Assembly (NCBI GenBank): GCA_017303895.1
Contig: JAFLBF010000018.1
Span: 1-64,000, forward strand
DNA from: Bacteroidota bacterium
GTDB lineage: Bacteria; Bacteroidota; Bacteroidia; 2-12-FULL-35-15
DNA: 64,000 bases
Direction: 5' to 3'
Every line of letters begins with the position of its first letter. Positions within the stretch are counted from its first letter, which is position 1. Under the pieces are notes generated by a model. The model saw nothing but the letters and a program-made list of their open reading frames with translations, had not been told where the DNA came from and did no database searches. Shown here piece by piece: positions 1 to 64,000 of the stretch. The translations under genes and the position numbers were made by a program.

Positions 1-48
1 CAAAAGTCTGGAAAAGGAAGAGGCAACGAGCCTAAAAAAGGGAAGTAA
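1..48 (+). CDS. C-terminal tail of an unidentified protein (partial)
   Basis: An open frame enters from the left edge and stops at TAA 46-48. Only 15 residues are visible, rich in Lys, Gly and Arg (it ends EPKKGK). Basic tails like this occur on DNA-binding or mobilisation proteins, which would suit the adjoining integrase island, but the fragment is far too short to identify. It is followed eight bases later by an inverted repeat that could end its transcript. Confidence 0.35.
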   Translation, partial: QKSGKGRGNEPKKGK

Positions 49-55
49 TTACAAA

Positions 56-88
56 AGAGAAGGGGTGTAGCCTTAACATCCCTTCTCT
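56..88. terminator. Hairpin, possible terminator
   Basis: Positions 56-64 (AGAGAAGGG) pair exactly with 80-88 (CCCTTCTCT). The stem extends through a G-T pair (65/79) and two more pairs to a 9-base loop at 68-76. There is no clear T-run after it, so it may be an attenuated terminator or an mRNA 3' stabiliser for the gene ending at 48. Confidence 0.5.
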
Positions 89-153
89 TGCTAATAACGC
101 AGATTAATGGTTAATGGGTCTAGTCGACTATTGTTGATGTAAATTAAGACTTT

Positions 154-375
154 TTAATCATCATTATCTTCCGGAAACTCCTCCTCTTTAAGTTCATCTA
201 AATACTCTTCCAGTTCATCAACATCATCTGATTCTGATCTGTCATATTGGACTTCAATTTCAAATTCTCCATCATCGTTTTTTCCAACAATTGAATTTGT
301 CAGTTCTAATTCCATTAATTTTTCTGCAAAGTCTGCCATTACTTCGGCAGGGACTTCAAATGTTACTGTTCTCAT
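154..375 (-). CDS. Small acidic protein of unknown function, island gene
   Basis: A 73-residue protein with a short beta-like N-terminus (MRTVTFEVPAEV) and a strongly acidic C-terminal half dominated by Asp and Glu. I do not recognise a family. Its start codon overlaps the stop of the upstream HTH gene by 4 bases (ATGA), so the two are translationally coupled and probably work together. Small acidic partners of DNA-binding proteins are common in mobile elements (antirepressors, DNA mimics), but that is only a possibility here. No transmembrane segment or signal peptide is seen. Confidence 0.6.
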   Translation of the reverse strand: MRTVTFEVPAEVMADFAEKLMELELTNSIVGKNDDGEFEIEVQYDRSESDDVDELEEYLDELKEEEFPEDNDD

Positions 376-689
376 CGTTTTTGTTTTTTATTGGTTTTTA
401 AATTAATTGATTTCATAAATGCTAAAACCTCTTGCTTTTTAAACAAGACCTTACGACCAACTCTATAAAATGGCATACCCATTTTTTTATAATTATGGAT
501 ACTTACTACCGAGCATCTTAAAAATACAGCCAACTCCTTAATAGTAAAGTGCTCCAAATGATTTTCATCGGTCAATTCCTCCTCTGGCTCTCCCTTTTTT
601 TCTTGGAGAACGTCATTAACTAAACGTCTAGTGATAGACATAAACTCATTAACTGTTAGGCTGAATAATGGTTTTTCTTCATTTTGCAT
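372..689 (-). CDS. Helix-turn-helix protein of the excisionase/MerR-like (HTH_17) type
   Basis: A 105-residue protein. The C-terminal half reads FTIKELAVFLRCSVVSIHNY, then a YRVGRKVLFKKQEVLAFM segment. This is the winged-helix pattern of excisionase-type proteins: a helix-turn-helix followed by a beta wing with a conserved GRK. The N-terminal 40 residues are charged and look unstructured. In Bacteroidota integrative elements such proteins sit near the tyrosine recombinase and act as recombination directionality factors or regulators of element genes. It is followed, with a 4-base overlap, by the acidic 73-residue gene. Function as excisionase is inferred from fold and context. Confidence 0.8.
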   Translation of the reverse strand: MQNEEKPLFSLTVNEFMSITRRLVNDVLQEKKGEPEEELTDENHLEHFTIKELAVFLRCSVVSIHNYKKMGMPFYRVGRKVLFKKQEVLAFMKSINLKTNKKQKR

Positions 690-754
690 TTAATTACATA
701 TTATGAGTGTATAATATTTATATTCATACGAACATTGCTCTTAAAAAAATATTC

Positions 755-1456
755 TTACTTTTTTATTGTTTGAAGTCTGGCATGAATTAGTTTATCAACA
801 AATTCAATTGTTTTATCAATTTGGCTATTATTTTTTAAAACTCGGACCAATTTCTGTTCAAACTGCTGTTTGTAATTACCATAGACCCAATCTATAATTG
901 TAGGGAAATTATATCCCCCCATGCTAATTGGTTCAAAGTCCCTATAGATTTGATAAATATTGACTTCATACTTAAATTCCGTACTTGTTTTTTTGTTGAA
1001 ATCTTTAAAAAGTAATAGTGATGCATTATAAAAATCTTCGAAATATTTTCTTTTATTTTTAAAATTTAGAATGTCATAAAATGGGCTATTGGTCTTTTTT
1101 AATTCAAATTGTAATTTGTCCTTCAAATAATCGCCTATCACTATTCTAATAGAGGTTGCATATACCTCGTACCGTCCGCCTAATCCTGCCAAAGTGTATT
1201 CCTTTTTAGTGTTATTGATTTCATATCTGACTAGCTTTTCTGCCAAAGAGCACTCAAAGAATATAATGTTTCTAATTGCGGGATCGTTTAAACTCTCGTA
1301 ATACATTCCATATTTACTACGAATTTGAGTATTTTTGCGATTATAAGTGATTTGCAAATACAAAGGATATAGGTCTTTCCCTTCTGAATCGGAGCATTCA
1401 GGGATTAGATTCATATTTAAAAAGGGTTTTACAGAAATCTTTTTTAACTTATCCAT
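755..1456 (-). CDS. Island protein with an integrase-arm-like N-terminus, function unknown
   Basis: About 233 residues from an ATG at 1456. An upstream TTG at 1471 is in frame, but it lies inside a TATATTTG sequence that looks like a -7 promoter box, so the ATG is preferred. The first 50 residues (VKPFLNMNLIPEC, then LYLQITYNRKNTQIRSKYGM) resemble the beta-rich arm DNA-binding domain of Bacteroidota integrases. No catalytic recombinase residues follow. The rest is mostly helical and unrecognised. It may be a DNA-binding accessory protein of the element or a diverged integrase fragment; the resemblance is weak. Confidence 0.55.
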   Translation of the reverse strand: MDKLKKISVKPFLNMNLIPECSDSEGKDLYPLYLQITYNRKNTQIRSKYGMYYESLNDPAIRNIIFFECSLAEKLVRYEINNTKKEYTLAGLGGRYEVYATSIRIVIGDYLKDKLQFELKKTNSPFYDILNFKNKRKYFEDFYNASLLLFKDFNKKTSTEFKYEVNIYQIYRDFEPISMGGYNFPTIIDWVYGNYKQQFEQKLVRVLKNNSQIDKTIEFVDKLIHARLQTIKK

Positions 1457-1460
1457 AATG

Positions 1461-1468
1461 CAAATATA
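1461..1468 (-). promoter_or_regulatory. Bacteroidota -7 box (TATATTTG) before the 755-1456 gene
   Basis: On the minus strand the sequence reads TATATTTG, an exact match to the TAnnTTTG consensus. It ends only four bases before the preferred ATG, so transcription would begin at or next to the start codon, giving an almost leaderless mRNA. No clear TTG -33 element is seen at ideal spacing. Confidence 0.4.
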
Positions 1469-1647
1469 CAAATGTTTTTATAAATATAAATAATATACTA
1501 ACATATTTTGGTGCAAAATTAATTAAAGCTAATGGAAATAAAGTGAAGTAAAGGGAATATTTAATTCTGAAGCGGACTACGCTCAATAAATATGCTTTAC
1601 TATAGCATTAGTGTTATTTCTTAATTTTTTAGAAAGATTATACATTT

Positions 1648-2226
1648 ATGAATTATAATGATATTAAAAGTAGAATTGATAGAACTTTTGTTGCTATTAA
1701 TGCAAAGATTGATAACGATATTGAAAAGCATACTCACTACCATTTCTACGAAAAAAATGGTGAGCAAAGGGTAACTGTTACCTATGGCACAGAAGTGGAA
1801 AAGGAACTAATATTGCCAATTATGAGTATTATTCATTTGCTTGCCACATTAAAAGACCATATTAAAAATTCTTTAAAAGAAAAGGGATACGATCCTTTGA
1901 TAGTTGAGCGAGCAATTGATGATTCTATTCATTTGCAAATATTAATTGATATTGATAATCAAGACAAACATGGCACAAACTTGAGAAAAAGTCGTTCAAA
2001 TAAAAGTCCCATTATAACAGATATTCATCAGGGATTTTACTTGGGCAGTAAGGTATATGACATAGAAGGGAAAGTTATAAATAAAAACGGACCACCTACT
2101 ATTGCAATTAAAGCATTGATTAAGGATAGTAATGGGTCTATTTTATTTTATCTCGATGAGATGATCGAAATATGTTATTCAAAATGGATAGAAATCATTA
2201 AAAAGTATCAATTAGCAACTATTTAG
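1648..2226 (+). CDS. Hypothetical protein, island cargo candidate
   Basis: A 192-residue soluble protein of mixed charge, with no signal peptide or membrane segment. The central part is helical (IMSIIHLLATLKDHIKNSL) and leads to IDIDNQDKHG; an N-x(n)-KHG ending of a helical bundle is seen in several poorly characterised families, including some HEPN-like ones. The diagnostic HEPN Rx4-6H motif is not evident. The C-terminal half looks beta-rich and then helical. It is the only plus-strand gene in the island and lies between the orphan 755-1456 gene and the integrase, where cargo genes commonly sit. Function unknown. Confidence 0.6.
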   Translation: MNYNDIKSRIDRTFVAINAKIDNDIEKHTHYHFYEKNGEQRVTVTYGTEVEKELILPIMSIIHLLATLKDHIKNSLKEKGYDPLIVERAIDDSIHLQILIDIDNQDKHGTNLRKSRSNKSPIITDIHQGFYLGSKVYDIEGKVINKNGPPTIAIKALIKDSNGSILFYLDEMIEICYSKWIEIIKKYQLATI

Positions 2227-2255
2227 AAAAAATTATTTCAAATCCTGCTAACTAC

Positions 2256-3488
2256 TTAACCAAAAATTCGTTCCATTTCTTTTGCTTTAAAGGTATCTGC
2301 GATCTTAAAATACCTTCTCATAACCGAATAACTTTTATTTCCAGTAATAGCCATTGCGGTAGTTAAACTACCTCCACGTTCTAAAAAATTGGTAACAAAT
2401 GTCTTTTTACTTGTATGAAAAGTGGCAGCATCCCACAATGGCTTGCTTTCCTCAAATCGTTCTGCTCCTTTAAAGTGTACAATTTGAACAACCCTATTCA
2501 GTTTGGCTTCTTTCATTGCCCCTTTTAAATATTCACTTATTTTCCCTCTTAGAATTTGAGGCATACAATTTACAGGGTGAACACCTTGGTTTCGTTCTAA
2601 TATTTTCCTGCTATATTGATTCAACGGAATAATATTAGGCTCTTTTGTTTTAATAACTCTATAGACGATTCTATCTTTATGGATATTTTCAGGTAGTAAC
2701 TTTGATATGTCGGAATAACGCAATCCGGTAAAACACCCCAAGCAGTATAAATCCCTCATTTGTGCGTACTCTTCTTCCTCAAATTCATGATTCATAAATT
2801 GCTGTACCTCATCAAAAGTTAGGTAAATGATTTCAGTATTCTCCTGCATTCTACGAACTTTTCTAAATTCTAAGGTTGTGGTGTAGCCTCTTTTAACTGA
2901 CCAGTTCATAAAGGCTTTAATTTTGTCTATGTGGCTTCCTGTATAATTGTTAAACCAACCTTTCGTATTATAACACCAATCAAAGAACTCTTGCCAAAAG
3001 ACAGGATCTATACTATCAAAGGTCATTGACCATCTTCGCTCTTTTGAAAAGTCTTTTAATACTTTGTTCGTTAAAGTAGATTCTTTGATACTTTTCTTTG
3101 TATGTGTGACTTTTAGGGACTCAAGGTATTCATTATAATAATCCCAAATTAAATCTCCATTTTTGGCATCTTTTCGTTTTCCGTTTAAACGATCTCTAAA
3201 ATATTCTGGACTAATTTTCTCCCCAAGTGCCTTGGCTTTGTTGTGTATGTCTTCTACCTTGGCTTCCAATTTGGTTAATTCTCTATTAATGTCTGCTGCT
3301 TCTGAATAGTTCTTTTTTACTCTCATCCTCTCTTCATCCCATTTGGAAGCATCTATCCTATAACCACTGTAATATTGTAATCGTTTTCCATTAAAGCTGT
3401 AAAACAGCAAGATGGGAACATTGATCGTATTGATTTTGCCTGTAGTCTTTTCTTTGCGTTTTTCAAGGTAAAATTTCACTTCTGCCAT
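2256..3488 (-). CDS. Tyrosine recombinase / site-specific integrase (Bacteroidota SAM-like type) with altered active site
   Basis: A 410-residue protein of usual length for Bacteroidota integrases: an N-terminal arm-binding region (about 1-60), a coiled linker, a SAM-like core-binding domain (about 105-215) and a C-terminal catalytic domain (about 225-410). The first catalytic Arg is present in FTGLRYSDI (about residue 255), and the nucleophile is the Tyr of RRYFKI (about 391). The box normally written HxxR reads HTSK (about 354), so the second Arg is Lys. The later His/Trp position in the GHKS-type box reads GNKS (about 381). The protein may still act but is unusual. It is transcribed toward the other island genes and has a hairpin-rich spacer behind its start. 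Confidence 0.92.
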   Translation of the reverse strand: MAEVKFYLEKRKEKTTGKINTINVPILLFYSFNGKRLQYYSGYRIDASKWDEERMRVKKNYSEAADINRELTKLEAKVEDIHNKAKALGEKISPEYFRDRLNGKRKDAKNGDLIWDYYNEYLESLKVTHTKKSIKESTLTNKVLKDFSKERRWSMTFDSIDPVFWQEFFDWCYNTKGWFNNYTGSHIDKIKAFMNWSVKRGYTTTLEFRKVRRMQENTEIIYLTFDEVQQFMNHEFEEEEYAQMRDLYCLGCFTGLRYSDISKLLPENIHKDRIVYRVIKTKEPNIIPLNQYSRKILERNQGVHPVNCMPQILRGKISEYLKGAMKEAKLNRVVQIVHFKGAERFEESKPLWDAATFHTSKKTFVTNFLERGGSLTTAMAITGNKSYSVMRRYFKIADTFKAKEMERIFG

Positions 3489-3591
3489 TGTGTATGTTTT
3501 TTCGTATTATTATATATAAAATAGCTTACTCAAATAGTGTGCCGTTACATACGATATTACATACAGATTTTGGTTATTTCAGATAAATTCA

Positions 3592-3674
3592 ATTTTATTG
3601 AATTTTACATCAAAACAAACAAAGCGCCCTAAAATAGGGCGCTTTGAGATCTTGTTTGATTTTATTGAATTTTA
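3592..3674. repeat. 16-bp direct repeat pair, candidate attachment-site core
   Basis: ATTTTATTGAATTTTA occurs exactly at 3592-3607 and 3659-3674, with 51 bases between that hold a perfect hairpin. It lies about 100 bases from the integrase start, where an att site is expected. AT-rich sequence raises the chance of coincidence, but 16 exact matches this close is notable. Role as att site is inference; the partner copy at the far end of the island is outside the window. Confidence 0.4.
3620..3646. terminator. Perfect 12-bp hairpin
   Basis: CAAAGCGCCCTA (3620-3631), a three-base AAA loop, and TAGGGCGCTTTG (3635-3646) form a perfect GC-rich stem. There is no adjacent T-run in either direction, so it could be a terminator remnant or a recombination-related structure. 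It sits between the two copies of the direct repeat. Confidence 0.55.
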
Positions 3675-3706
3675 TTTTATCGAGAAAAAACCTTGCAATT
3701 TGCGGG

Positions 3707-3768
3707 GCTTTTTTGTTGCCGTAAAGCCTGAAAGCTTGCTTTCAAAGGCTTGTAGGCAACAAAAAAGC
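3707..3768. repeat. Large composite inverted repeat (62 bp)
   Basis: The outer arms, 3707-3720 and 3755-3768, are perfectly complementary over 14 bp and include runs of six T and six A. Inside, after a symmetric GTA/GTA internal loop, AAGCCT (3724-3729) pairs with AGGCTT (3746-3751) and GAAAG (3730-3734) with CTTTC (3739-3743), closing on a CTTG loop. It could act as a bidirectional terminator or extrude as a cruciform. Confidence 0.6.
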
Positions 3769-3769
3769 A

Positions 3770-3785
3770 CGTCACGGTAGTGACG
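3770..3785. repeat. Small hairpin next to the large inverted repeat
   Basis: CGTCAC (3770-3775) and GTGACG (3780-3785) form a 6-bp stem around GGTA. It begins two bases after the large inverted repeat, giving a two-hairpin tandem. On the minus strand it would come first, followed by the large hairpin. Function unknown. Confidence 0.45.
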
Positions 3786-4004
3786 GGTTTTAAAGTATTT
3801 TCAAGTGTGGTAAGCAGGGATCATGAGTGCAACGAATACTTCCGAGGCTATAGACAATATAAAAGCACCTTATACCCATAAAGAGGGGAAGTGTTTTCAG
3901 TCGGGACTGGAAACTTTTTTTGATCTCATTTGTTTCAATGGTATTCTTTTTTGGATTCCAATTTCTTAAATTTGAAAGCATTAAACACTTAATTATGATC
4001 GATC

Positions 4005-5156
4005 ATGAGTGAAGAATTACCTAGACGTAGCTTTTTGAACCGTTCTCTTTGGGGATTAGCGACAGCTGTTGCTTATCCGGTTCAGTCATTTTCCGATTCC
4101 TTAAAAAAATCCTATAACGCAACAGCAGCCAACATGAATCCTATTATCAATATTAAACCATTAGGCTTCCAGTGGGAAACAGCCGATCCTTTTTTGTTTT
4201 GTGTGCATCATGAAGATGCTTTTCCTAAAGGGAATGAGCTGATGGGGCCGGATCCGGATTATTTCAAAGGCAGGCATATGGGCGATGACTTTATCATTAA
4301 AGATGGTTTTCGAATGTATCATGGGAAAAAAGTACCAGGCTTCCCGGGGCATCCTCACCGTGGATTTGAGACAATCACTGTTGTTAGAAAAGGGATCGTT
4401 GATCATGCCGATTCGATGGGAGCGGCCGGAAGATATGGAAATGGGGATGTTCAATGGATGACAGCCGGAAAAGGGGTACAACATTCCGAAATGTTTCCTC
4501 TGATACACAAAGAGAAAGAGAACCCTATGGAATTGTTTCAGATTTGGTTAAACCTTCCTAAGAAGAATAAAATGGTAGCGCCTCATTTTAAAATGTTCTG
4601 GAAAGAGTCGATCCCTAATCATGTTCATACGGATGCATCCAAGAAAAAAACAGTAGTAGAAGTTATTGCAGGTAAATTAGAAAAATCGGCAGCGCCTGCT
4701 CCGCCTCCAGATTCCTGGGCAGCAGACCCTAAAAATGAAGTTGCTGTATGGAACATTAAAATGGAGGCTGGTGCTACTTTTATGATACCTGCTGCTTCAA
4801 AAGGGATCAATCGTACGGTTTATTTTTATGAAGGTGATCAAATTAATTTATCTGGTAAACCCGTTGCGAAGTATCATGCAGTTGAACTGCATGCCGATAT
4901 GCCAGTTGAAATAAAAGCCGGAACAGAAGAAGTAAGTATTTTGTTGTTACAAGGTCGACCGATCAATGAGCCGGTGATCCAATATGGACCATTTGTTATG
5001 AACACCAAACAAGAGATCAATCAGGCGTTCGAAGATTACCACGCTACACAATTTGGTGGATGGCCTTGGCCAAAATACGATCAAGTGCACGATCGTGAGA
5101 AAAAGCGGTTTGCGAAACATGCTGATGGAACAATGGAAACAAAGAATTCATTGTAA
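4005..5156 (+). CDS. Pirin family protein with a Tat-like signal peptide
   Basis: 383 residues. The N-terminus PRRSFLNRSLWGLA fits a twin-arginine signal (RRxFL), followed by a moderately hydrophobic stretch, so export in folded form is likely. The body is a bicupin pirin: the metal ligands of the family appear as H116 and H118 in HPHRGFET, H160 in QHSE, and E162. Pirins bind iron and some oxidise quercetin; bacterial ones are usually cytosolic, which makes the exported form unusual. It is about 100 residues longer than a typical pirin, part of which is the signal region. The following outer-membrane-like gene starts 61 bases downstream. Confidence 0.9.
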   Translation: MSEELPRRSFLNRSLWGLATAVAYPVQSFSDSLKKSYNATAANMNPIINIKPLGFQWETADPFLFCVHHEDAFPKGNELMGPDPDYFKGRHMGDDFIIKDGFRMYHGKKVPGFPGHPHRGFETITVVRKGIVDHADSMGAAGRYGNGDVQWMTAGKGVQHSEMFPLIHKEKENPMELFQIWLNLPKKNKMVAPHFKMFWKESIPNHVHTDASKKKTVVEVIAGKLEKSAAPAPPPDSWAADPKNEVAVWNIKMEAGATFMIPAASKGINRTVYFYEGDQINLSGKPVAKYHAVELHADMPVEIKAGTEEVSILLLQGRPINEPVIQYGPFVMNTKQEINQAFEDYHATQFGGWPWPKYDQVHDREKKRFAKHADGTMETKNSL

Positions 5157-5217
5157 GGGAACCGAATAAATAGGTATTCAGCAACCTTTTAACTATTATT
5201 GCGTCTTTACAACAAGT

Positions 5218-5943
5218 ATGAGTTTATTCAATAAAAGTTTATTTACCTTTTTGTTTTTAGTTTCTGGCCTTTTTTGTTTGGCACAAGAAGAAACAGATGC
5301 GCCTGTTCAGTCGGTGCAGGAGGAGGAATATCCTGTTGTTCCCAAACAATACTATGTATTTAGTCCAAGGGTATCTGTAACAGTTCCCCATCCTATGGGT
5401 AACAGCGCCTTTCGAAAGAGTTTTGTTGGAATCTACGAAGCTAGTGTTGGACTCAATATCAACATTTTTAAAGGCTTTTTTGTAGGTGTTACCTACAAAA
5501 ACGGATTATTGAAAATAACGGAGAATAAGATCGCTGATTTTAATGCGAGTATGAATATTAATAACGCAGGCGTTAAGTTAGGAACCGATATTTTTATTGG
5601 AGATCGTAACCGTATCATCTTTTCTGCTGCTGTTACAGCCGGTCAGAATTATACTAACTATTCCGGCTTGGTATGTAAAAAGCCCGGTGATAGTCCTAAA
5701 TTGACAAGCTATTCCACCTCTTATCTGGAGCCCGAAGTAAATATGTTTTTTTTAGTGGAACCTAATTTTGGTATAGGCGCAACACTTGGATATAGCATAT
5801 TTAACAAAGAATTTGATCCCTATGAATTGTGTTTGAACGACTGGACGAATTTTGATAAAGAAAATCCCGGTAGAACACGTTACCTCAGTTTTGGATTTGG
5901 TTTTTATTACAGCTTTCTGAAAAAAAATAAGAAAGCAAGATAA
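5218..5943 (+). CDS. Secreted outer-membrane-type protein, probably a small beta-barrel
   Basis: 241 residues. A clear signal peptide (MSLFNKSLFTFLFLVSGLFCLAQ) is followed by an acidic stretch and then alternating hydrophobic/polar strands rich in Tyr, Phe and Gly, ending in an aromatic-rich segment (YLSFGFGFYYSF). This is the general look of a Bacteroidota outer-membrane beta-barrel, but no named family is recognised. The stop codon overlaps the start of the next gene by one base, indicating an operon with the Gre-like gene, though a functional link is not obvious. Confidence 0.7.
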   Translation: MSLFNKSLFTFLFLVSGLFCLAQEETDAPVQSVQEEEYPVVPKQYYVFSPRVSVTVPHPMGNSAFRKSFVGIYEASVGLNINIFKGFFVGVTYKNGLLKITENKIADFNASMNINNAGVKLGTDIFIGDRNRIIFSAAVTAGQNYTNYSGLVCKKPGDSPKLTSYSTSYLEPEVNMFFLVEPNFGIGATLGYSIFNKEFDPYELCLNDWTNFDKENPGRTRYLSFGFGFYYSFLKKNKKAR

Positions 5944-6404
5944 TGATGCATATTCCTGCCGATATAAAAAAGCAATTGTTTTCTTATTGTTTAGAATATT
6001 TGGAACAGAAGCGCAACTCTTTGCAGGCCGCTTTACAAATGGCTCGTGAAGCGGTGGCGGATGATGGAAAAAGTACCGCAGGCGATAAGCATGAAACCGG
6101 ACGTGCTATGGCACAACTGGAACAGGAAAAACTTTCGGGACAATTTCAGGAGCTTGAAAAGGCTCAACAGGTGTTAGATCAGATCGATCCTTCAATTGAA
6201 AATACCAAGATAAAATTGGGAAGCGTAGTTTTTACTTCCAATGGTAATTACTTTATCGCCATAAGTGCAGGCAAGAAAGAAATAGACTCAGCCATTTTTT
6301 TTATTGTATCTCCCAATTCTCCAATTGGACAAGCACTCATTAACTCGAATGGAAAAGAGTTGAACTTTAACAGTAGTTCATTTGCAATACAGCAGGCGAT
6401 CTAG
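5943..6404 (+). CDS. GreA/GreB-like C-terminal-domain protein
   Basis: 153 residues. Residues 1-85 look like a long helical hairpin ([21 protein letters not shown], then [13 protein letters not shown]). Residues 90-153 resemble the globular C-terminal domain of transcript-cleavage factors, with [14 protein letters not shown] and the typical [14 protein letters not shown] segment. Such Bacteroidota proteins are sometimes labelled 3-oxoacyl-ACP synthase, which this sequence does not support: there is no thiolase fold or catalytic Cys. A role binding RNA polymerase is inferred. The acidic tip residues of true GreA are not clearly present. It converges with the MFS gene, overlapping its stop by 4 bases. 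Confidence 0.75.
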
Positions 6405-7609
6405 TGATTTTTTAATGATCTTATTGCTAATAGCGTTCCGATCAATAAAAGCAAAGCTCCTAATGCAAATGGTGCGCCCGGAAAATAGAATGCAGTACCG
6501 GGTTTTGTGCAAAAAGAAAATAAGTTATTCATGATCAATGGTCCGACAATCGCAGTTAAGCTCATCAAACTCGTTAAAGCTCCTTGAAGTTCACCTTGTT
6601 CGTTCGCTGGCACTTCGTTCGAAATTACCCCTTGCAAGGCCGGTCCGGCAATTCCTCCTAAACAATAAGGGATCAAAAAACTCATCATCATCCAGCCCTT
6701 GGATGCAAAGGCGAATAATAGTAACCCAACGGTCATGAGTGATAAGCCTATGAATATTGATTTTTTTGCTCCTAATTTTGGAATTACGGTTCGTATCAAT
6801 CCTCCTTGCACAATGGCCACCAAAATACCCACAACGCCCAAGGAATAACCTACCCAAGTTTCATCCCATTGGAATTTTAAAATGGTGTAATAGGTCCAGG
6901 TGCTTTCTACTGATTTTCCGGCTAAGTATAAGAATACAAGTGTTGCTACCAAACCAATTACCATTGGGTAACGTTTTAAGTGCAATAGCGAACCAACAGG
7001 ATTCGCTCTTTTCCAATCGAATTTTCGTCTGTTTTCCTCTTTTAATGATTCCGGTAATATAAAATAGCCATAGATAAAATTCAGTAATGAAAAACAAGCT
7101 GCAACAATAAAAGGAACATGTGTTCCCCATTTACTGCAAATACCACCTACCACAGGGCCAATAATAAAACCAATACCGAATGCAGCTCCTACCAAACCAA
7201 AATTTTGAGCTCTTTTTTCAGGCGTACTAATGTCCGCAATATATGCTGTGGCGGTAGTGAAACTTGCTCCGCTTATTCCGGCAAGGATACGACCAACAAA
7301 TAACCATGCAATCGTTGGCGCAAAGGCCATGAATATATAATCCAATCCTAATCCTAATAAGGAAAGTAGTAAGACCGGTCTTCGTCCGAAACGATCACTT
7401 AAACCACCAATAACGGGTGAGAAGATAAATTGCATTAAAGAATAGGCTACTGCTAGTAAGCCACCATAAACGGAGGCCTGACTAATTCCTTCACCTGTTA
7501 GATGTTGGATCAATTTTGGAGTCACCGGAATGATGATCCCGATGCCGATCACATCAATTAGAATGGTAATGAAAATAAAGAGTAATGCTTTTTTATTTGT
7601 TTGCTCCAT
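6401..7609 (-). CDS. TCR/Tet-family MFS transporter
   Basis: 402 residues with about 12 predicted membrane helices. The major-facilitator motif A is clear in [19 protein letters not shown] between helices 2 and 3, and the segment [20 protein letters not shown] followed by [11 protein letters not shown] and [10 protein letters not shown] is characteristic of TetA-like drug/proton antiporters. Environmental Bacteroidota carry many chromosomal members whose substrates are unknown, so tetracycline resistance should not be assumed. It is downstream of and 10 bases from the HEAT-like gene on the same strand, probably co-transcribed with it. Confidence 0.9.
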
Positions 7610-7619
7610 AAAATGTTAG

Positions 7620-8129
7620 CTATGCCGAAGCAAAGTTCTTAAGTGTCTCAGCAAGATCATTTAGTAGAACCAAACGTTCCGAGCTCGTGTTTTTTTGAAT
7701 GTCTTTTACTTTTTGAATACCAGCTTTAAGGGCTTCTTGGTTGAAGGGACCTTCCATATTCTCGATGACAGTAATTGCTTCTAAGGAAACCAGATAGTCA
7801 TCCGATAAGGCAAGCTCAATGAAGAAAGACAGATGTTCACTGAAATTGATCTCCGATTCCCAGCATGCTGCTACTAAAATGTGTTTTTTGTCTTTTGCTT
7901 TTTTACTGTTGATCGCATTGATCAGTAAATGTGCTCCTTTTTCCTTTTTTAGAGTAAGAAGTGCTTCTTCCTTTACATCTTTATTTTTAGGGTCAGTTAA
8001 AAGTGAGATAACGGTTGTTATCTTATCTTCATTACTGGCAGGAATTGCAATTTCTCCTTCTGCACCCACAATAGCAGTGCTGTATTCTTTATTATCGAAA
8101 TATTTTTTCAGATCGTCTTTATTTTCCAT
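7620..8129 (-). CDS. HEAT-repeat-like helical protein
   Basis: 169 residues, almost entirely alpha-helical, soluble. Repeating units such as ITTVISLLTDPKNKDVKEEA and IELALSDDYLVSLEAITVIE have the spacing of HEAT/armadillo-type repeats, which usually bind other proteins. No catalytic motif. It lies immediately upstream of the MFS transporter on the same strand and divergent from the gene at 8204. Specific function not assignable. Confidence 0.7.
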   Translation of the reverse strand: MENKDDLKKYFDNKEYSTAIVGAEGEIAIPASNEDKITTVISLLTDPKNKDVKEEALLTLKKEKGAHLLINAINSKKAKDKKHILVAACWESEINFSEHLSFFIELALSDDYLVSLEAITVIENMEGPFNQEALKAGIQKVKDIQKNTSSERLVLLNDLAETLKNFASA

Positions 8130-8203
8130 TTTGTAAAATATTTATGCAAATATCATTATTTTTATGGAAATGATCATTCTAAACGTCATTTAAGAAAAAG
8201 ACC

Positions 8204-8932
8204 ATGTATCTCAAAATAGAAAATCCATGTCATGAAAACTGGGAGCAAATGACTCCAAAGAATAGATCCCGCTTTTGTGAGGTTTGTCAGAAAAGTGTAC
8301 ATGATCTTACATCGGCTACTATCGATGAAATATATGACTTGCAGAAGAAAGAGGAGGAGGGGATGTGCGGAAGAGTGAGTGGAAAATTACTCAATCAACA
8401 ATTTGTGGCTGCTAAGCTGAAAATGCAACAAAATCAATTTAGAAGAAACTTTTTTCTTGCAGCAGTGATCTGTTTTGGTAGCTTCTTGTTTTCAATCCAG
8501 TCTTCTTTAGCCGAAAGTCTTGATCAACTAAAGGATCAGTTTTTAATTCAGCAGGATAGCACACAAGAATTAAAAATTAGAGGAGTGGTTAGGGATAAAT
8601 TAAATAAAGAGTTACTTCCTTTTTGTAATGTGATGCTTATGGCAGGTGATTCTGTCATAACTGTAACAAATACTGATCTGGATGGGAAGTTTTCGCTGAA
8701 GATCAATACTCAAAAATTCCCGCAATTTGATTTAAAGGTACAATATGTTGGGTATCATAATTTGTGGATTAAGAATATTAAACCGGATAAAAAAGAACTT
8801 TTTTTTGAATTGGAGGCAGACCCGGGTGTAATGATGGGACTCTTTATTATTGAGGAAATGCCACCTCCGCCCGATCCTTTTTTTAGAGGAAAAACAGTAA
8901 GTGGAGATGAGTACAGAAGAATGCCGAAGTGA
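8204..8932 (+). CDS. Single-pass membrane protein: Cys-rich N-terminus and carboxypeptidase-regulatory-like domain
   Basis: 242 residues. The first 60 contain a Cys/His cluster (PCHENWEQM, then RFCEVCQKSVHDLT, then a further Cys in MCGRV) that looks like a small metal-binding knuckle on the cytoplasmic side. A hydrophobic segment at about 84-105 (FFLAAVICFGSFLFSIQSSLA) is followed by a beta-sandwich resembling the carboxypeptidase regulatory-like fold (IRGVVRDKLNKELLPFCNVM, ending near LKVQYVGYHNL). The C-terminus is Pro-rich. I know of similar Bacteroidota proteins, but none with a defined job. It ends two bases from the convergent EamA gene. Confidence 0.72.
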   Translation: MYLKIENPCHENWEQMTPKNRSRFCEVCQKSVHDLTSATIDEIYDLQKKEEEGMCGRVSGKLLNQQFVAAKLKMQQNQFRRNFFLAAVICFGSFLFSIQSSLAESLDQLKDQFLIQQDSTQELKIRGVVRDKLNKELLPFCNVMLMAGDSVITVTNTDLDGKFSLKINTQKFPQFDLKVQYVGYHNLWIKNIKPDKKELFFELEADPGVMMGLFIIEEMPPPPDPFFRGKTVSGDEYRRMPK

Positions 8933-8933
8933 T

Positions 8934-9905
8934 CTAAAATAATTGTACCAACTGTTCTCTCCATATTAATATCATTACGCCAATAATGGCGATAGATGCT
9001 CCTAAAATAGCTCTTGCTGTGATTTTTTCTTTGTAGAAAAGATAGGAGAGAGGCAGAACAAAAACCGGCACGAGAGAGAAAATTGTTTGTGCTATTGAAG
9101 GTTTGTCTTGCAATAAAGAAACTGCATACATGGATAAACTGACACCTATTACCGGACCAAAGATGGTTCCTCCAAGTGTATAGATGATTCCTTTGTTCTT
9201 ATTGTCTAAAACAGGCTGTGTGATCTCTTTTAATTTTCCTCTGCTGATCGTGATCAGATAGATGATGACTGTGGCAGATATCATTCTTAGCCATGTGGCA
9301 TGAAAAAATGCCAGGTCGCCTTCCGCTTGTTTGTAGGTGAATCCTTTATTCGCTAATACGACCCCAACACCCTGGCATACGGCCGACAAAACTCCGAATA
9401 CAACACCAAGTTTTACATTCCCATGTTCATGATCTTTCATTTCTGATTGTGATCGCCTGCTCATGGTTAGCCAAATAACGCCAGCAATAGTGATCGTGAT
9501 TCCTATTATTCCAATCAGATTGATCCGCTCTCCAATTACAAAATAAGCTGTGATCAAAGCAGCAGCAGGTGCCAGTGTGGAGAAGATGCTGCCCACTCTT
9601 GCTCCAAAAATTGCAAAGGAAGTAAAACCAAAGTAATCGCCCAGGGCTAATCCTACAACCCCTGACAGCCCAAAATAGATCCAGTGTTCGGTTTGTGGCG
9701 ATGTAAATAACTCGACTAAACTAACTGGTAAAAATAAAGTAGAAATGATCGTTAGAAAAACAACTGCTAATACTAACCGAAAGTGATTGACTGCATTCGG
9801 ACCAAGTCTACGCGCTGCTTCCGTAAATGGAAAAATGCCTAGACTCCAGGATAGTGTTGTTCCAAAAGCAACTATTTCACCTAAATGTGTACTACTGTTA
9901 TTCAT
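8934..9905 (-). CDS. EamA/DMT-family transporter
   Basis: 323 residues with about ten hydrophobic helices arranged as two similar five-helix halves, the EamA (drug/metabolite transporter) pattern: for example GVVGLALGDYFGFTSFAIFG in the first half and LGGTIFGPVIGVSLSMYAVS in the second, each ending with a helix containing G/A-rich IG..IT/IIGV motifs. The family moves small metabolites, amino acids or sugars; the substrate cannot be predicted. It is a single gene, convergent with the previous one. Confidence 0.88.
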   Translation of the reverse strand: MNNSSTHLGEIVAFGTTLSWSLGIFPFTEAARRLGPNAVNHFRLVLAVVFLTIISTLFLPVSLVELFTSPQTEHWIYFGLSGVVGLALGDYFGFTSFAIFGARVGSIFSTLAPAAALITAYFVIGERINLIGIIGITITIAGVIWLTMSRRSQSEMKDHEHGNVKLGVVFGVLSAVCQGVGVVLANKGFTYKQAEGDLAFFHATWLRMISATVIIYLITISRGKLKEITQPVLDNKNKGIIYTLGGTIFGPVIGVSLSMYAVSLLQDKPSIAQTIFSLVPVFVLPLSYLFYKEKITARAILGASIAIIGVMILIWREQLVQLF

Positions 9906-10110
9906 AGTTCTGCTGTCAAATGTAGTTTTTTAACACTTATCTACATTCTTTCGTGTTTTAGTCGAAGGTATCTATCTATTTGTCGATATTCTATGTTCTT
10001 TCATAGGATTTCAACTGTGGAAGGGGGCTGGCACTGTTAATAAGTTGATTCGCAGGAGTTTGCTTTTGTAAAGTGAATGCGTTCTATTTGTTAAACTAAA
10101 ATTAAAAACA

Positions 10111-10473
10111 ATGAATAAGATCTCGTTTTTATCCGGATTACTTTTACTTGTTTTATCAGGAGTCATCAACACAAATGCTTCAGCGCAAAGTTCGATCTCT
10201 TTGAATGAAGAATTTAATTTTAAAGTGTTTCCGAATCCGAATCAAATCAATGCAGAAACATTCATTAGTTTAAATGGTTTCAAGGCAACGGATTTTTTAG
10301 TGGTAGTTTACGATATGTTAGGAAGAGAGATCTATTCAAAGGTGGAGATGATCGAATCGGATGGTTATTTATTTTCGCTAACAAGTGATGGGAAAAAATT
10401 ACCAGCAGGAATGTATCTAATTATTGCATCTGCCGATGACAAAGTGTTCAAACAAAAATTGATCGTAAAATAA
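10111..10473 (+). CDS. Short secreted protein, essentially a T9SS type A sorting domain
   Basis: 120 residues: a signal peptide (MNKISFLSGLLLLVLSGVINTNASAQ) followed directly by a C-terminal domain of the type IX secretion kind (FKVFPNPNQINAETFISL, YDMLGREIYS, LPAGMYLIIASADDKVFKQKLIVK). There is almost no cargo between signal and sorting domain, so this may be a minimal surface protein or the remains of a longer one. T9SS CTDs direct export across the outer membrane and attachment to lipopolysaccharide. The stop is followed by a terminator shared with the convergent gene. Confidence 0.85.
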   Translation: MNKISFLSGLLLLVLSGVINTNASAQSSISLNEEFNFKVFPNPNQINAETFISLNGFKATDFLVVVYDMLGREIYSKVEMIESDGYLFSLTSDGKKLPAGMYLIIASADDKVFKQKLIVK

Positions 10474-10501
10474 AAATTGTTCTCTCTAAACAATTCTATG
10501 C

Positions 10502-10534
10502 AACAGCCTTGCTCATTATTTGGGCAGGGCTGTT
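10502..10534. terminator. Bidirectional terminator between convergent genes
   Basis: AACAGCCTTGC (10502-10512) pairs with GCAGGGCTGTT (10524-10534) with one G-T pair, followed by TTTGC on the plus strand. The stop codon of the minus-strand DUF3108 gene lies in the loop. Confidence 0.65.
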
Positions 10535-11343
10535 TTGCTTTCGATGATACAATCTACTTTGTTTCTTAGATTGGTATACTTGAATAGTTTAACTTTTACA
10601 GTTCCAACAATAATAGGTGTTTCCACATATACCGGAATTTTGTTTTCATCATCTGTCACCCAAACGGTCATTCCTTCACCTCCTTTGAAAATGGTGCCTT
10701 CAATGAGTTTAGGTCTGAACTTAATACATCGTACTTTCCCTAATATGTCAGAGTTGATCGTTTCTTTTCCCAAATAGCGGATGTAGGAAGGAAAAACCTC
10801 TCCGTCCAATACAAAGGTGATGGGAATCGTATCTTTAGGTTTATATTTAGAAAAATCAAGATTTCTGGCATAGTAGATAGCCGTCATTACATCGTTTGTA
10901 CATTTCGTAATGCTTACAGAATCAACCTTTGCAGGCTTTTTATTTCTTCTGGAAACAGTATATACTTTAGATTTTGAGGCATTAAAAATGTAGTCATCAT
11001 ATGTATAAGTTCCACCTTCATAAGCCTCTCTTTTAAAGCGCAGAGGTTTTAATGTGCTAGTATCGGCATATGATTCGTATTTATCTCTCACTTTATAAAA
11101 CCAGTCGTATTTTGGATAGGTGGCTCCAAAGCCTGTAAAATGGTAAACCGCTCTGTTGTTTATTTCTGCATAATCCACTTTGAAATTTGCTTCCCCGGCA
11201 TCCATCCAGATCGCTCCCCAATTGTATTGTATCTTCCAATGGAGATCTTCGCCTGCTTTAAAGGCATTATTGGTAATAGAGCAGTTTTGTGCCCCTAAAA
11301 TAGGAGAAATCAGAAGGGAAATTGTCAATGCTAGTGCTTTCAA
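10516..11343 (-). CDS. DUF3108 domain protein, exported
   Basis: 275 residues. Translation appears to start at TTG (11343): the signal peptide KALALTISLLISPILGAQ follows immediately and no in-frame ATG suits. The body matches the DUF3108 type: AGEDLHWKIQYNWGAIWMDAGEA near the start, a YEGGTYTYDDYIF segment, then DGEVFPSYIRYLGKETI and WVTDDENKIPVYVE toward the end. DUF3108 proteins are periplasmic beta-rich proteins of unknown function common in Gram-negatives. It is monocistronic and divergent from the TPR/PD40 gene. Confidence 0.85.
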   Translation of the reverse strand: MKALALTISLLISPILGAQNCSITNNAFKAGEDLHWKIQYNWGAIWMDAGEANFKVDYAEINNRAVYHFTGFGATYPKYDWFYKVRDKYESYADTSTLKPLRFKREAYEGGTYTYDDYIFNASKSKVYTVSRRNKKPAKVDSVSITKCTNDVMTAIYYARNLDFSKYKPKDTIPITFVLDGEVFPSYIRYLGKETINSDILGKVRCIKFRPKLIEGTIFKGGEGMTVWVTDDENKIPVYVETPIIVGTVKVKLFKYTNLRNKVDCIIESKTALPK

Positions 11344-11466
11344 CTATTAGGAAGAGTTTTAAAAGATACTCAAAGATACTTTTTATTCCTTAAAATATAT
11401 TTTTGTGCTCCATGAAACCACTATTTTTTGTATTTTGGTACCAAACTTGATTTGGTGGATCACATA

Positions 11467-13044
11467 GTGAAGCGAACAGTGAAACATATTGGAAAATTAC
11501 TTTTTAGTGCGATCTTTTTATTTGTTGGAATTGCGCAAATTATAGCACAACCTAAAACAACCAAGATAGCCGACCCTGCCGATGCAAAAGAACATTTTTC
11601 GCATCAGAATTATCTGGCAGCTATACCGGTATACAAGCAATTGATCAAACAGGAACCCGGTAATGTGGATTATAATCACAAATTAGGTATTTGTTATTTG
11701 CGAACAAATATTAATAAAGCTTTAGCTGTACCTTATCTGGAAGTAGCCAGCAAAAATGATAAAGCAGAAAAAAGCGTTTGGAATGATCTCGGCATGGCTT
11801 ATCAATATGCAAATAAATTTGATGACGCCATCAAGGCCTATAATAAGTTTAAAGTAGGTTTAAAGCCGGGAGAAGAATTAGAAACAGTTGAACATCGCAT
11901 CGAAACCTGTCAGAATGCAAAAGAATACATTAAGCATCCAGTAGATGTAACATTTACTAACCTCGGTTCGGAGGTGAATTCAGAATACCCTGACTATTAT
12001 CCATTCGTTTCTTTAAATGAAAACTTCCTGGTATTTACTTCCCGTAGAAAAGGGAATATAGGAGGAGCATTAGAAGTGGATGGTTATTATGCATCCGATA
12101 TTTATTCCTCTTCACCGGAAAATGATGTGTGGACAAAAGCACAAAACATGGGAACATCAGTTAATACACGTTTGGATGAGCAGGCTGTGAGTTTATCACC
12201 CGATGGTCAGCAGATGCTGATGTATATAGACCATATCGATAGTTTAGGAAATATTTATTCTTCAGTGAATAAAGCCGGAAAATTTCAACGCATGAAAAAG
12301 TTGAACGATAATGTCAATTCCGATTTTGAAACAGCAGGTTCTATATCTCCAGATGGCAATGTCATCTTTTTTGCCAGTAAACGTGACGGTGGTTTAGGCG
12401 AAACGGATATTTATATGGCCCGTAAATTACCGAATGGAAATTGGGCGAAAGCTCAAAATTTAGGTCCTAAGATCAATACAAAATATCGTGAAGATTTTCC
12501 TGAGATAGCTCCCGATGGAAAGACCTTATATTTTTCATCACAGGGGCATGCCGGTATGGGCGATTTTGATCTTTTTCAATCCACTTGGAATGAGGAAGAG
12601 AATACTTGGACCGAGGCAAAAAATCTAGGATATCCGATCAATACTGCCGGTGATGATCGCTCTATTTCTTTTACCGAGAATAATCGTGTTGCGTATATCT
12701 CTGCAGTCAGAGAAGGAGGTTTGGGTGATCTGGATATCTACAGGATAAAATTTAATGATGCTGAAGAGCGCACAACTGTTTTACAGGGATTTGTAACTAC
12801 TGTGGATAGTGCAAAAAGTGTTGTTGCATTTGTAACAGTAGAGGATCTGAAAAATCCGGATGTGCCTCCATATACTTACAATCCAAACGAAAAGAGTGGT
12901 AAATTCATCATGGCTCTTCCACCTAGTAAGTATAAGATCACAATCGAGGCTGATGGGTATAAACCGTTTGAGGACATGTTCTTCATTTTTGATATTGGTA
13001 TTGGTCAGAACGACACCAAAAAATATTTTAAACTAATGAAGTAA
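11467..13044 (+). CDS. TPR and PD40 beta-propeller protein with regulatory-like C-terminus (PorE-like without OmpA domain)
   Basis: About 525 residues from GTG 11467, chosen because it begins a good signal peptide (VKRTVKHIGKLLFSAIFLF, then IAQ); an in-frame TTG at 11428 would add 13 polar residues. TPR units (AIPVYKQLIKQEPGNVDY, DAIKAYNKFKVGLKPGEE) fill the first 120 residues. They are followed by PD40 propeller blades (SLSPDGQQMLMY, SISPDGNVIFFASKRDGGLG, EIAPDGKTLYFSSQGHAGMG). A final carboxypeptidase-regulatory-like domain covers about 440-525. The layout resembles the T9SS component PorE and its relatives, but the C-terminal OmpA peptidoglycan-binding domain is absent. Likely a periplasmic or outer-membrane-associated protein. 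Confidence 0.82.
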   Translation: MKRTVKHIGKLLFSAIFLFVGIAQIIAQPKTTKIADPADAKEHFSHQNYLAAIPVYKQLIKQEPGNVDYNHKLGICYLRTNINKALAVPYLEVASKNDKAEKSVWNDLGMAYQYANKFDDAIKAYNKFKVGLKPGEELETVEHRIETCQNAKEYIKHPVDVTFTNLGSEVNSEYPDYYPFVSLNENFLVFTSRRKGNIGGALEVDGYYASDIYSSSPENDVWTKAQNMGTSVNTRLDEQAVSLSPDGQQMLMYIDHIDSLGNIYSSVNKAGKFQRMKKLNDNVNSDFETAGSISPDGNVIFFASKRDGGLGETDIYMARKLPNGNWAKAQNLGPKINTKYREDFPEIAPDGKTLYFSSQGHAGMGDFDLFQSTWNEEENTWTEAKNLGYPINTAGDDRSISFTENNRVAYISAVREGGLGDLDIYRIKFNDAEERTTVLQGFVTTVDSAKSVVAFVTVEDLKNPDVPPYTYNPNEKSGKFIMALPPSKYKITIEADGYKPFEDMFFIFDIGIGQNDTKKYFKLMK

Positions 13045-13061
13045 AAGAGCTTGCTCTTTTT
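13043..13061 (+). terminator. Short terminator after the PD40 gene
   Basis: AAAAGAGC (13043-13050), TT, GCTCTTTT (13053-13060) and a continuing T. It overlaps the TAA stop region of the preceding gene. The loop is tight, so the real stem is probably AAAAGA/TCTTTT around GCTTGC. Confidence 0.5.
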
Positions 13062-13082
13062 CTCCTTTTATCTTTTTCTTAA

Positions 13083-13892
13083 ATGAATCTTAATTTATCA
13101 AAACCAATCGCTTTTTTTGATCTTGAAACAACCGGTGTGAACGTAGCATCCGACCGTATTGTTGAAATATCGATCCTGAAAGTGATGCCCGATGGTACCA
13201 AAGAAATAAAAACAAAAAGGATAAACCCAACCATCCCAATTCCTTTGCAATCGTCTGAAGTGCATGGTATTTATGATAAAGATGTTGAGAACGAACCAAC
13301 CTTTAAAGCGATCGCAAAAAGTTTAGCCGATTTTTTGAAGGATTGTGATCTGGCAGGTTATAATTCCAACAAATTTGATATCCCCGTTTTAGTGGAGGAA
13401 TTTTTGCGTGCTGATGTGGATTTTGACCTGAAGAACAGACGATTTGTGGATGTACAGAATATTTTCCACCAAATGGAACAGCGTACATTAAAGGCTGCCT
13501 ATAAATTTTATTGTGGTAAAGATATTAAGAACGCACATAGTGCACAAGCAGATATCGAAGCGACATACGAAGTATTTCTGGCACAATTGGAACGTTATGA
13601 TGGTGTTGAAATAGAGGATAAAAAAGGAAATAAGATCGTGCCCGTTAAGAATGATATCAAGGCCCTGCATGAATTTACGAATATCAATAAAAATGCAGAT
13701 CTTGCCGGTCGTATTGTATTTAATGAGAACGGGGTAGAGGTGTTTAATTTTGGCAAACACATGGGCAAGCCGGTAGAGCAAGTATTAAAAGAAGAGCCTT
13801 CGTATTACGCATGGATGATGAATGGAGATTTTCCTTTATACACTAAAAAGGTACTGACAGAAATAAAATTAAGATCGGCTTTCGGGAAATAG
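13083..13892 (+). CDS. DnaQ-like DEDDh 3'-5' exonuclease
   Basis: 269 residues. Exo I is FFDLETTG (D13, E15); exo II lies in LAGYNSNKFDIPVLVEEF (Asp of FD); exo III is HSAQADIEAT with the H-x4-D spacing of the DEDDh class. After about residue 205 there is a second small domain (FNFGKHMGKPVEQVL, then PSYYAWMMNGDFP) similar to the C-terminal region of exonuclease X-like proteins. The protein degrades single-stranded DNA or RNA ends in a metal-dependent way and may act in repair rather than as the polymerase III proofreading subunit. The FAH gene follows after 49 bases on the same strand. Confidence 0.88.
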   Translation: MNLNLSKPIAFFDLETTGVNVASDRIVEISILKVMPDGTKEIKTKRINPTIPIPLQSSEVHGIYDKDVENEPTFKAIAKSLADFLKDCDLAGYNSNKFDIPVLVEEFLRADVDFDLKNRRFVDVQNIFHQMEQRTLKAAYKFYCGKDIKNAHSAQADIEATYEVFLAQLERYDGVEIEDKKGNKIVPVKNDIKALHEFTNINKNADLAGRIVFNENGVEVFNFGKHMGKPVEQVLKEEPSYYAWMMNGDFPLYTKKVLTEIKLRSAFGK

Positions 13893-13941
13893 AGTAGATT
13901 TGATGAGATAATGTGATGAAACCAACAACTAACACTTAACA

Positions 13942-14553
13942 ATGAAAATAATTTGTATCGGCAGAAATTATGCAGAGCATGCGAAAGAGATGAATGCGGC
14001 AGTTCCAACGGAACCTGTTTTTTTCTTAAAGCCTGACACTGCTCTTATCAAAGATGACCATCCATTCTATTATCCTGATTTTTCAAAGGAGATACATCAT
14101 GAAGTGGAGTTGGTATTAAAGATCAGTAAAGCAGGGAAGAACATTGCACCCGAATTCGCACACAAATATTATGATGAAATAGGAGTAGGAATTGATTTTA
14201 CTGCGCGTGATATTCAAGTAAAGTGCAAGGAAAAAGGATTGCCATGGGAAAAAGCCAAAGCATTTGATGGTTCAGCTCCTATTGGTAAGTTCATTCATAA
14301 AAATGAATTGCAGGATATGAATAATATCTCTTTTTACTTAACTGTGAATGGAGACATTGTTCAAAAAGGAAATACAAAGGATCTTCTGTTCTCTTTCGAT
14401 GCATTGGTTGCTTATGTTTCCAAATTCTTTACATTAAAAACAGGCGATCTTATATATACTGGCACCCCTGAAGGAGTAGGGCCGGTTAAAATAGGCGATA
14501 AATTAGAAGCATTTATTGGTGAGCGTTCATTACTTGCATTTGAGATAAAATAG
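13942..14553 (+). CDS. Fumarylacetoacetate hydrolase (FAH) family protein
   Basis: 203 residues, the short single-domain form. Characteristic segments are MKIICIGRNYAEHAKEMN, then FFLKPDTALI, the metal-binding HHEVELVLKISKAG (His-Glu-x-Glu), the GVGIDFTARDIQ segment, and IYTGTPEGVGPVKIGD near the end. Members hydrolyse or decarboxylate C-C bonds in beta-diketo acids; the short form includes oxaloacetate decarboxylase/acylpyruvase enzymes (FAHD1-like). Two bases separate it from the DUF2061 gene, so they are co-transcribed. A short AACAACTAACA-type repeat precedes its start. Confidence 0.9.
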   Translation: MKIICIGRNYAEHAKEMNAAVPTEPVFFLKPDTALIKDDHPFYYPDFSKEIHHEVELVLKISKAGKNIAPEFAHKYYDEIGVGIDFTARDIQVKCKEKGLPWEKAKAFDGSAPIGKFIHKNELQDMNNISFYLTVNGDIVQKGNTKDLLFSFDALVAYVSKFFTLKTGDLIYTGTPEGVGPVKIGDKLEAFIGERSLLAFEIK

Positions 14554-14554
14554 T

Positions 14555-14794
14555 ATGTTAAAAGATCCTTCCAAAAAGCGACATTTAGCAAAAACGATCA
14601 CGTGGAGGATCGTTGGGACAATTGATACAATGGTATTAGGTTGGATCATTTCGGGTAACCCGATGACAGGAGTAAAGATCGGAGGCCTGGAAGTCGCAAC
14701 TAAAATGATACTTTACTATTTCCATGAACGGGCTTGGTTCAAGATCAATTTCGGATTACCCAGCAGAACGGATCACAAAAAAGAAGAAAAATAA
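14555..14794 (+). CDS. DUF2061 membrane protein
   Basis: 79 residues. The family signature KTITWRIVGTIDTMVLGWII, followed by GNPMTGVKIGGLEVATKMILYYFHERAW, is easily recognised. DUF2061 proteins are small two-helix membrane proteins of unknown function; some lie fused to or near sulfate-assimilation genes. The start ATG is two bases after the FAH stop, and the DUF4197 gene follows 19 bases later, so this is the middle of a three-gene unit. Confidence 0.9.
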   Translation: MLKDPSKKRHLAKTITWRIVGTIDTMVLGWIISGNPMTGVKIGGLEVATKMILYYFHERAWFKINFGLPSRTDHKKEEK

Positions 14795-14813
14795 TTTATA
14801 AATATTTATTTAT

Positions 14814-15572
14814 ATGAAAAGCACGTCAAAAATAATTTTAGCAGTTGGAATTGTGACCTTATCTGCTTGTACAAGCCAACAATTGCAGCAAACAGCAAGT
14901 ACAGCAGCAGCTGCTGCAAATGAGGCATTGAATGGAAGCAAAACCACAGGAAGCAATCCATTAACGAACGATGAAGTGATCAATGGATTAAAAGAAGCAT
15001 TAACGCTTGGTACAAACAATTCCACTGCATTTGCTTCCAAAGTAGATGGTTTTTATAAAAATCCATCTTTATTTATTGTATTTCCTCCGGAAGCACAAAA
15101 AGTAAAAGACTGGGCAATCAAAATGGGGATGAAATCGCAGGTGGATAAATTTGAGATGACCTTGAATAGGGCTGCTGAAGAGGCTGCTAAAGATGCAGCA
15201 CCTGTATTTGTGAATGCAGTTAAAGGAATGAGTATTGGCGATGGATTCGCCATATTGAAAGGGGCAGATAATGCAGCAACACAATATTTGAAAGATAAGA
15301 CATCTGCTGAATTAAAAACAAAATTTACTCCGGTTGTTCAATCGGCTATAGATAAAGTTGAACTTACCAAATACTGGAATCCGATCATCACTGCTTATAA
15401 TAAAGTCCCATTGGTAGAGAAACAGAATCCTGATTTGACTGATTATGTTACCAACAAAGCGATGGATGGACTTTTTAAGCTAATTGCTGAAGAAGAACTA
15501 AAGATCAGAAAAGATCCGGTAGCTCAAGTTACAGATTTGCTGAAAAGAGTATTTGGTAGTATTATGAAATGA
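14814..15572 (+). CDS. DUF4197 lipoprotein
   Basis: 252 residues. The start has a lipobox (KIILAVGIVTLSACTSQQ), so the mature protein would begin at the Cys and be lipid-anchored. The body is all-helical and matches DUF4197: EVINGLKEALTLGTNNSTAF, then SLFIVFPPEAQKVKDWAIKM, then DGFAILKGADNAATQYLKDK, ending LLKRVFGSIMK. The family is widespread in Proteobacteria and Bacteroidota and has no known function. It is the last gene of the unit, followed by a strong terminator. Confidence 0.9.
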   Translation: MKSTSKIILAVGIVTLSACTSQQLQQTASTAAAAANEALNGSKTTGSNPLTNDEVINGLKEALTLGTNNSTAFASKVDGFYKNPSLFIVFPPEAQKVKDWAIKMGMKSQVDKFEMTLNRAAEEAAKDAAPVFVNAVKGMSIGDGFAILKGADNAATQYLKDKTSAELKTKFTPVVQSAIDKVELTKYWNPIITAYNKVPLVEKQNPDLTDYVTNKAMDGLFKLIAEEELKIRKDPVAQVTDLLKRVFGSIMK

Positions 15573-15573
15573 C

Positions 15574-15605
15574 AAAAAAAGCTTCGAAATTTTCGAAGCT
15601 TTTTT
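15574..15605 (+). terminator. Strong rho-independent terminator
   Basis: AAAAAGCTTCGAAA is followed almost at once by TTTCGAAGCTTTTT. The self-complementary arms flank a very small loop, with A-runs before and T-runs after, so it can work in both directions. It begins one base after the DUF4197 stop codon. Confidence 0.85.
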
Positions 15606-15736
15606 ATTATCAGAAACTTTTACAAAAAAATAAAATTTCTTACACCAATTCTGTTTCGAAATTTATGCTATATTATTTGTTAAATGTACTTTTTGATATA
15701 TTTAATAACACAATATAGTTGTTTATTATTTATTCT

Positions 15737-18700
15737 ATGAAATCAATCAATCATATTACCTGTGAAAATTTATTAGATAGTTTACCGGGAATGTTTTATC
15801 GTTGCAAGAATGACAAAAAATGGACCATGGAATGGGTTTCTTCTGGTTGTAAAAAATTGACCGGCTATAGTGAAGAGGAGTTGATCAATAACTGTAATAT
15901 TTCTTTTAATGATTTAATACATCCTGAAGACAGAGATTGGTTATGGGAAAAATACTCTGTTAGTCTGAAAGAGATGAACGTTTGCAATAATGAATATAGA
16001 ATAATTTGTAGATTAGGACGAACAAGATGGGTAAGAGAGGTTGCAAATGGAATATATGATGATAATGGAGTTCTTATGAGTGTTGAAGGATATATCCAGG
16101 AATTCACTTGTGAAAAGGAGTTAACATTATTGGAGTCGGCTTTTAATTCTTATCAGGAGGCAGTTAACAGCGGTTCAATTGTATCTATTACAAATACTAA
16201 TGGAGAAATAATTTATTGTAATGACCTTTTTTTAAAAGTTTCACAATATTCCCGTTCAGAGCTAATTGGTCAGACTCATAAAGTGATTAATTCCGGATTT
16301 CACTCTGTAGACTTTTTTAGAGAGCTGTGGGAGACGATCTTAAAAGGGAATATTTGGAGAGGGGAGATGCGAAATAAGTCAAAGGATGGTGCGTATTATT
16401 GGGTGGATACTGTTATTTCTCCAGTATTTAATACCCAAGGAGAAATTGTTAATTTTTTATCTATTAGAAATTTGATCACGGATAAAAAAAAGAAAGAGTT
16501 TGAGTTAATTGAGAGTGAAAAATTTAATCGAGAAATTCTGTCTTCATTTTCATCAAATATTGCTGTTATAGATGATAATGGATTAATCATCTCTACGAAT
16601 GAGTCATGGAGAAAATTTTCTGTTGATAACGATTGTCCAGATCTTTCCAGAACATGCGAAGGAATAAATTATTTAGAAGTATGTCATAATGCATCAGTAG
16701 CCGGGGATAAGATCGCAAAAGAAGTTCTTCAAAGGTTAAGGGAATTAATAAATGGTGAAAGTGAAGCATTTCAGTTGGAATATCCATGCCATTCTCAAGT
16801 GACAATGAGGTGGTTTTTACTGAGTGCAACAATGTTAAAAGGAGAGTCGAGGAGAGTTGTGTTGAGACATGTGGATATTACTGAAAGAAAGCTTGTTGAG
16901 CAAAAATTAGCGGATAATGAACAGAAATATAGAAATATAATAGAAAACAGTCAGGAGTTAATACTTTCTGTTGAAAGAAATGGGAATATTGTTTTTGCAA
17001 ATAACGTCTGGCAAAAAGTTTTAGGATTCTCCGACATGGAATTAATTAAAATGAATTTTTTTGATTTGTTGCATGTTGATGTGAAAGATAAGTGTAATCT
17101 TTATTTTCAGAATGTACTTCTGGGTGAAAATCTGACATCTGTTGGCTCACAGATTATTTCTAAGAACGGTTCAATTGTTTATGTAGAATCCAATGCAACT
17201 CCAATTAGAGTGGATGGAGAAATTGTAGGTGTGCAGTTGTTTATGAGGGACGTTACAAAGAAAAAAATGGTTGAGTTTGAATTGATACGAAGTGAAAATC
17301 GATTTAGAAAAGTGTTCGAAAGTGTGCAAGATGTAATTTATACTATTTCAAAAGAGGGGAAGTTTATTTCTCTTAATCCGGCATTCGAAAAATTGTCCGG
17401 TTACACGATTGATGAATTCGTTGGTCGATCATTTGTAGAATTGGTACATCCTGACGATTTAGCTTTAGCAATGGCTACTTTTTATAAAATATTTTCCGGG
17501 GAAAAAGTAGAGAAGTACAATCTGAGATTAAAACACAAGGATAATACTTATAGAATTTGTGAACTTACACCGGGAGCACTTATCGTAGATAATATAATTG
17601 TTGAAAGTTTAGGTTTAGCCAGAGATGTAACAGATAGGGTTTTGTCCGAAAAAAAATTAAGAGATAGTGAAGAGCGCTTTAATCTGGCTTTAAAAGGAGC
17701 GAATGATGGCCTGTGGGATTGGAATTTAATTGCAAATGAGGTGTATTATTCTCCACGATGGAAAGAGATGGTCGGTTATGGAGATCATGAGTTGGAAAAT
17801 AATTTTGAAACGTGGGTGTCCTTACTTCACCCCGATGATCATGCAAATACAATTGATAAGCTGAATAGCTATTTGTCCGGGAAATCGGAAGAATATAATG
17901 TTGAATTTAGGCTAAAGCATAAGAATGGAAGCTATATAGATGTATTAGCGAGAGGTTTTTTGATTAAGGATTCTGATGGTAATAATGTTCGTATCACCGG
18001 AACTCATTTGGATATGACTGAATTGAATTTGAAAAAGGTTCAACTGCAAAACCTAATTGATGAACTGAGTAAAAAATATAATGATCTTATGCAGTTTAAC
18101 TATATTATTTCGCATAATTTAAGAACACCAGTTGCCAGCATTTTAGGTTTAGCTTCTCTGCTGAAATTTCCCGATAATTCTCAAGAGGATAAAGATAAAA
18201 TCCTTCAGAATATTGTATTGTCAACTGAAAAGATTGACGAAATATTAAAAGATCTGACGAATATTACATCTCTTAGAGAGCCACTTAATATTAAGCGGAC
18301 ACAAGTTAAAGTGAAAGAGTTAATTGACGCAGTGATATATTTGAATGAAAAACGGATAGAGGAAGTGGGGGCAAAAATTGTTGTAGATGTGGAAGAGGGA
18401 TGTCAAACGATTATGACCATAAAACCTTATTTTCAGAGTATTGTTTATAATTTAATGCTGAATTCATTAAAATATACTTCACCAGATCGATTGCCAAAAA
18501 TATTTCTAAACGTTAAAAAAACAAACCAAAGTATTTGTTTTCAAGTATCAGATAATGGCATTGGTATAGACATGGAAAAGAATAGAGATAAAATGTTCGG
18601 ATTGTATCAACGTTTTTGCACCGATGTTGAAGGCCGCGGACTAGGCTTATTTATGACCAAAATGCAAGTGGAGGCATTAGGAGGTGAAATTTTTGTGGAA

Positions 18701-18748
18701 AGTACTTTAAATGTAGGAACAACATTTACTGTCCACATTTACAAATAG
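15737..18748 (+). CDS. Soluble multi-PAS sensor histidine kinase
   Basis: About 1003 residues from ATG 15737; an in-frame TTG at 15719 is less likely. There is no signal or membrane helix, so it is cytosolic. Six consecutive PAS/PAC units of about 110-130 residues can be followed (for example MEWVSSGCKKLTGYS, SITNTNGEIIYCND, DIIYT-like VQDVIYTISKEGKF, ANDGLWDWNLIANEVYY), several ending in DIT/DVT-ER/KK linkers. The kinase core has the phospho-acceptor His in SHNLRTPVASILGL (about 793), an N box (YNLMLNSLKYTS), G1 DNGIGID and G2 GRGLGLF. No receiver domain is fused; a lone receiver at 23484 is the nearest possible partner. Confidence 0.93.
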   Translation: MKSINHITCENLLDSLPGMFYRCKNDKKWTMEWVSSGCKKLTGYSEEELINNCNISFNDLIHPEDRDWLWEKYSVSLKEMNVCNNEYRIICRLGRTRWVREVANGIYDDNGVLMSVEGYIQEFTCEKELTLLESAFNSYQEAVNSGSIVSITNTNGEIIYCNDLFLKVSQYSRSELIGQTHKVINSGFHSVDFFRELWETILKGNIWRGEMRNKSKDGAYYWVDTVISPVFNTQGEIVNFLSIRNLITDKKKKEFELIESEKFNREILSSFSSNIAVIDDNGLIISTNESWRKFSVDNDCPDLSRTCEGINYLEVCHNASVAGDKIAKEVLQRLRELINGESEAFQLEYPCHSQVTMRWFLLSATMLKGESRRVVLRHVDITERKLVEQKLADNEQKYRNIIENSQELILSVERNGNIVFANNVWQKVLGFSDMELIKMNFFDLLHVDVKDKCNLYFQNVLLGENLTSVGSQIISKNGSIVYVESNATPIRVDGEIVGVQLFMRDVTKKKMVEFELIRSENRFRKVFESVQDVIYTISKEGKFISLNPAFEKLSGYTIDEFVGRSFVELVHPDDLALAMATFYKIFSGEKVEKYNLRLKHKDNTYRICELTPGALIVDNIIVESLGLARDVTDRVLSEKKLRDSEERFNLALKGANDGLWDWNLIANEVYYSPRWKEMVGYGDHELENNFETWVSLLHPDDHANTIDKLNSYLSGKSEEYNVEFRLKHKNGSYIDVLARGFLIKDSDGNNVRITGTHLDMTELNLKKVQLQNLIDELSKKYNDLMQFNYIISHNLRTPVASILGLASLLKFPDNSQEDKDKILQNIVLSTEKIDEILKDLTNITSLREPLNIKRTQVKVKELIDAVIYLNEKRIEEVGAKIVVDVEEGCQTIMTIKPYFQSIVYNLMLNSLKYTSPDRLPKIFLNVKKTNQSICFQVSDNGIGIDMEKNRDKMFGLYQRFCTDVEGRGLGLFMTKMQVEALGGEIFVESTLNVGTTFTVHIYK

Positions 18749-18860
18749 AAGTGCAAAAATATTGAAAATCTTACATGTAAAAGTTTTTTTGTGTTTAGTT
18801 TAAACTGTGAATTAAAAATAACCCTATCTTTCACTGCATCCCTTTAGAAATGCATTTTGT

Positions 18861-20288
18861 ATGAAAATTGACAAGATAATTAAGCAAATAACTGAAAAAG
18901 ATTATAATGAGATACTTGAACAGTTTCGTTCTAATAAGTCAGAGAAGTTTATGTGCTTATTTACGGCTTTGAGAGAAGGGGTGGATGAGGAGGTGATTTT
19001 TGAAAACTTGGGAATTTCAGAAGCGGCTTATTATACCCTCAAATCACGTTTAGTTGATAAAGTTCAGCAATACTTATATCTGAATATTCCGGATGAAAGG
19101 ATAGCTCTTTTAAAAAATGTTTCTAATATTGATCGTTTGTTATTTAAGTTTCCCAAAGAAGTGGCAGTTGCTTTACTTTTAAAAATGGAAGAGGATTTGG
19201 TAGCACATGATATGCAAAATGAGCTCACGCTTGTATATAACGCATTGAAAAAAATTTACATTAATAGTCCTAAGTATTATACCTATACCCAAAAATATAA
19301 TAAATCCGTTGCATTTACTTTGTCTATTGATAAAGCGGAAACTTTACTCCTTGAATTTAATAAAACATTGCGTGATTATTTTTTGAGTCATTCAGAGAAA
19401 GATAAAAGTATATTGATATTGTATAAAAAAGAACTCTCGCATTTATCCGCTATTTATGCGTCTCATCATATTAAAGTTTTTTCGAAACTAGCTGATGTTC
19501 AGTTTGCTTTATATGTAAAAGAGCCCTCTGCCATGGTTGATGATGATACTATTGAGAATAATTTGAGAGATATTATACACGTTTTCAAGAATTATCCGGA
19601 TGACAAAGCATATACGTATTATATGCATTATGTTGATCTACTTTATTTTGAATATTATTTCAATGCAAGTTCTTTGAAAAATGCTCAATTATATCTTGAA
19701 AAAATGAAAAATAGGAGTAAGGATTATGTTTTCTGTGATAGATACTTTTTTACTTCGGCTGTATTTATAGCGATTTTAAGTTATTATGATTTTAAAAATA
19801 TTAAAGCGGACTTGCATAAAGATCTAAATGACTTTTCGTTTCAAATTGATGAAGATAATTTTATTGATACAATTCTATGGAGTGTACTTAACGCTTACGC
19901 TCTTATGTATGCACAGAAATATTCATTAGCTATTCAGCAGCTCAATAATTTATTGAATCAATTTAGCTTTAAGAACTATCGCCAAGTTGAGATGGAAGTT
20001 AAGGCCTTGTTGGCACTATTGTATATTTTGAATGGTCGATCTGAATTGTCTGAAGGTTTGATAAGGAGTATTTCAAAATGGGTTTCGGATAATGAAGGTT
20101 CTATTGCTGAAAAATTGCATTTGTTTCTGCGTTTACTCAAGCTATCATCTAATAATAAAAAGAAGGAAGTAAAAGTGCAGTTGGTTAATAAAATAGTGGA
20201 AGAGTTTTACAAGGAAACAGATATAACTCTATGCTTTTTGAATAAAATAGGTTTGGAGACTAGTCATGTAGAAGTGCTTTCCAATTGA
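18861..20288 (+). CDS. Large all-helical protein of unknown function, possible regulator
   Basis: 475 residues, soluble, no signal peptide. Residues about 30-70 (VIFENLGISEAAYYTLKSRL) look like a helix-turn-helix. The remainder is a series of helical hairpins with TPR-like spacing (AQLYLEKMKNRSKDYVFCDR, LAIQQLNNLLNQFSFKNY). I do not recognise a named family. Its position directly after the PAS histidine kinase and before the surface-protein block suggests a regulatory role, but nothing in the sequence proves it. A TCTTAC sequence occurs 92 bases before the start. It is followed by 871 gene-free bases. Confidence 0.65.
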   Translation: MKIDKIIKQITEKDYNEILEQFRSNKSEKFMCLFTALREGVDEEVIFENLGISEAAYYTLKSRLVDKVQQYLYLNIPDERIALLKNVSNIDRLLFKFPKEVAVALLLKMEEDLVAHDMQNELTLVYNALKKIYINSPKYYTYTQKYNKSVAFTLSIDKAETLLLEFNKTLRDYFLSHSEKDKSILILYKKELSHLSAIYASHHIKVFSKLADVQFALYVKEPSAMVDDDTIENNLRDIIHVFKNYPDDKAYTYYMHYVDLLYFEYYFNASSLKNAQLYLEKMKNRSKDYVFCDRYFFTSAVFIAILSYYDFKNIKADLHKDLNDFSFQIDEDNFIDTILWSVLNAYALMYAQKYSLAIQQLNNLLNQFSFKNYRQVEMEVKALLALLYILNGRSELSEGLIRSISKWVSDNEGSIAEKLHLFLRLLKLSSNNKKKEVKVQLVNKIVEEFYKETDITLCFLNKIGLETSHVEVLSN

Positions 20289-21159
20289 CAAAATTGTCCC
20301 ATTTTAGCATTTCAACTGGAATTGTTTTTTTTCTATCTTGGGCATCTGAGTTGAGGATGCAATTAACAGATTTTTCCAGCAATCTCATTTGTTCCTTTCA
20401 TCGTTGTCTAGTCGTTATATGTTTTTACATAGTCTGATGCAGGAATAAATTTGATATTCGTGTATATGTGTATGGGCGTGAGTCCCATGGATAAGCTCTG
20501 CTTACAAGCATTGGTTCTGTAGCTAGATTAAATACATTACCGCCAGCTATGCTATGCTAGAGCTATGCATGCATTTACCTTTTAAAAGTTTTACTCATTT
20601 TGATAATTTCTCTTAATTTAATTAATGGCCGTGAAAATCGTGTCCCCATTTTTCCTGAGTCTATACCAAATCGGGCTGTTTTTTTGGTAGTTTTCGTTAA
20701 ATTTCTGCAACCGTTAGTTCATTTTTCAATGAAATTTCGGCTATTGTAGTTATGATGTGTTTATGGAATCTCGGAAAAAATGGAATTCATGTTCACCAGA
20801 AACCAGTACTGTATGCGAATGGGACTCCGGGAGCATAACGTTTATATTTCGGGTATTATCTCCTGATGTGTCGGTTGATTCATAGATCTATTCATTGTAA
20901 TTACTATTTGTCAATTCATCTGCTAACTCTTGTCCACAACACTGTCTCCAATTATTATTTTTTTTCTCATCTTTCAATTTGTTTTTTGCCCCTTATTGTA
21001 AAAATAATTCTTTTGAAGCCTTTTTTTACTTTTTGTTGACAAATTTTTTAGTGAATTCATTTTTTGAAAAAATCTTACATCTGTTACCCGAAAGCTTATT
21101 TTTGTTGGCTTAGAGTAAATGAATGGAATAAGTTTGCATTGTAAAAATTCACTTACTTA
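20289..21159. other. 871-bp gene-free region
   Basis: All six frames are broken by frequent stops. The longest plausible frame, ending at the TAG near 20884, is about 50 codons and matches nothing I know. The last 90 bases contain a TCTTAC motif (21073-21078) and a -7-like TATTTTTG (21099-21106) serving the next gene. No hairpin with a T-run, tandem repeat or mobile-element end stands out. It may hold decayed coding sequence, a long regulatory leader or an unrecognised small RNA. Confidence 0.5.
21099..21106 (+). promoter_or_regulatory. -7 box (TATTTTTG) of the PKD-protein operon
   Basis: Exact TAnnTTTG match about 55 bases before the start at 21160. A TTAC sequence lies near the -33 position (21075-21078, 20 bases upstream) in place of the usual TTG. 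Confidence 0.4.
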
Positions 21160-22404
21160 ATGATGAAAAAAAATCTTCTTACGTTTCTACTCTTTTTGTT
21201 TTCATACCCTGCGTGGTGTTTGAATGATGTATTGAAAGTGAAATTATCCGGAGGGGGGCAATCTGATGAAACGATTATCCGGTTTCTGCCAACTGCTACA
21301 AGCGGTTTTGATTATGATTTTGATGCTTGGAAAATGTTGAGCAATGATCCAGCCGCTATTTCGATTTTATCTAAACTCGCTGATAATTCCTTGATGAGTA
21401 TTAATGCGCTACCTGAACTGACGGCTAAAACAGAGGTGGCACTTTTTATTCAGATTGCAAATGCTGGAATATATACTATTCAGTCGGAGGAATTAGGGGG
21501 ATTTCATGCCATGGCATCACTTGTGCTTGAAGATCATTTTACTGGCATGACTTATGATTTTAGAAATGGAGCTAGTATTTCTCTTTTTTTGAATGTCTCT
21601 AATGTGAATGATTCCAGCAGATTTACTGTGCATTTTTCTCCTGTTACATATTATACAATGCAAAATGTTAGCTGTTTCAGTTTTCAAGATGGGGGAATTG
21701 GTATTGTGAAGCGGGGGAATTTAAACTGGTCAGTTGTTCTAAAAAATAGTTTAGGTGCAACTATTCATGCAGCTAGTAATATTTCAGATTCTATATGGTT
21801 TGCCAATCTGCCTTCAGGTAATTATACCGCATATACATCTAGCCCATTTACTACGGATGATTCCAATTCATTTTATATTGATCAACCTGCACCTATTGTT
21901 TCTGATTTTTCTGTTCAAACGATACAACCATTTGTCAGTAGTTCTATCCAGTTTATGAATGAAAGCCAAAATGGACAAATGTATTTATGGGATTTTGGTG
22001 ATGGCTCTCCTTTTTCTTCCGACCTGTCACCTGAACATACTTATTATAATCCTGGAACTTATCCTGTAACGCTTCATGTTTTTAATGGAAATTGTAGCAT
22101 TAGTTTTACTGATAGCGTTTTTATTTCATCATCGCCACTTACCAATATAGAAATTGAGCCATCAAATTCTGATTTTTTAATTACTAGAGAGGGAGATGCT
22201 CTAAATATATTTTACAATGGACCGAGCTCTACCCAAGAAGGTATTTTATCGGTCTATGATATTTCAGGGAAAAAGATCTATGCAACAAGCGGCTTTACAG
22301 TTCCGCTTCAAGTAAAGATCCCGCTTTCTGTTTCAGGTATTTATCTAATTGTTTTTGTGAATGATTTTACTTCACTGCATAAAAAAATAAGTTTCACCAA
22401 TTAA
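21160..22404 (+). CDS. Secreted PKD-domain protein with a T9SS-type C-terminus
   Basis: 414 residues; two adjacent ATGs (21160, 21163) both suit. A signal peptide (KNLLTFLLFLFSYPAWC) is followed by a beta-rich region of unknown type. A PKD domain lies at about 255-325 with the hallmark YLWDFGDGSPFSSD and PEHTYYNPGTYPVTLHVFN. The C-terminal 80 residues (DALNIFYNGP, LSVYDISGKKIYA, SGIYLIVFVNDF) fit a type IX sorting domain. It is probably exported to the cell surface, where PKD domains mediate adhesion or carbohydrate contact. It heads a tight run with the genes at 22415 and 22907. Confidence 0.85.
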   Translation: MMKKNLLTFLLFLFSYPAWCLNDVLKVKLSGGGQSDETIIRFLPTATSGFDYDFDAWKMLSNDPAAISILSKLADNSLMSINALPELTAKTEVALFIQIANAGIYTIQSEELGGFHAMASLVLEDHFTGMTYDFRNGASISLFLNVSNVNDSSRFTVHFSPVTYYTMQNVSCFSFQDGGIGIVKRGNLNWSVVLKNSLGATIHAASNISDSIWFANLPSGNYTAYTSSPFTTDDSNSFYIDQPAPIVSDFSVQTIQPFVSSSIQFMNESQNGQMYLWDFGDGSPFSSDLSPEHTYYNPGTYPVTLHVFNGNCSISFTDSVFISSSPLTNIEIEPSNSDFLITREGDALNIFYNGPSSTQEGILSVYDISGKKIYATSGFTVPLQVKIPLSVSGIYLIVFVNDFTSLHKKISFTN

Positions 22405-22414
22405 ATTATATGCT

Positions 22415-22894
22415 ATGACCAAAGAACGAATGTATGATGTTGTTACGATCCTGATCGTGATCATTTTTATCTCTTTGTCTATTTATAGTTATGGACAAAC
22501 TACTTCTGTAAAAAACGATTCCATTAAATTGGAAGCATTTACTTTAAAAGAAGTAAATAATTTTCACTATATCAATTGGTTGGCACAGTCATCAATACCG
22601 GAATACTATTTTATTCTTGAACGCTCCATTAATGGAGGAGATTTTGAGTTTGTAAAATGCCTCAAAGGATATGTTTCGCCACCTGCAGCTCCCTTGCTTT
22701 ATTCCGTCAAGTTAGTTGCAGATACTACTAATTCTGTACGGTATAAGCTCAAGGCATTTAAGACTGAGTATGCTTACTATGAAGGGGAGCGATGTCTGGT
22801 AATAAATGGAGAAAAGGAGAATTTATTTGAAATGCTTGATCACTCCATGGTATGCATTAAGAGAAAAGACGATAAATTGTCGTACGTTAAATAA
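22415..22894 (+). CDS. Secreted or anchored hypothetical protein, FN3-like fragment
   Basis: 159 residues. An N-terminal hydrophobic segment (VVTILIVIIFISLSIYSYGQ) can serve as signal peptide. The rest resembles the pattern often found just before T9SS sorting domains (INWLAQSSIPEYYFILERSI, then GGDFEFVKCL), a fibronectin-type-III-like strand order, but no sorting domain follows. The start is 11 bases after the PKD gene stop, and 12 bases separate it from the next gene. Role unknown; it may be a subunit of the same surface structure. Confidence 0.6.
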   Translation: MTKERMYDVVTILIVIIFISLSIYSYGQTTSVKNDSIKLEAFTLKEVNNFHYINWLAQSSIPEYYFILERSINGGDFEFVKCLKGYVSPPAAPLLYSVKLVADTTNSVRYKLKAFKTEYAYYEGERCLVINGEKENLFEMLDHSMVCIKRKDDKLSYVK

Positions 22895-22906
22895 AAAGGA
22901 GAAAAC

Positions 22907-23440
22907 ATGAGAAAAATTAAAACAATATTGATATTAATGCTTTTTAATTTCTGTACGGGAGTTATCGCTCAAAAAAATGATTCTACCGTTTGCTTAGAAA
23001 TTATAGGTATCGCTGTTCATAAAGCTGAGCCTTTGGATGGTGTTACAATAAAATTATATAAAGAAAATGAAGAATTGGTGTGGGAACAGATTACTAGCAT
23101 CCCTTATCATGATCATAGTTTTTCCTTTAGCTTGCTTCGTAACTCTCATTATTCGATCGAAGTATCCAAAGAAGGATATATTTCCAGATTAGTGAGTATT
23201 GATACACGTTTGCCTGACGATATACAAGTAAATACAGGAAATAGATTTGTATTTGAATTTGAAGTCGATCTAGTAAAAGAAATAAAGATGAAAGATGACT
23301 TTTATATTGATTTTCCTATTGCTATTATTAGTTATAATATGATCACAGGAGTCTTCGAGAATCATGATGATTACACGAAGCATATTAAAGAGAAGATGAT
23401 CATGGGAATAAAAGGTGATGTATCAGTAAAAAAGGAATGA
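22907..23440 (+). CDS. Secreted protein with carboxypeptidase-regulatory-like fold
   Basis: 177 residues. A signal peptide (KIKTILILMLFNFCTGVIAQ) is followed by one beta-sandwich unit of the kind found in TonB-dependent receptors and carboxypeptidase regulatory domains (CLEIIGIAVHKAEPLDGVTI, later HYSIEVSKEGYISRLVSID). The C-terminus is short, without sorting signal. It is the last gene of the 21160-23440 run, possibly periplasmic. Confidence 0.62.
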   Translation: MRKIKTILILMLFNFCTGVIAQKNDSTVCLEIIGIAVHKAEPLDGVTIKLYKENEELVWEQITSIPYHDHSFSFSLLRNSHYSIEVSKEGYISRLVSIDTRLPDDIQVNTGNRFVFEFEVDLVKEIKMKDDFYIDFPIAIISYNMITGVFENHDDYTKHIKEKMIMGIKGDVSVKKE

Positions 23441-23483
23441 TTTTTTTGGATAATTAAAAGAGGTAGTTTAATTTTGAACTAAT

Positions 23484-23900
23484 ATGAAAGGAAAAACAAA
23501 TCCTAAGTATCATACGGTAATGCTTATCGATGATAATGAGATTGATAATTTTATTGATGAAAAATTAATTAAAGCTTTTGGCTTTGCTGAAATAGTGTAT
23601 GTGCACTCTAGTGCTCAAAGTGCGTTAGAAGCCTTAAAAGACATGGCTTCTGTTCAGACTGATTTGCCTGAAAAATTAATTCCGAAGTATGTTTTTCTGG
23701 ACATTAATATGCCATTTTTGGACGGGTTTAATTTTTTAGATCAGTACGATTTGTTACCGGCAAATTTAAAAGAAACAATTAAGATCGTGATGCTTACTTC
23801 TTCAGTTAATCCTGTTGATAGTGAAAGAGCGGGACAATATGCGTTAGTCCACAAATATTTTCAGAAACCTCTTACTGAGAATATGTTGTTACAGTTGTAG
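23484..23900 (+). CDS. Single-domain response regulator (receiver only)
   Basis: 138 residues forming one CheY-like receiver and nothing else. The acidic pocket is in MLIDDNEIDN, the phospho-acceptor is D73 in VFLDINMPFLDGFNF, the Thr/Ser is in VMLTSSVNPVDSERA, and the Lys is in YFQKPLT. Such stand-alone receivers in Bacteroidota often work with PAS histidine kinases lacking their own receiver; the kinase ending at 18748 is the only one in the window. No output domain is fused. It converges on the exosortase gene with seven bases between stops. Confidence 0.93.
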   Translation: MKGKTNPKYHTVMLIDDNEIDNFIDEKLIKAFGFAEIVYVHSSAQSALEALKDMASVQTDLPEKLIPKYVFLDINMPFLDGFNFLDQYDLLPANLKETIKIVMLTSSVNPVDSERAGQYALVHKYFQKPLTENMLLQL

Positions 23901-23907
23901 TGGCATT

Positions 23908-24423
23908 CTATTCTTTTTGAGAATATCTGTTTACCCATATCATCCATAATAAAAAAATGTATCCGTATATCAGTATCGTGAATGTATAGGTGTGATTAAA
24001 TTCGGTCCAGGCTCTTGATATTGTGTCAAGAATGGCCAAGCCCACTATTCGAAACACATTGAGTAGTTCTATTGTTATTATGCCAAACAAGATGTATGGA
24101 ATTTTGTGTTTTATTTTGCCTTTATAGGCAACAATAAACCAGGAAAAAAGGGCAAATAAGGTTATGCCATTGCAATTATCGCCTATCCATAAGCCACCAG
24201 TTCCATCAACACCAATTACACGTTCTGTTCCGGTAAATACTTGATAATTGAATAATTCAAGTATCCATTTACTGATGCTGATTGTTATGTTTATCACAAA
24301 CATATCAACATGATTCATAGGTTGGATGATTGTTTTGTATAAGATGTACCAAAGCAGATACAAGCCAAGTATGCTAAGTAAAAACCGGATCGTTGGATTT
24401 TGGAGTGATCCTTTAAAACTCAT
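23908..24423 (-). CDS. Exosortase/archaeosortase family membrane protease-transpeptidase
   Basis: 171 residues with about five hydrophobic helices, shorter than EpsH-type exosortases but usual for the compact Bacteroidota forms. The three catalytic residues are in place: C84 in IGDNCNGITLF, R125 in LNVFRIVGL and H144 in FNHTYTF. Exosortases cleave the C-terminal tripartite signal of exported proteins and are thought to attach them to another molecule. The gene upstream on the same strand encodes a matching small PID-CTERM-like protein, an expected substrate, but a strong terminator lies between them, so this gene probably has its own promoter or depends on read-through. Subfamily not assigned with certainty. 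Confidence 0.9.
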   Translation of the reverse strand: MSFKGSLQNPTIRFLLSILGLYLLWYILYKTIIQPMNHVDMFVINITISISKWILELFNYQVFTGTERVIGVDGTGGLWIGDNCNGITLFALFSWFIVAYKGKIKHKIPYILFGIITIELLNVFRIVGLAILDTISRAWTEFNHTYTFTILIYGYIFLLWMIWVNRYSQKE

Positions 24424-24437
24424 AGATAGAACATATG

Positions 24438-24470
24438 AAAAAAAAATCCCGTTTAAGCGGGATTTTTTTT
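24438..24470. terminator. Bidirectional terminator between the PID-CTERM and exosortase genes
   Basis: A run of A then TCCCG (to 24451) pairs with CGGGA (from 24458) followed by eight T. The loop TTTAAG contains, on the minus strand, the TAA stop codon of the small gene, so the last codons of that gene form part of the stem. Confidence 0.8.
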
Positions 24471-24677
24471 GTAAGAAATATACATTTTATATGCACCAAA
24501 CAAAGCGCCTGCTAATAGTAGCAGAATAATGCTACTGTCTAATGGCACGGGACAAGGTGGAAAAGGACCACCACAAGGAGCAGGAGGCCCCATACCCATA
24601 CCGGCAGCTTTTGCCGTATTAATACAAAGAGGTAATAATATAAGTGCAAGAAATACTATTTTGATCGTTTTGTTCAT
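24453..24677 (-). CDS. PID-CTERM-like small exosortase substrate
   Basis: 74 residues: an N-terminal signal peptide (KIVFLALILLPLCINTAKA), a 20-residue Gly/Pro/Cys-rich middle (two Cys, at 35 and 42), then PVPLDSSIILLLLAGALFGA and a basic end (YKMYISYKKNPA). The P-x-D, hydrophobic helix and Lys-rich tail match the PID-CTERM sorting region described for Bacteroidota. After cleavage only about 20-25 residues would remain, an unusually small cargo. A -7-like TAAATTTG lies upstream on the minus strand near 24695-24702. It probably works with the exosortase at 23908-24423. Confidence 0.82.
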   Translation of the reverse strand: MNKTIKIVFLALILLPLCINTAKAAGMGMGPPAPCGGPFPPCPVPLDSSIILLLLAGALFGAYKMYISYKKNPA

Positions 24678-24723
24678 TGTTTCAATATATATGTAGCAAA
24701 TTTACAATTTATTCAATAGAACC

Positions 24724-27102
24724 TTACTTTTTTACAAATTTTTTGCTAACCATTCCTTGTTCATTCGAAATAGTTAGGATATACATCCCGGAAAAGTCTG
24801 TCGGTATTCCTAATTCAATGGTTTGGTTGCTTGCCTGTACATTGAATGTTTCTACAATGCTCTGACCTAGCATGTTTGTAACAGACACTCTTGTATTCAA
24901 GGTTTCAGTAAAGTTGAACGCAATACTGTTTCCGTTAGCAGTAGGAAGGATCAGTACTTCGTTTTCAATGTCGCTCGCAATTGACGAGCTCATTGATCTG
25001 CAATTTCCATTTTTTGAAAGCTGTAATTCAAAACGATCTTTAGCATCTTTCTCTGTGGCAATAAAAGTATAAGAACCAGCTTCTGTTAAATTGATGTATT
25101 GTCCTGTTTTAGTGTCATTTAAAAGCACACAGGTATAATCACCACCTAATTGCTCTATATTGTTAGCAGTAATAGTGTATTTCCCATCTATGCCAACACT
25201 TACTGAAAGTGGGAATATGATCTGTGATTGCTCTGAATAGAAAGCATTTCGTACAAACTCTTTTCCATCGATCACGGAAGTGATCTTAGGTGCTTTTTTG
25301 TTAGGACTCATTCTGTATGCTCTGTCATTTTGGTCTTTTTGCATTGAATAACTTGCATCCGACATTAATTCTAGCTTATGAGCGTAAGTATGTGCTCCAT
25401 TAGCACTCGCAATTGAAAGATTGAAAACAGGAAGTTCTACTTTACGTAAGCTGCTGTTAGAAGAACTTGTTTTTGCACTTTCAGGAATATTTAATGTTGC
25501 GCCTGCTCCTAACGCATACACCCAGAATCCTTGACCCAAACCGATCTCATCACCCAAATTTACATTTGCATAATTTCCGGTCGTATAGTCAAAAACATCT
25601 GCGAAGTTGTCAATATTTGTAGAGGAAGAAAATACCGTTGTCCAATCAATACTTGACGCAAAAGGGTTTCCTACCAAATTTTGACCTTCAAACCCTGATC
25701 CATTGGTGTAATCCAATGGCATTGATTGATTACCGATAGTAGGATTTCCTATAGTATTCATGGTGATATTTGAAATACTAGTGTAAGCAAAGTCTGCTGT
25801 TAAATAAACCTCAAACCCCTGCATAGGAGAAATGGATGTTCCTGAAGCAGAAACGGGAACATAATCGGCTACCGTTTCGTCATATGATAACACTGTTGCC
25901 TGAAGTGGATCAGAAGAATAATGGATAAACAATTCATTATCCCAATCAGCAACCGTTGTGTTTTGTACCGGTGATGCCATGCACGACCAAGTGGTATCGC
26001 GAGCATCAATAAAGCGTTGGATGGTGAAATTTCCAGAAACAGCACCTGGTCCCGTTACTTGTGCAATTCTTGCTGTTCTAGTTGCAGTAGATAGCATTGT
26101 AAATGTTCTTCCACCTGTATTAAATGTTCCATTGCTAAGTGTTAACACTTCACTGAGGCTATATGAGCCTGAAGTTAAATTTACCCCGGCAGAATTGTTA
26201 ATTGTTAAATTGGTTAAGGCTAATGTGCCTGTTGTAGATACATTTTGTGATGCAGAACCATTGAATGTTAAATTTTTGCCAGTACTAGCAGTGAATGTTC
26301 CATTGTTTGTGAATGATCCTCCAACATTCAAGTCAAAATTGTTTGTGTTTAAGGTGTTTAAAGCATTAATTGTTAGGTTATTGGCAACGTTGGTGTTAGT
26401 AGCAAGCGTTTTAACGCCTGCAACCGTCCCTGCGATGGATAAGTTATAATATCCTGAAGATGTAGTAGGAACGTCTCCGGTTTTGTAGGTTAAATTCACG
26501 GTGTTTCCAATCGAATTGGCAGTGAATGTGCGACCTGCCATGAAACCACTTGATGTGAGGTTCAGAACGGCATTTGTACTGTTAATAAAAGCGGAGCCAG
26601 TAGATGTTGTCATAAATTTTACTGTAAGTGTCCCCAAATTAGTTACAGTTTTTGAAGTAGCAATGCTGCAAGTGGCATTAGATTTATCAATAATAGATCC
26701 AGCTGTAATCGTTCTGGTGGAAGAAAATCCGTAGGCAATACTGGATGAGGTTGTACCGGTAACAGTAATGTTTCCACTTCCAACAAATACAATACGGCCA
26801 GTACTACCAATTTCTGATCCTGAAAGATTAAATGTTCCTTTTACAGACAAGGTTTGATTAGATAGAAATTGAATAGTCCCTTGTATGGTAAGATCCTTAC
26901 ATTTCGTATTAGCAGTATTAATGGTAACGGTGTGACCCGGTAAAATGGTCACATTGTCTGTGGCTAAAGGTATTCCATTGGGAATCCAGGTAGAAGCAGT
27001 ATTCCACTCGCTTGGACCAGCCCCTGCGCTAGTGTAATTTATGCCTAACATGCTGTTAATTAAAGCGATAGTCGCAAATAAAAAAAGTGTAATTTTTTTC
27101 AT
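24724..27102 (-). CDS. Large secreted repetitive surface protein with T9SS type A sorting domain
   Basis: 792 residues. A signal peptide (KKITLFLFATIALINSMLG) is followed by AGAGPSEWNTASTWIPNGIP, the opening common in Bacteroidota G8-like or beta-helix surface proteins. Then come many short Thr/Asn/Ser-rich strands (NNLTINALNTLNTNNFDLNV, NLTFNGSASQNVSTTGTLAL) forming a probable right-handed beta-helix. A segment at about 390-540 has the type seen in T9SS proteins (IQRFIDARDTTWSCMASPV). The C-terminal sorting domain is plain (TRVSVTNMLGQSIVETFNVQ, GMYILTISNEQGMVSKKFVKK). It is probably an adhesin. Confidence 0.88.
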   Translation of the reverse strand: MKKITLFLFATIALINSMLGINYTSAGAGPSEWNTASTWIPNGIPLATDNVTILPGHTVTINTANTKCKDLTIQGTIQFLSNQTLSVKGTFNLSGSEIGSTGRIVFVGSGNITVTGTTSSSIAYGFSSTRTITAGSIIDKSNATCSIATSKTVTNLGTLTVKFMTTSTGSAFINSTNAVLNLTSSGFMAGRTFTANSIGNTVNLTYKTGDVPTTSSGYYNLSIAGTVAGVKTLATNTNVANNLTINALNTLNTNNFDLNVGGSFTNNGTFTASTGKNLTFNGSASQNVSTTGTLALTNLTINNSAGVNLTSGSYSLSEVLTLSNGTFNTGGRTFTMLSTATRTARIAQVTGPGAVSGNFTIQRFIDARDTTWSCMASPVQNTTVADWDNELFIHYSSDPLQATVLSYDETVADYVPVSASGTSISPMQGFEVYLTADFAYTSISNITMNTIGNPTIGNQSMPLDYTNGSGFEGQNLVGNPFASSIDWTTVFSSSTNIDNFADVFDYTTGNYANVNLGDEIGLGQGFWVYALGAGATLNIPESAKTSSSNSSLRKVELPVFNLSIASANGAHTYAHKLELMSDASYSMQKDQNDRAYRMSPNKKAPKITSVIDGKEFVRNAFYSEQSQIIFPLSVSVGIDGKYTITANNIEQLGGDYTCVLLNDTKTGQYINLTEAGSYTFIATEKDAKDRFELQLSKNGNCRSMSSSIASDIENEVLILPTANGNSIAFNFTETLNTRVSVTNMLGQSIVETFNVQASNQTIELGIPTDFSGMYILTISNEQGMVSKKFVKK

Positions 27103-27179
27103 GCCTATTATAGTTTTTTTTGTAAATATAACGATAAATCCTATTTAAGGTTCCTAAAATAATGCTTTTTTTCTAACAT

Positions 27180-27220
27180 CCGTAAGATTTATTAATATAT
27201 CTATTATTTTATTCTTACGG
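27180..27220. repeat. Inverted repeat before the BY-kinase gene
   Basis: CCGTAAGA (27180-27187) and TCTTACGG (27213-27220) are perfect inverted copies with 25 bases between. It lies between the divergent T9SS gene and the polysaccharide locus, just upstream of the locus promoter, and could be an operator. Confidence 0.4.
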
Positions 27221-27234
27221 AAAAGAAGTCGGTG

Positions 27235-27261
27235 TTGGATTGAATTTCTTAATTATATTTG
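27235..27261 (+). promoter_or_regulatory. Promoter of the polysaccharide locus
   Basis: TTG at 27235-27237 and TATATTTG at 27254-27261 match the Bacteroidota -33/-7 consensus with 16-base spacing, slightly short. The start codon follows at 27281. The inverted repeat at 27180-27220 ends 15 bases upstream. Confidence 0.5.
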
Positions 27262-27280
27262 TCCATCAAACATTTGGGAA

Positions 27281-29650
27281 ATGAGTAACAAGAAGAATAC
27301 AATCATCGATTTGGATGATTTGAGGATGTTATACCGTATTTTTTACAAAAACTGGTACATAGTATTGCTATGTGCTGTTTTTTTTGGTGGAATATCTTAC
27401 ATATATACCTATAAAATGCCTAATGTGTACCAAGCCCAGGCGCAAATTCTTTTGAAAACAAATGATCAAGTAAATGAGGAGAACATAATTGGCGAGGATT
27501 TTGGGTCTAAATACAACTGGTGGAATCAATCCTCTATTGATAATACTACTGAAATGAGAGTGATTCAGTCGTATGATTTGATCGAAAAGGCTGTGAGAAG
27601 GATGAATTTAGATGTGTCATACTCAATTATTGGGAGGATAAAAAAGACGGAGGTCTACAATAATATGCCCTTCACTATTAAGATTTACAATTTAAATCCA
27701 ACGTTATATGAAAAAAGTATATCCTTGAAGATAAAAGATTTAAATACTTTTCAAATTGTATATGAAAAAGAGGGGAAAGAGTATACCAAAAAGGGAGTCT
27801 TTAACAAAGAGTTTGTTGATACCGATATTCAGATGGTCATAACCAATCACACGATTACGAGTGACAATGTTAGCTCTTTATCGAATATTGACTATCAGTT
27901 TGTGATTCACAGTGTTTCAACTCTTGTAAATAAATTTCAAACAGCAATTAATGTTGAAAATCCGAATAATACGAATATTCTGAAAATAGAATTGGAGGAT
28001 GTAATTGCAGAGAGAGCAAAAGAGTTTTTGGATACATTAACACAGGTGTATATTGAAAATAGCGTAAAAACAAGAATGGATGTAAATGCAAATACGCTAA
28101 AATATATTGAAAAGCAAATGACCGAGGTTGTGGATGTATTGGCCGGAATAGAAGATACTATGCAGGGGTATAAAGAAACACGTACAATTCTTGATTTGGG
28201 GAAAGAGCAGGAGGATTATTTTGACAAGATGAGCGAATATGATAAGCAGCGTTCGAATTTTAATTTACAGATGGGTGCTTTGAACGCATTGGAAAATTAT
28301 ATTATAGAAGATAAAGACCCTCAATTCTTGCCACCATCCGTATATGTAGTAAGCGATGATGCGTTTTTGAAGCAAAGCGTAACAGAGTTATATGATCTTC
28401 AAATGAAGGTAAACGAACGATTGGTTGGTAGTACTGTCTCAAATTTCTCAGTTCAAGAATTTGAGCAGCAGATACAAAGTTTAAAGAAGAATCTTTTGGT
28501 TTATATCAATAATTCGAAAAAGGCTATTAAAGAAAATATTGCGAATGTTGAAAGTCAAATATCTTTTTATATTTCTAATATTAAAACTATCCCCAAAAAA
28601 CAAAGAGAGTTATTATCTATTGAACGGAACTTTGATGTGAATCAAAAAATGTATTTGTTTTTATTAGAAAAAAAGTCTAATACCATTATTGCCCGAGCCG
28701 GTATTTTACCTGAAATAAAAGTTATAGAAACAGCAAGATCTATGGGGGTTGTTCGCCCCAATAAACGAAAGATATTTTACTATTTTTTAATTGTAGGAGT
28801 TATTGTGGGATTGATAATTGTATTTGTACGCACAATGTTATTCCATACTATTGAGAGTTTAGCAGAACTTAAAGGGTTAACAAAACTGCCTATTGTCGGA
28901 GAAATTTTATTTACATCTGATGCCTCCCAAAACTATATTGTAGTTGATAAAGATTCGAAATCTGCCATAACAGAAAGTTTTAGAGGGTTACGCACCAATT
29001 TGCAATATATGGTTTCAGATGTTGATTCTCGAGTAATTTTGGTTACTTCCTACAATCCTGGCGAAGGTAAGACGTTTTGTTCCGTGAATCTAGCAACAAT
29101 TATTGCGAAAAGTGATAAAAAGGTTCTGATTATTGAATTAGACCTTCATAAGCCAAAAGTTCAAAAAGCATTAAATATGTCTTCTGAATTTGGGGTAACA
29201 ACAATTTTGATAGGAAAAACAGAGGTTAAAGATTCAATTTTAGCAACCCCTGTGGGGAATTTAGATGTATTGTTGGCCGGACCTGTCCCGCCTAATGCTT
29301 CGGAGCTAATAATGAGTCATAGATTAAATTCAATTTTTGAATATGCGCGAGCGAATTATGATTATGTGATTGTTGATACTGCACCTATTGGTTTAATAAC
29401 AGATGCTTTGATCATTATGAAGCATGTTGATGCATTGTTATTTGTTTTAAATACAAAGTTTGCCAAAAAACAGATCATCGCTACTGCAGAAGAATTAGTA
29501 GAATCAAATAAAGTAAGAAATTTTGGATTTGTAATGAATGGAGTGAAATTGAAGCGCTCAAGATATTATTATAACTATGGCTATGGCTACGGCTATGGTT
29601 ATGGCTATGGTTATGGTTATGGTTATGGAGAAAAATCGAAAAGGAAATAG
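27281..29650 (+). CDS. Polysaccharide co-polymerase / bacterial tyrosine kinase (Wzc-like)
   Basis: 789 residues. A Wzz-type N-terminus has a first helix at about 25-45 (NWYIVLLCAVFFGGISYIYT). A long periplasmic coiled region with a GNVR-like portion precedes the second helix at about 505-525 (IFYYFLIVGVIVGLIIVF). The cytoplasmic BY-kinase follows: Walker A in YNPGEGKTFCS (about 592), Walker A' in LIIELDLHKPKVQKAL, Walker B in YVIVDTAPIG (about 694). The tail has three Tyr followed by nine Tyr-Gly dipeptides, the autophosphorylation cluster, encoded by a hexanucleotide repeat. It controls chain length and export. No Wza-like exporter gene is adjacent, which is unusual. Confidence 0.95.
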   Translation: MSNKKNTIIDLDDLRMLYRIFYKNWYIVLLCAVFFGGISYIYTYKMPNVYQAQAQILLKTNDQVNEENIIGEDFGSKYNWWNQSSIDNTTEMRVIQSYDLIEKAVRRMNLDVSYSIIGRIKKTEVYNNMPFTIKIYNLNPTLYEKSISLKIKDLNTFQIVYEKEGKEYTKKGVFNKEFVDTDIQMVITNHTITSDNVSSLSNIDYQFVIHSVSTLVNKFQTAINVENPNNTNILKIELEDVIAERAKEFLDTLTQVYIENSVKTRMDVNANTLKYIEKQMTEVVDVLAGIEDTMQGYKETRTILDLGKEQEDYFDKMSEYDKQRSNFNLQMGALNALENYIIEDKDPQFLPPSVYVVSDDAFLKQSVTELYDLQMKVNERLVGSTVSNFSVQEFEQQIQSLKKNLLVYINNSKKAIKENIANVESQISFYISNIKTIPKKQRELLSIERNFDVNQKMYLFLLEKKSNTIIARAGILPEIKVIETARSMGVVRPNKRKIFYYFLIVGVIVGLIIVFVRTMLFHTIESLAELKGLTKLPIVGEILFTSDASQNYIVVDKDSKSAITESFRGLRTNLQYMVSDVDSRVILVTSYNPGEGKTFCSVNLATIIAKSDKKVLIIELDLHKPKVQKALNMSSEFGVTTILIGKTEVKDSILATPVGNLDVLLAGPVPPNASELIMSHRLNSIFEYARANYDYVIVDTAPIGLITDALIIMKHVDALLFVLNTKFAKKQIIATAEELVESNKVRNFGFVMNGVKLKRSRYYYNYGYGYGYGYGYGYGYGYGEKSKRK
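29576..29629 (+). repeat. Hexanucleotide (TATGGY) repeat encoding the Tyr-Gly tail
   Basis: Nine in-frame 6-base units of TATGG(C/T/A), one with TAC, encode (Tyr-Gly)9. Units 4 to 8 are nearly identical (TATGGT with one TATGGC). Loss or gain of units by slippage would keep the frame and change the number of tyrosines. Confidence 0.9.
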
Positions 29651-29715
29651 TTAAAAATAATACATTCAACTGTTTTCAATGCCTTATCGTCAGTTAAATA
29701 TTTTCAAAGTGCAGT

Positions 29716-30567
29716 ATGAAGGAAAAAAAAGAGAATTGGGATCTAGTTATCCAGCCAAAGCAGTCGGTTTTTAGTGTTGATCTTCAAAGCATTTGGCGGT
29801 ATCGGGATCTTTTGATGCTGTTTGTGCGAAGAGATTTTGTTTCTGTATACAAACAAACTGTTTTGGGACCTATTTGGTTTTTTATCCAACCTATCTTGAC
29901 AACCATTACCTATCTAATAGTATTCTATTTTATAGCCGAGATAAAAACAGATGGGCTACCCCCGATTCTGTTTTATATGTCAGGAATCGTGTTGTGGAAT
30001 TATTTTTCCGAATGTTTAACAAAAACGTCTGATACATTCACGGCAAATGCAACTATTTTTGGAAAAGTCTATTTCCCTCGTTTGATCGTTCCTATTTCAG
30101 TCGTTATGTCAAATTTGATAAGGCTTGGAATACAATTGATCTTATTGGTTTTGTTTTGGATCTATTTTTATGTTGATGGTGCACAAATACATATTCAAAT
30201 TACTATTGCCCTTTTGCCACTATTATTGCTATTGATGGCAGGACATGGGTTGGCATTTGGGATCATTATTTCTTCTCTAACTACGAAATATCGCGATCTA
30301 AAATTTCTAGTGCAATTTGGAGTTCAATTGCTAATGTATGCATCTCCTATTGTTTATCCACTTTCAAAAGTTCCTGAAAAATATCATTGGATACTACTAT
30401 TGAATCCAATGACAAGCATTATTGAAACTTTTAAATATTCATTTTTGGGTGTTGGTGTGTTCAACCCGATTCATTTGTGTCTGAATTTTGCTTTTTTATT
30501 ATTCACATTGTCAATAGGTTTGCTGTTGTTCAATCGGGTTGAAAAAAGTTTTATGGATACAGTTTAA
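29716..30567 (+). CDS. ABC-2 type polysaccharide export permease (Wzm-like)
   Basis: 283 residues with about six membrane helices. Characteristic features are the amphipathic N-terminus (LQSIWRYRDLLMLFVRRDFV), then QTVLGPIWFFIQPILTTITY, a GKVYFPRLIVPIS motif and GIIISSLTTKYRDLKFLVQF, typical of Wzm/TagG/KpsM permeases. With the Wzt-like ATPase it exports a finished polysaccharide across the inner membrane in the ABC-dependent pathway. The ATPase gene follows after 25 bases. The presence of a co-polymerase/BY-kinase with an ABC exporter in one locus is a mixture of two classical pathways. Confidence 0.93.
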   Translation: MKEKKENWDLVIQPKQSVFSVDLQSIWRYRDLLMLFVRRDFVSVYKQTVLGPIWFFIQPILTTITYLIVFYFIAEIKTDGLPPILFYMSGIVLWNYFSECLTKTSDTFTANATIFGKVYFPRLIVPISVVMSNLIRLGIQLILLVLFWIYFYVDGAQIHIQITIALLPLLLLLMAGHGLAFGIIISSLTTKYRDLKFLVQFGVQLLMYASPIVYPLSKVPEKYHWILLLNPMTSIIETFKYSFLGVGVFNPIHLCLNFAFLLFTLSIGLLLFNRVEKSFMDTV

Positions 30568-30592
30568 TGAATTTAAAAACAGATTGAAAGAG

Positions 30593-31870
30593 ATGTCAGA
30601 TATTGTTATAAAAGTAGAAAATCTAGGGAAACAATACCATTTAGGTCAAGTTGGTACAGGTACACTATCTCATGATCTTAACCGTTTTTGGCACCGGGTA
30701 AGAGGTAAAGAAGATCCTTATTTGAAAGTAGGGGAGTTAAATGACAGGACTGTTAAAGGAGAAGGAGATATTGTTTGGGCATTAAATGAAATTAATTTTG
30801 AAGTAAAACATGGCGATGTTCTTGGTATAATTGGTAAGAATGGAGCCGGAAAATCTACACTTCTAAAGATCTTATCACAGATCACCGCGCCCACAAAGGG
30901 TTCAATTAAGGTAAAAGGGAGAATCGCTGCGTTGTTGGAAGTAGGAACGGGTTTTCATCCTGAATTAACAGGAAGAGAAAATATTTTTTTGAACGGAGCT
31001 ATTTTGGGAATGACTAAGTCTGAAATTAAAAATAAATTCGATGAAATAGTTGATTTTAGTGGGGTAGAGCGATATATTGACACACCGGTGAAGCGTTATT
31101 CTTCAGGAATGATGGTTCGCTTAGGTTTTGCAGTAGCAGCGCATCTTGAACCAGAAATATTGATTGTAGATGAGGTGCTGGCCGTGGGTGATGTAACCTT
31201 TCAGAATAAATGCCTTGGAAAAATGGGAGAGGTAAGCAAACAAGGACGCACGATACTTTTCGTTTCTCACCAGATGGCTTCTTTAAATCAATTATGTACA
31301 AGAGGTTTGTTGTTAGAGAATGGAGTTAGTACTTATGATGGGACAATTTCGGAAGCTGTGAAGCGCTATCTGAGTAACTCTATCAGGTCATCCGGCCCTG
31401 TGTTTGATCTCTCCTCTGTTGAAGAAAGAAAAGGTACTGCTTTAGCTCGCTTTTCAAAGTTGGAAATTTTCAATAAAGGAGAACTGTCTAATGTATTTGT
31501 AATAGGAGATGATATGGAGCTTCGATTGACGATTGTTGCTCCTGTGCCGATTAAAGAAAATGTAAACATCGCAATACATATCTCACGTTATGACGAAACA
31601 ATTTTGTCAAACATAGAGAATATTGACTCGAATTATTTTATAAATGGATTAGGGTATGAAACGGTTATCCGGATAAAGTTTAAGCATCTTAATTTTTATC
31701 CCGAAACCTATAAGTTAGGTTTTTGGTTAGCAAATTCAAGTAGGTTAGCGATGGATCACATAATCAATTGTGCTGAATTTAGGATAATTGAAGGTTCTTC
31801 TCTTGTAAGAAGAGAGTTGTATAAATCAAAAGGGACTATTTATCTTACTCCCGATTGGGAAGCGGTTTAA
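30593..31870 (+). CDS. ABC exporter ATPase with carbohydrate-binding C-terminus (Wzt-like)
   Basis: About 425 residues from ATG 30593; an in-frame TTG at 30539 would overlap the permease gene. The nucleotide-binding domain has Walker A GKNGAGKST, signature YSSGMMVRLGFAVA, and Walker B EILIVDEVLAVGD. Beyond residue 265 the protein has a Wzt C-terminal beta-sandwich (VFDLSSVEERKGTALARFSK, then YETVIRIKFKHLNFYPETYK), which in O-antigen exporters binds the modified end of the glycan. Its presence implies that chain ends are recognised before export. It pairs with the permease immediately upstream. Confidence 0.95.
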   Translation: MSDIVIKVENLGKQYHLGQVGTGTLSHDLNRFWHRVRGKEDPYLKVGELNDRTVKGEGDIVWALNEINFEVKHGDVLGIIGKNGAGKSTLLKILSQITAPTKGSIKVKGRIAALLEVGTGFHPELTGRENIFLNGAILGMTKSEIKNKFDEIVDFSGVERYIDTPVKRYSSGMMVRLGFAVAAHLEPEILIVDEVLAVGDVTFQNKCLGKMGEVSKQGRTILFVSHQMASLNQLCTRGLLLENGVSTYDGTISEAVKRYLSNSIRSSGPVFDLSSVEERKGTALARFSKLEIFNKGELSNVFVIGDDMELRLTIVAPVPIKENVNIAIHISRYDETILSNIENIDSNYFINGLGYETVIRIKFKHLNFYPETYKLGFWLANSSRLAMDHIINCAEFRIIEGSSLVRRELYKSKGTIYLTPDWEAV

Positions 31871-31951
31871 CCTTGATGCTAGTTCGGATTTCCTTTATAC
31901 AGTTATTATAGCTTTCTTTTGTTTATTTAATTCCGTATATTTACTGTGAAA

Positions 31952-32500
31952 ATGCTGTTAGCTAAGAATAAAATGGACATTTTTTTTTGTAGAAAAACCA
32001 CCTTACGATTAATTTTCGTTTTTGGTTTTTTTATATGTTATGGTGTCGGTTTTGCACAAACAATAGAACGGTACAGTTTTGTTTCTGCAGGTGGTGTTTC
32101 CACGGTCTCTTCTTTCAGCGTTCAATCAAGTATGGGTGAACTGATGGTTGATACATATATGGCAGGCACTGGCCTTTTAACACAAGGATTTGTTCAAAGC
32201 GATCAAAACATTGCCACCTCCTTTGTTGACGGAAATCATTGCTTCTTGTTTAATGTATTCCCCAATCCTGCTTACGATTATATAAATATCGATGTTTTTA
32301 AAACTTGCAGCTTGGAACTATCAATTGCAGTTTTTAATATTTATGGCGCTCAACAAAACATTAGTTTACGATCTTTAAAAACGGAAAATAAAGAGGAATA
32401 TAGTTTACTTATTGACAATTTATCAGAAGGAATATATTTTGTAAAAATATATTCAGAGGAGAAAGGGCTATTTGAAACATTCAAATTTTTGAAGCTTTAA
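31952..32500 (+). CDS. Secreted protein with T9SS type A sorting domain, LTQGF type
   Basis: About 182 residues from ATG 31952; in-frame GTG 31946 and ATG 31973 are also possible. A hydrophobic signal (TLRLIFVFGFFICYGVGFAQ) precedes a short region ending GTGLLTQGFVQSDQNI, the kind of segment found in many Bacteroidota proteins beside S74 fibre genes. Then comes a sorting domain (FLFNVFPNPAYDYINIDVFK, FNIYGAQQN, LSEGIYFVKIYSEEKG). The next gene starts four bases later, so it is coupled to the tandem S74 genes. Confidence 0.85.
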   Translation: MLLAKNKMDIFFCRKTTLRLIFVFGFFICYGVGFAQTIERYSFVSAGGVSTVSSFSVQSSMGELMVDTYMAGTGLLTQGFVQSDQNIATSFVDGNHCFLFNVFPNPAYDYINIDVFKTCSLELSIAVFNIYGAQQNISLRSLKTENKEEYSLLIDNLSEGIYFVKIYSEEKGLFETFKFLKL

Positions 32501-32503
32501 AAC

Positions 32504-34447
32504 ATGAAGGCGTTTGTGTCAAATTTTTTAATCCTTTTGCTGGCTTTGCTACTTCAGATGGAAGCGCGTTGCCAACCATCTGCCGGCTTTTATTATCATA
32601 CTGTTGTTAGAGATGTGGCCGGAATCATCCAGGCAAATCAACCTGTCAAATTTCGTTTTTCATTTTTAAGAAATTCTTCTTTTGGCCAAATAGAATGGCA
32701 AGAAGAACATTTGATATCAACAGATTCCTTCGGTAGAGCAGAAGCTGTTTTAGGGATGGGCACAACCACTGGAGTTGGCAGTAGCAGTTTTTTTAGCCAA
32801 ATTCCATGGGGACAACACAACTATTATCTGAGAGTGGAGTTGGATATTAGTGGGGGAAATAATTTTGTGATGATGGGAAGTTCTCAATTATTTTCAGTCC
32901 CATATTCATTGTACTCAAAGCTTTCATCAAAAGTCTCTGATTCTTTTTTAAGAACACTATCCGATGTTGATGTGACGGGCCATGCTCCGGGTAAACTATT
33001 AGGTTGGGATGGGGTCAAATGGGTAGTAGAAAATGATAAGGATTCGGATTCTGTTCAATACTCTGTTAATACATTTAATTCCGACCATTCTGACACATCT
33101 GCTTTTATTGTAAGTCCTTTGCTAAATGATTCTGTACTATTTTCTTATCAATCAGATTCCTCTTTATTTTCTCTAAATAGTAATTATTCGAGCAATGTTA
33201 CTAATTCTATTTATTCTGATACTGCCCTGTATGCAATTTCATCTCCCATGAATGCTTGGGAGTTAACAGGCAATACATTGGGATCAATTGCCTATTCTGT
33301 TGGATCAAATGATAATCAAGGTCTTCTTTTTAAAACAAACAATGTTTCTGTTGCAGAGATCTCAAATAGTGGGACTTTAAGGATCGGTAATAGCTTATCA
33401 TCTGGTAAATTGAATTTATTAAATAATGATGGATTAATTTCTTCAGGGTCACTAAATTCTTCGTTTTCTCCAGTAAATGGAGCAGGAACCAAACTGTTAT
33501 GGTATCCATCTAAGGGGGCTTTCAGAGCAGGGAGTGTTGATGGTTCATCATGGGATACTCTTATGATAGGTTTATATTCTACCGCATTTGGTGAGAATAC
33601 GAAGGCGCGAATTGCATCTTTTAGTTCCGGTCTTAATAATGAAGCTGTGGATTATTCTATTGCAATAGGAAGAAATTGCAAAGCAATGGCAGCTGGCGCT
33701 TATCCGGAAGGGAATAGTGTAGCTTTGGGGGATAGTTGTTTGTCAATGGAAAAAAGAACATTGACAATAGGTAAAAATAATTATGCAACAGGTCCAACAA
33801 GTATAGCAATTGGTTATAATAACCTTTCCTTAGATGATAAAACTGTTGCAATAGGTTCTTACTGCAATTCAACAGGGGCTTGGTCAACTACTTTAGGCTA
33901 TCGAGCTACATCTCTACGTACTGGGACTTTTGTTTTTTCTGATGCATCATCCAGCACACAAACGGCTGCTACTGCTCATAACCAATTTATGGCCAGGGCT
34001 TCAGGAGGAGTTGTATTTTATACTGATTCCTTGGCATCTATGGGAGTTGTTTTATTTTCAGGAGCAGGCAGTTGGGCAGTTGTTTCAGATAAAAATAAAA
34101 AGCAAAATTTTCAAATTGTAGATGAAGAAGAGATCTTAAATGGAATAACATCGATGAAGGTATTAACATGGAATTATCGTTCGCAATCAAAAAAAGTAAG
34201 ACATATAGGTCCTACAGCACAGGATTTTTATTCAACATTTAAAGTAGGCGAAAGTAATATTTCTATCACCACGGCCGATATGGATGGTGTTATCATTTCC
34301 GGAATAAAAGCGATACATAATAGGATTGAGAAGTTACAAGTCTTGAGTGAATTAGATGAAGTAGCTGATCAAATGGAAAAGGCTGATGATTTTAGTGAGC
34401 AGAATAGAAGACTGGATGCAATAGAAAAAGCAATTGATCATAACTAA
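32504..34447 (+). CDS. Surface fibre protein with peptidase S74 (intramolecular chaperone) domain, copy 1
   Basis: 647 residues: signal peptide (NFLILLLALLLQMEARC), an N-terminal globular domain (VRDVAGIIQANQPVKFRFSF) common in Bacteroidota fibre proteins, and a long beta region with repeats like YadA heads (YSIAIGRNCKAMAAGAYPEG, TIGKNNYATGPTSIAIGYN). The C-terminal S74 domain (SDKNKKQNF, then VRHIGPTAQDFYSTF) is as in phage endosialidase tail spikes. It has the Ser and nearby Lys of the self-cleavage site and ends with a helix. S74 domains assist trimerisation, then cut themselves off. No T9SS signal. Confidence 0.88.
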   Translation: MKAFVSNFLILLLALLLQMEARCQPSAGFYYHTVVRDVAGIIQANQPVKFRFSFLRNSSFGQIEWQEEHLISTDSFGRAEAVLGMGTTTGVGSSSFFSQIPWGQHNYYLRVELDISGGNNFVMMGSSQLFSVPYSLYSKLSSKVSDSFLRTLSDVDVTGHAPGKLLGWDGVKWVVENDKDSDSVQYSVNTFNSDHSDTSAFIVSPLLNDSVLFSYQSDSSLFSLNSNYSSNVTNSIYSDTALYAISSPMNAWELTGNTLGSIAYSVGSNDNQGLLFKTNNVSVAEISNSGTLRIGNSLSSGKLNLLNNDGLISSGSLNSSFSPVNGAGTKLLWYPSKGAFRAGSVDGSSWDTLMIGLYSTAFGENTKARIASFSSGLNNEAVDYSIAIGRNCKAMAAGAYPEGNSVALGDSCLSMEKRTLTIGKNNYATGPTSIAIGYNNLSLDDKTVAIGSYCNSTGAWSTTLGYRATSLRTGTFVFSDASSSTQTAATAHNQFMARASGGVVFYTDSLASMGVVLFSGAGSWAVVSDKNKKQNFQIVDEEEILNGITSMKVLTWNYRSQSKKVRHIGPTAQDFYSTFKVGESNISITTADMDGVIISGIKAIHNRIEKLQVLSELDEVADQMEKADDFSEQNRRLDAIEKAIDHN

Positions 34448-34462
34448 TTTTTAAGATATATC

Positions 34463-36463
34463 ATGAAAATAATCAAGTACAGATTACTATCTATACACTT
34501 TGTGTTTATATTGAATCTATTAGGGTATTCTATATTTGCCCAATCTGTGCCACAGGGAATTAATTATCAGGGTTTGGCTCGTGATAATGCTGGCTTGATA
34601 ATCGCAAATCAGATCGTTGCGGTTAAGGTAGGTATATTTGCACCTTCAGTTACTGGAGTGTTAGAGTGGGAAGAAACTCATCTAATAAGTACAAATACGA
34701 TGGGTTTGTTCTATTTTGTAATTGGGCAGGGTAATTCAACTGGTGCGGGAAGTGTGGCATCGTTCTCCGAAATTAATTGGGGAGCCAATACACATTTTGT
34801 AAAAATTGGATTAGATCCTTCCGGGGGTAACGCATATTTGGATGTTGATACGGTTCAGTTTTGGGCTGTTCCTTATGCTATGCATGCCGGTGTAACGGAT
34901 AGCTTAATCCATCCAATGCGTCTGAGTCAGTTATTAGATGTTGATACAGTGGGGGTTTTTACAGGTTCAGTTTTGAAATGGGATGGTGTTAAATGGAAGC
35001 CTTCTGTAGATAACGATTCTGACACCGCACTATATTCTATAAATTCGTTCCATTCTACTACTTCTGATACTGCTTATTATGCAGTAAATGTTTTGTCGGC
35101 TATTGATACAATTCCTTTTTCTTTTTATTCTGATTCTGCACAGTATTCAATAAATTCCGGGACCGCCTCTACTGCTGGAAATTCTAATTATTGTGATACT
35201 GCGTTATATGCATTTAATAGCGCAACTTCTAATAATTACTGGAAAATTAATGGGAACTCCGGTACTAGTCCACTTGTAAATTTTATCGGAACGATTGATA
35301 ATAAAGATTTAGTATTTAAGACAAACAGCTTGGAACGGATGAGGATCACGTCATCAGGAAAACTTGGGATTGGAATTACAACTCCATCGGCAGCATTACA
35401 CGTTGTTGGAAACGATGGGATTGTGGCAGAAGGGAATTATGGTTCAGGTGTTTCTGCTCCAAGCGGAGCCGGAACACGTTTAGTCTGGAATCCTAAAAAA
35501 GCGGCTTTCAGAGTAGGTAGTGTTACAGGCTCTCAGTGGAATGATGCCAATATGGGAGCTTTTTCTTTTGCTTCGGGTTATGATACAAGGGCATCAGGGG
35601 CCTATTCAACAGTTTTTGGTTCAAGTTCAATTGCCAGTGGTGTATATTCTTTAGCCGGTTGTCAAGCATCCACTGCTTCTGGAATAGCATCGATTGCATT
35701 AGGGAGTGCTTGCATCGCATCAGGTCCATATTCTGTAGCTCTAGCAAGAGGAACTTTGGCTTCAGACTCAAATTGTGTATCAATAGGATACCATTGTGAG
35801 GCTACTGCTAAATATGCTGTAGCTATTGGTTACCAGACAAGAGCATCGGGGATGTATTCTACAGCTATAGGATACTATGCGAATGCGAATGGTTATTCTG
35901 GCGGCTTTATTTGGGCTGATGGCTCTTCACCTGTTTATACAATGGCTACAGCCAACAACCAATTTATGGCCAGAGCTTCAGGTGGGGTTGTTTTTTACTC
36001 GAATAACGCGCTTACATCTGGTGTGTCTTTAGCTCCCGGAGGAGGTAGCTGGGCAAGCGTTTCAGATAAAAATAAAAAGGAAAAATTTAAGAATGTTGAT
36101 GTAAATGATGTACTAAATAAACTGAGCGAGTTGGAAATTACTACTTGGAATTATAAAACACAATCCCCATCAATTAGGCATATAGGTCCAATGGCTCAGG
36201 ATTTTTATAAACTATTTAGCTTTGGCGATAGCGATACAACCATTACTACAATTGATGTAGATGGTATTAGTTTAGCTGCGATACAAGCACTTGCCAAGAA
36301 AACTGATGAGTTGAAATTGAAAGCCGCTGAAGTAGAAAAATTAAAATTGCAGTTGAGTAAATTGCAAGCTGAAAATGCTTTATTAGAAAAAAGAATAGTG
36401 ATTATGGAAAAGAAATTACTATTTACTTCTCCTGCTGTAACAACATCTGTGCTCAGTAAATAA
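34463..36463 (+). CDS. Surface fibre protein with peptidase S74 domain, copy 2
   Basis: 666 residues, same architecture as the previous gene: signal peptide, an opening PQGINYQGLARDNAGLIIAN, head-like repeats (SIALGSACIASGPYSVALAR, AVAIGYQTRASGMYSTAIGY), and an S74 domain (SDKNKKEKF, SIRHIGPMAQDFYKLF). The C-terminal coiled coil is clear (LKLKAAEVEKLKLQLSKLQA) and would form the trimer stem. The two genes share long nearly identical segments near the S74 boundary, so they arose by tandem duplication, and the 5' parts have diverged. No sorting signal. It lies upstream of the glycosyltransferase block, so the fibre could be glycosylated or hold the capsule. Confidence 0.88.
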   Translation: MKIIKYRLLSIHFVFILNLLGYSIFAQSVPQGINYQGLARDNAGLIIANQIVAVKVGIFAPSVTGVLEWEETHLISTNTMGLFYFVIGQGNSTGAGSVASFSEINWGANTHFVKIGLDPSGGNAYLDVDTVQFWAVPYAMHAGVTDSLIHPMRLSQLLDVDTVGVFTGSVLKWDGVKWKPSVDNDSDTALYSINSFHSTTSDTAYYAVNVLSAIDTIPFSFYSDSAQYSINSGTASTAGNSNYCDTALYAFNSATSNNYWKINGNSGTSPLVNFIGTIDNKDLVFKTNSLERMRITSSGKLGIGITTPSAALHVVGNDGIVAEGNYGSGVSAPSGAGTRLVWNPKKAAFRVGSVTGSQWNDANMGAFSFASGYDTRASGAYSTVFGSSSIASGVYSLAGCQASTASGIASIALGSACIASGPYSVALARGTLASDSNCVSIGYHCEATAKYAVAIGYQTRASGMYSTAIGYYANANGYSGGFIWADGSSPVYTMATANNQFMARASGGVVFYSNNALTSGVSLAPGGGSWASVSDKNKKEKFKNVDVNDVLNKLSELEITTWNYKTQSPSIRHIGPMAQDFYKLFSFGDSDTTITTIDVDGISLAAIQALAKKTDELKLKAAEVEKLKLQLSKLQAENALLEKRIVIMEKKLLFTSPAVTTSVLSK

Positions 36464-36495
36464 GCATTAAATCGTCTGTTGAAGACTAACAATCA

Positions 36496-37605
36496 ATGAA
36501 TTCATCTGCAAAAAAAATAGCTATTTGTATCACAGGTAACAAAACGTATTCTGAAACCTTTATTAAGGCTCATATCGATCTTTTAAAACCATCCGTATTA
36601 ATTACCAGATCAATGATCCCTTATTTGATGGATGAGGAACATGTTCGTAGTGGTAGTTTATTGATCAGATGGTTGAAGGGGATGAATAAAAAATGGGATA
36701 ATTATAAAAAAGAGAAGCAGTTAAAAAAAATATTGGCAGCAAATAATATAGGAGTAATCCTTGCTGAATATGGGCAAATGGGTGTTGATATTATGCCAAT
36801 CTGCAAAAAGTACAACATACCTCTTGTTGTACATTTTCATGGATTTGATGCATATAAAAAAGAAGTGTTGACTAAATATGTTTCTTATTATCAGGAGATG
36901 TTTGAGTTCGCTAAAGCAATAGTTGTAGTTTCAACTGATATGCAAAAGCAATTGTTAGCGTTGGGAGCAAAGGAAGAGAAAGTCTTTTATAATGTTTACG
37001 GTGTGGATGTGGATACTTTTAAAATATCCTCTCCAATGAATACTGATCAGAATTTGCTATTTGTTGGACGGTTTGTAGAGAAAAAAGCCCCCTATCTGGC
37101 ATTGATCGCATTTAGTAAAGTCCTAAAAGAATTTCCGGAAGCGAAATTCAATATGGTTGGTGATGGTCCTTTATTGGATGTATGTAGGAATATGGCATTT
37201 GCATTGGGAATAATTAAAAATGTTAACTTTCTTGGTATAAGATCTCATAAGGAAGTAAGTGAGCTGATGCAGCATAGTCGTGCATACATTCAGCATTCTA
37301 TTGTACCTGATTCAGGTGATTCAGAAGGAACTCCGAATTCCGTTTTAGAGGCAATGGCATCGGCCTTACCCGTAATCTCTACGAATCATGCAGGGATAAA
37401 AGATGTGGTTATTCATTCTGAAACAGGTTTTTTAGTTGATGAAAAGGATGTAGATTCAATGTCAGAGTATATGAGAAAATTGCTTAAAGATCCTATTTTA
37501 GCTGATCAAATGGGGCAGATTGGAAGAAAAAGAGTTGTTACAAACTATACAATGGCTATAAGCATAAATAAGCTTTTGAATATATTGGAAAATTTTATGA
37601 AATAA
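36496..37605 (+). CDS. Glycosyltransferase family 4 (GT-B)
   Basis: 369 residues with two Rossmann-like halves. The acceptor half contains PLVVHFHGFDAYKK. The donor half contains LLFVGRFVEKKAPYLALIAF and the retaining-GT4 signature EGTPNSVLEAMASALPVIST, followed by NHAGIKDVV. The Glu pair (E-x7-E) of the catalytic donor site is present. It transfers a sugar from a nucleotide-sugar donor to the growing glycan; donor specificity cannot be read. No membrane segment. It begins the glycosyltransferase block, 32 bases after the S74 gene. Confidence 0.92.
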   Translation: MNSSAKKIAICITGNKTYSETFIKAHIDLLKPSVLITRSMIPYLMDEEHVRSGSLLIRWLKGMNKKWDNYKKEKQLKKILAANNIGVILAEYGQMGVDIMPICKKYNIPLVVHFHGFDAYKKEVLTKYVSYYQEMFEFAKAIVVVSTDMQKQLLALGAKEEKVFYNVYGVDVDTFKISSPMNTDQNLLFVGRFVEKKAPYLALIAFSKVLKEFPEAKFNMVGDGPLLDVCRNMAFALGIIKNVNFLGIRSHKEVSELMQHSRAYIQHSIVPDSGDSEGTPNSVLEAMASALPVISTNHAGIKDVVIHSETGFLVDEKDVDSMSEYMRKLLKDPILADQMGQIGRKRVVTNYTMAISINKLLNILENFMK

Positions 37606-37623
37606 ATTTATTATTTAATTATT

Positions 37624-38478
37624 GTGGTTAAAAGAATACGTTCGATTGCCGGTTACTGGTGGAGATTGTTTTTTGGTTTGTTCAAAAAAGCTGGTCAAAC
37701 TATTGATCATATGCGGGCTAAACCGTCTGAAACTCCTGTAATTATTATGGGGCATCAAAAGACAGGAACCACTGCCATTGCTGCTTTACTTGGGAAAGCA
37801 ACCGAAAAAGAAGTTTCAATAGATCCTTTTTACAGGACTCCCAAAAAGCACATTGTTTTGCCAAAGTTGTATGAAAACAAATTATTGCTATCTGACTATA
37901 TCAGATCAAATGCCTATTTGTATAGGCCTCAGATAATTAAAGATCCGGAATTTGTATTCTTTTATAAAGAATTAAAGGAAATATATACGGATTCAAAATT
38001 TGTTTTTATAATACGTAATCCATTTGATAATATTAAGAGTATTCTTGACCGGTTAAAGATTCCTGGAGATATTGACGATTTTAATGAGACCTTGTTCCCG
38101 GAGGTAATGAATACATGGGATTGGATGGAATTATTGCGTGGTGATCTTTCAAATGTTAAAGGGAATAATATTATTGAGACCTTGGCATTGAGATGGGTGT
38201 TTTGTGCTAATTTATATCTGAATAATAAAAATGATTTCATATTAGTAAAATATGAAGAGTTCAGAGAAGATAAAATAGGTATAATTAATAATCTCATTGA
38301 AAATATTAATGATGAAATTAAACAGGATATTTCATCGATTATGAATAAACAATTTCAGCCCAAGGGTGAAAATTCATCCATAAGTCCCCAGTTTTTTTTT
38401 AGTAAAAAAAATTATGACATAATAGCAGAAATATGTGAGAAGTTATACTTTGAGATATATAAGAGAAATTTGCACTGA
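37624..38478 (+). CDS. PAPS-dependent sulfotransferase
   Basis: 284 residues; the start is GTG 37624, giving VKRIRSIAGYW. The 5'-phosphosulfate binding loop is clear in IMGHQKTGTTAIAALLGKA (the GxxKTGTT motif), and the 3'-phosphate binding segment in FVFIIRNPFDNIKSILDR. The protein therefore transfers sulfate from PAPS, probably to a hydroxyl of a polysaccharide sugar. No PAPS synthesis genes are in the window. Sulfated exopolysaccharides are known from marine bacteria, so the locus may make an anionic polymer. It lies between two glycosyltransferases. Confidence 0.85.
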   Translation: MVKRIRSIAGYWWRLFFGLFKKAGQTIDHMRAKPSETPVIIMGHQKTGTTAIAALLGKATEKEVSIDPFYRTPKKHIVLPKLYENKLLLSDYIRSNAYLYRPQIIKDPEFVFFYKELKEIYTDSKFVFIIRNPFDNIKSILDRLKIPGDIDDFNETLFPEVMNTWDWMELLRGDLSNVKGNNIIETLALRWVFCANLYLNNKNDFILVKYEEFREDKIGIINNLIENINDEIKQDISSIMNKQFQPKGENSSISPQFFFSKKNYDIIAEICEKLYFEIYKRNLH

Positions 38479-38575
38479 TGTTTTTTTGTTGTTTGTTTTG
38501 AATATTTAGATGTAAGCAGTTATATTAAGATAATGATTATATGCCTGATCTCTTTTTTGTATAAATATTAATAGA

Positions 38576-39481
38576 ATGAATAATTATATGACAAATTATA
38601 ATGATAGCTTAATTTCAGTTGTAATTCCTTGCTATAATTCTTCAAAGACTATTGAAAGAGCTGTAATAAGTGTTTTAAGTCAAACTCATTCCAATTTTGA
38701 AATAATTATTGTTGATGATGCCTCAATAGATAGAGAACTTACGTTTGAACTTATAAGTAAATTTAATGACAATAGAATTGTATATATTCAGCATGAGTAT
38801 AATAAAAATGGGTCCGCAGCTAGGAATACAGGAATTTTAATTGCATCAGGTTCTTTTGTAGCATTTTTGGATTCAGACGATGAGTGGTATGCAGACCATT
38901 TGGAAAACTCATTAAATTTCATGGCAAATAATAGCTCAGTACCCATTGCATTTTGTAGAAGTAACGTAATGACGAAGGGTTTTAAGGATATAGTTTTGCC
39001 TGAAAAAAAAATTCAAAATGATGAAAATGTAAGTGAATACCTCTTTTGTTCTGACGGATTTATTCAAACCTCAGGTTTATTTGTCGAAACTCGACTTATG
39101 AAGAATAATTTATTTAATGAAAATCTGATTAGACATCAGGACTATGATTTAGTCTTACGTTTAGCATCAAAAAAATATAAATTTTTATCTTTATCTCATA
39201 TAGGTGTTATAATACACTGGGAGGATAATGATTTAGATAAAAAAGGTGGTACTTGGAAGTATTCTTACGAATGGGCTTTAAACAATAGGGAATTGTTTAC
39301 TAAAAAATCATTTAAGTGCTTTGTGTTGAAAAATTGTGTTTTACGGCTATTTATTATGGGTGAAAAAAAGATTGGATTGAAATTATTTTTTAAACATTGC
39401 CTAAAGTTTTATTCTATAAAAGAATGGTATAAAATTCTTTCTATTGTTTTTTTTAAAAAAGTTATATTTAGCAAAATATAA
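38576..39481 (+). CDS. Glycosyltransferase family 2 (GT-A)
   Basis: 301 residues. N-terminal GT-A signature: ISVVIPCYNSSKTIERAVIS, then FEIIIVDDASIDRE, GSAARNTGILIASGSFVAF and the metal-binding D-x-D in LDSDDEW. The C-terminal part is helical, less conserved and gives the acceptor specificity. It is inverting and uses a nucleotide-sugar; the sugar is unknown. The codon composition is clearly AT-richer than region 2, as is usual for variable glycan genes. It is followed by a second GT2 80 bases downstream. Confidence 0.93.
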   Translation: MNNYMTNYNDSLISVVIPCYNSSKTIERAVISVLSQTHSNFEIIIVDDASIDRELTFELISKFNDNRIVYIQHEYNKNGSAARNTGILIASGSFVAFLDSDDEWYADHLENSLNFMANNSSVPIAFCRSNVMTKGFKDIVLPEKKIQNDENVSEYLFCSDGFIQTSGLFVETRLMKNNLFNENLIRHQDYDLVLRLASKKYKFLSLSHIGVIIHWEDNDLDKKGGTWKYSYEWALNNRELFTKKSFKCFVLKNCVLRLFIMGEKKIGLKLFFKHCLKFYSIKEWYKILSIVFFKKVIFSKI

Positions 39482-39560
39482 TTAGAGAATTGTAATTTTA
39501 AAATAATGATGTAATTCATCTGCAAAATATTTTAGTGATTTTCTTTTAGTAATTCTATTT

Positions 39561-40496
39561 ATGTTTATATCTGTAATTATACCTTGCTATAATGTTGAAA
39601 ATTACATTGAAGAATGTATTGTTAGTGTATTAAATCAGACGTATCAAGATATTGAGATCATTTGTATAGATAATAATTCAAGCGATAGAACCTTTGATAA
39701 ATTACAGTCGTTATTACAAAAATACCCAACCAAAATAAAAGTTCTTCAAGAATTTAAAAAAGGGGCTCCTGCAGCCCGCAATAAAGGTGTCTCAATTGCA
39801 AAAGGTGAATGGATTCAGTTTTTGGATGCCGATGATGTATTACTCCCTTATAAGATTGAATGTCAAATTGCTTTGATTTCTAAAGATAAGAATTTAGCTA
39901 TTATTTCCGGAGCCTATTTTAGAGAGAGTCTAAACAAGGAAAGAACAATTAATGATATGGATGAAATAGATTGCTTCAAAGCTGTTTTCGCTTCTTTGGT
40001 TGGTCTTACTAGTGCCAATTTATTCAATAGAAAAAAAATTATTGAGATTGGAGGATGGAATGAAGATTTGTTGAGTTCTCAAGAGGTAGATTTAATGTTT
40101 AGGCTAATCAAGGTTGGCGGAACAATGGAATTTGATTTTTCACCCAACACTGTTATAAGAGAGAGAGTTTCTGGTCAAATTTCTCAAAGAAATCCTGTCG
40201 AAAAATGGACTCAGTATATTCATCTTAGATTAGAGATGCTGGATTTTTTAAGACAAAAAAGACCTGAATATTATGAACAAGAGATTGGATATTTTCAGTA
40301 TAAGTTATTTAATGCAATAAGAACATTAGCAATTTACGATTTAAATATAGCGTCATATTTTTTTGATAAGTACATAGATGAAAAGTTGATTATAAACAAT
40401 GTTTATGAAAAATCTTTATATTTAAGAGTGCTTAGAATTGCTGGGTTTAAATGGGCCGAAAAATTGAAAAAAATAGTATTCAGAAAATCGAGTTAA
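39561..40496 (+). CDS. Glycosyltransferase family 2 (GT-A)
   Basis: 311 residues. Same fold as the previous gene: ISVIIPCYNVENYIEECIVS, DIEIICIDNNSSDRTFDKLQ, GAPAARNKGVSIAKGEWIQF and the DxD in LDADD. Later motifs include GLTSANLFNRKKIIEIGGWN and SSQEVDLMFRL (the Glu-Asp of the catalytic base region). The two GT2 genes are not close copies. It probably adds a different sugar of the repeat unit. Confidence 0.93.
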   Translation: MFISVIIPCYNVENYIEECIVSVLNQTYQDIEIICIDNNSSDRTFDKLQSLLQKYPTKIKVLQEFKKGAPAARNKGVSIAKGEWIQFLDADDVLLPYKIECQIALISKDKNLAIISGAYFRESLNKERTINDMDEIDCFKAVFASLVGLTSANLFNRKKIIEIGGWNEDLLSSQEVDLMFRLIKVGGTMEFDFSPNTVIRERVSGQISQRNPVEKWTQYIHLRLEMLDFLRQKRPEYYEQEIGYFQYKLFNAIRTLAIYDLNIASYFFDKYIDEKLIINNVYEKSLYLRVLRIAGFKWAEKLKKIVFRKSS

Positions 40497-40550
40497 TATT
40501 AGTATTATTCCATATTAATAATTGCTTATATTTATAGCTTTATTAATTAC

Positions 40551-41222
40551 ATGATAAAATCTAAAAGCGATTATTTATATTATTTGGAAGCAGATAGGAT
40601 ATCTTTATCTAAACCTATCAATATTGGATTTAAGGATTGGTTGTTGTCCCTTATTTTTCCCGATTATATATGGTTATTTCAAAAAAATTTGAGAAAACTT
40701 GAGTATTACACAAATTGTAGAAAAGGAGTTTTCTCTTATTTTTATAAGATTATGCTTTTGAAAAAACATAATCGTCTTTCTTTAAAATTAGGTTTTTCTA
40801 TCCCTATGAATGTTTTTGGCCCAGGTCTCTCTATTGCTCATTATGGGACCATTATTGTTAATGGGGGAGCAAGGGTTGGTGCAAATTGTAGATTACATGC
40901 GTCAGTAAATATTGGAACAATGGCTGGATATAGCAATAAAGCTCCTTCTATTGGAGATAACTGTTATATAGGGCCTGGTGCCAAAATTTACGGTGATATA
41001 GTTATTGGCAATCGAATTGCTATCGGTGCCAATGCTGTTGTTAATAAATCTTTCATTGAAGATAATATTGCAATAGGAGGGATACCTGCTAAAAAGATTG
41101 GAGACATAAATGTGTTTGAGATATTGATTCCAGGGACGGAGTTGTGTAATAGAAAAATGAATATTGACAATTCAATTGTTGGACTTTCTGCAAAAGAATT
41201 GTATCAAAAATATAAATTTTGA
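40551..41222 (+). CDS. Left-handed beta-helix acetyltransferase (serine O-acetyltransferase-like)
   Basis: 223 residues. The second half is a hexapeptide-repeat beta-helix: PGLSIAHYGTIIVNGGARVG, ANCRLHASVNIGTMAGYSNK, APSIGDNCYIGPGAKIYGD, IAIGANAVVNKS, GGIPAKKI. The His of IAHYG and of RLHASVNIG are the residues used by CysE/LbH acetyltransferases to activate the acceptor hydroxyl. The first 80 residues differ from true CysE, and the gene sits among glycosyltransferases, so it probably O-acetylates a polysaccharide sugar rather than serine. Confidence 0.85.
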   Translation: MIKSKSDYLYYLEADRISLSKPINIGFKDWLLSLIFPDYIWLFQKNLRKLEYYTNCRKGVFSYFYKIMLLKKHNRLSLKLGFSIPMNVFGPGLSIAHYGTIIVNGGARVGANCRLHASVNIGTMAGYSNKAPSIGDNCYIGPGAKIYGDIVIGNRIAIGANAVVNKSFIEDNIAIGGIPAKKIGDINVFEILIPGTELCNRKMNIDNSIVGLSAKELYQKYKF

Positions 41223-41268
41223 CAAGGCATATGCTTTATTATGGTATTGTTTAATCTATGATATTGTT

Positions 41269-42417
41269 ATGAAAATAGGAATTATTTCGTCAATGGCTGC
41301 ATCTCCATGGGGAGGAAGTGAAGAGTTGTGGGTTGCAATTGCCAGATCCGCATTAGAAGCAGGACATGGCGTAGCAGTATCTGTGTATGATTGGGGGGCA
41401 TTGCCTTTTAAAATTGCGGAATTAAAGGATACGGGTGTTTCTATTCACAAGCGTTCACGAATTAGCTATGGCGATGTTAAGGGCAAAATAAAAGGATTAA
41501 TAATAAAAAAGATATTTGCGATACGTCAATTAAATGCATTTATTTCAAGTGAAGCTCCAGATATTCTTGTATTGAATACTGGTGCATTTTGTGATCTAGA
41601 GATTGATGCAGTAAGAACTTTTTTATTAAAAATTAATATCCCTTTCTTCATTGTTGTTCATTCTAATACAGATACATATACTTTGGCTTATCATAAATTA
41701 GATGAGGTTCGAAGTGTTTGCAAAAAAGCACAAAAAGTATTTTTTGTTTCTGAAAGACTAAGGCAGCAGGCTGAAAGGCAGATCGCCTATTCTTTTGACA
41801 ATTCAGAAATTGTTAAAAACCCTGTAAATATGGATCAGGTAGGAGTTATTCCCTACAAGGAACGTCCGATTGTTCAAATGGCATGTGTGGGATATATTCA
41901 GGTGGCTGTAAAAGGGCAGGCAATGCTTTTGCAATTGCTTTCTTCTGATAAATGGAAGGAAAGAACTTGGCAACTTAATATTTATGGAAAAGGGCCTGAT
42001 GAATCTTTGTTGGTGGAGCTTATCAAATTTTATGGACTACAAGAAAAAGTGTTTTTAAAAGGATATGCAAAAAATATAAGAGAAGAGATTTGGAGTGAAA
42101 ATGACGTTTTATTAATGCCTTCTTACATTGAGGGGATGCCAATATCTCTTATTGAAGCAATGCTTTGTGGTCGAACAGCTGTGGTTACAGATGTTGGTGG
42201 AAACAGAGAGGTTATAGATGATGGTGTAAATGGCTTTATTGCCGAAAGCCCAAGTATATATTCATTTGATAAAAAAATGGAAGAAGCTTGGATAAAGAAA
42301 AATGACTGGAAGCAAATGGGAGAGATCGCTTTTGAGAAGGCAAATTCTGTATTTTCACTTAAAAATAGTTTTAGTTTGTTATCGAAAATGCTAATAAAAT
42401 TGCCTGCCAATGAATAA
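41269..42417 (+). CDS. Glycosyltransferase family 4 (GT-B)
   Basis: About 382 residues from ATG 41269, where the Rossmann start MKIGIISSMAASPWGGSEEL is reached; a start at 41164 would overlap the acetyltransferase gene. Donor-domain landmarks are ACVGYIQVAVKGQAMLLQLL, LNIYGKGPDESLLVEL and the GT4 signature MPSYIEGMPISLIEAMLCGR, followed by TDVGGNREVIDDGVNGFI. A retaining transferase, sugar unknown. Its stop overlaps the start of the acyltransferase gene by 8 bases. Confidence 0.92.
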   Translation: MKIGIISSMAASPWGGSEELWVAIARSALEAGHGVAVSVYDWGALPFKIAELKDTGVSIHKRSRISYGDVKGKIKGLIIKKIFAIRQLNAFISSEAPDILVLNTGAFCDLEIDAVRTFLLKINIPFFIVVHSNTDTYTLAYHKLDEVRSVCKKAQKVFFVSERLRQQAERQIAYSFDNSEIVKNPVNMDQVGVIPYKERPIVQMACVGYIQVAVKGQAMLLQLLSSDKWKERTWQLNIYGKGPDESLLVELIKFYGLQEKVFLKGYAKNIREEIWSENDVLLMPSYIEGMPISLIEAMLCGRTAVVTDVGGNREVIDDGVNGFIAESPSIYSFDKKMEEAWIKKNDWKQMGEIAFEKANSVFSLKNSFSLLSKMLIKLPANE

Positions 42418-43414
42418 TGTAAAACCGAAGCATGTTCCTGTACTTGATAGTCTTAGAGCCATAGCAGCACTTTCTGTCTGCTTTTATCATTTTATTTGTG
42501 GACCTATTGGGTTTATAAAAAATGAATTTATTCTCGACTCATTTTATTTAGGTGCATTTGGTGTGCAGATGTTCTTTGTTATTTCAGGTTTCATAATTCC
42601 ATGGTCACTTTACCACAATAAATACAAAATATTATATTATTTTAAATTTTTATTGAAAAGATTTATTCGATTGGAACCGCCTTATTTGATTTCGATTTTG
42701 TTAGTAGTAGTGTTTTTTTTTCTTAGAAAATTATATACAGATGTTCCAGATGTTCGATTGCCTTTTTTAGATGCTAAACAAATTGCACTTCATGTCGGTT
42801 ATCTTATTCCATTTACAGACTATCACTGGATGAATAGAGTTTATTGGACTTTGGCAATAGAATTTCAATTTTATTTGTTCATGGGACTGTTCTATTTTCT
42901 AATAATTAAAGACGATTTTAAAATTCGGCTATCGGGGTATCTGTTTGTTTTCGGTGTTTCTTTTATTGGTAGTGATCAGTTTTTGCTACATTGGTTGCCA
43001 GTATTTTTGTTAGGAAATCTTCTTTTTTTAAAAATGACAGACCATATTAATAAAATTGAATTTTATTTTTTTTCAATAGTTTCTTTTTTGTTAATTTCTC
43101 TTTACAATCCTTTGCCTGCTTTTTTTGCATGTTTTATATCTGTTGTCATGATATTGTTTTTTTATAATTATTCAAATAAAATATTGAATTGGTTTGGTAA
43201 AATTTCATATTCAATCTATTTGACACATGCAATTGTAGGCCTTGCTTCGATTAATGTTATGTTGAGATTTGCTAATAGTTCTTTCTCCAAAGTTTTAATT
43301 ATTATTATTGGATTTCTTATTACGTTATTTGTTTCGTATATAATGTATAGATTTGTAGAAAAGAAATCACAACAAATATCATCCAAAATTAATTTTTACA
43401 ATAAAAATGATTGA
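42410..43414 (+). CDS. Acyltransferase 3 family membrane protein (OafA-like)
   Basis: 334 residues with about ten membrane helices. Opening VLDSLRAIAALSVCFYHFIC contains the conserved Arg and His of the family, and FGVQMFFVISGFIIPWSLYH is the typical second motif; RFIRLEPPYLISILLVV is the third. It lacks the periplasmic SGNH domain of the longer OafA forms. These proteins move acyl groups, usually acetyl, across the inner membrane onto O-antigen or capsule sugars. It overlaps both neighbours by a few bases, so the order is firmly operonic. Confidence 0.93.
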   Translation: MNNVKPKHVPVLDSLRAIAALSVCFYHFICGPIGFIKNEFILDSFYLGAFGVQMFFVISGFIIPWSLYHNKYKILYYFKFLLKRFIRLEPPYLISILLVVVFFFLRKLYTDVPDVRLPFLDAKQIALHVGYLIPFTDYHWMNRVYWTLAIEFQFYLFMGLFYFLIIKDDFKIRLSGYLFVFGVSFIGSDQFLLHWLPVFLLGNLLFLKMTDHINKIEFYFFSIVSFLLISLYNPLPAFFACFISVVMILFFYNYSNKILNWFGKISYSIYLTHAIVGLASINVMLRFANSSFSKVLIIIIGFLITLFVSYIMYRFVEKKSQQISSKINFYNKND

Positions 43415-44327
43415 TAGAGTTGATATTATTATTACTACTAAAAACAGAATTCATGATTTACTTATTACTATAGATCATATGCTGTCAATTGGTTTTAATC
43501 AAAATCAATTCTATATTGTTGATGACGGTTCCACCGATAGTACATTCTCTGTCATTAAGGAAAAATATCCCTTCATAAATATTAAAAGAAATGATATTTC
43601 TAAAGGGCTTATGTTTAATAGGTCAGAGATGATGTTGTGGACAAAAAGGGATTATATCTTATCTATTGATGATGATTCTTACATCAGAACAAAAGAAGAT
43701 GTTGAAGACGCTATTTCTATTATGGATAGCGATTGTTCTTTTGGTATATTTCATTTTAGAGTATTTAATCAAATCATGTCTCCACCTCCTAAAAATGAAT
43801 TTAAAAAAACATTTAGATTTTTAAGGGGGTATATTGGTTGTGGTCATATTATTAAAAGGGAAGTAATACAAAAGTTAGGACGGTATAGGGAAGTTTTGGT
43901 TTTTTATTGTGAAGAGTTGGATTATTCTTTACGTGCATATGAGTTGGGTTATAAAACTGTGACACGAGATGATTTAATTGTACATCATCGTATCGATTTA
44001 CAGTTACGAGAAAATCAAAAAAAGACTGTTGATTCAAAAGGTGTTTATGGTCGCGAATGGAGGAATATTCATTTATATTCTAATAATGTATTGATCTCGA
44101 TGCTTTATTATCCTTTTGGTATTGATCTGATTTTTAGTTTTTATCGTTTAGTGCTAGCTTTCTACAGAATGGTGCTTAATGAAAAACAATTTGCTGGGTA
44201 CTTTAAAATGCTATATAGGATTTTATGTTTTATTCCATATGTCTTTAAGGAATATAATAAACTGAGTTATAAAAATTTTTTTATTTGGTTCAAATATCCT
44301 GATATGACAGATGCAAATACAATATAA
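43407..44327 (+). CDS. Glycosyltransferase family 2 (GT-A)
   Basis: 306 residues. VDIIITTKNRIHDLLITIDH, FYIVDDGSTDSTFSVIKEKY and the metal-binding LSIDDDSYIR give the GT-A core; YIGCGHIIKREVIQKLGRYR and FYCEELDYSLRAYELGYKTV cover the acceptor and catalytic region. The family includes rhamnosyl- and galactosyltransferases; the sugar cannot be told. It overlaps the acyltransferase stop by 8 bases and is followed after 41 bases by MBOAT. Confidence 0.92.
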   Translation: MIDRVDIIITTKNRIHDLLITIDHMLSIGFNQNQFYIVDDGSTDSTFSVIKEKYPFINIKRNDISKGLMFNRSEMMLWTKRDYILSIDDDSYIRTKEDVEDAISIMDSDCSFGIFHFRVFNQIMSPPPKNEFKKTFRFLRGYIGCGHIIKREVIQKLGRYREVLVFYCEELDYSLRAYELGYKTVTRDDLIVHHRIDLQLRENQKKTVDSKGVYGREWRNIHLYSNNVLISMLYYPFGIDLIFSFYRLVLAFYRMVLNEKQFAGYFKMLYRILCFIPYVFKEYNKLSYKNFFIWFKYPDMTDANTI

Positions 44328-44368
44328 ATATTCCCGGTCTATAAATGCAATAGTGAACTTTTATAATA

Positions 44369-45802
44369 ATGCTGTTTAACTCTATTGATTTTCTTTTATT
44401 TTTTCTTGTAGTAACAACTGCCTATTTTGCGCTGCCTCATAAATTTCGTTGGCTATTGTTATTGATATCGAGTTGTTATTTTTATGCAGCTTTTGTTCCA
44501 ATTTATATACTTATTTTATTTGTAACAATTGTTATAGATTACTATGCTGGTATTTTTATTGAAAAAGCACCTGCACATTATAAAAAAAGGATATTATTAA
44601 TTAGTATTTTGGCGAATGTTGGAATATTAATGTTTTTTAAATACTATAATTTTTTTATAGATAATATCAATTCTGCTTCTTCTTACTTTGGTGCGAACTT
44701 CAGCTTTCCTCTTTTAAGTATAATTTTGCCAATTGGCTTGTCTTTTCATACATTTCAGGCAATGAGTTATACTATTGAGGTCTACCGAGGGAATCAAAAG
44801 GCGGAAAAACATTTTGGAATTTATGCTCTATATGTTATGTTTTATCCTCAATTGGTAGCCGGACCAATTGAAAGGCCACAGAATGTCTTGCATCAATTTC
44901 ATGAAAAGAAGAGGTTCGATGCTGAAAAATTATGGGTGGGATTGCGATTAATGCTTTGGGGACTGTTTAAAAAAGTAGTAATAGCTGACCGATTGTCTTT
45001 GCTGGTTGATCGTTTGTTTGAGAATCCCGGGGAATATAATTCTCCTCTTCTAATTGTTGGAGCTGTTTTTTTTGCAATTCAGATCTATTGTGATTTTTCG
45101 GGGTATTCTGATATGGCGATAGGTGCAGCAAAAACTATGGGTTTTGAACTTATGACTAATTTTAATAGGCCATATTTTGCCTCAAATATTAAAGCTTTTT
45201 GGGATCGCTGGCATATTTCACTTTCCACATGGTTTAGAGATTATGTCTATATTCCTTTAGGTGGAAATAGAGTGAATGAATATCGATTGTATTTGAACTT
45301 TTTTATTGTTTTTATTTTAAGTGGATTTTGGCATGGAGCTAATTGGACTTTTATCGTCTGGGGCAGCTTGCATGCTATTTATGTTTTATTGAATATGTTT
45401 ATTGTAAAGCGGTTTGATTGGTTTGGTCTAAAGGATAATATGATGTTTAAATTTGCTGGCTGGATCTTTACTTTTTGCTTAGTAGTTTTCGCATGGATCT
45501 TTTTTAGAGCCAGTTCTATGGATAATGCAATGGAATATATTTCTTCACTTTTTGCAAATATTTATATGCCCTTGCAACTAAAGCTTCCTCAAGTGGCAGA
45601 TGAGTTAGGGTTTGGTTATATGAGTTATGGTATTTCTGTTTTTTCTATATTAATATTAGTATTGGTGGAGCTTAAAGTTCAGCCAAGATTTGAAAATAAT
45701 TTTGTTTTAAAAAAAGATGTTGTTTTTTCAAGTGTAATTCTTTTGCTCGTAATGTTTTTTGGCGTCTTTCAAAAATCTAGTTTTATCTATTTTCAGTTCT
45801 AA
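44369..45802 (+). CDS. MBOAT family membrane O-acyltransferase (AlgI-like)
   Basis: 477 residues with about ten or more membrane helices. Landmarks are YFALPHKFRWLLLLISSCYF at the start, LSFHTFQAMSYTIEVYRG, YPQLVAGPIERPQNVLHQF, DRWHISLSTWFRDYVYIPLG, and the catalytic His of LSGFWHGANWTFIVWG. Family members such as AlgI and DltB pass acyl groups across the inner membrane to a periplasmic partner. The SGNH-like gene starts at the stop codon of this one (1-base overlap), which fits an AlgI/AlgJ or DltB/DltD type pair. Confidence 0.95.
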   Translation: MLFNSIDFLLFFLVVTTAYFALPHKFRWLLLLISSCYFYAAFVPIYILILFVTIVIDYYAGIFIEKAPAHYKKRILLISILANVGILMFFKYYNFFIDNINSASSYFGANFSFPLLSIILPIGLSFHTFQAMSYTIEVYRGNQKAEKHFGIYALYVMFYPQLVAGPIERPQNVLHQFHEKKRFDAEKLWVGLRLMLWGLFKKVVIADRLSLLVDRLFENPGEYNSPLLIVGAVFFAIQIYCDFSGYSDMAIGAAKTMGFELMTNFNRPYFASNIKAFWDRWHISLSTWFRDYVYIPLGGNRVNEYRLYLNFFIVFILSGFWHGANWTFIVWGSLHAIYVLLNMFIVKRFDWFGLKDNMMFKFAGWIFTFCLVVFAWIFFRASSMDNAMEYISSLFANIYMPLQLKLPQVADELGFGYMSYGISVFSILILVLVELKVQPRFENNFVLKKDVVFSSVILLLVMFFGVFQKSSFIYFQF

Positions 45803-46740
45803 TGAAATATATTTATAGAATATTTGCTGTTCTCGTCATATTCGTTTTTTTTAGCTCAATGTTGTATTTATTGCTAAACAATGGCTTGAAGAATTATTCT
45901 TTTAATACGACAAGCAAATTTTATGAAATGTTTGTAGATGATGAAGCGTATGATGTCCTTTATCTGGGCACATCTAGAACATTTCAGAATATTGATGTTC
46001 AGATATGTGACTCTATTACAGGCAGAAAAAATTATAATTTAGGTATGGGAGGGGCCGGTGGATTTGAGATATTATCTGTGTTTAAAGCTTTTCTTCAAGT
46101 CCATCCAACTCCAAAAAATGTTGTTTTAAATTTTGATAGAAATATATTGGATACTTTAAGAGGATTTCATAATCCCATTCCTTATTTCAATCACTTAAAT
46201 AATGATGAAGTAAACAAGACTCTTAAAGAGAAAGGCTATCCGGTATGGTTTTATAAAAATGTACCTTTTACTAGAGTGGTTGAGTTTAATGATGATACCC
46301 GTAATAATTGTATTAGAGGGTTATTGGGGAAAAAAGATAGCCACAATAAAGGGTATCATGGTTTTTTACCAAATTATGAGAAAATTGGTAAGTTTGATAC
46401 TGTTTACAAGACTAAAACAATGATCGGTCACTCCAAGGGGAATTTTAGATATGTAGATTCAATTGTTGAGATATGCCAAAAGCAGGGCATAAATTTAATT
46501 TTTGTAGTGTCACCTGTATATAAAAAGCACTTTTCAAAAAGATACTTAGATTATGATCTCATTATGGGAAAAGTTAAAACGGAATACAATCAAGGAAAGG
46601 GTATTCCCATTCTTTTTTTTGATACTTTACCCCTTAATTTCAATAAGTCTTATTTTGCCGATAATATTCATTTGAATCGAATTGGGACTACCCAATTTAG
46701 CATAGTTTTGAGTCAGAAAATAATGGAAGTGCTTAAATAG
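45802..46740 (+). CDS. SGNH-hydrolase-like membrane-anchored protein, MBOAT partner
   Basis: 312 residues. An N-terminal hydrophobic anchor (FAVLVIFVFFSSMLYLLL) is followed by a periplasmic domain: YDVLYLGTSRTFQNIDVQIC holds the nucleophile Ser in the GTSR block, GGAGGFEILS a Gly-rich oxyanion segment, and FADNIHLNRIGTTQF the D-x-x-H type catalytic block. The overall pattern is the SGNH/AlgJ-AlgX or DltD group that works with MBOAT proteins to acylate extracellular polymers. Catalytic assignments are by pattern. It directly follows MBOAT. Confidence 0.8.
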   Translation: MKYIYRIFAVLVIFVFFSSMLYLLLNNGLKNYSFNTTSKFYEMFVDDEAYDVLYLGTSRTFQNIDVQICDSITGRKNYNLGMGGAGGFEILSVFKAFLQVHPTPKNVVLNFDRNILDTLRGFHNPIPYFNHLNNDEVNKTLKEKGYPVWFYKNVPFTRVVEFNDDTRNNCIRGLLGKKDSHNKGYHGFLPNYEKIGKFDTVYKTKTMIGHSKGNFRYVDSIVEICQKQGINLIFVVSPVYKKHFSKRYLDYDLIMGKVKTEYNQGKGIPILFFDTLPLNFNKSYFADNIHLNRIGTTQFSIVLSQKIMEVLK

Positions 46741-46809
46741 TGCTTTTTGGTAAATTGTATAAGTTCAAAGCGTTTTTTTGCTAAATTTACCCAAACAAAA
46801 AGCGTATAT

Positions 46810-47493
46810 ATGAATAGTGTTATTACTTTTCTGATGGATAATTTTTCGGGTTTTTCTCCGAAAAACATTCCTTCTTTTATTTTTAGCCTTGTTATTTGTG
46901 CTGTTTTATCCTATTTATTAGGAAAGATCTATGCAAAATATGGTAACTCACTCTCAAATAGAAGATCTTTTGCAAGGAATTTTCTCCTTTTGGCACTTAC
47001 TACTATGTTCATTATTACGGTAGTAAAATCTTCTTTAGCACTTTCTTTAGGTTTGGTGGGTGCTTTATCGATCGTCCGTTTTCGTGCTGCCATCAAAGAG
47101 CCGGAGGAACTTACTTATTTGTTCCTAAACATTGCCATTGGTTTGGGCTGTGGTGCCGGTTTATCACTGTTAACCATCATTGCATTCATTGGCTTTTATG
47201 TGTTTATTCGTTTTAGCAACCGTAAACAGGATGAGTTGGAAGAACAAAGTTTATATCTGAATATCTCTTCTGCCGGAAACGGAGCTGTTCATATTCCTGC
47301 AGTAGTTGCTGTTTTGGAAAAGAATTGCAATTTTTTAAAATTAAAACGCACGGATGAATCCCCTGATCGTTTTGAACTTTCTTTTTTGATCGGATTGGAA
47401 AATATTGATGCGCTGCAAAAAATTAAAGAAGAGATCAGAGTTTTGTATCCCAATGCAGTTGTGTCGCTCTTGGATTCTTCCCGTGATTTTTAA
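46810..47493 (+). CDS. DUF4956 membrane protein
   Basis: About 227 residues from ATG 46810; an in-frame TTG at 46747 is a poorer choice. The first 110 residues carry about three hydrophobic helices. The family hallmark is SLGLVGALSIVRFRAAIKEP followed by EELTYLFLNIAIGLGCGAG. The C-terminal 90 residues form a soluble alpha/beta domain. The family has no established function, but members tend to be encoded beside VTC-domain and CotH-like proteins, as here (established association as I recall it; not checked). The VTC gene starts 17 bases on. Confidence 0.9.
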   Translation: MNSVITFLMDNFSGFSPKNIPSFIFSLVICAVLSYLLGKIYAKYGNSLSNRRSFARNFLLLALTTMFIITVVKSSLALSLGLVGALSIVRFRAAIKEPEELTYLFLNIAIGLGCGAGLSLLTIIAFIGFYVFIRFSNRKQDELEEQSLYLNISSAGNGAVHIPAVVAVLEKNCNFLKLKRTDESPDRFELSFLIGLENIDALQKIKEEIRVLYPNAVVSLLDSSRDF

Positions 47494-47510
47494 TCTTTTG
47501 ATCAATCATT

Positions 47511-48197
47511 ATGGAGCAGGAATTAAGATACGAGCGTAAGTTTTACGTTACCGGCACTTCACTGGCGAGTATGCTTCATCTTATTCGAATTCATCCGGCC
47601 CTGTTTTCTGAAATTTTTCAGCAACGTCAGATCAATAATATCTATTTTGATTCTCCTGGTTTTGAAAGTTATTACGATAATATGGATGGGGCTCATCATC
47701 GTATCAAAGCTCGAATTAGATGGTATGGGGAGACATTTGGCCCGGCTAAGAAGCCTACGCTTGAATTTAAGATCAAGAAAGGTTTATTAGGGTTCAAAAG
47801 AAATTTTGTATTGCCTGATTTTGTAGTGGATACCAATATTACGAAAGATAAATTACTAAAATTAATGCTGGGTGCTGTGGGAGACGAACAGTTGAGAGCA
47901 TATCTTTTCAAAGTTCATCCTGTATTGTTGAATGTGTACACCCGCAAGTATTTTATAACTGCCGATAAAAAGATCCGGTTAACCATTGATACCGGACTTC
48001 ATTATTATTCGATCATGAATGAGGGCAGCTTATTTATTTCACCTGTAAAGGATGATAAAGGAATAGTAATTGAAATGAAATACGATAAGGATACCGAATT
48101 ATTAGCGGATCGTATCTCATCTGAATTTCCTTTTTTAATGACCAAAAATTCTAAATATCTGCAAGGTGTTAGTCGTGTGTTAGGATTGGAGCTGTAA
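47511..48197 (+). CDS. VTC-domain (polyphosphate polymerase-like) protein
   Basis: 228 residues, the compact triphosphate-tunnel fold. The charged residues that line the tunnel in VTC4 can be followed: YERKFYV (start), RIKARIRWYGE, PTLEFKIKKG, VYTRKYFIT, IRLTIDTGLHYYS and VIEMKYDKD. The active-site basic and Glu residues thus appear intact. VTC4 makes inorganic polyphosphate from ATP in yeast vacuoles; bacterial homologues remain poorly studied. No membrane segment, so it would act in the cytoplasm beside the DUF4956 membrane protein. The CotH gene follows after six bases. Confidence 0.9.
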   Translation: MEQELRYERKFYVTGTSLASMLHLIRIHPALFSEIFQQRQINNIYFDSPGFESYYDNMDGAHHRIKARIRWYGETFGPAKKPTLEFKIKKGLLGFKRNFVLPDFVVDTNITKDKLLKLMLGAVGDEQLRAYLFKVHPVLLNVYTRKYFITADKKIRLTIDTGLHYYSIMNEGSLFISPVKDDKGIVIEMKYDKDTELLADRISSEFPFLMTKNSKYLQGVSRVLGLEL

Positions 48198-48203
48198 TTC
48201 ACT

Positions 48204-49931
48204 ATGAAAAATATCAAGAGAAAAAATAAAGAAAGTGCATCAAGGACAAACCGCTTGTTTATCCTGCTTAGTTTTTCTGCTCTGATGATTGCTTTTGCAT
48301 TTTATCAATTGATGGGGCCGGGTAAAAAAGTGAATGCATTTGTGAAAGATGCCCGGATAGCCTCTCCGGATGTTGATATTCGTACCGGTTATTTTACTTC
48401 AGCCCCTTTACTTCATTTATCATGTCCTGAGGCAGATCATACGATCTATTATACTTTAGATGGTTCCAGTCCGGGAAATTCCCTTGCAATGGTTTATGAC
48501 GGAAATAGTATCCAGTTGCCCGATGAAGTCCTTAAAGATACTTTTTTATATACCATTCCTACATCGCCCCGCTGGCAACTTCCTATGGGTAAAACCTATT
48601 GTTTCCCTGTGTTGAGAGCCGTATGTGTTGATAAAAATGGGAGGTGTGGGCCGGAATTGGTAGAATCCTATATCATTGATCCGGAGAAGCAGCATAATTA
48701 TTCTATTGCTCTTGCTAGTTTTGTTTTCGATCAGGATGCGTTGTTTGGGTATGAGAATGGAATATATGTGATGGGAAAAAAATATGAAGACAAGGATAAT
48801 TATATAAAGAAAAAAATAAAATTTGATATACCATGGTGGAAATATCCTGCAAACTATTTGGATAAAGGTTCATCTTCGGATCGTTTGGTGAATTTATCGC
48901 TGGGGAAATTGAACAAGACTTGTTTTATGCAAAAGCCAAGTAAGATCAGGATCCATGGTTTTAACACCAGAGGCTTTGCTCAGAAATCAATCCGGGTTTC
49001 ATGGTCGACCTCCTCTGATTCAAGTGCTAAGTGTATAGCGATGTTAAATACACCTTCCACAGAAACGAATTTTGTTTTTAGAAACGGAGGTAATGACTGG
49101 ACCAAAACACTGCTGAGGGATGCCTTTGTGCATCGCGTTATGAAGAATTCTACATTATCAGCACAACAATATGAACCGGTAGTTTGCTTTTTTAATGGAG
49201 AATATTGGGGTATTCATACACTCAGAGAACGTTTTGATGCAACGTATATCTATAGCCATTATGGAATTTCAAAGGATAGTATTGCCTTGCTTGAACTGAA
49301 TGGCCAAGTGGTAGAAGGAGGAAAGTCGGATGCGAATGACTATCTTAATTTAATTGATTATATCCTTTGCAATGATCTATCGGATGATCAAAAATTTGCA
49401 GTAGTTGAAAAAGAGATGGATATAGCCAATCTTATCGATTATTATTTATGCAACATGTTCTTTGTGAATAACGATTGGCCTCATAATAACTGCAAATACT
49501 GGCGCTACAGTTATCCTGCAAAAGATACATTTTATCGCGATAAAAAATGGCGTTATGTGGTATATGATATGGATTGGGCAATGGGATTCAATATCAATAA
49601 AGCCTATGAATTTAATATGTTTGAATACTTGAAAAATGAAAGCAGAATGGGGAAGGTGTTTTATTCACTTCTGAAAAATGCTTCATTTAAGAGTCGATTA
49701 AGGTCCCGCGCAGAGTATTTGCTTGAAAATGAGTTCGCTGAAAGAACTTTAATCGCTACCTTTACTAGCATGGAGGCAGAGATCGGCTCATATATGGACG
49801 AACATATTAAGCGATGGAGAGTGATTGGCTCAAAACAAAATTGGGAGAATAATATGTCAGATCTGAAGAAATTTTTAGCTAAAAGACCCAAGATCTTTCT
49901 GAAACAATTAAATAGTACATTAGATAAATAG
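48204..49931 (+). CDS. CotH-kinase-like protein with chitobiase-type N-terminal domain
   Basis: 575 residues. An N-terminal anchor (LFILLSFSALMIAFAFYQLM) is followed at about 55-155 by a beta domain of the chitobiase/hexosaminidase C-terminal type (the hallmark is TIYYTLDGSSPGN). A CotH-kinase domain covers about 220-500: SKIRIHGFNTRGFAQKSIRV, NPGEYWG-like FFNGEYWGIHTLRERFD, NDWPHNNCKYWRY, and YVVYDMDWAMGFN, whose Asp residues (about 454) match the metal/ATP-binding Asp of CotH. CotH of Bacillus phosphorylates spore-coat proteins on Ser. Here the kinase would act outside the cytoplasm, so ATP supply is a puzzle. Confidence 0.88.
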   Translation: MKNIKRKNKESASRTNRLFILLSFSALMIAFAFYQLMGPGKKVNAFVKDARIASPDVDIRTGYFTSAPLLHLSCPEADHTIYYTLDGSSPGNSLAMVYDGNSIQLPDEVLKDTFLYTIPTSPRWQLPMGKTYCFPVLRAVCVDKNGRCGPELVESYIIDPEKQHNYSIALASFVFDQDALFGYENGIYVMGKKYEDKDNYIKKKIKFDIPWWKYPANYLDKGSSSDRLVNLSLGKLNKTCFMQKPSKIRIHGFNTRGFAQKSIRVSWSTSSDSSAKCIAMLNTPSTETNFVFRNGGNDWTKTLLRDAFVHRVMKNSTLSAQQYEPVVCFFNGEYWGIHTLRERFDATYIYSHYGISKDSIALLELNGQVVEGGKSDANDYLNLIDYILCNDLSDDQKFAVVEKEMDIANLIDYYLCNMFFVNNDWPHNNCKYWRYSYPAKDTFYRDKKWRYVVYDMDWAMGFNINKAYEFNMFEYLKNESRMGKVFYSLLKNASFKSRLRSRAEYLLENEFAERTLIATFTSMEAEIGSYMDEHIKRWRVIGSKQNWENNMSDLKKFLAKRPKIFLKQLNSTLDK

Positions 49932-49936
49932 GATCA

Positions 49937-51259
49937 GTGTTAAGTTATTTAAAAGAGAACATACAATTATTCATGATCTTCAGTGTCTGGCTAATTACCG
50001 GCATGTATGGCGGCCCTATTATTTATGGTATTTTGCCTTTGTCTATACTTTTATTGGATCGAAAGAAAATGTATGAAGAGATGATTATTGGTTATCTTTT
50101 TATTTTGATCCTTTCTGATAGCGCTATTCCTCAGTTGTTTTTTGCAAAAAACATTAAAAATATTTATATATCTATTCTTGCACTTATATTTTTATTAAGG
50201 CTTGAGTCGTTTAATCGATCAAGTATCTTATTTAAAATTTTTATTCCATTTCTTGCATTTTCAATTCTTACCATGTCGATGAGTATTAACGATGATTATT
50301 TTTTTATTAGTATTCAAAAAACCATTTCTTTTTCTCTAACAATTCTTGTTTTGCCATTAATGTTCGTGAAGTTGTATGTAGATAATAAAAATGAGTTTGT
50401 TAAAAAAATAGTCTTTTTTGTGTTTTTTATTCTTCTTATTGGTTTGTTTTTTAGGTATTTAGCTCCAGAGGTAGCCATGCTTAATGGATCAAGATATAGG
50501 GGGGTATTTGGAGGGCCAAATGGATTAGGCGTTTTTTGTGTGTTGTTTTTTATTGTTTTTTTTATTTTTAACAATTATCATTCGGATATTTTTAGTCGTA
50601 GAGAGAGGGTGCTTATTTTTGGAATAATAATTATTTCTTTAGTTTGGTCAGGCTCAAGGAATGCATTGATTGCGATCTTTATCTTTTATACATTTCAGCG
50701 TTTTTTCGGAATGTCACCTTTTTTAGGATTTCTGATATTCATTGTTTTATTATTTGTATCTGAACTTATTAGCAGTAATGCGGCATCAATCATTAATGCT
50801 TTGGGCTTAGGAGAATATTTTCGCGTTCAAACTCTTGAAGAAGGTAGTGGACGATTGATCGCTTGGGGCTTTGCATGGAAACAAATTCAGCATAATTTTT
50901 TTATAGGAAAAGGCTTTGCGTATAATGAATTTTATATGCGTCAGCATTATGGAATGCTTGAAAAGCTGGGTCACCAAGGGGGAATTCATAACTCCTTTTT
51001 GACTTTTTGGTTCGATCAGGGATTAGTAGGTCTACTTATCTATATGCGATCCTATATTTTATTATTTATCAAAGCAGCTAAAAAAACAAAATTCGCCTTC
51101 CCGGCTATGTTTGCCATTAGTTTTACCGCTTTCTTTGAGTCTTGGCTGGTAGGTTCATTAAGTGCCTTTGCTTTTATGGGAATTTTTATCTTTACCATCT
51201 TAACCAGTGATGAGATCATTCCACAGGAAACAGAAGTAGTTCCTGCAATTGCAGAATAA
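49937..51259 (+). CDS. O-antigen ligase / Wzy-polymerase family membrane protein
   Basis: 440 residues starting at GTG 49937, six bases after the CotH stop; an ATG at 49973 is also in frame. About ten or eleven membrane helices. The Wzy_C/WaaL region has a large periplasmic loop around GSGRLIAWGFAWKQIQHNFF, IGKGFAYN and the conserved His of HQGGIHNSFLTFWFDQGLVG. The family ligates or polymerises undecaprenyl-linked glycans. Because an ABC exporter is also present, it may act as a ligase or belong to a second assembly step. It separates two CotH-like genes. Confidence 0.9.
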   Translation: MLSYLKENIQLFMIFSVWLITGMYGGPIIYGILPLSILLLDRKKMYEEMIIGYLFILILSDSAIPQLFFAKNIKNIYISILALIFLLRLESFNRSSILFKIFIPFLAFSILTMSMSINDDYFFISIQKTISFSLTILVLPLMFVKLYVDNKNEFVKKIVFFVFFILLIGLFFRYLAPEVAMLNGSRYRGVFGGPNGLGVFCVLFFIVFFIFNNYHSDIFSRRERVLIFGIIIISLVWSGSRNALIAIFIFYTFQRFFGMSPFLGFLIFIVLLFVSELISSNAASIINALGLGEYFRVQTLEEGSGRLIAWGFAWKQIQHNFFIGKGFAYNEFYMRQHYGMLEKLGHQGGIHNSFLTFWFDQGLVGLLIYMRSYILLFIKAAKKTKFAFPAMFAISFTAFFESWLVGSLSAFAFMGIFIFTILTSDEIIPQETEVVPAIAE

Positions 51260-51264
51260 AGACC

Positions 51265-53853
51265 ATGAAAATAAAAGATCAGATAAATATTCAAAAGATT
51301 AATGCCGGCCGCAAAAGAAAAAGTCGTTGGGTGTTTTTATTATTGCTGTTGCTTGGTCTTATTTTAGGAAATACAGTTGCTACCAGAGTGCTAAAACCTA
51401 AAGGCTATTCTAGTCTTTGGAATTTTCTGACTACTGTTGCTACTAATTATTATTCGGGGTTGGATGCACAACCGGAAAAAATTGCTATAGAGATCAATAG
51501 CAAAGATTTTAAGAAATTAGAGAAAAACCGTCAAAATGCACTTGAGCGTAGAGTGATCATTAATGATCTGGATGGCGAGTATGTGGATGGAGTTTTGCAT
51601 TATAATGGGAAAAAGATCGATATTAAACTGCGCTTGAAAGGTCACATGACCGATCATTTGCAAAATAATAAATGGTCGTTCCGGATAAAAGTAAAAGAGA
51701 AAGATGAGACCTTCATGGGTATGAAACGATTTACCATTCAGCATCCTGGTACCAGAGGCTATATTTATGAATGGATCTACCATACTTTAATGAAGCAGGA
51801 AGGTGTTATTGCATTGCGCTATGATTTTATTAATGTGAAGGTCAATGGTGAGGATTGGGGAGTCTATGCAGTAGAGGAAAATTTTGAAAACGAATTGATC
51901 GAAAATAATCAACGTATTAAAGGCCCCGTGCTTCGCTATAATCCTGATCTGTATTGGGTAAATCGCTATAATGGACTTACAGGAATGTACTCGGCCGATG
52001 AATTTGCCCGTTATTATTCAGCCGATCCTCAAGCTTATAGAGAAGAAAAGGTGTTGAAAGATAGCTTGCAAAAACACTACTACTTGAAAGCAATTGCCAT
52101 GATCGAAGGTTTGAGAGCGAACAAGATCGCTGTTGATGAAGCCTTTGATATTCCCCGTTTAGCAAAATTTCATGCGATCATTGATCTAGTAGGCGGGGTA
52201 CATAGTATTGATTGGAGTGATATAAAATATTATTACAACCCTGTTACAGCAAAGTTAGAACCTGTAGCCTATGAAAGTTTTACTGTACTTGGTTCGAAGG
52301 AACTTTCTTCTCAATATATGTTTGTTAACTTGGATTCGAGTCAAAATTATTCCGAATGGCATGAAATGATCTTCAGTAACAAGGTGTTCTTTAAAGAATA
52401 TATGAAGCACCTGGAGCGGATATCGCAACCTTCTTATCTGGATGCATTTTTTGACATGTCGAATGTGGAATTAAAGAAAAAGTTAGCAATTATTCATAAA
52501 GAATTTCCGTATAAGAAATTTGATAAAAACGATTATTATAAACGCCAAAAACAAATTCTGCATATATTAAATCCACCAAAGGCTTTGCACGCATACTTGA
52601 ATAGAGTAGAAAATAATATAGCCGAATTGCAAATTGCTGCTATTGATGCTCTTCCCGTTAGTATAATCTCAATTGAATTAGATGGGAAACAATTTTTACC
52701 TGAAAAAGAGATTATTTTGCCGGCCAAACAAAAAGGTAAAGCACTTGAATATAAAAATTACAGGTTTGGCCTAAAGCGTACACCCTCATTAACGGTTGAT
52801 CTGCTCGACTCATTAAAAATTAATTATGCGGTATTAGGAGCATCAAAAGTAAAACAAACGCGTGTATTCCCTTATCCACATACTGATAATGAGTTTTTAA
52901 AAGAGGAGCAAAAAAATAAAATAAGTACGGTCTCCGGTTTTGATTTTTTAACTGTTGTAGATTCTACTCACTCTATTTTTATGAAGGAAGGAAAGAATGT
53001 GTTGGAAAAAGATCTGATCATTCCGTCTGGTTATACTTGTTATGTAAGTGCTGGAACTCAAATTGATCTAAGGAATATGGCAAAGATCATTTCGTATTCT
53101 CCATTCATAGTTATGGGCTTGGAAGAGGATCAGGTGGTATTCTCTTCTTCAGATTCATCTTCTCAAGGGATTCAGTTTATAAATGCCGGAGCTTCGAAAT
53201 TCAAAAACGTTGTTTTCAAAAATTTTGCCCGTGTAAACGATCCACAATGGAAAAGAAGTGGGGCGATCACTTTTTATGAATCCCTTGCCGATTTTGCTAA
53301 TTGTAGTTTTTATGATTTCAGATCGGAAGATGCCTTGAGCTTTATTCGTTCTGATTTTAAGATCACTACTTCTTTATTCCGGGGAATGAAGGACGATGGA
53401 TTAGATGCTGATTTTTCGAAAGGAGAGATCAAAAATGTGGCTTTTGAGAACTGTAAGGAAAATGGTATTGATGCTACTTTTTCTACATTAACGCTGAATT
53501 CGGTATATTTTTCCGGCTCAGACAATAAAGCCATTAATGCAAAAGATGGTTCGGAATTATTCCTGAGTGATGTTGTTGTAAAAAGATCAACAATTGCTAT
53601 TTCTGCGGAAGATCTGGCACTGGTGCATTTTAAAGAATTGACAATATCAGATTGTGATTATGGGCTTGTGTCTTACAAGAACAAGCCATCAGCAGGGCAT
53701 GCGAAGGTTGAAGGGGCTGTATTGAAATTTTCAAATGTAAAAGAACATTATTTACAAGAGCGTAAATCTAAAATATTGGTGGATGGGAAAGTGGTAGACA
53801 AAGAAATAGAAGATGTTGAACTGATCATTAAAAAAGGTGAAAAGAAAAAATAA
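51265..53853 (+). CDS. CotH-like protein with right-handed beta-helix C-terminus
   Basis: 862 residues. One membrane anchor at about 20-40 (WVFLLLLLLGLILGNTVATR). A CotH-like domain spans about 70-450: IEINSKDFKKLEKNRQNALE, IKLRLKGHMTDHLQNNKWSF, VNVKVNGEDWGVY-type motifs, GGVHSIDWSDIKYYYNPVTA, LEPVAYESF. The DMDW motif of the other CotH gene is not evident. At 600-800 a series of short strands (FKNVVFKNFARVNDPQWKRS, FANCSFYDFRSEDALSF, IKNVAFENCKENGIDATFS) forms a parallel beta-helix, a fold used for carbohydrate binding or lysis. It ends within the start of the phosphoesterase gene. Confidence 0.83.
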   Translation: MKIKDQINIQKINAGRKRKSRWVFLLLLLLGLILGNTVATRVLKPKGYSSLWNFLTTVATNYYSGLDAQPEKIAIEINSKDFKKLEKNRQNALERRVIINDLDGEYVDGVLHYNGKKIDIKLRLKGHMTDHLQNNKWSFRIKVKEKDETFMGMKRFTIQHPGTRGYIYEWIYHTLMKQEGVIALRYDFINVKVNGEDWGVYAVEENFENELIENNQRIKGPVLRYNPDLYWVNRYNGLTGMYSADEFARYYSADPQAYREEKVLKDSLQKHYYLKAIAMIEGLRANKIAVDEAFDIPRLAKFHAIIDLVGGVHSIDWSDIKYYYNPVTAKLEPVAYESFTVLGSKELSSQYMFVNLDSSQNYSEWHEMIFSNKVFFKEYMKHLERISQPSYLDAFFDMSNVELKKKLAIIHKEFPYKKFDKNDYYKRQKQILHILNPPKALHAYLNRVENNIAELQIAAIDALPVSIISIELDGKQFLPEKEIILPAKQKGKALEYKNYRFGLKRTPSLTVDLLDSLKINYAVLGASKVKQTRVFPYPHTDNEFLKEEQKNKISTVSGFDFLTVVDSTHSIFMKEGKNVLEKDLIIPSGYTCYVSAGTQIDLRNMAKIISYSPFIVMGLEEDQVVFSSSDSSSQGIQFINAGASKFKNVVFKNFARVNDPQWKRSGAITFYESLADFANCSFYDFRSEDALSFIRSDFKITTSLFRGMKDDGLDADFSKGEIKNVAFENCKENGIDATFSTLTLNSVYFSGSDNKAINAKDGSELFLSDVVVKRSTIAISAEDLALVHFKELTISDCDYGLVSYKNKPSAGHAKVEGAVLKFSNVKEHYLQERKSKILVDGKVVDKEIEDVELIIKKGEKKK

Positions 53854-54886
53854 ACGATATTCACTGTTTTCATTTGCTTTTTGGCTGAACTGCATTTTAT
53901 TGTCGGCACAAACAAGTCCGTTCAATGGTGTAGTCATAAAAGACTCATTGAAAGATTACCATTTTGTGGTGAGCGGGCATTTTCACGGTCAGTCCAATAA
54001 TGGTTCAACCTTTCCTGCGGCAACAGTGCTGAGTAGTATTGATACCTTGAATGCTATTCAGCCTGCTTTTATGATGAGTTTAGGCGATCTCTTTATAGAT
54101 GTGGATGATGTGTATCTCGACCATTACAAAACAAGTCTTTTTAGCAAATTGAAATTTCCTCTTTTTAATGTAGTAGGCAATCATGACATTTCGAATGGCA
54201 ATAGGTATGAGAAGGAATTTGGTAAAAGTTATTCTACATTTATTATTGGTTCAGAGTTGTTTATTTTGTTGGACACAGAAATGGATGATGGTAGCATTGA
54301 AGGAGAGCAATTAATTATGTTGAAGACAGCGCTATCTTCTGTTAAAGAGAAAAACATTAGCAATATATTTGTTTTTAGTCATAGACCTATTTGGGCTGAA
54401 CGGATAGAAAAGTATAATAAATTGTTTTTAGAAAATACACGTACAGCACTTGGAAAGAATAATTTTTCAGAAAAGATCTTACCATTATTGCAAGCTCATA
54501 AAGATGTAAATATATTTTGGATGTCGGGCTCTATGGGGGGGGGACCAGCTTCATTTTTTTACGATAAAAATCAGGAATTGGGTATTACCTTTATTCAAAC
54601 AGCTATTCGTGATACACCAAGGGATGCAATGCTGAAAGTAAATGTAAAAAATGGGGAAGTGCATTTTGAAGGGATAAGTTTGACCAATCAAAAATTAGAG
54701 AAGATAGATTCCTATGGTATCGATCTTTGGTTGAAAGACGCTAAGCCTGAAACCGGTTTTTCATATCGTCTGATCCCTTTATATATTAAAAACATGCTGT
54801 TGCATCGCTACTTTTGGTATGGTATTATAACTTGCATTGGCATATTATTTTTTGTTCGGCTTTTGCTAAAAAGAAAAAACAGATGA
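53837..54886 (+). CDS. Membrane-anchored metallophosphoesterase
   Basis: 349 residues starting at GTG 53837, overlapping the CotH-like gene by 17 bases. A signal peptide (YSLFSFAFWLNCILLSAQ) puts the catalytic domain in the periplasm, and a C-terminal helix (YGIITCIGILFFVRLLL) anchors it. Calcineurin-like motifs: GDLF (about 81), GNHD (about 114) and FSHRP (about 180). The usual D-x-H of motif I reads HFHG (about 48), and the final GHxH box reads SGSMGGG, so part of the metal centre is changed. It overlaps the next gene by 4 bases (ATGA). It could remove phosphate added by the CotH-like kinases. Confidence 0.86.
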   Translation: MKRKNKRYSLFSFAFWLNCILLSAQTSPFNGVVIKDSLKDYHFVVSGHFHGQSNNGSTFPAATVLSSIDTLNAIQPAFMMSLGDLFIDVDDVYLDHYKTSLFSKLKFPLFNVVGNHDISNGNRYEKEFGKSYSTFIIGSELFILLDTEMDDGSIEGEQLIMLKTALSSVKEKNISNIFVFSHRPIWAERIEKYNKLFLENTRTALGKNNFSEKILPLLQAHKDVNIFWMSGSMGGGPASFFYDKNQELGITFIQTAIRDTPRDAMLKVNVKNGEVHFEGISLTNQKLEKIDSYGIDLWLKDAKPETGFSYRLIPLYIKNMLLHRYFWYGIITCIGILFFVRLLLKRKNR

Positions 54887-55929
54887 CGGTATTGTTCCTA
54901 TATACTGAAATTGCAGATTATTTTCTTGCCTCGTGTAAAGCACTTATTAAAAAAGGGGTGGAGGTACATGTTGTGCGTTGGCCAGTCAACAAAGAGGCTC
55001 CTTTTCAATTTTCTTATCCTGAAGGCCTGACTATTTATGATCGCTCGGCTTATAGCAGTGATCAGTTAATGAATCTTGCAGGTAAGATCAATCCGGATAT
55101 TATTGTTTGCAGCGGCTGGGTAGATAAAGGTTATTTAGCCCTTTGTAAAGCATATAAAAAAAAGGTTAGTACCGTTTTAACTTTGGATAATCACTGGAGA
55201 GGAGATTGGAAACAAAGAGTGGCTGCATTGTTAAGTCCATTTTATCTTAAATCACGTTTTTCTAGATGTTGGGTGCCCGGTGAGATGCAATTTTATTACG
55301 CAAAAAAACTTGGTTTTTCTGATCAACAGATCTCAAAAGGTTTTTACTCCTGTGATTTTGATCTTTTTCATATTCAATACTTAAGAAACAAAGAACAAAA
55401 AGCTGTTGCTTTTCCGAAGCGGTTTATTTTTGTTGGACGCTATTATGCATTCAAAGGGATCAACGATCTATGGACAGCTTTTATTGAGTTACAACAGGAA
55501 ATACCAAATGATTGGGAGTTGTGGTGTTTAGGGACCGGTGATATTGAGCCGGTAAAACATGGGAAGATCAAACATTTCGGTTTTGTTCAGCCAAAAGACC
55601 TTCCTTCTTATATCAAAGAGACTGGTGTTTTTGTTTTGCCTAGTCACTTTGAGCCTTGGGGAGTGGTTGTACACGAGTATGCAGCAGCCGGGTTTCCCCT
55701 TATTTGTTCTGATGCAGTTGGGGCAAGAGTGGCTTTTGTAGAGAACGGAGTAAATGGTTATATTTACAAATCGGGTGATGTAAGCGCATTGAAAGATTGC
55801 TTAAAAAACATCATGAATGCTTCTAGTCAGGATTTAATTCAAATGGGAAGCAAAAGTGTTGAAAAAGCAAAAGCGAATACTCCTGATATCTGGGCTGACA
55901 CTTTAGTGAGAATGGTAAAGAGTGATTAG
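54883..55929 (+). CDS. Glycosyltransferase family 4 (GT-B)
   Basis: About 348 residues from ATG 54883, overlapping the phosphoesterase stop. GT4 pattern: FIFVGRYYAFKGINDLWTAF, WELWCLGTGDIEPVKHGK, and the donor signature LPSHFEPWGVVVHEYAAAGF followed by SDAVGARVAFVENGVNGYI. No membrane anchor. The position at the end of the CotH/phosphoesterase run and the start of the aminotransferase group is compatible with sugar addition to the same polymer. Confidence 0.92.
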   Translation: MTVLFLYTEIADYFLASCKALIKKGVEVHVVRWPVNKEAPFQFSYPEGLTIYDRSAYSSDQLMNLAGKINPDIIVCSGWVDKGYLALCKAYKKKVSTVLTLDNHWRGDWKQRVAALLSPFYLKSRFSRCWVPGEMQFYYAKKLGFSDQQISKGFYSCDFDLFHIQYLRNKEQKAVAFPKRFIFVGRYYAFKGINDLWTAFIELQQEIPNDWELWCLGTGDIEPVKHGKIKHFGFVQPKDLPSYIKETGVFVLPSHFEPWGVVVHEYAAAGFPLICSDAVGARVAFVENGVNGYIYKSGDVSALKDCLKNIMNASSQDLIQMGSKSVEKAKANTPDIWADTLVRMVKSD

Positions 55930-55934
55930 CGAGT

Positions 55935-56035
55935 AGTAAACAGTAAGCAGTAAATAGTAAACAGTAAATAGTTTTTTGTTAATGGAAATTTCAATCTTTC
56001 AACTTTTCAACCTTCCAACTTTTTAACCTTCCAAC
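55935..56035. repeat. Two arrays of short degenerate repeats before the aminotransferase gene
   Basis: Five 7-base units of AGTAA(A/G)(C/T) occupy 55935-55969, and five 8-base units ending in AAC (CTTTCAAC, TTTTCAAC, CTTCCAAC, TTTTTAAC, CTTCCAAC) occupy 55996-56035. They fill nearly the whole 117-base intergenic stretch. The second array is pyrimidine-rich and sits where the 5' untranslated region of the next gene must be. Confidence 0.8.
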
Positions 56036-56046
56036 TGACAACCAAT

Positions 56047-57171
56047 TTGATCCCTTTCAATCAGCCATATTATTCAGGAAACGAAAAAAAAGCCATTTCA
56101 GCGGTAATGGATTCCAAAGTACTTACAGGCGATGCAGATGTGACCATACGCTGTGAAAGATTGTTGGAATCAAAATACAAGTTTAAAAAAGTATTTCTGA
56201 CCAATTCCTGTACAAATGCTTTGGAAATGGCTGCTATGTTGATTGATATTCAGCCGGGTGATGAAGTAATTCTTCCGAGTTATACATTCGTTTCCACATC
56301 GAATGCATTTGCTTTAAGAGGAGCAAAGTTGATCTTTGCTGATAGTAAACCGGATCATCCTAATATTGATGAAGAACAGATCGAAAAACTGATCAGCTCA
56401 AAAACAAAAGCAATTGTAATTGTTCATTATGCAGGAATTGCCTGTAATATGGATGCTATTATTCGTCTGGCAAAAAAAAATAAGATACGTTTAATTGAAG
56501 ACGCAGCTCAATGTATTGATTCATTTTATGACCAAAAGGCTTTAGGTACTTTTGGAGATATTGCTTGTTTTTCATTTCATGAAACAAAGAACATTCATTG
56601 TGGCGAAGGTGGTTTTATTGCGATCAATGATGCTTCGTTAATAGAAAGAGCCGATGTATTAAGGAATAAAGGAACTAACCGCTCTGCTTTTTTTAGTGGA
56701 CAAGTCAAAAAATATGAATGGGTGGACCTTGGATTTTCTGCTATTCCAAGTGCAATTACGAGTTCATTTCTATATGCTCAGCTGCTTGATATCGATAAAG
56801 TGCAATTAAAAAGAAAGAAGATCTGGGACAGATATTTTAATAATATATCAGGACTTAATAGATCCGGTAAAGTTAAATTGCCTTTTGTCCCGGCTTATGC
56901 TTCCAATAATGCGCACATATTTTATTTAGTATGCAATGATAAGAGAGAGCGGGATGAATTAATTGTGCACTTAAAGAAAGATGAGATACAGGCAGTTTTT
57001 CATTATCAATCCTTGCATAAAAGCCCCTATTATTTGGATAAGCACGATGGACGGATTTTGCCTAACGCTGACCGCTATAGTGAATGCCTGCTTCGCTTAC
57101 CTTTGTTTTATGATCTTAATTTTAAGGATGTTGATTTCATATCCCAGAAAATAATAGAATTTTATAAGTAA
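56047..57171 (+). CDS. dTDP-4-amino-4,6-dideoxygalactose transaminase (WecE/RffA-type)
   Basis: 374 residues starting at TTG 56047 (MIPFNQPYYSGNEKKAI, the normal N-terminus of this enzyme; there is no ATG nearby). DegT/DnrJ/EryC1 fold with the PLP-binding Lys in CFSFHETKNIHCGEGG, the cofactor Asp in LIEDAAQCIDSFYD, and DEVILPSYTFVSTSNAFALR near the start. It converts dTDP-4-keto-6-deoxyglucose to the 4-amino sugar TDP-Fuc4N, the precursor of Fuc4NAc in ECA-type glycans, so the polymer probably contains a 4-amino-4,6-dideoxyhexose. No rmlA/B genes are in the window. Confidence 0.92.
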   Translation: MIPFNQPYYSGNEKKAISAVMDSKVLTGDADVTIRCERLLESKYKFKKVFLTNSCTNALEMAAMLIDIQPGDEVILPSYTFVSTSNAFALRGAKLIFADSKPDHPNIDEEQIEKLISSKTKAIVIVHYAGIACNMDAIIRLAKKNKIRLIEDAAQCIDSFYDQKALGTFGDIACFSFHETKNIHCGEGGFIAINDASLIERADVLRNKGTNRSAFFSGQVKKYEWVDLGFSAIPSAITSSFLYAQLLDIDKVQLKRKKIWDRYFNNISGLNRSGKVKLPFVPAYASNNAHIFYLVCNDKRERDELIVHLKKDEIQAVFHYQSLHKSPYYLDKHDGRILPNADRYSECLLRLPLFYDLNFKDVDFISQKIIEFYK

Positions 57172-57207
57172 TTAAATTTTTGCTTTAGTAAATTCGAACT
57201 TACATCT

Positions 57208-57255
57208 ATTCCTCAATCCTCAAATTCCTTAATCCCCCGATTCCCTCAATCCCCA
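57208..57255. repeat. Pyrimidine-rich degenerate repeat before the AsnB-like gene
   Basis: The 131 bases between genes contain successive variants of ATTCC(C/T)CAATCC such as CCTCAATCC, CCTTAATCC and CCCTCAATCC. It resembles the array at 55996-56035 in style but uses a different unit. Confidence 0.6.
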
Positions 57256-57301
57256 TATCTCCTAACGTATTTTTTTGTAAATTTACTACCATCTTAAAAA
57301 T

Positions 57302-59194
57302 ATGTGTGGAATTAACGGTTTAGTCGGTATTGCCGATGTTGGTATAGCTAAAGAAAAGGTAAACGCCATGAATGAGCGGATGCGTCATCGTGGTCCTGAT
57401 GATTCAGGGATCTTTGCTGAAGAAAAGATCGCTTTAGGACATAGACGCCTTTCAATTATTGATCTTTCATCTGCCGGACACCAGCCAATGCGCTCATTTG
57501 ATGGTCGCTATCAGATCGTTTACAATGGTGAATTATATAATTTCAAAGAACTAAAATTTGAATTACAAAGGGTAGTTGCCGGCTCTGGTCAGCAATCCTA
57601 CATGTTCCAAACGAATACTGATACTGAAGTTATTATTGCGGCTTATGCCCGCTGGGGAGCCGACTGTGTAAAACGATTCAATGGGATGTTTGCATTTGCC
57701 ATTTGGGACACAGTAAACAAAGAATTATTTATTGCCAGAGACCGTCTGGGAATAAAGCCATTGTATTATTTTTATACGAATGGAGTGTTGGGCTTTTCTT
57801 CGGAGATCCGCTCCTTATTAGCTTCAGAATTATTGCCCCGGAAACTGGATCAAAATGCCTTGATCGATTATCTACGTTATCAAACCGTACATGCTCCCGA
57901 TACGATTGTTAAAGGTGTAAAAATGTTAATGCCCGGGCACTACATTGAAATGAAAGGCGAAAATGTGAAGATCAAAAAATATTGGTCTTTGATAGATAAT
58001 ATCAGCGATGCTTCAAAGGGGAAGAGTTATCCGGAAGTATGCAAAGATATTGAGCACTTACTTACCAAAGCTGTTGAAAGACGCTTGTTGGCTGATGTTC
58101 CTTTTGGTGCTTTTTTGTCGGGCGGTATCGATTCAAGTGCTGTGGTGGGATTAATGAGTAAAGTATCATCCGAAAAAGTAAAAACCTTCTCGGTAACATT
58201 TGATGAAAGTGAATTTTCAGAAGCAAAATACGCACAATTAATTGCCAAAAAATTTAATACGGATCACCACGAGATCAAATTAAGTCCGGATGATTTTCTA
58301 AAAGATCTTCCCGGAGCTTTAAAAGCAATGGATCATCCGAGTGGAGATGGACCGAATACCTATATTGTTTCGAAAGCAACCAAGAATGCCGGAATTACAA
58401 TGGCTTTATCCGGTTTGGGAGGAGATGAATTATTTGCAGGATATGATGTTTTTAAACGCAGTTTAGAACTGAATAAAAAGGCATGGTTGAATGCAATTCC
58501 TTTGCCATTCAGAAAAGCCGGAGGAGGATTGTTGGCTAAGTCTAAGCCGGGTATTGCATCCGAAAAGATCGCTGCATTATTAAAACAGGGGAAGATCAAT
58601 TTTAATACGTTTTATCCTATTTCCCGTCAGGTCTTGATGGACGAGCAGATTTTTAGAATTCTAAAAGTTGATGCATTAACTGAAAATAAAGTTCTAGAAT
58701 TAATATCAAATATTCCAACAACTAAAAACCAGCAACTAACAACTACTTCTATCGCTGAGATCTCTACCTATATGCAAAATGTATTGCTGAGAGATACTGA
58801 TCAGATGAGCATGGCACACGCATTAGAGGTACGTGTTCCATTTATTGATTATACATTGGTAGAATATGTTTTAGGTATTCCCGATCAATATAAAAGTGTT
58901 GCCAGTCCTAAAAAGCTATTGGTAGATTCCTTGGGTGATCTTTTGCCGAGAGAGATCATTGATCGTCCTAAAATGGGTTTTACACTTCCATGGAAGCATT
59001 GGATAAAGAATGAGTTAAAATCCTTCTGTGAGGATCGTTTAAATCGTTTAAGCGAGCGGGATGGCTTTAATAAGGATGGTATATTAGAGTTATGGATGGG
59101 ATTTTTAAGCAATGACCCACTGATCACTTGGTCAAGAATTTGGCATTTAGTGATATTGGAATATTGGTTGGAAGAAAACAATGTGGAATCTTAG
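57302..59194 (+). CDS. Asparagine synthase-type amidotransferase (AsnB-like)
   Basis: 630 residues, full length. The N-terminal glutaminase domain begins MCGINGLVG with Cys2 as nucleophile, then MRHRGPDDSGIF. The synthetase domain begins near residue 220 and has the ATP-pyrophosphatase loop LSGGIDSSAVVGL. AsnB-like amidotransferases in glycan loci transfer ammonia to uronic acids or other carboxylates (amide sugars), so this may amidate the polymer rather than make asparagine. Inside the gene a short low-complexity stretch (58715-58744) encodes PTTKNQQLTTT and resembles the dispersed AACAACTA repeats. The stop is followed closely by the GT4 gene. Confidence 0.93.
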   Translation: MCGINGLVGIADVGIAKEKVNAMNERMRHRGPDDSGIFAEEKIALGHRRLSIIDLSSAGHQPMRSFDGRYQIVYNGELYNFKELKFELQRVVAGSGQQSYMFQTNTDTEVIIAAYARWGADCVKRFNGMFAFAIWDTVNKELFIARDRLGIKPLYYFYTNGVLGFSSEIRSLLASELLPRKLDQNALIDYLRYQTVHAPDTIVKGVKMLMPGHYIEMKGENVKIKKYWSLIDNISDASKGKSYPEVCKDIEHLLTKAVERRLLADVPFGAFLSGGIDSSAVVGLMSKVSSEKVKTFSVTFDESEFSEAKYAQLIAKKFNTDHHEIKLSPDDFLKDLPGALKAMDHPSGDGPNTYIVSKATKNAGITMALSGLGGDELFAGYDVFKRSLELNKKAWLNAIPLPFRKAGGGLLAKSKPGIASEKIAALLKQGKINFNTFYPISRQVLMDEQIFRILKVDALTENKVLELISNIPTTKNQQLTTTSIAEISTYMQNVLLRDTDQMSMAHALEVRVPFIDYTLVEYVLGIPDQYKSVASPKKLLVDSLGDLLPREIIDRPKMGFTLPWKHWIKNELKSFCEDRLNRLSERDGFNKDGILELWMGFLSNDPLITWSRIWHLVILEYWLEENNVES

Positions 59195-59196
59195 GC

Positions 59197-60339
59197 ATGA
59201 CAAAAAAGAAAGTACTCATATTCATTGATTGGTATTTGCCGGGCTACAAGGCCGGAGGCCCGATACAGTCTGTTGCTAATTTGGTTGAGCACTTGAAAGA
59301 TGAATTTGATTTTTCAATCATCACCCGTGACACCGATTATTGCGAAGTAACTCCTTACCCAAGCGTTATTAGTAATGAATGGAATAAATTGCCTAATGGC
59401 ATTAGTGTTTATTATATTTCTCAGAATGCTTTAACAAGAAGCACCATTCGAAATTTGATCAGAAAGACCAATTTTGATATTGTTTATTTGAATGGAATTT
59501 ATTCTTTATACTTTACACTCATTCCGCTTTTGTATTTAAGAAAAAAGCATAAAGTAAAAGTGATCGTAGCAGCGCGTGGAATGATGGCTCAAAGTGCATT
59601 AAACGTAAAGAGAGCAAAAAAACAATTTTTTTTGCGAGCTATAAAAGTGCTAAAATTGTTTGATAAGGTTGTTTTCCATGCTACAAATGAGGTCGAAAAA
59701 AAAGATATTAGAAATGTTTTGGGAGATAAATTTGAAATAAGAACTGCCGCTAATTTGCCACAAAAAACGCTGTTATTAAAGCTTCCAACGCGTGAAAAGC
59801 AGGCAGGGGAATTACGAATGGTAAATATAGCCCGTATAGCACCGGAGAAGAATTTATTGTATGCTCTTCAGGTGCTTAAAAAAGTGCCAGTAAATGTGCA
59901 GTTTGATTTCTATGGGCCCATTTACGATCAAAAATACTGGGAAGAGTGTCAGAAAGTAATGGGAGAGCTTCCTTCTAATGTAAGAGCAACTTATAAAGGA
60001 AGTTTGGATAGTGATCAAGTGTTAGCAACATTGAGTGCTTACCATGTGATGTTTATGCCTACTCTGGGTGAAAATTTCGGGCATGTTATTTTGCAGTCGC
60101 TCATGTCGGGTTGCCCTGTTATAATTAGTGATCAAACACCATGGAAAGGATTAGCAGAGAAGCGAATTGGATGGGACTTTCCCTTGTCCGAAGAGCATTC
60201 ATTTGTTGATTCAATTAAGGTAATTAACCGTTTCGATCAGTCGGCTTTTAATACATTGTCTAATCATGCTTTTCAATATTCAGAAAAATTTATCAATAAC
60301 CCGGAAATACTTGAGCAGAACAGATATTTATTTGCTTAG
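59197..60339 (+). CDS. Glycosyltransferase (GT-B)
   Basis: About 380 residues from ATG 59197, three bases after the AsnB-like stop (an in-frame upstream start would overlap that gene). GT-B N-terminus: VLIFIDWYLPGYKAGGPIQS, the N-terminal acceptor-side motif of WbuB/family 4 like enzymes, then VNIARIAPEKNLLYALQVL and the donor signature LSAYHVMFMPTLGENFGHVI, with SLMSGCPVIISDQTPW. The segment ENFGHVILQSLMSG includes the Glu of the donor site. Sugar unknown. The AsnB-like neighbour suggests that the acceptor could be a uronamide-containing glycan. Confidence 0.9.
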   Translation: MTKKKVLIFIDWYLPGYKAGGPIQSVANLVEHLKDEFDFSIITRDTDYCEVTPYPSVISNEWNKLPNGISVYYISQNALTRSTIRNLIRKTNFDIVYLNGIYSLYFTLIPLLYLRKKHKVKVIVAARGMMAQSALNVKRAKKQFFLRAIKVLKLFDKVVFHATNEVEKKDIRNVLGDKFEIRTAANLPQKTLLLKLPTREKQAGELRMVNIARIAPEKNLLYALQVLKKVPVNVQFDFYGPIYDQKYWEECQKVMGELPSNVRATYKGSLDSDQVLATLSAYHVMFMPTLGENFGHVILQSLMSGCPVIISDQTPWKGLAEKRIGWDFPLSEEHSFVDSIKVINRFDQSAFNTLSNHAFQYSEKFINNPEILEQNRYLFA

Positions 60340-60357
60340 CTTTTTTAAATTTGTGAT

Positions 60358-60909
60358 ATGACCACAACAGATCTCTCTAAATTCAATAATTCCTGGTATG
60401 ATCCCGGAGCGAATGCTCTAAAGCGATTGTCTTGGTATTGTGTAAATGCGGTATGGATCAATTCGGCATTTCCCATTAGTGGAATAAAAGTTATGCTGCT
60501 TCGGATGTTTGGGGCGCGTATCGGAAAAGGTGTGGTTATCAAACCCCACGTTAATATAAAATATCCATGGAAATTAACCATTGCAGATCATGTATGGATC
60601 GGTGAAGATGTCTGGATCGATAATTTGACACAAGTGGTGATCGAAGAAAATGTTTGTATTTCTCAGGGCGCATTGTTGTTATGCGGAAATCATAATTATA
60701 AAAAAGAGACTTTTGACTTAGTTCTAGGAGAAATAAAACTGGAAAAAGGAGTATGGATCGGAGCAAAATCTACTGTTTGTCCGGGGGTAACTTGTCATTC
60801 CCATGCTGTTCTTACTGTGGGATCTGTTGCCACTTCTAACTTGGAGGCTTATAAGATCTACCAGGGAAATCCGGCTCAATTAATACGAGAACGTCAATTT
60901 ATGAATTGA
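60358..60909 (+). CDS. WcaF-type acetyltransferase (LbH fold)
   Basis: 183 residues. Typical of the colanic-acid WcaF family: WYDPGANALKRLSWYCVNAV near the start, then ISGIKVMLLRMFGARIGKGV, VNIKYPWKLTIADHVWIGED, CISQGALLLCGNHNYKKETF and the beta-helix end KGVWIGAKSTVCPGVTCHSH. It transfers an acetyl group from acetyl-CoA to a sugar hydroxyl in the cytoplasm; this would be a second acetylation besides the CysE-like one at 40551. It ends the main plus-strand run and is followed by a strong terminator. Confidence 0.9.
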   Translation: MTTTDLSKFNNSWYDPGANALKRLSWYCVNAVWINSAFPISGIKVMLLRMFGARIGKGVVIKPHVNIKYPWKLTIADHVWIGEDVWIDNLTQVVIEENVCISQGALLLCGNHNYKKETFDLVLGEIKLEKGVWIGAKSTVCPGVTCHSHAVLTVGSVATSNLEAYKIYQGNPAQLIRERQFMN

Positions 60910-60934
60910 ACAATATTCTTTACAGCATTATAAT

Positions 60935-60972
60935 AAGAAAGCCCTTTTCAAATTAATGAAAAGGGCTTTCTT
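60935..60972. terminator. Strong bidirectional terminator
   Basis: AAGAAAGCCCTTTTCA (60935-60950) and TGAAAAGGGCTTTCTT (60957-60972) form a perfect 16-bp stem around the six-base AATTAA loop. It ends both the plus-strand WcaF-type gene and the minus-strand T9SS gene. Confidence 0.9.
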
Positions 60973-60989
60973 GTTGAGAATAAGATGAA

Positions 60990-62783
60990 TTACTTCGTAA
61001 TTACAATTTTGTTGTTTTCAATAGATTCACCATTTGAAATTGCAATATTGTAGATTCCGGTACTAACACCTAGCTCATTGATATTGATACTGATTAGATC
61101 AAGATCTGAGTATTGTCTTTGAAAAACGATACGACCCATTACATCAGTGATGCTAATTGTAGATGTTTGAACTTGATTTAATTGGATCTTGATCTCTCCA
61201 TTTAGAGAAACAGGGTTAGGGTAAACAACTGCAGATTGAGTAGTTTCCATTTCCATATTCTTGTAGTCTGTTTCGAATGGACTCAAATATGAAGATGATA
61301 ATGAAATTGAGCATGTTGCGCCAGCAGGGGTCTGAACACCACCAACGGTTGCTTTAACACCAACATTATAGGTTTCTCCTGCTACCAATCCTGGAATCCT
61401 TACTAATTGTACACTTTTATAAGGCCCAGGTACCGTATAGACATAATTAAATCCTAAACTAGTATTAGAAAATGTCCATTCATAAGATGTTGCACCAGGA
61501 ACTCCATTACAATAAATGTAGGAACCTCTGGTTAAGTTTGTAGCACCACATGATGCAGTAGTAAGAGAGGTTGTAGGACTTGCCGCAGTTGTAATTTGGC
61601 AAACAGCACCAGCGCCAGACCAAACGCCTGTATGAAGTACTTTTACTGTAACATTGTAAGTTGTACCATTCAATAATCCAGGGAATTTATTTAAACTAAG
61701 ACCTTTATAAGGTGCATTAACAATATAAGATGCCGAATACCCCAAGCTGCTATTTGCTACAGTAAATTCATAGCTGGTAGCGCCATAAACCCCATCACAA
61801 TAGATCCAAGAATTTAGGGCTAAACCGGTCGCACCGCAAGATGTTGCATTAAGTTGAGATTCAACAATACAATGGCTCATACTCACATCTACTGTTGTGG
61901 TAGTGAAATTGGATATTCCATTTCCATCCGTGTAGGTGTAAGTAATTGTATGATTACCTGTTCCAGCAGTTTGTGGATAGAACATTCCACCGGAAACACC
62001 AGTACCTGAATATACTCCACCGGCAGGAAGGCCGTCACTTAAAGTAAATGGAGGGTCAATTAAACAAGTATTTGGAATAGATGAAATGGTAACCAATGGG
62101 ATACTCGTTACAGAAATATTATCAACAAATAATTGAGGAGCAGGATTTGATGCTGTTCCGGAAACATAGGTATATGCCCATCTGATTTGAACAACAGCTT
62201 GGTCATCACAAGAAGATGGCAACGTTATCGGTCCAAAACTAACACTGGCAGAAGGGTCTGATGAGAGATATTGTGCTGACCCTGGAAGTGTAGTATATGC
62301 CCCTGAGGTTCCGATACGATATTGGCAGGTAATTGCATGTACGATATTGGTAGCAGTGCCTATTTCACCTGCAACCCATGATACTTGGACATTCGTACGG
62401 TCAGTTGTATTGATGGCCAAAACTGCTTCTCCTAATCTTCTTCTTACATATCCACTTATGTCAGTTGTAAGGTTATTATTTTTAAATGAAAAACCACCGG
62501 CATCCAAACCATTCATTCTCGTCTGAGTTGTAGAGGTACTGTTATACACTCCCGTAATATCTGAAGCAGCTGTAGCAGTTGAAAGTGGTGCACTCATTGC
62601 AGAAAAATGGTGGAACACCATATTCGCAGGATAAGTTCCAGCCGGGCTGGAGGCAGGCCAATTTGTAAAAGAATAATTTCCTGATGTGGCTAAGTTGAAC
62701 GCTGTTGGGTTTGTCTGTGCCCATCCAATAACATTCGTTATCAAAAAGCTCAAAACAATCAGGTTTTTTGTAATTGTTTTCAT
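60990..62783 (-). CDS. Secreted surface protein with two FN3-like repeats and T9SS type A sorting domain
   Basis: 597 residues. Signal peptide (MKTITKNLIVLSFLITNVIG), then a lectin-like beta region of about 225 residues, a PKD/HYR-like unit (NHTITYTYTDGNGI), and two about 90-residue repeats starting ATSCGATGLALNSWIYCDGV and TASCGATNLTRGSYIYCNGV. These have the same order of motifs (GATSYE, PYK, FPGL/IPGL, TYNV). The C-terminal sorting domain is clear (VVYPNPVSLNGEIKIQL, ITDVMGRIVFQ, STGIYNIAISNGES). A candidate lectin-like adhesin embedded between glycan genes. Promoter on the minus strand around 62816-62844. Confidence 0.88.
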   Translation of the reverse strand: MKTITKNLIVLSFLITNVIGWAQTNPTAFNLATSGNYSFTNWPASSPAGTYPANMVFHHFSAMSAPLSTATAASDITGVYNSTSTTQTRMNGLDAGGFSFKNNNLTTDISGYVRRRLGEAVLAINTTDRTNVQVSWVAGEIGTATNIVHAITCQYRIGTSGAYTTLPGSAQYLSSDPSASVSFGPITLPSSCDDQAVVQIRWAYTYVSGTASNPAPQLFVDNISVTSIPLVTISSIPNTCLIDPPFTLSDGLPAGGVYSGTGVSGGMFYPQTAGTGNHTITYTYTDGNGISNFTTTTVDVSMSHCIVESQLNATSCGATGLALNSWIYCDGVYGATSYEFTVANSSLGYSASYIVNAPYKGLSLNKFPGLLNGTTYNVTVKVLHTGVWSGAGAVCQITTAASPTTSLTTASCGATNLTRGSYIYCNGVPGATSYEWTFSNTSLGFNYVYTVPGPYKSVQLVRIPGLVAGETYNVGVKATVGGVQTPAGATCSISLSSSYLSPFETDYKNMEMETTQSAVVYPNPVSLNGEIKIQLNQVQTSTISITDVMGRIVFQRQYSDLDLISININELGVSTGIYNIAISNGESIENNKIVITK

Positions 62784-62815
62784 GTGTTTAAGTTGTTTAA
62801 TTTTTAATTTGTGTA

Positions 62816-62844
62816 CAAAAATAGCATAAAATTTTATTTTACAA
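62816..62844 (-). promoter_or_regulatory. Promoter of the T9SS protein at 60990-62783
   Basis: Minus strand: TTG (62844-62842), 18 bases, TATTTTTG (62823-62816). This is an excellent match to the Bacteroidota consensus, and the start codon follows 33 bases later. Confidence 0.6.
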
Positions 62845-62949
62845 AGCTAAAGCTGTTTAAATTGCGTATGCCTGATAAATATCAGCTTTCTAATTGATTT
62901 TCATCAGATTGTTTTAAATTCTATCTTTATCCTCAATTATTAGGAACAA

Positions 62950-63708
62950 ATGCTTAAAATATCCATTATCACAGTTTGTTATAACAGTGCCGATACTATC
63001 GAGAATACCATAAAGTCTGTTATATCTCAAGATTATCCGGATATTGAGTATGTCCTGATTGATGGAGGATCCACAGATGGAACACTTGCTATTCTGGATA
63101 AATACCGTTCCTCATTTGCGAAGTTTATTTCCGAAAAAGATAATGGTATTTATGATGCACTCAATAAAGGACTCGCTTTAGCAACGGGGGATATCATTGG
63201 AATTTTACATGCCGATGACTTTTATGAATCTTCCTCTATTTTGTCAGATGTTATAAAAACGTTCACTGAAAAAGAAGTGGATTGTGTATATGGCGATTTG
63301 CAATACGTGGATAGAGTGGATACAGCATTGGTCAAGCGTAATTGGGTTTCGGGTCATTATAAAAAAGAAAATTTCCTGAAAGGATGGATGCCGCCTCATC
63401 CTTCTTTTTTTGCGAAGAAGAGTTGTTATGAAAAATTTGGTAATTTCAGCACTCAACTTAAAACTGCTGCCGATTACGAGTTGATGCTCCGATTTTTATT
63501 TAAACATAATTGTTCTGTGACGTATTTGCCAAAAGTATTGGTAAAAATGCGAGTGGGAGGGAAAAGCAATGTGTCCATTATGAATAGAGTGAAGGCTAAC
63601 CGTGAAGATAAAAAGGCTTGGCAGATCAATGGATTAAGCCCGGGGATGTTTACTTTTATTCGAAAACCATTATCTAAGGTTGGACAATTTTTTCATAACA
63701 AAATGTAG
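62950..63708 (+). CDS. Glycosyltransferase family 2 (GT-A)
   Basis: 252 residues, compact. KISIITVCYNSADTIENTI, EYVLIDGGSTDGTLAILDKY, a NGIYDALNKGLALATGDIIG segment, and the metal-binding ILHADDFYE. The acceptor region contains GWMPPHPSFFAKKSCYEKFG and the catalytic TAADYELMLRF. This form is common in O-antigen and mycobacterial phenolic-glycolipid loci and usually transfers a deoxysugar or hexose; specificity unknown. It follows the T9SS gene on the other strand, so it starts a new plus-strand unit with the MBOAT gene. Confidence 0.93.
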   Translation: MLKISIITVCYNSADTIENTIKSVISQDYPDIEYVLIDGGSTDGTLAILDKYRSSFAKFISEKDNGIYDALNKGLALATGDIIGILHADDFYESSSILSDVIKTFTEKEVDCVYGDLQYVDRVDTALVKRNWVSGHYKKENFLKGWMPPHPSFFAKKSCYEKFGNFSTQLKTAADYELMLRFLFKHNCSVTYLPKVLVKMRVGGKSNVSIMNRVKANREDKKAWQINGLSPGMFTFIRKPLSKVGQFFHNKM

Positions 63709-63751
63709 AAAAATTGGCGAATAAAAAATTTCAAACAAGCGGCAAGCAATA

Positions 63752-64000
63752 ATGTTATTCAGTAGTATTACTTTTTTATTTTACTTCCTGCCGGCATTTC
63801 TCTTGCTGTATTATCTAACGCCTGTTAAATTTCGAAATTACAGCTTATTATTGGGGAGTATTGTTTTTTATTCATGGGGCGGACCTGTATTCATTTTCGT
63901 GATCCTATGTACTACTGCAATCGATTATTTATTAGTCAAGCAAATTGAAAAAGCCAATACAAAAACCCGGAAGAAGCAATTTCTTTATTTGTCATTAGTA
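63752..64000 (+). CDS. Second MBOAT family membrane O-acyltransferase (partial, runs off the right edge)
   Basis: 83 residues are visible from ATG 63752. The opening LFSSITFLFYFLPAFLLLYY, then LTPVKFRNYSLLLGSIVFYS and WGGPVFIFVILCTTAIDYLL is the standard N-terminus of AlgI-like MBOAT proteins and matches the gene at 44369 in layout (for example LLLLISSCYFYAAF there). The catalytic His region lies outside the window. A second MBOAT in the locus suggests a second acyl modification or a second substrate. Confidence 0.85.
   Translation, partial: MLFSSITFLFYFLPAFLLLYYLTPVKFRNYSLLLGSIVFYSWGGPVFIFVILCTTAIDYLLVKQIEKANTKTRKKQFLYLSLV

Follow-up and report, generated by a model that had tools for sequence, protein, structure and literature searches.

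A conserved DUF4956, VTC and CotH gene neighborhood in a Bacteroidota glycan locus and its possible role in carrying polyphosphate across the envelope

The DNA analyzed here (the window) is a stretch of 64,000 nucleotides from a Bacteroidota bacterium (contig JAFLBF010000018.1). Six of its genes lie on the same strand between positions 46810 and 54886 (Table 1), separated by gaps of 17, 6, 5 and 5 bases and, between CotH2 and MPE, by an overlap of 17 bases; the close packing described in the first-pass annotation was borne out by the list of open reading frames. The families proposed there (DUF4956, VTC, CotH, Wzy, CotH and phosphoesterase) agreed with Pfam, with Metallophos just under its cut-off. 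Open reading frames and Pfam also placed a GT4 glycosyltransferase downstream of the six genes, and an MBOAT protein with a periplasmic partner-like protein upstream. This upstream pair, just 5' of DUF4956 (44369-46740 of the window), is of the alginate O-acetylation type. Elsewhere in the same glycan region, an open reading frame at 37624-38478 looks like a sulfotransferase and contains GHQKTGTTAIAAL close to its N-terminus. A scan for sigma-70 consensus promoters and for terminators gave only the numbers expected by chance, and such consensus sequences are uninformative for Bacteroidota.

Table 1. Genes of the six-gene block and of its immediate upstream context (positions in the window)
Gene	Position	Strand	Domain match
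DUF4956	46810-47493	+	PF16316 1.9e-15
VTC	47511-48197	+	PF09359 5.7e-28
CotH1	48204-49931	+	PF08757 5e-42
Wzy_C, O-antigen ligase/polymerase-type glycan enzyme	49937-51259	+	PF04932 7.1e-13
CotH2	51265-53853	+	PF08757 9.2e-13, Beta_helix 3.6e-8
MPE, divergent calcineurin-like phosphoesterase	53837-54886	+	Metallophos 4.8e-4
MBOAT O-acyltransferase (context, not core)	44369-45802	+	MBOAT 5.1e-24
Periplasmic partner-like protein of MBOAT (context, not core)	45802-46740	+	

Within the genus, 36 genomes contained two kinds of DUF4956, a full-length kind (A, E ~1e-50) and the kind found in the window (B, E ~1e-17). Another 19 loci with DUF4956 of the window kind were read in sister genomes, 15 of them long enough to hold the whole block and 4 running off their contigs. 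The order DUF4956-VTC-CotH1-Wzy-CotH2-MPE was kept in the 15 full-length loci; in some, Wzy and CotH2 are separated by an MBOAT gene, a placement seen in L041-L043. CotH2 occurred in essentially the same sister genomes as the window-kind block. The genome of the window has a second trio on another contig, in which CotH, VTC and a DUF4956 of the A kind are followed by DUF2490 (G000:C12:10878-16231, L040). The CotH of this second trio carries a T9SS sorting domain and a lamin-tail domain.

The association extends well beyond the genus. In a sample of 198 Bacteroidota genomes, VTC was present in 37 and DUF4956 in 59, and all 37 were among the 59; DUF4956 thus also occurs without VTC. A DUF4956 gene was located no more than 5 kb from 42 of the 43 VTC genes in this sample, the exception being a fragment of 54 residues. 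The genome-level co-occurrence of the two families corresponds to 10^-24, a value that ignores shared ancestry and serves as an indication only. A scan of named genomes gave 80 loci in Bacteroidota, Omnitrophota, Planctomycetota, Verrucomicrobia, Patescibacteria, KSB1, Chloroflexi, Deltaproteobacteria, Woesearchaeota, Methanogenium and others. Among 52 long loci of other genera, which were picked by similarity to window-type DUF4956 and therefore give a biased picture of the family, VTC was found in 47, CotH in 48, and both on the same strand near DUF4956 in 44. The core of DUF4956, VTC and CotH spans Bacteroidota to archaea. The most common order in these loci was DUF4956-CotH2-VTC. Wzy_C keeps its position in the sister genomes; elsewhere it follows CotH1 in L130 and VTC in L166.

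Together, the block order in sister genomes, the core in other phyla and the pairing of VTC with DUF4956 are more than chance. The possibility, raised in the first-pass annotation, that the six families are rarely neighbors in related genomes failed decisively against the sister loci, the other-genus loci and the VTC genes of the phylum sample. It is true that glycan loci collect many functions and that the MBOAT gene shifts its position within the block, as would be expected if the genes shared a glycan operon and had no joint function, but this explanation is largely refuted by a core trio that recurs in many phyla and by a VTC that is almost never apart from DUF4956, and we regard it as hardly credible. 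The genes almost certainly form a conserved functional module, in which DUF4956 is very probably the functional partner of VTC.

CotH, a polyphosphate polymerase and DUF4956 were originally described together as accessory genes of Pel operons in Gram-positive bacteria (PMC7112168). In Streptococcus intermedius, where SIR_1592-1594 are the trio, deletion of DUF4956 raised Pel and lowered aggregation, deletion of CotH lowered both, and deletion of VTC had no reported effect on aggregation; in that study the trio was found at Pel loci only (PMC12345266). Our survey contradicts this restriction: the trio is widespread outside Pel loci, and the genome of the window has two trios and no PelG. As in the Gram-positive set, the three families are adjacent and lie in an exopolysaccharide locus, CotH is secreted, and DUF4956 combines transmembrane segments with an ACT domain. 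However, no pel genes are contiguous with the trio in the window, which additionally has a Wzy_C enzyme, a phosphoesterase and a second CotH that lacks a key Asp and carries a beta-helix. A Pel locus was ruled out by the absence of PelG from the genome and by neighbors that are Wzy-type glycan genes. The core itself is not new; the locus is a variant form of a gene set already published, though unexplained.

The VTC protein has 228 residues and consists of the VTC domain alone, with neither an SPX domain nor a transmembrane segment (Pfam and hydropathy); none of 86 relatives has a transmembrane segment. Both the profile match and the tunnel active-site residues place it in PF09359. Residues K10, R68, R70, E85, K87, K96, R145, R156, E188, S214 and K215 were invariant across 43 aligned sequences, and the basic tunnel residues aligned with those of yeast Vtc4 (3g3q), the reference positions being the equivalents of K200, R264, R266, K281, K294, R361, R373, S457 and K458. 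The active-site charges, described as intact in the first-pass annotation, are indeed conserved. The product of VTC is probably polyphosphate. VTC was ruled out as the only route to polyphosphate in this genome, since PPK1 is also present (G000:C1:554307-554858). A candidate VTC fusion of 787 residues in L089 was dismissed: it is an overlapping reading frame that stays open in GC-rich DNA, and the true upstream gene, in a different frame, encodes a HlyD-like adaptor.

In a 2023 review, VTC was covered for eukaryotes, and PPK1 was given as the main enzyme of bacteria (PMC10657179). In yeast, polyphosphate synthesis by the VTC complex is coupled to transit of the chain through a pore lined with Lys and Arg (PMC9911596). 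The bacterial protein has a homologous tunnel domain with matching active-site residues, and the logic proposed here, a polymerase coupled to a membrane protein, would be the same. The two systems differ in that the bacterial polymerase chain lacks the SPX domain and transmembrane segments of the eukaryotic complex, and its membrane partner belongs to the unrelated DUF4956 family.

DUF4956 of the window belongs to PF16316 (57.5 bits against a cut-off of 30.6). Its model consists of five helices followed by a C-terminal domain of beta-alpha-beta-beta-alpha-beta order, which in a fold search resembled ACT/PII-like structures with weak E-values; the matches fell mainly in this domain, and among the matches listed none was convincing for the transmembrane part. 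The match to MgtC (PF02308) was weak (0.036) and, at 14.9 bits against a cut-off of 31.4, does not place the protein in that family, whose layout of a transmembrane part and an ACT-like domain is similar. R90, R92 and K96 are invariant in 51 relatives, and since the yeast pore is lined with the same types of residue, polyphosphate may pass through DUF4956. We consider the case for and against DUF4956 moving polyphosphate across the membrane evenly balanced. In two loci (L099, L100), a DUF4956 without VTC is convergent with a protein bearing the pyruvate-phosphate-dikinase N-terminal domain (PPDK_N), another phosphoryl-transfer family.

Both the ACT-like domain and the resemblance to MgtC would fit a regulator as well as a transporter. 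It is possible, though doubtful, that DUF4956 and VTC form a regulatory pair which senses or signals phosphate or nucleotide state and tunes exopolysaccharide synthesis, with no export. The increase of Pel in the S. intermedius DUF4956 deletion is consistent with such a role. However, VTC retains all polymerase residues, and the occurrence of DUF4956 beside HlyD and OEP or DUF2490 suggests envelope transport.

These neighbors were seen in several arrangements. In a subset of 29 DUF4956 loci of the phylum, 22 had VTC, and of those 7 had a HlyD-like adaptor, assigned from architecture and from profile similarity to a set matching EmrA, and 11 had DUF2490, whose reading as an outer-membrane barrel is based on a weak Pfam overlap. 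CotH, DUF4956, HlyD, OEP and VTC are consecutive in L097. In one other Bacteroidota family (f23), 15 loci have DUF4956, HlyD and an OEP-like gene without VTC. An operon of DUF6580, DUF4956, HlyD, an OEP-like gene and a short-chain dehydrogenase, with no VTC, is conserved in one Bacteroidota family (L102, L103, L189-L201). Porin_O_P sits between DUF4956 and CotH in L091, and an alkaline phosphatase between CotH2 and VTC in L185. Relatives of DUF4956, with or without VTC, thus adjoin EmrA-like adaptors and OEP as do HlyD/EmrA-TolC exporters, and these envelope-type neighbors point to transport through the envelope. However, DUF4956 is no known exporter, and neither the six genes nor the window-type loci of sister genomes include an adaptor, OEP or DUF2490; the adaptor and OEP of a HlyD-TolC tripartite system are present in other DUF4956 operons and absent from this one.

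Hydropathy estimates, rather than a trained topology predictor, detected an N-terminal hydrophobic segment in all 57 CotH2 and in 39 of 44 CotH1 proteins; in CotH1 of the window this membrane anchor covers residues 18-36. Since VTC has no transmembrane segment, the proteins are predicted to lie on opposite sides of the inner membrane, VTC in the cytoplasm and the CotH proteins outside.

CotH1 matches PF08757 and keeps both active-site Asp residues of the family, the NND and VYD Asp aligning with those of Bacillus cereus CotH (5jd9). In the AF2 model of CotH2 (pLDDT 89.5), the N-terminal half has the CotH fold (Z 27.1, rmsd 3.3 and 323 aligned residues against 5jd9; profile E 6e-10), and the C-terminal half is modeled as a right-handed beta-helix of the carbohydrate-enzyme type (Z 27.3 against the beta-helix of alginate epimerase AlgG, 4nk8). 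Single-sequence phmmer searches of CotH1 and CotH2 against the PDB gave no match, so that profiles were required, and a narrow CotH2 profile (A2) gave no match either. At the NFD position, CotH2 has His/Ser or Glu in place of Asp, in the window as well as in 53 relatives spanning every phylum sampled; at the Asp position of the WD motif, Asp or Glu is retained. The D228Q mutant of B. subtilis CotH is catalytically inactive, and D228 is, by its spacing, probably the NFD Asp. Because the canonical catalytic Asp of CotH kinases is lacking in CotH2 throughout this set, a kinase label is unwarranted on present evidence, and the protein may be a pseudokinase or an enzyme with another mode of action. 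Both proteins of the window share the fold of the Bacillus spore-coat kinase; they differ from it in belonging to the envelope instead of the spore coat and, for CotH2, in the missing Asp.

MPE, which has an N-terminal signal and a C-terminal transmembrane segment (326-344), scored 21.1 bits for Metallophos against a cut-off of 21.5. When compared with the calcineurin-like motif set (DxH, GD, GNHD, H, GHxH), it retained GD, GNHD and H, but has GHxH/Y, without Asp, at motif I and SGS or AGD at motif V, and so departs from the full set. The same changes occur in relatives (up to 25). Its activity is therefore uncertain.

These findings bear on the idea that surface proteins or glycans receive phosphate from CotH kinases, with ATP or a different molecule as donor, and that the phosphoesterase reverses the reaction. 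The intact active site of CotH1 and its place in a glycan operon would fit. However, CotH2 lacks its catalytic Asp, MPE lacks two metal motifs and occurs in only 8 of the 52 loci outside the genus, and VTC and DUF4956 are left unexplained, which makes this scheme unlikely. The surface-phosphorylation interpretation of the first-pass annotation therefore survives in part. The conserved neighborhood supports the idea that this glycan locus houses an envelope module concerned with phosphate, and one of the two proposed kinases, CotH1, keeps its active site, but CotH2 does not, the resetting role of the phosphoesterase was not borne out, and the specific mechanism of two kinases plus a phosphatase is weakened. 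In a further scheme, the surface product would be polyphosphate itself, bound to the glycan or interwoven with it, and the CotH proteins would anchor or ligate it and not act as kinases. CotH2, which lacks the catalytic Asp and has a carbohydrate-type beta-helix, is the most common CotH partner outside the genus, in line with this scheme; the kinase residues kept in CotH1 argue against it, and we consider it improbable.

The best explanation, which we hold tentatively, is a trans-envelope polyphosphate module. We infer that polyphosphate is the product, that DUF4956 exports it and that CotH uses it. Cytoplasmic VTC would polymerize the gamma-phosphate of ATP into polyphosphate next to its constant membrane partner DUF4956, which would pass the chain over the inner membrane; the two would correspond, in split form, to the yeast VTC complex, which unites polymerase and pore. 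Beyond this membrane, where there is little ATP, CotH1 would spend the exported phosphate on a surface protein or a Wzy-dependent glycan, CotH2 might hold the glycan and/or polyphosphate, and the divergent phosphoesterase may trim products. The trans-envelope module is favored because VTC and DUF4956 are so consistently paired, the trio extends across phyla, the tunnel residues match Vtc4, the predicted topologies are opposite, the CotH of the second trio is T9SS-tagged, and DUF4956 in relatives adjoins EmrA/HlyD-like adaptors, OEP, DUF2490, Porin_O_P and alkaline phosphatase. Against it stand the S. intermedius deletions, of which those of DUF4956 and CotH, but reportedly not that of VTC, changed aggregation, the occurrence of DUF4956 without VTC, the additional PPK1, the ACT-like domain and MgtC resemblance, and window-type loci that have no adaptor, OEP or DUF2490. 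The step in which CotH uses exported polyphosphate as donor is less secure and, in our judgment, rather unlikely; what speaks most strongly against it is the lack of a reported phenotype for this VTC deletion, although a condition-dependent role is possible.

The present survey corrects the published view of the trio as Pel-bound. It also sets apart a catalytically altered CotH family, CotH2 with its beta-helix, which annotation by domain only would call a kinase. The three-gene core now yields sharp predictions, and the mechanism that we infer for it bears on the supply of phosphate to kinases beyond the cytoplasm and on the exit of polyphosphate from the bacterial cell. Cells with this module may export polyphosphate as a means of modifying or building their surface. 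In its most general form, which we put forward as a doubtful but consequential possibility, VTC-DUF4956 would be a widespread prokaryotic polyphosphate synthase-translocase, and CotH kinases in the envelope, which is poor in ATP, would draw their phosphate from the exported polyphosphate. If true, bacteria and archaea would have a general power supply for phosphorylating targets outside the cell.
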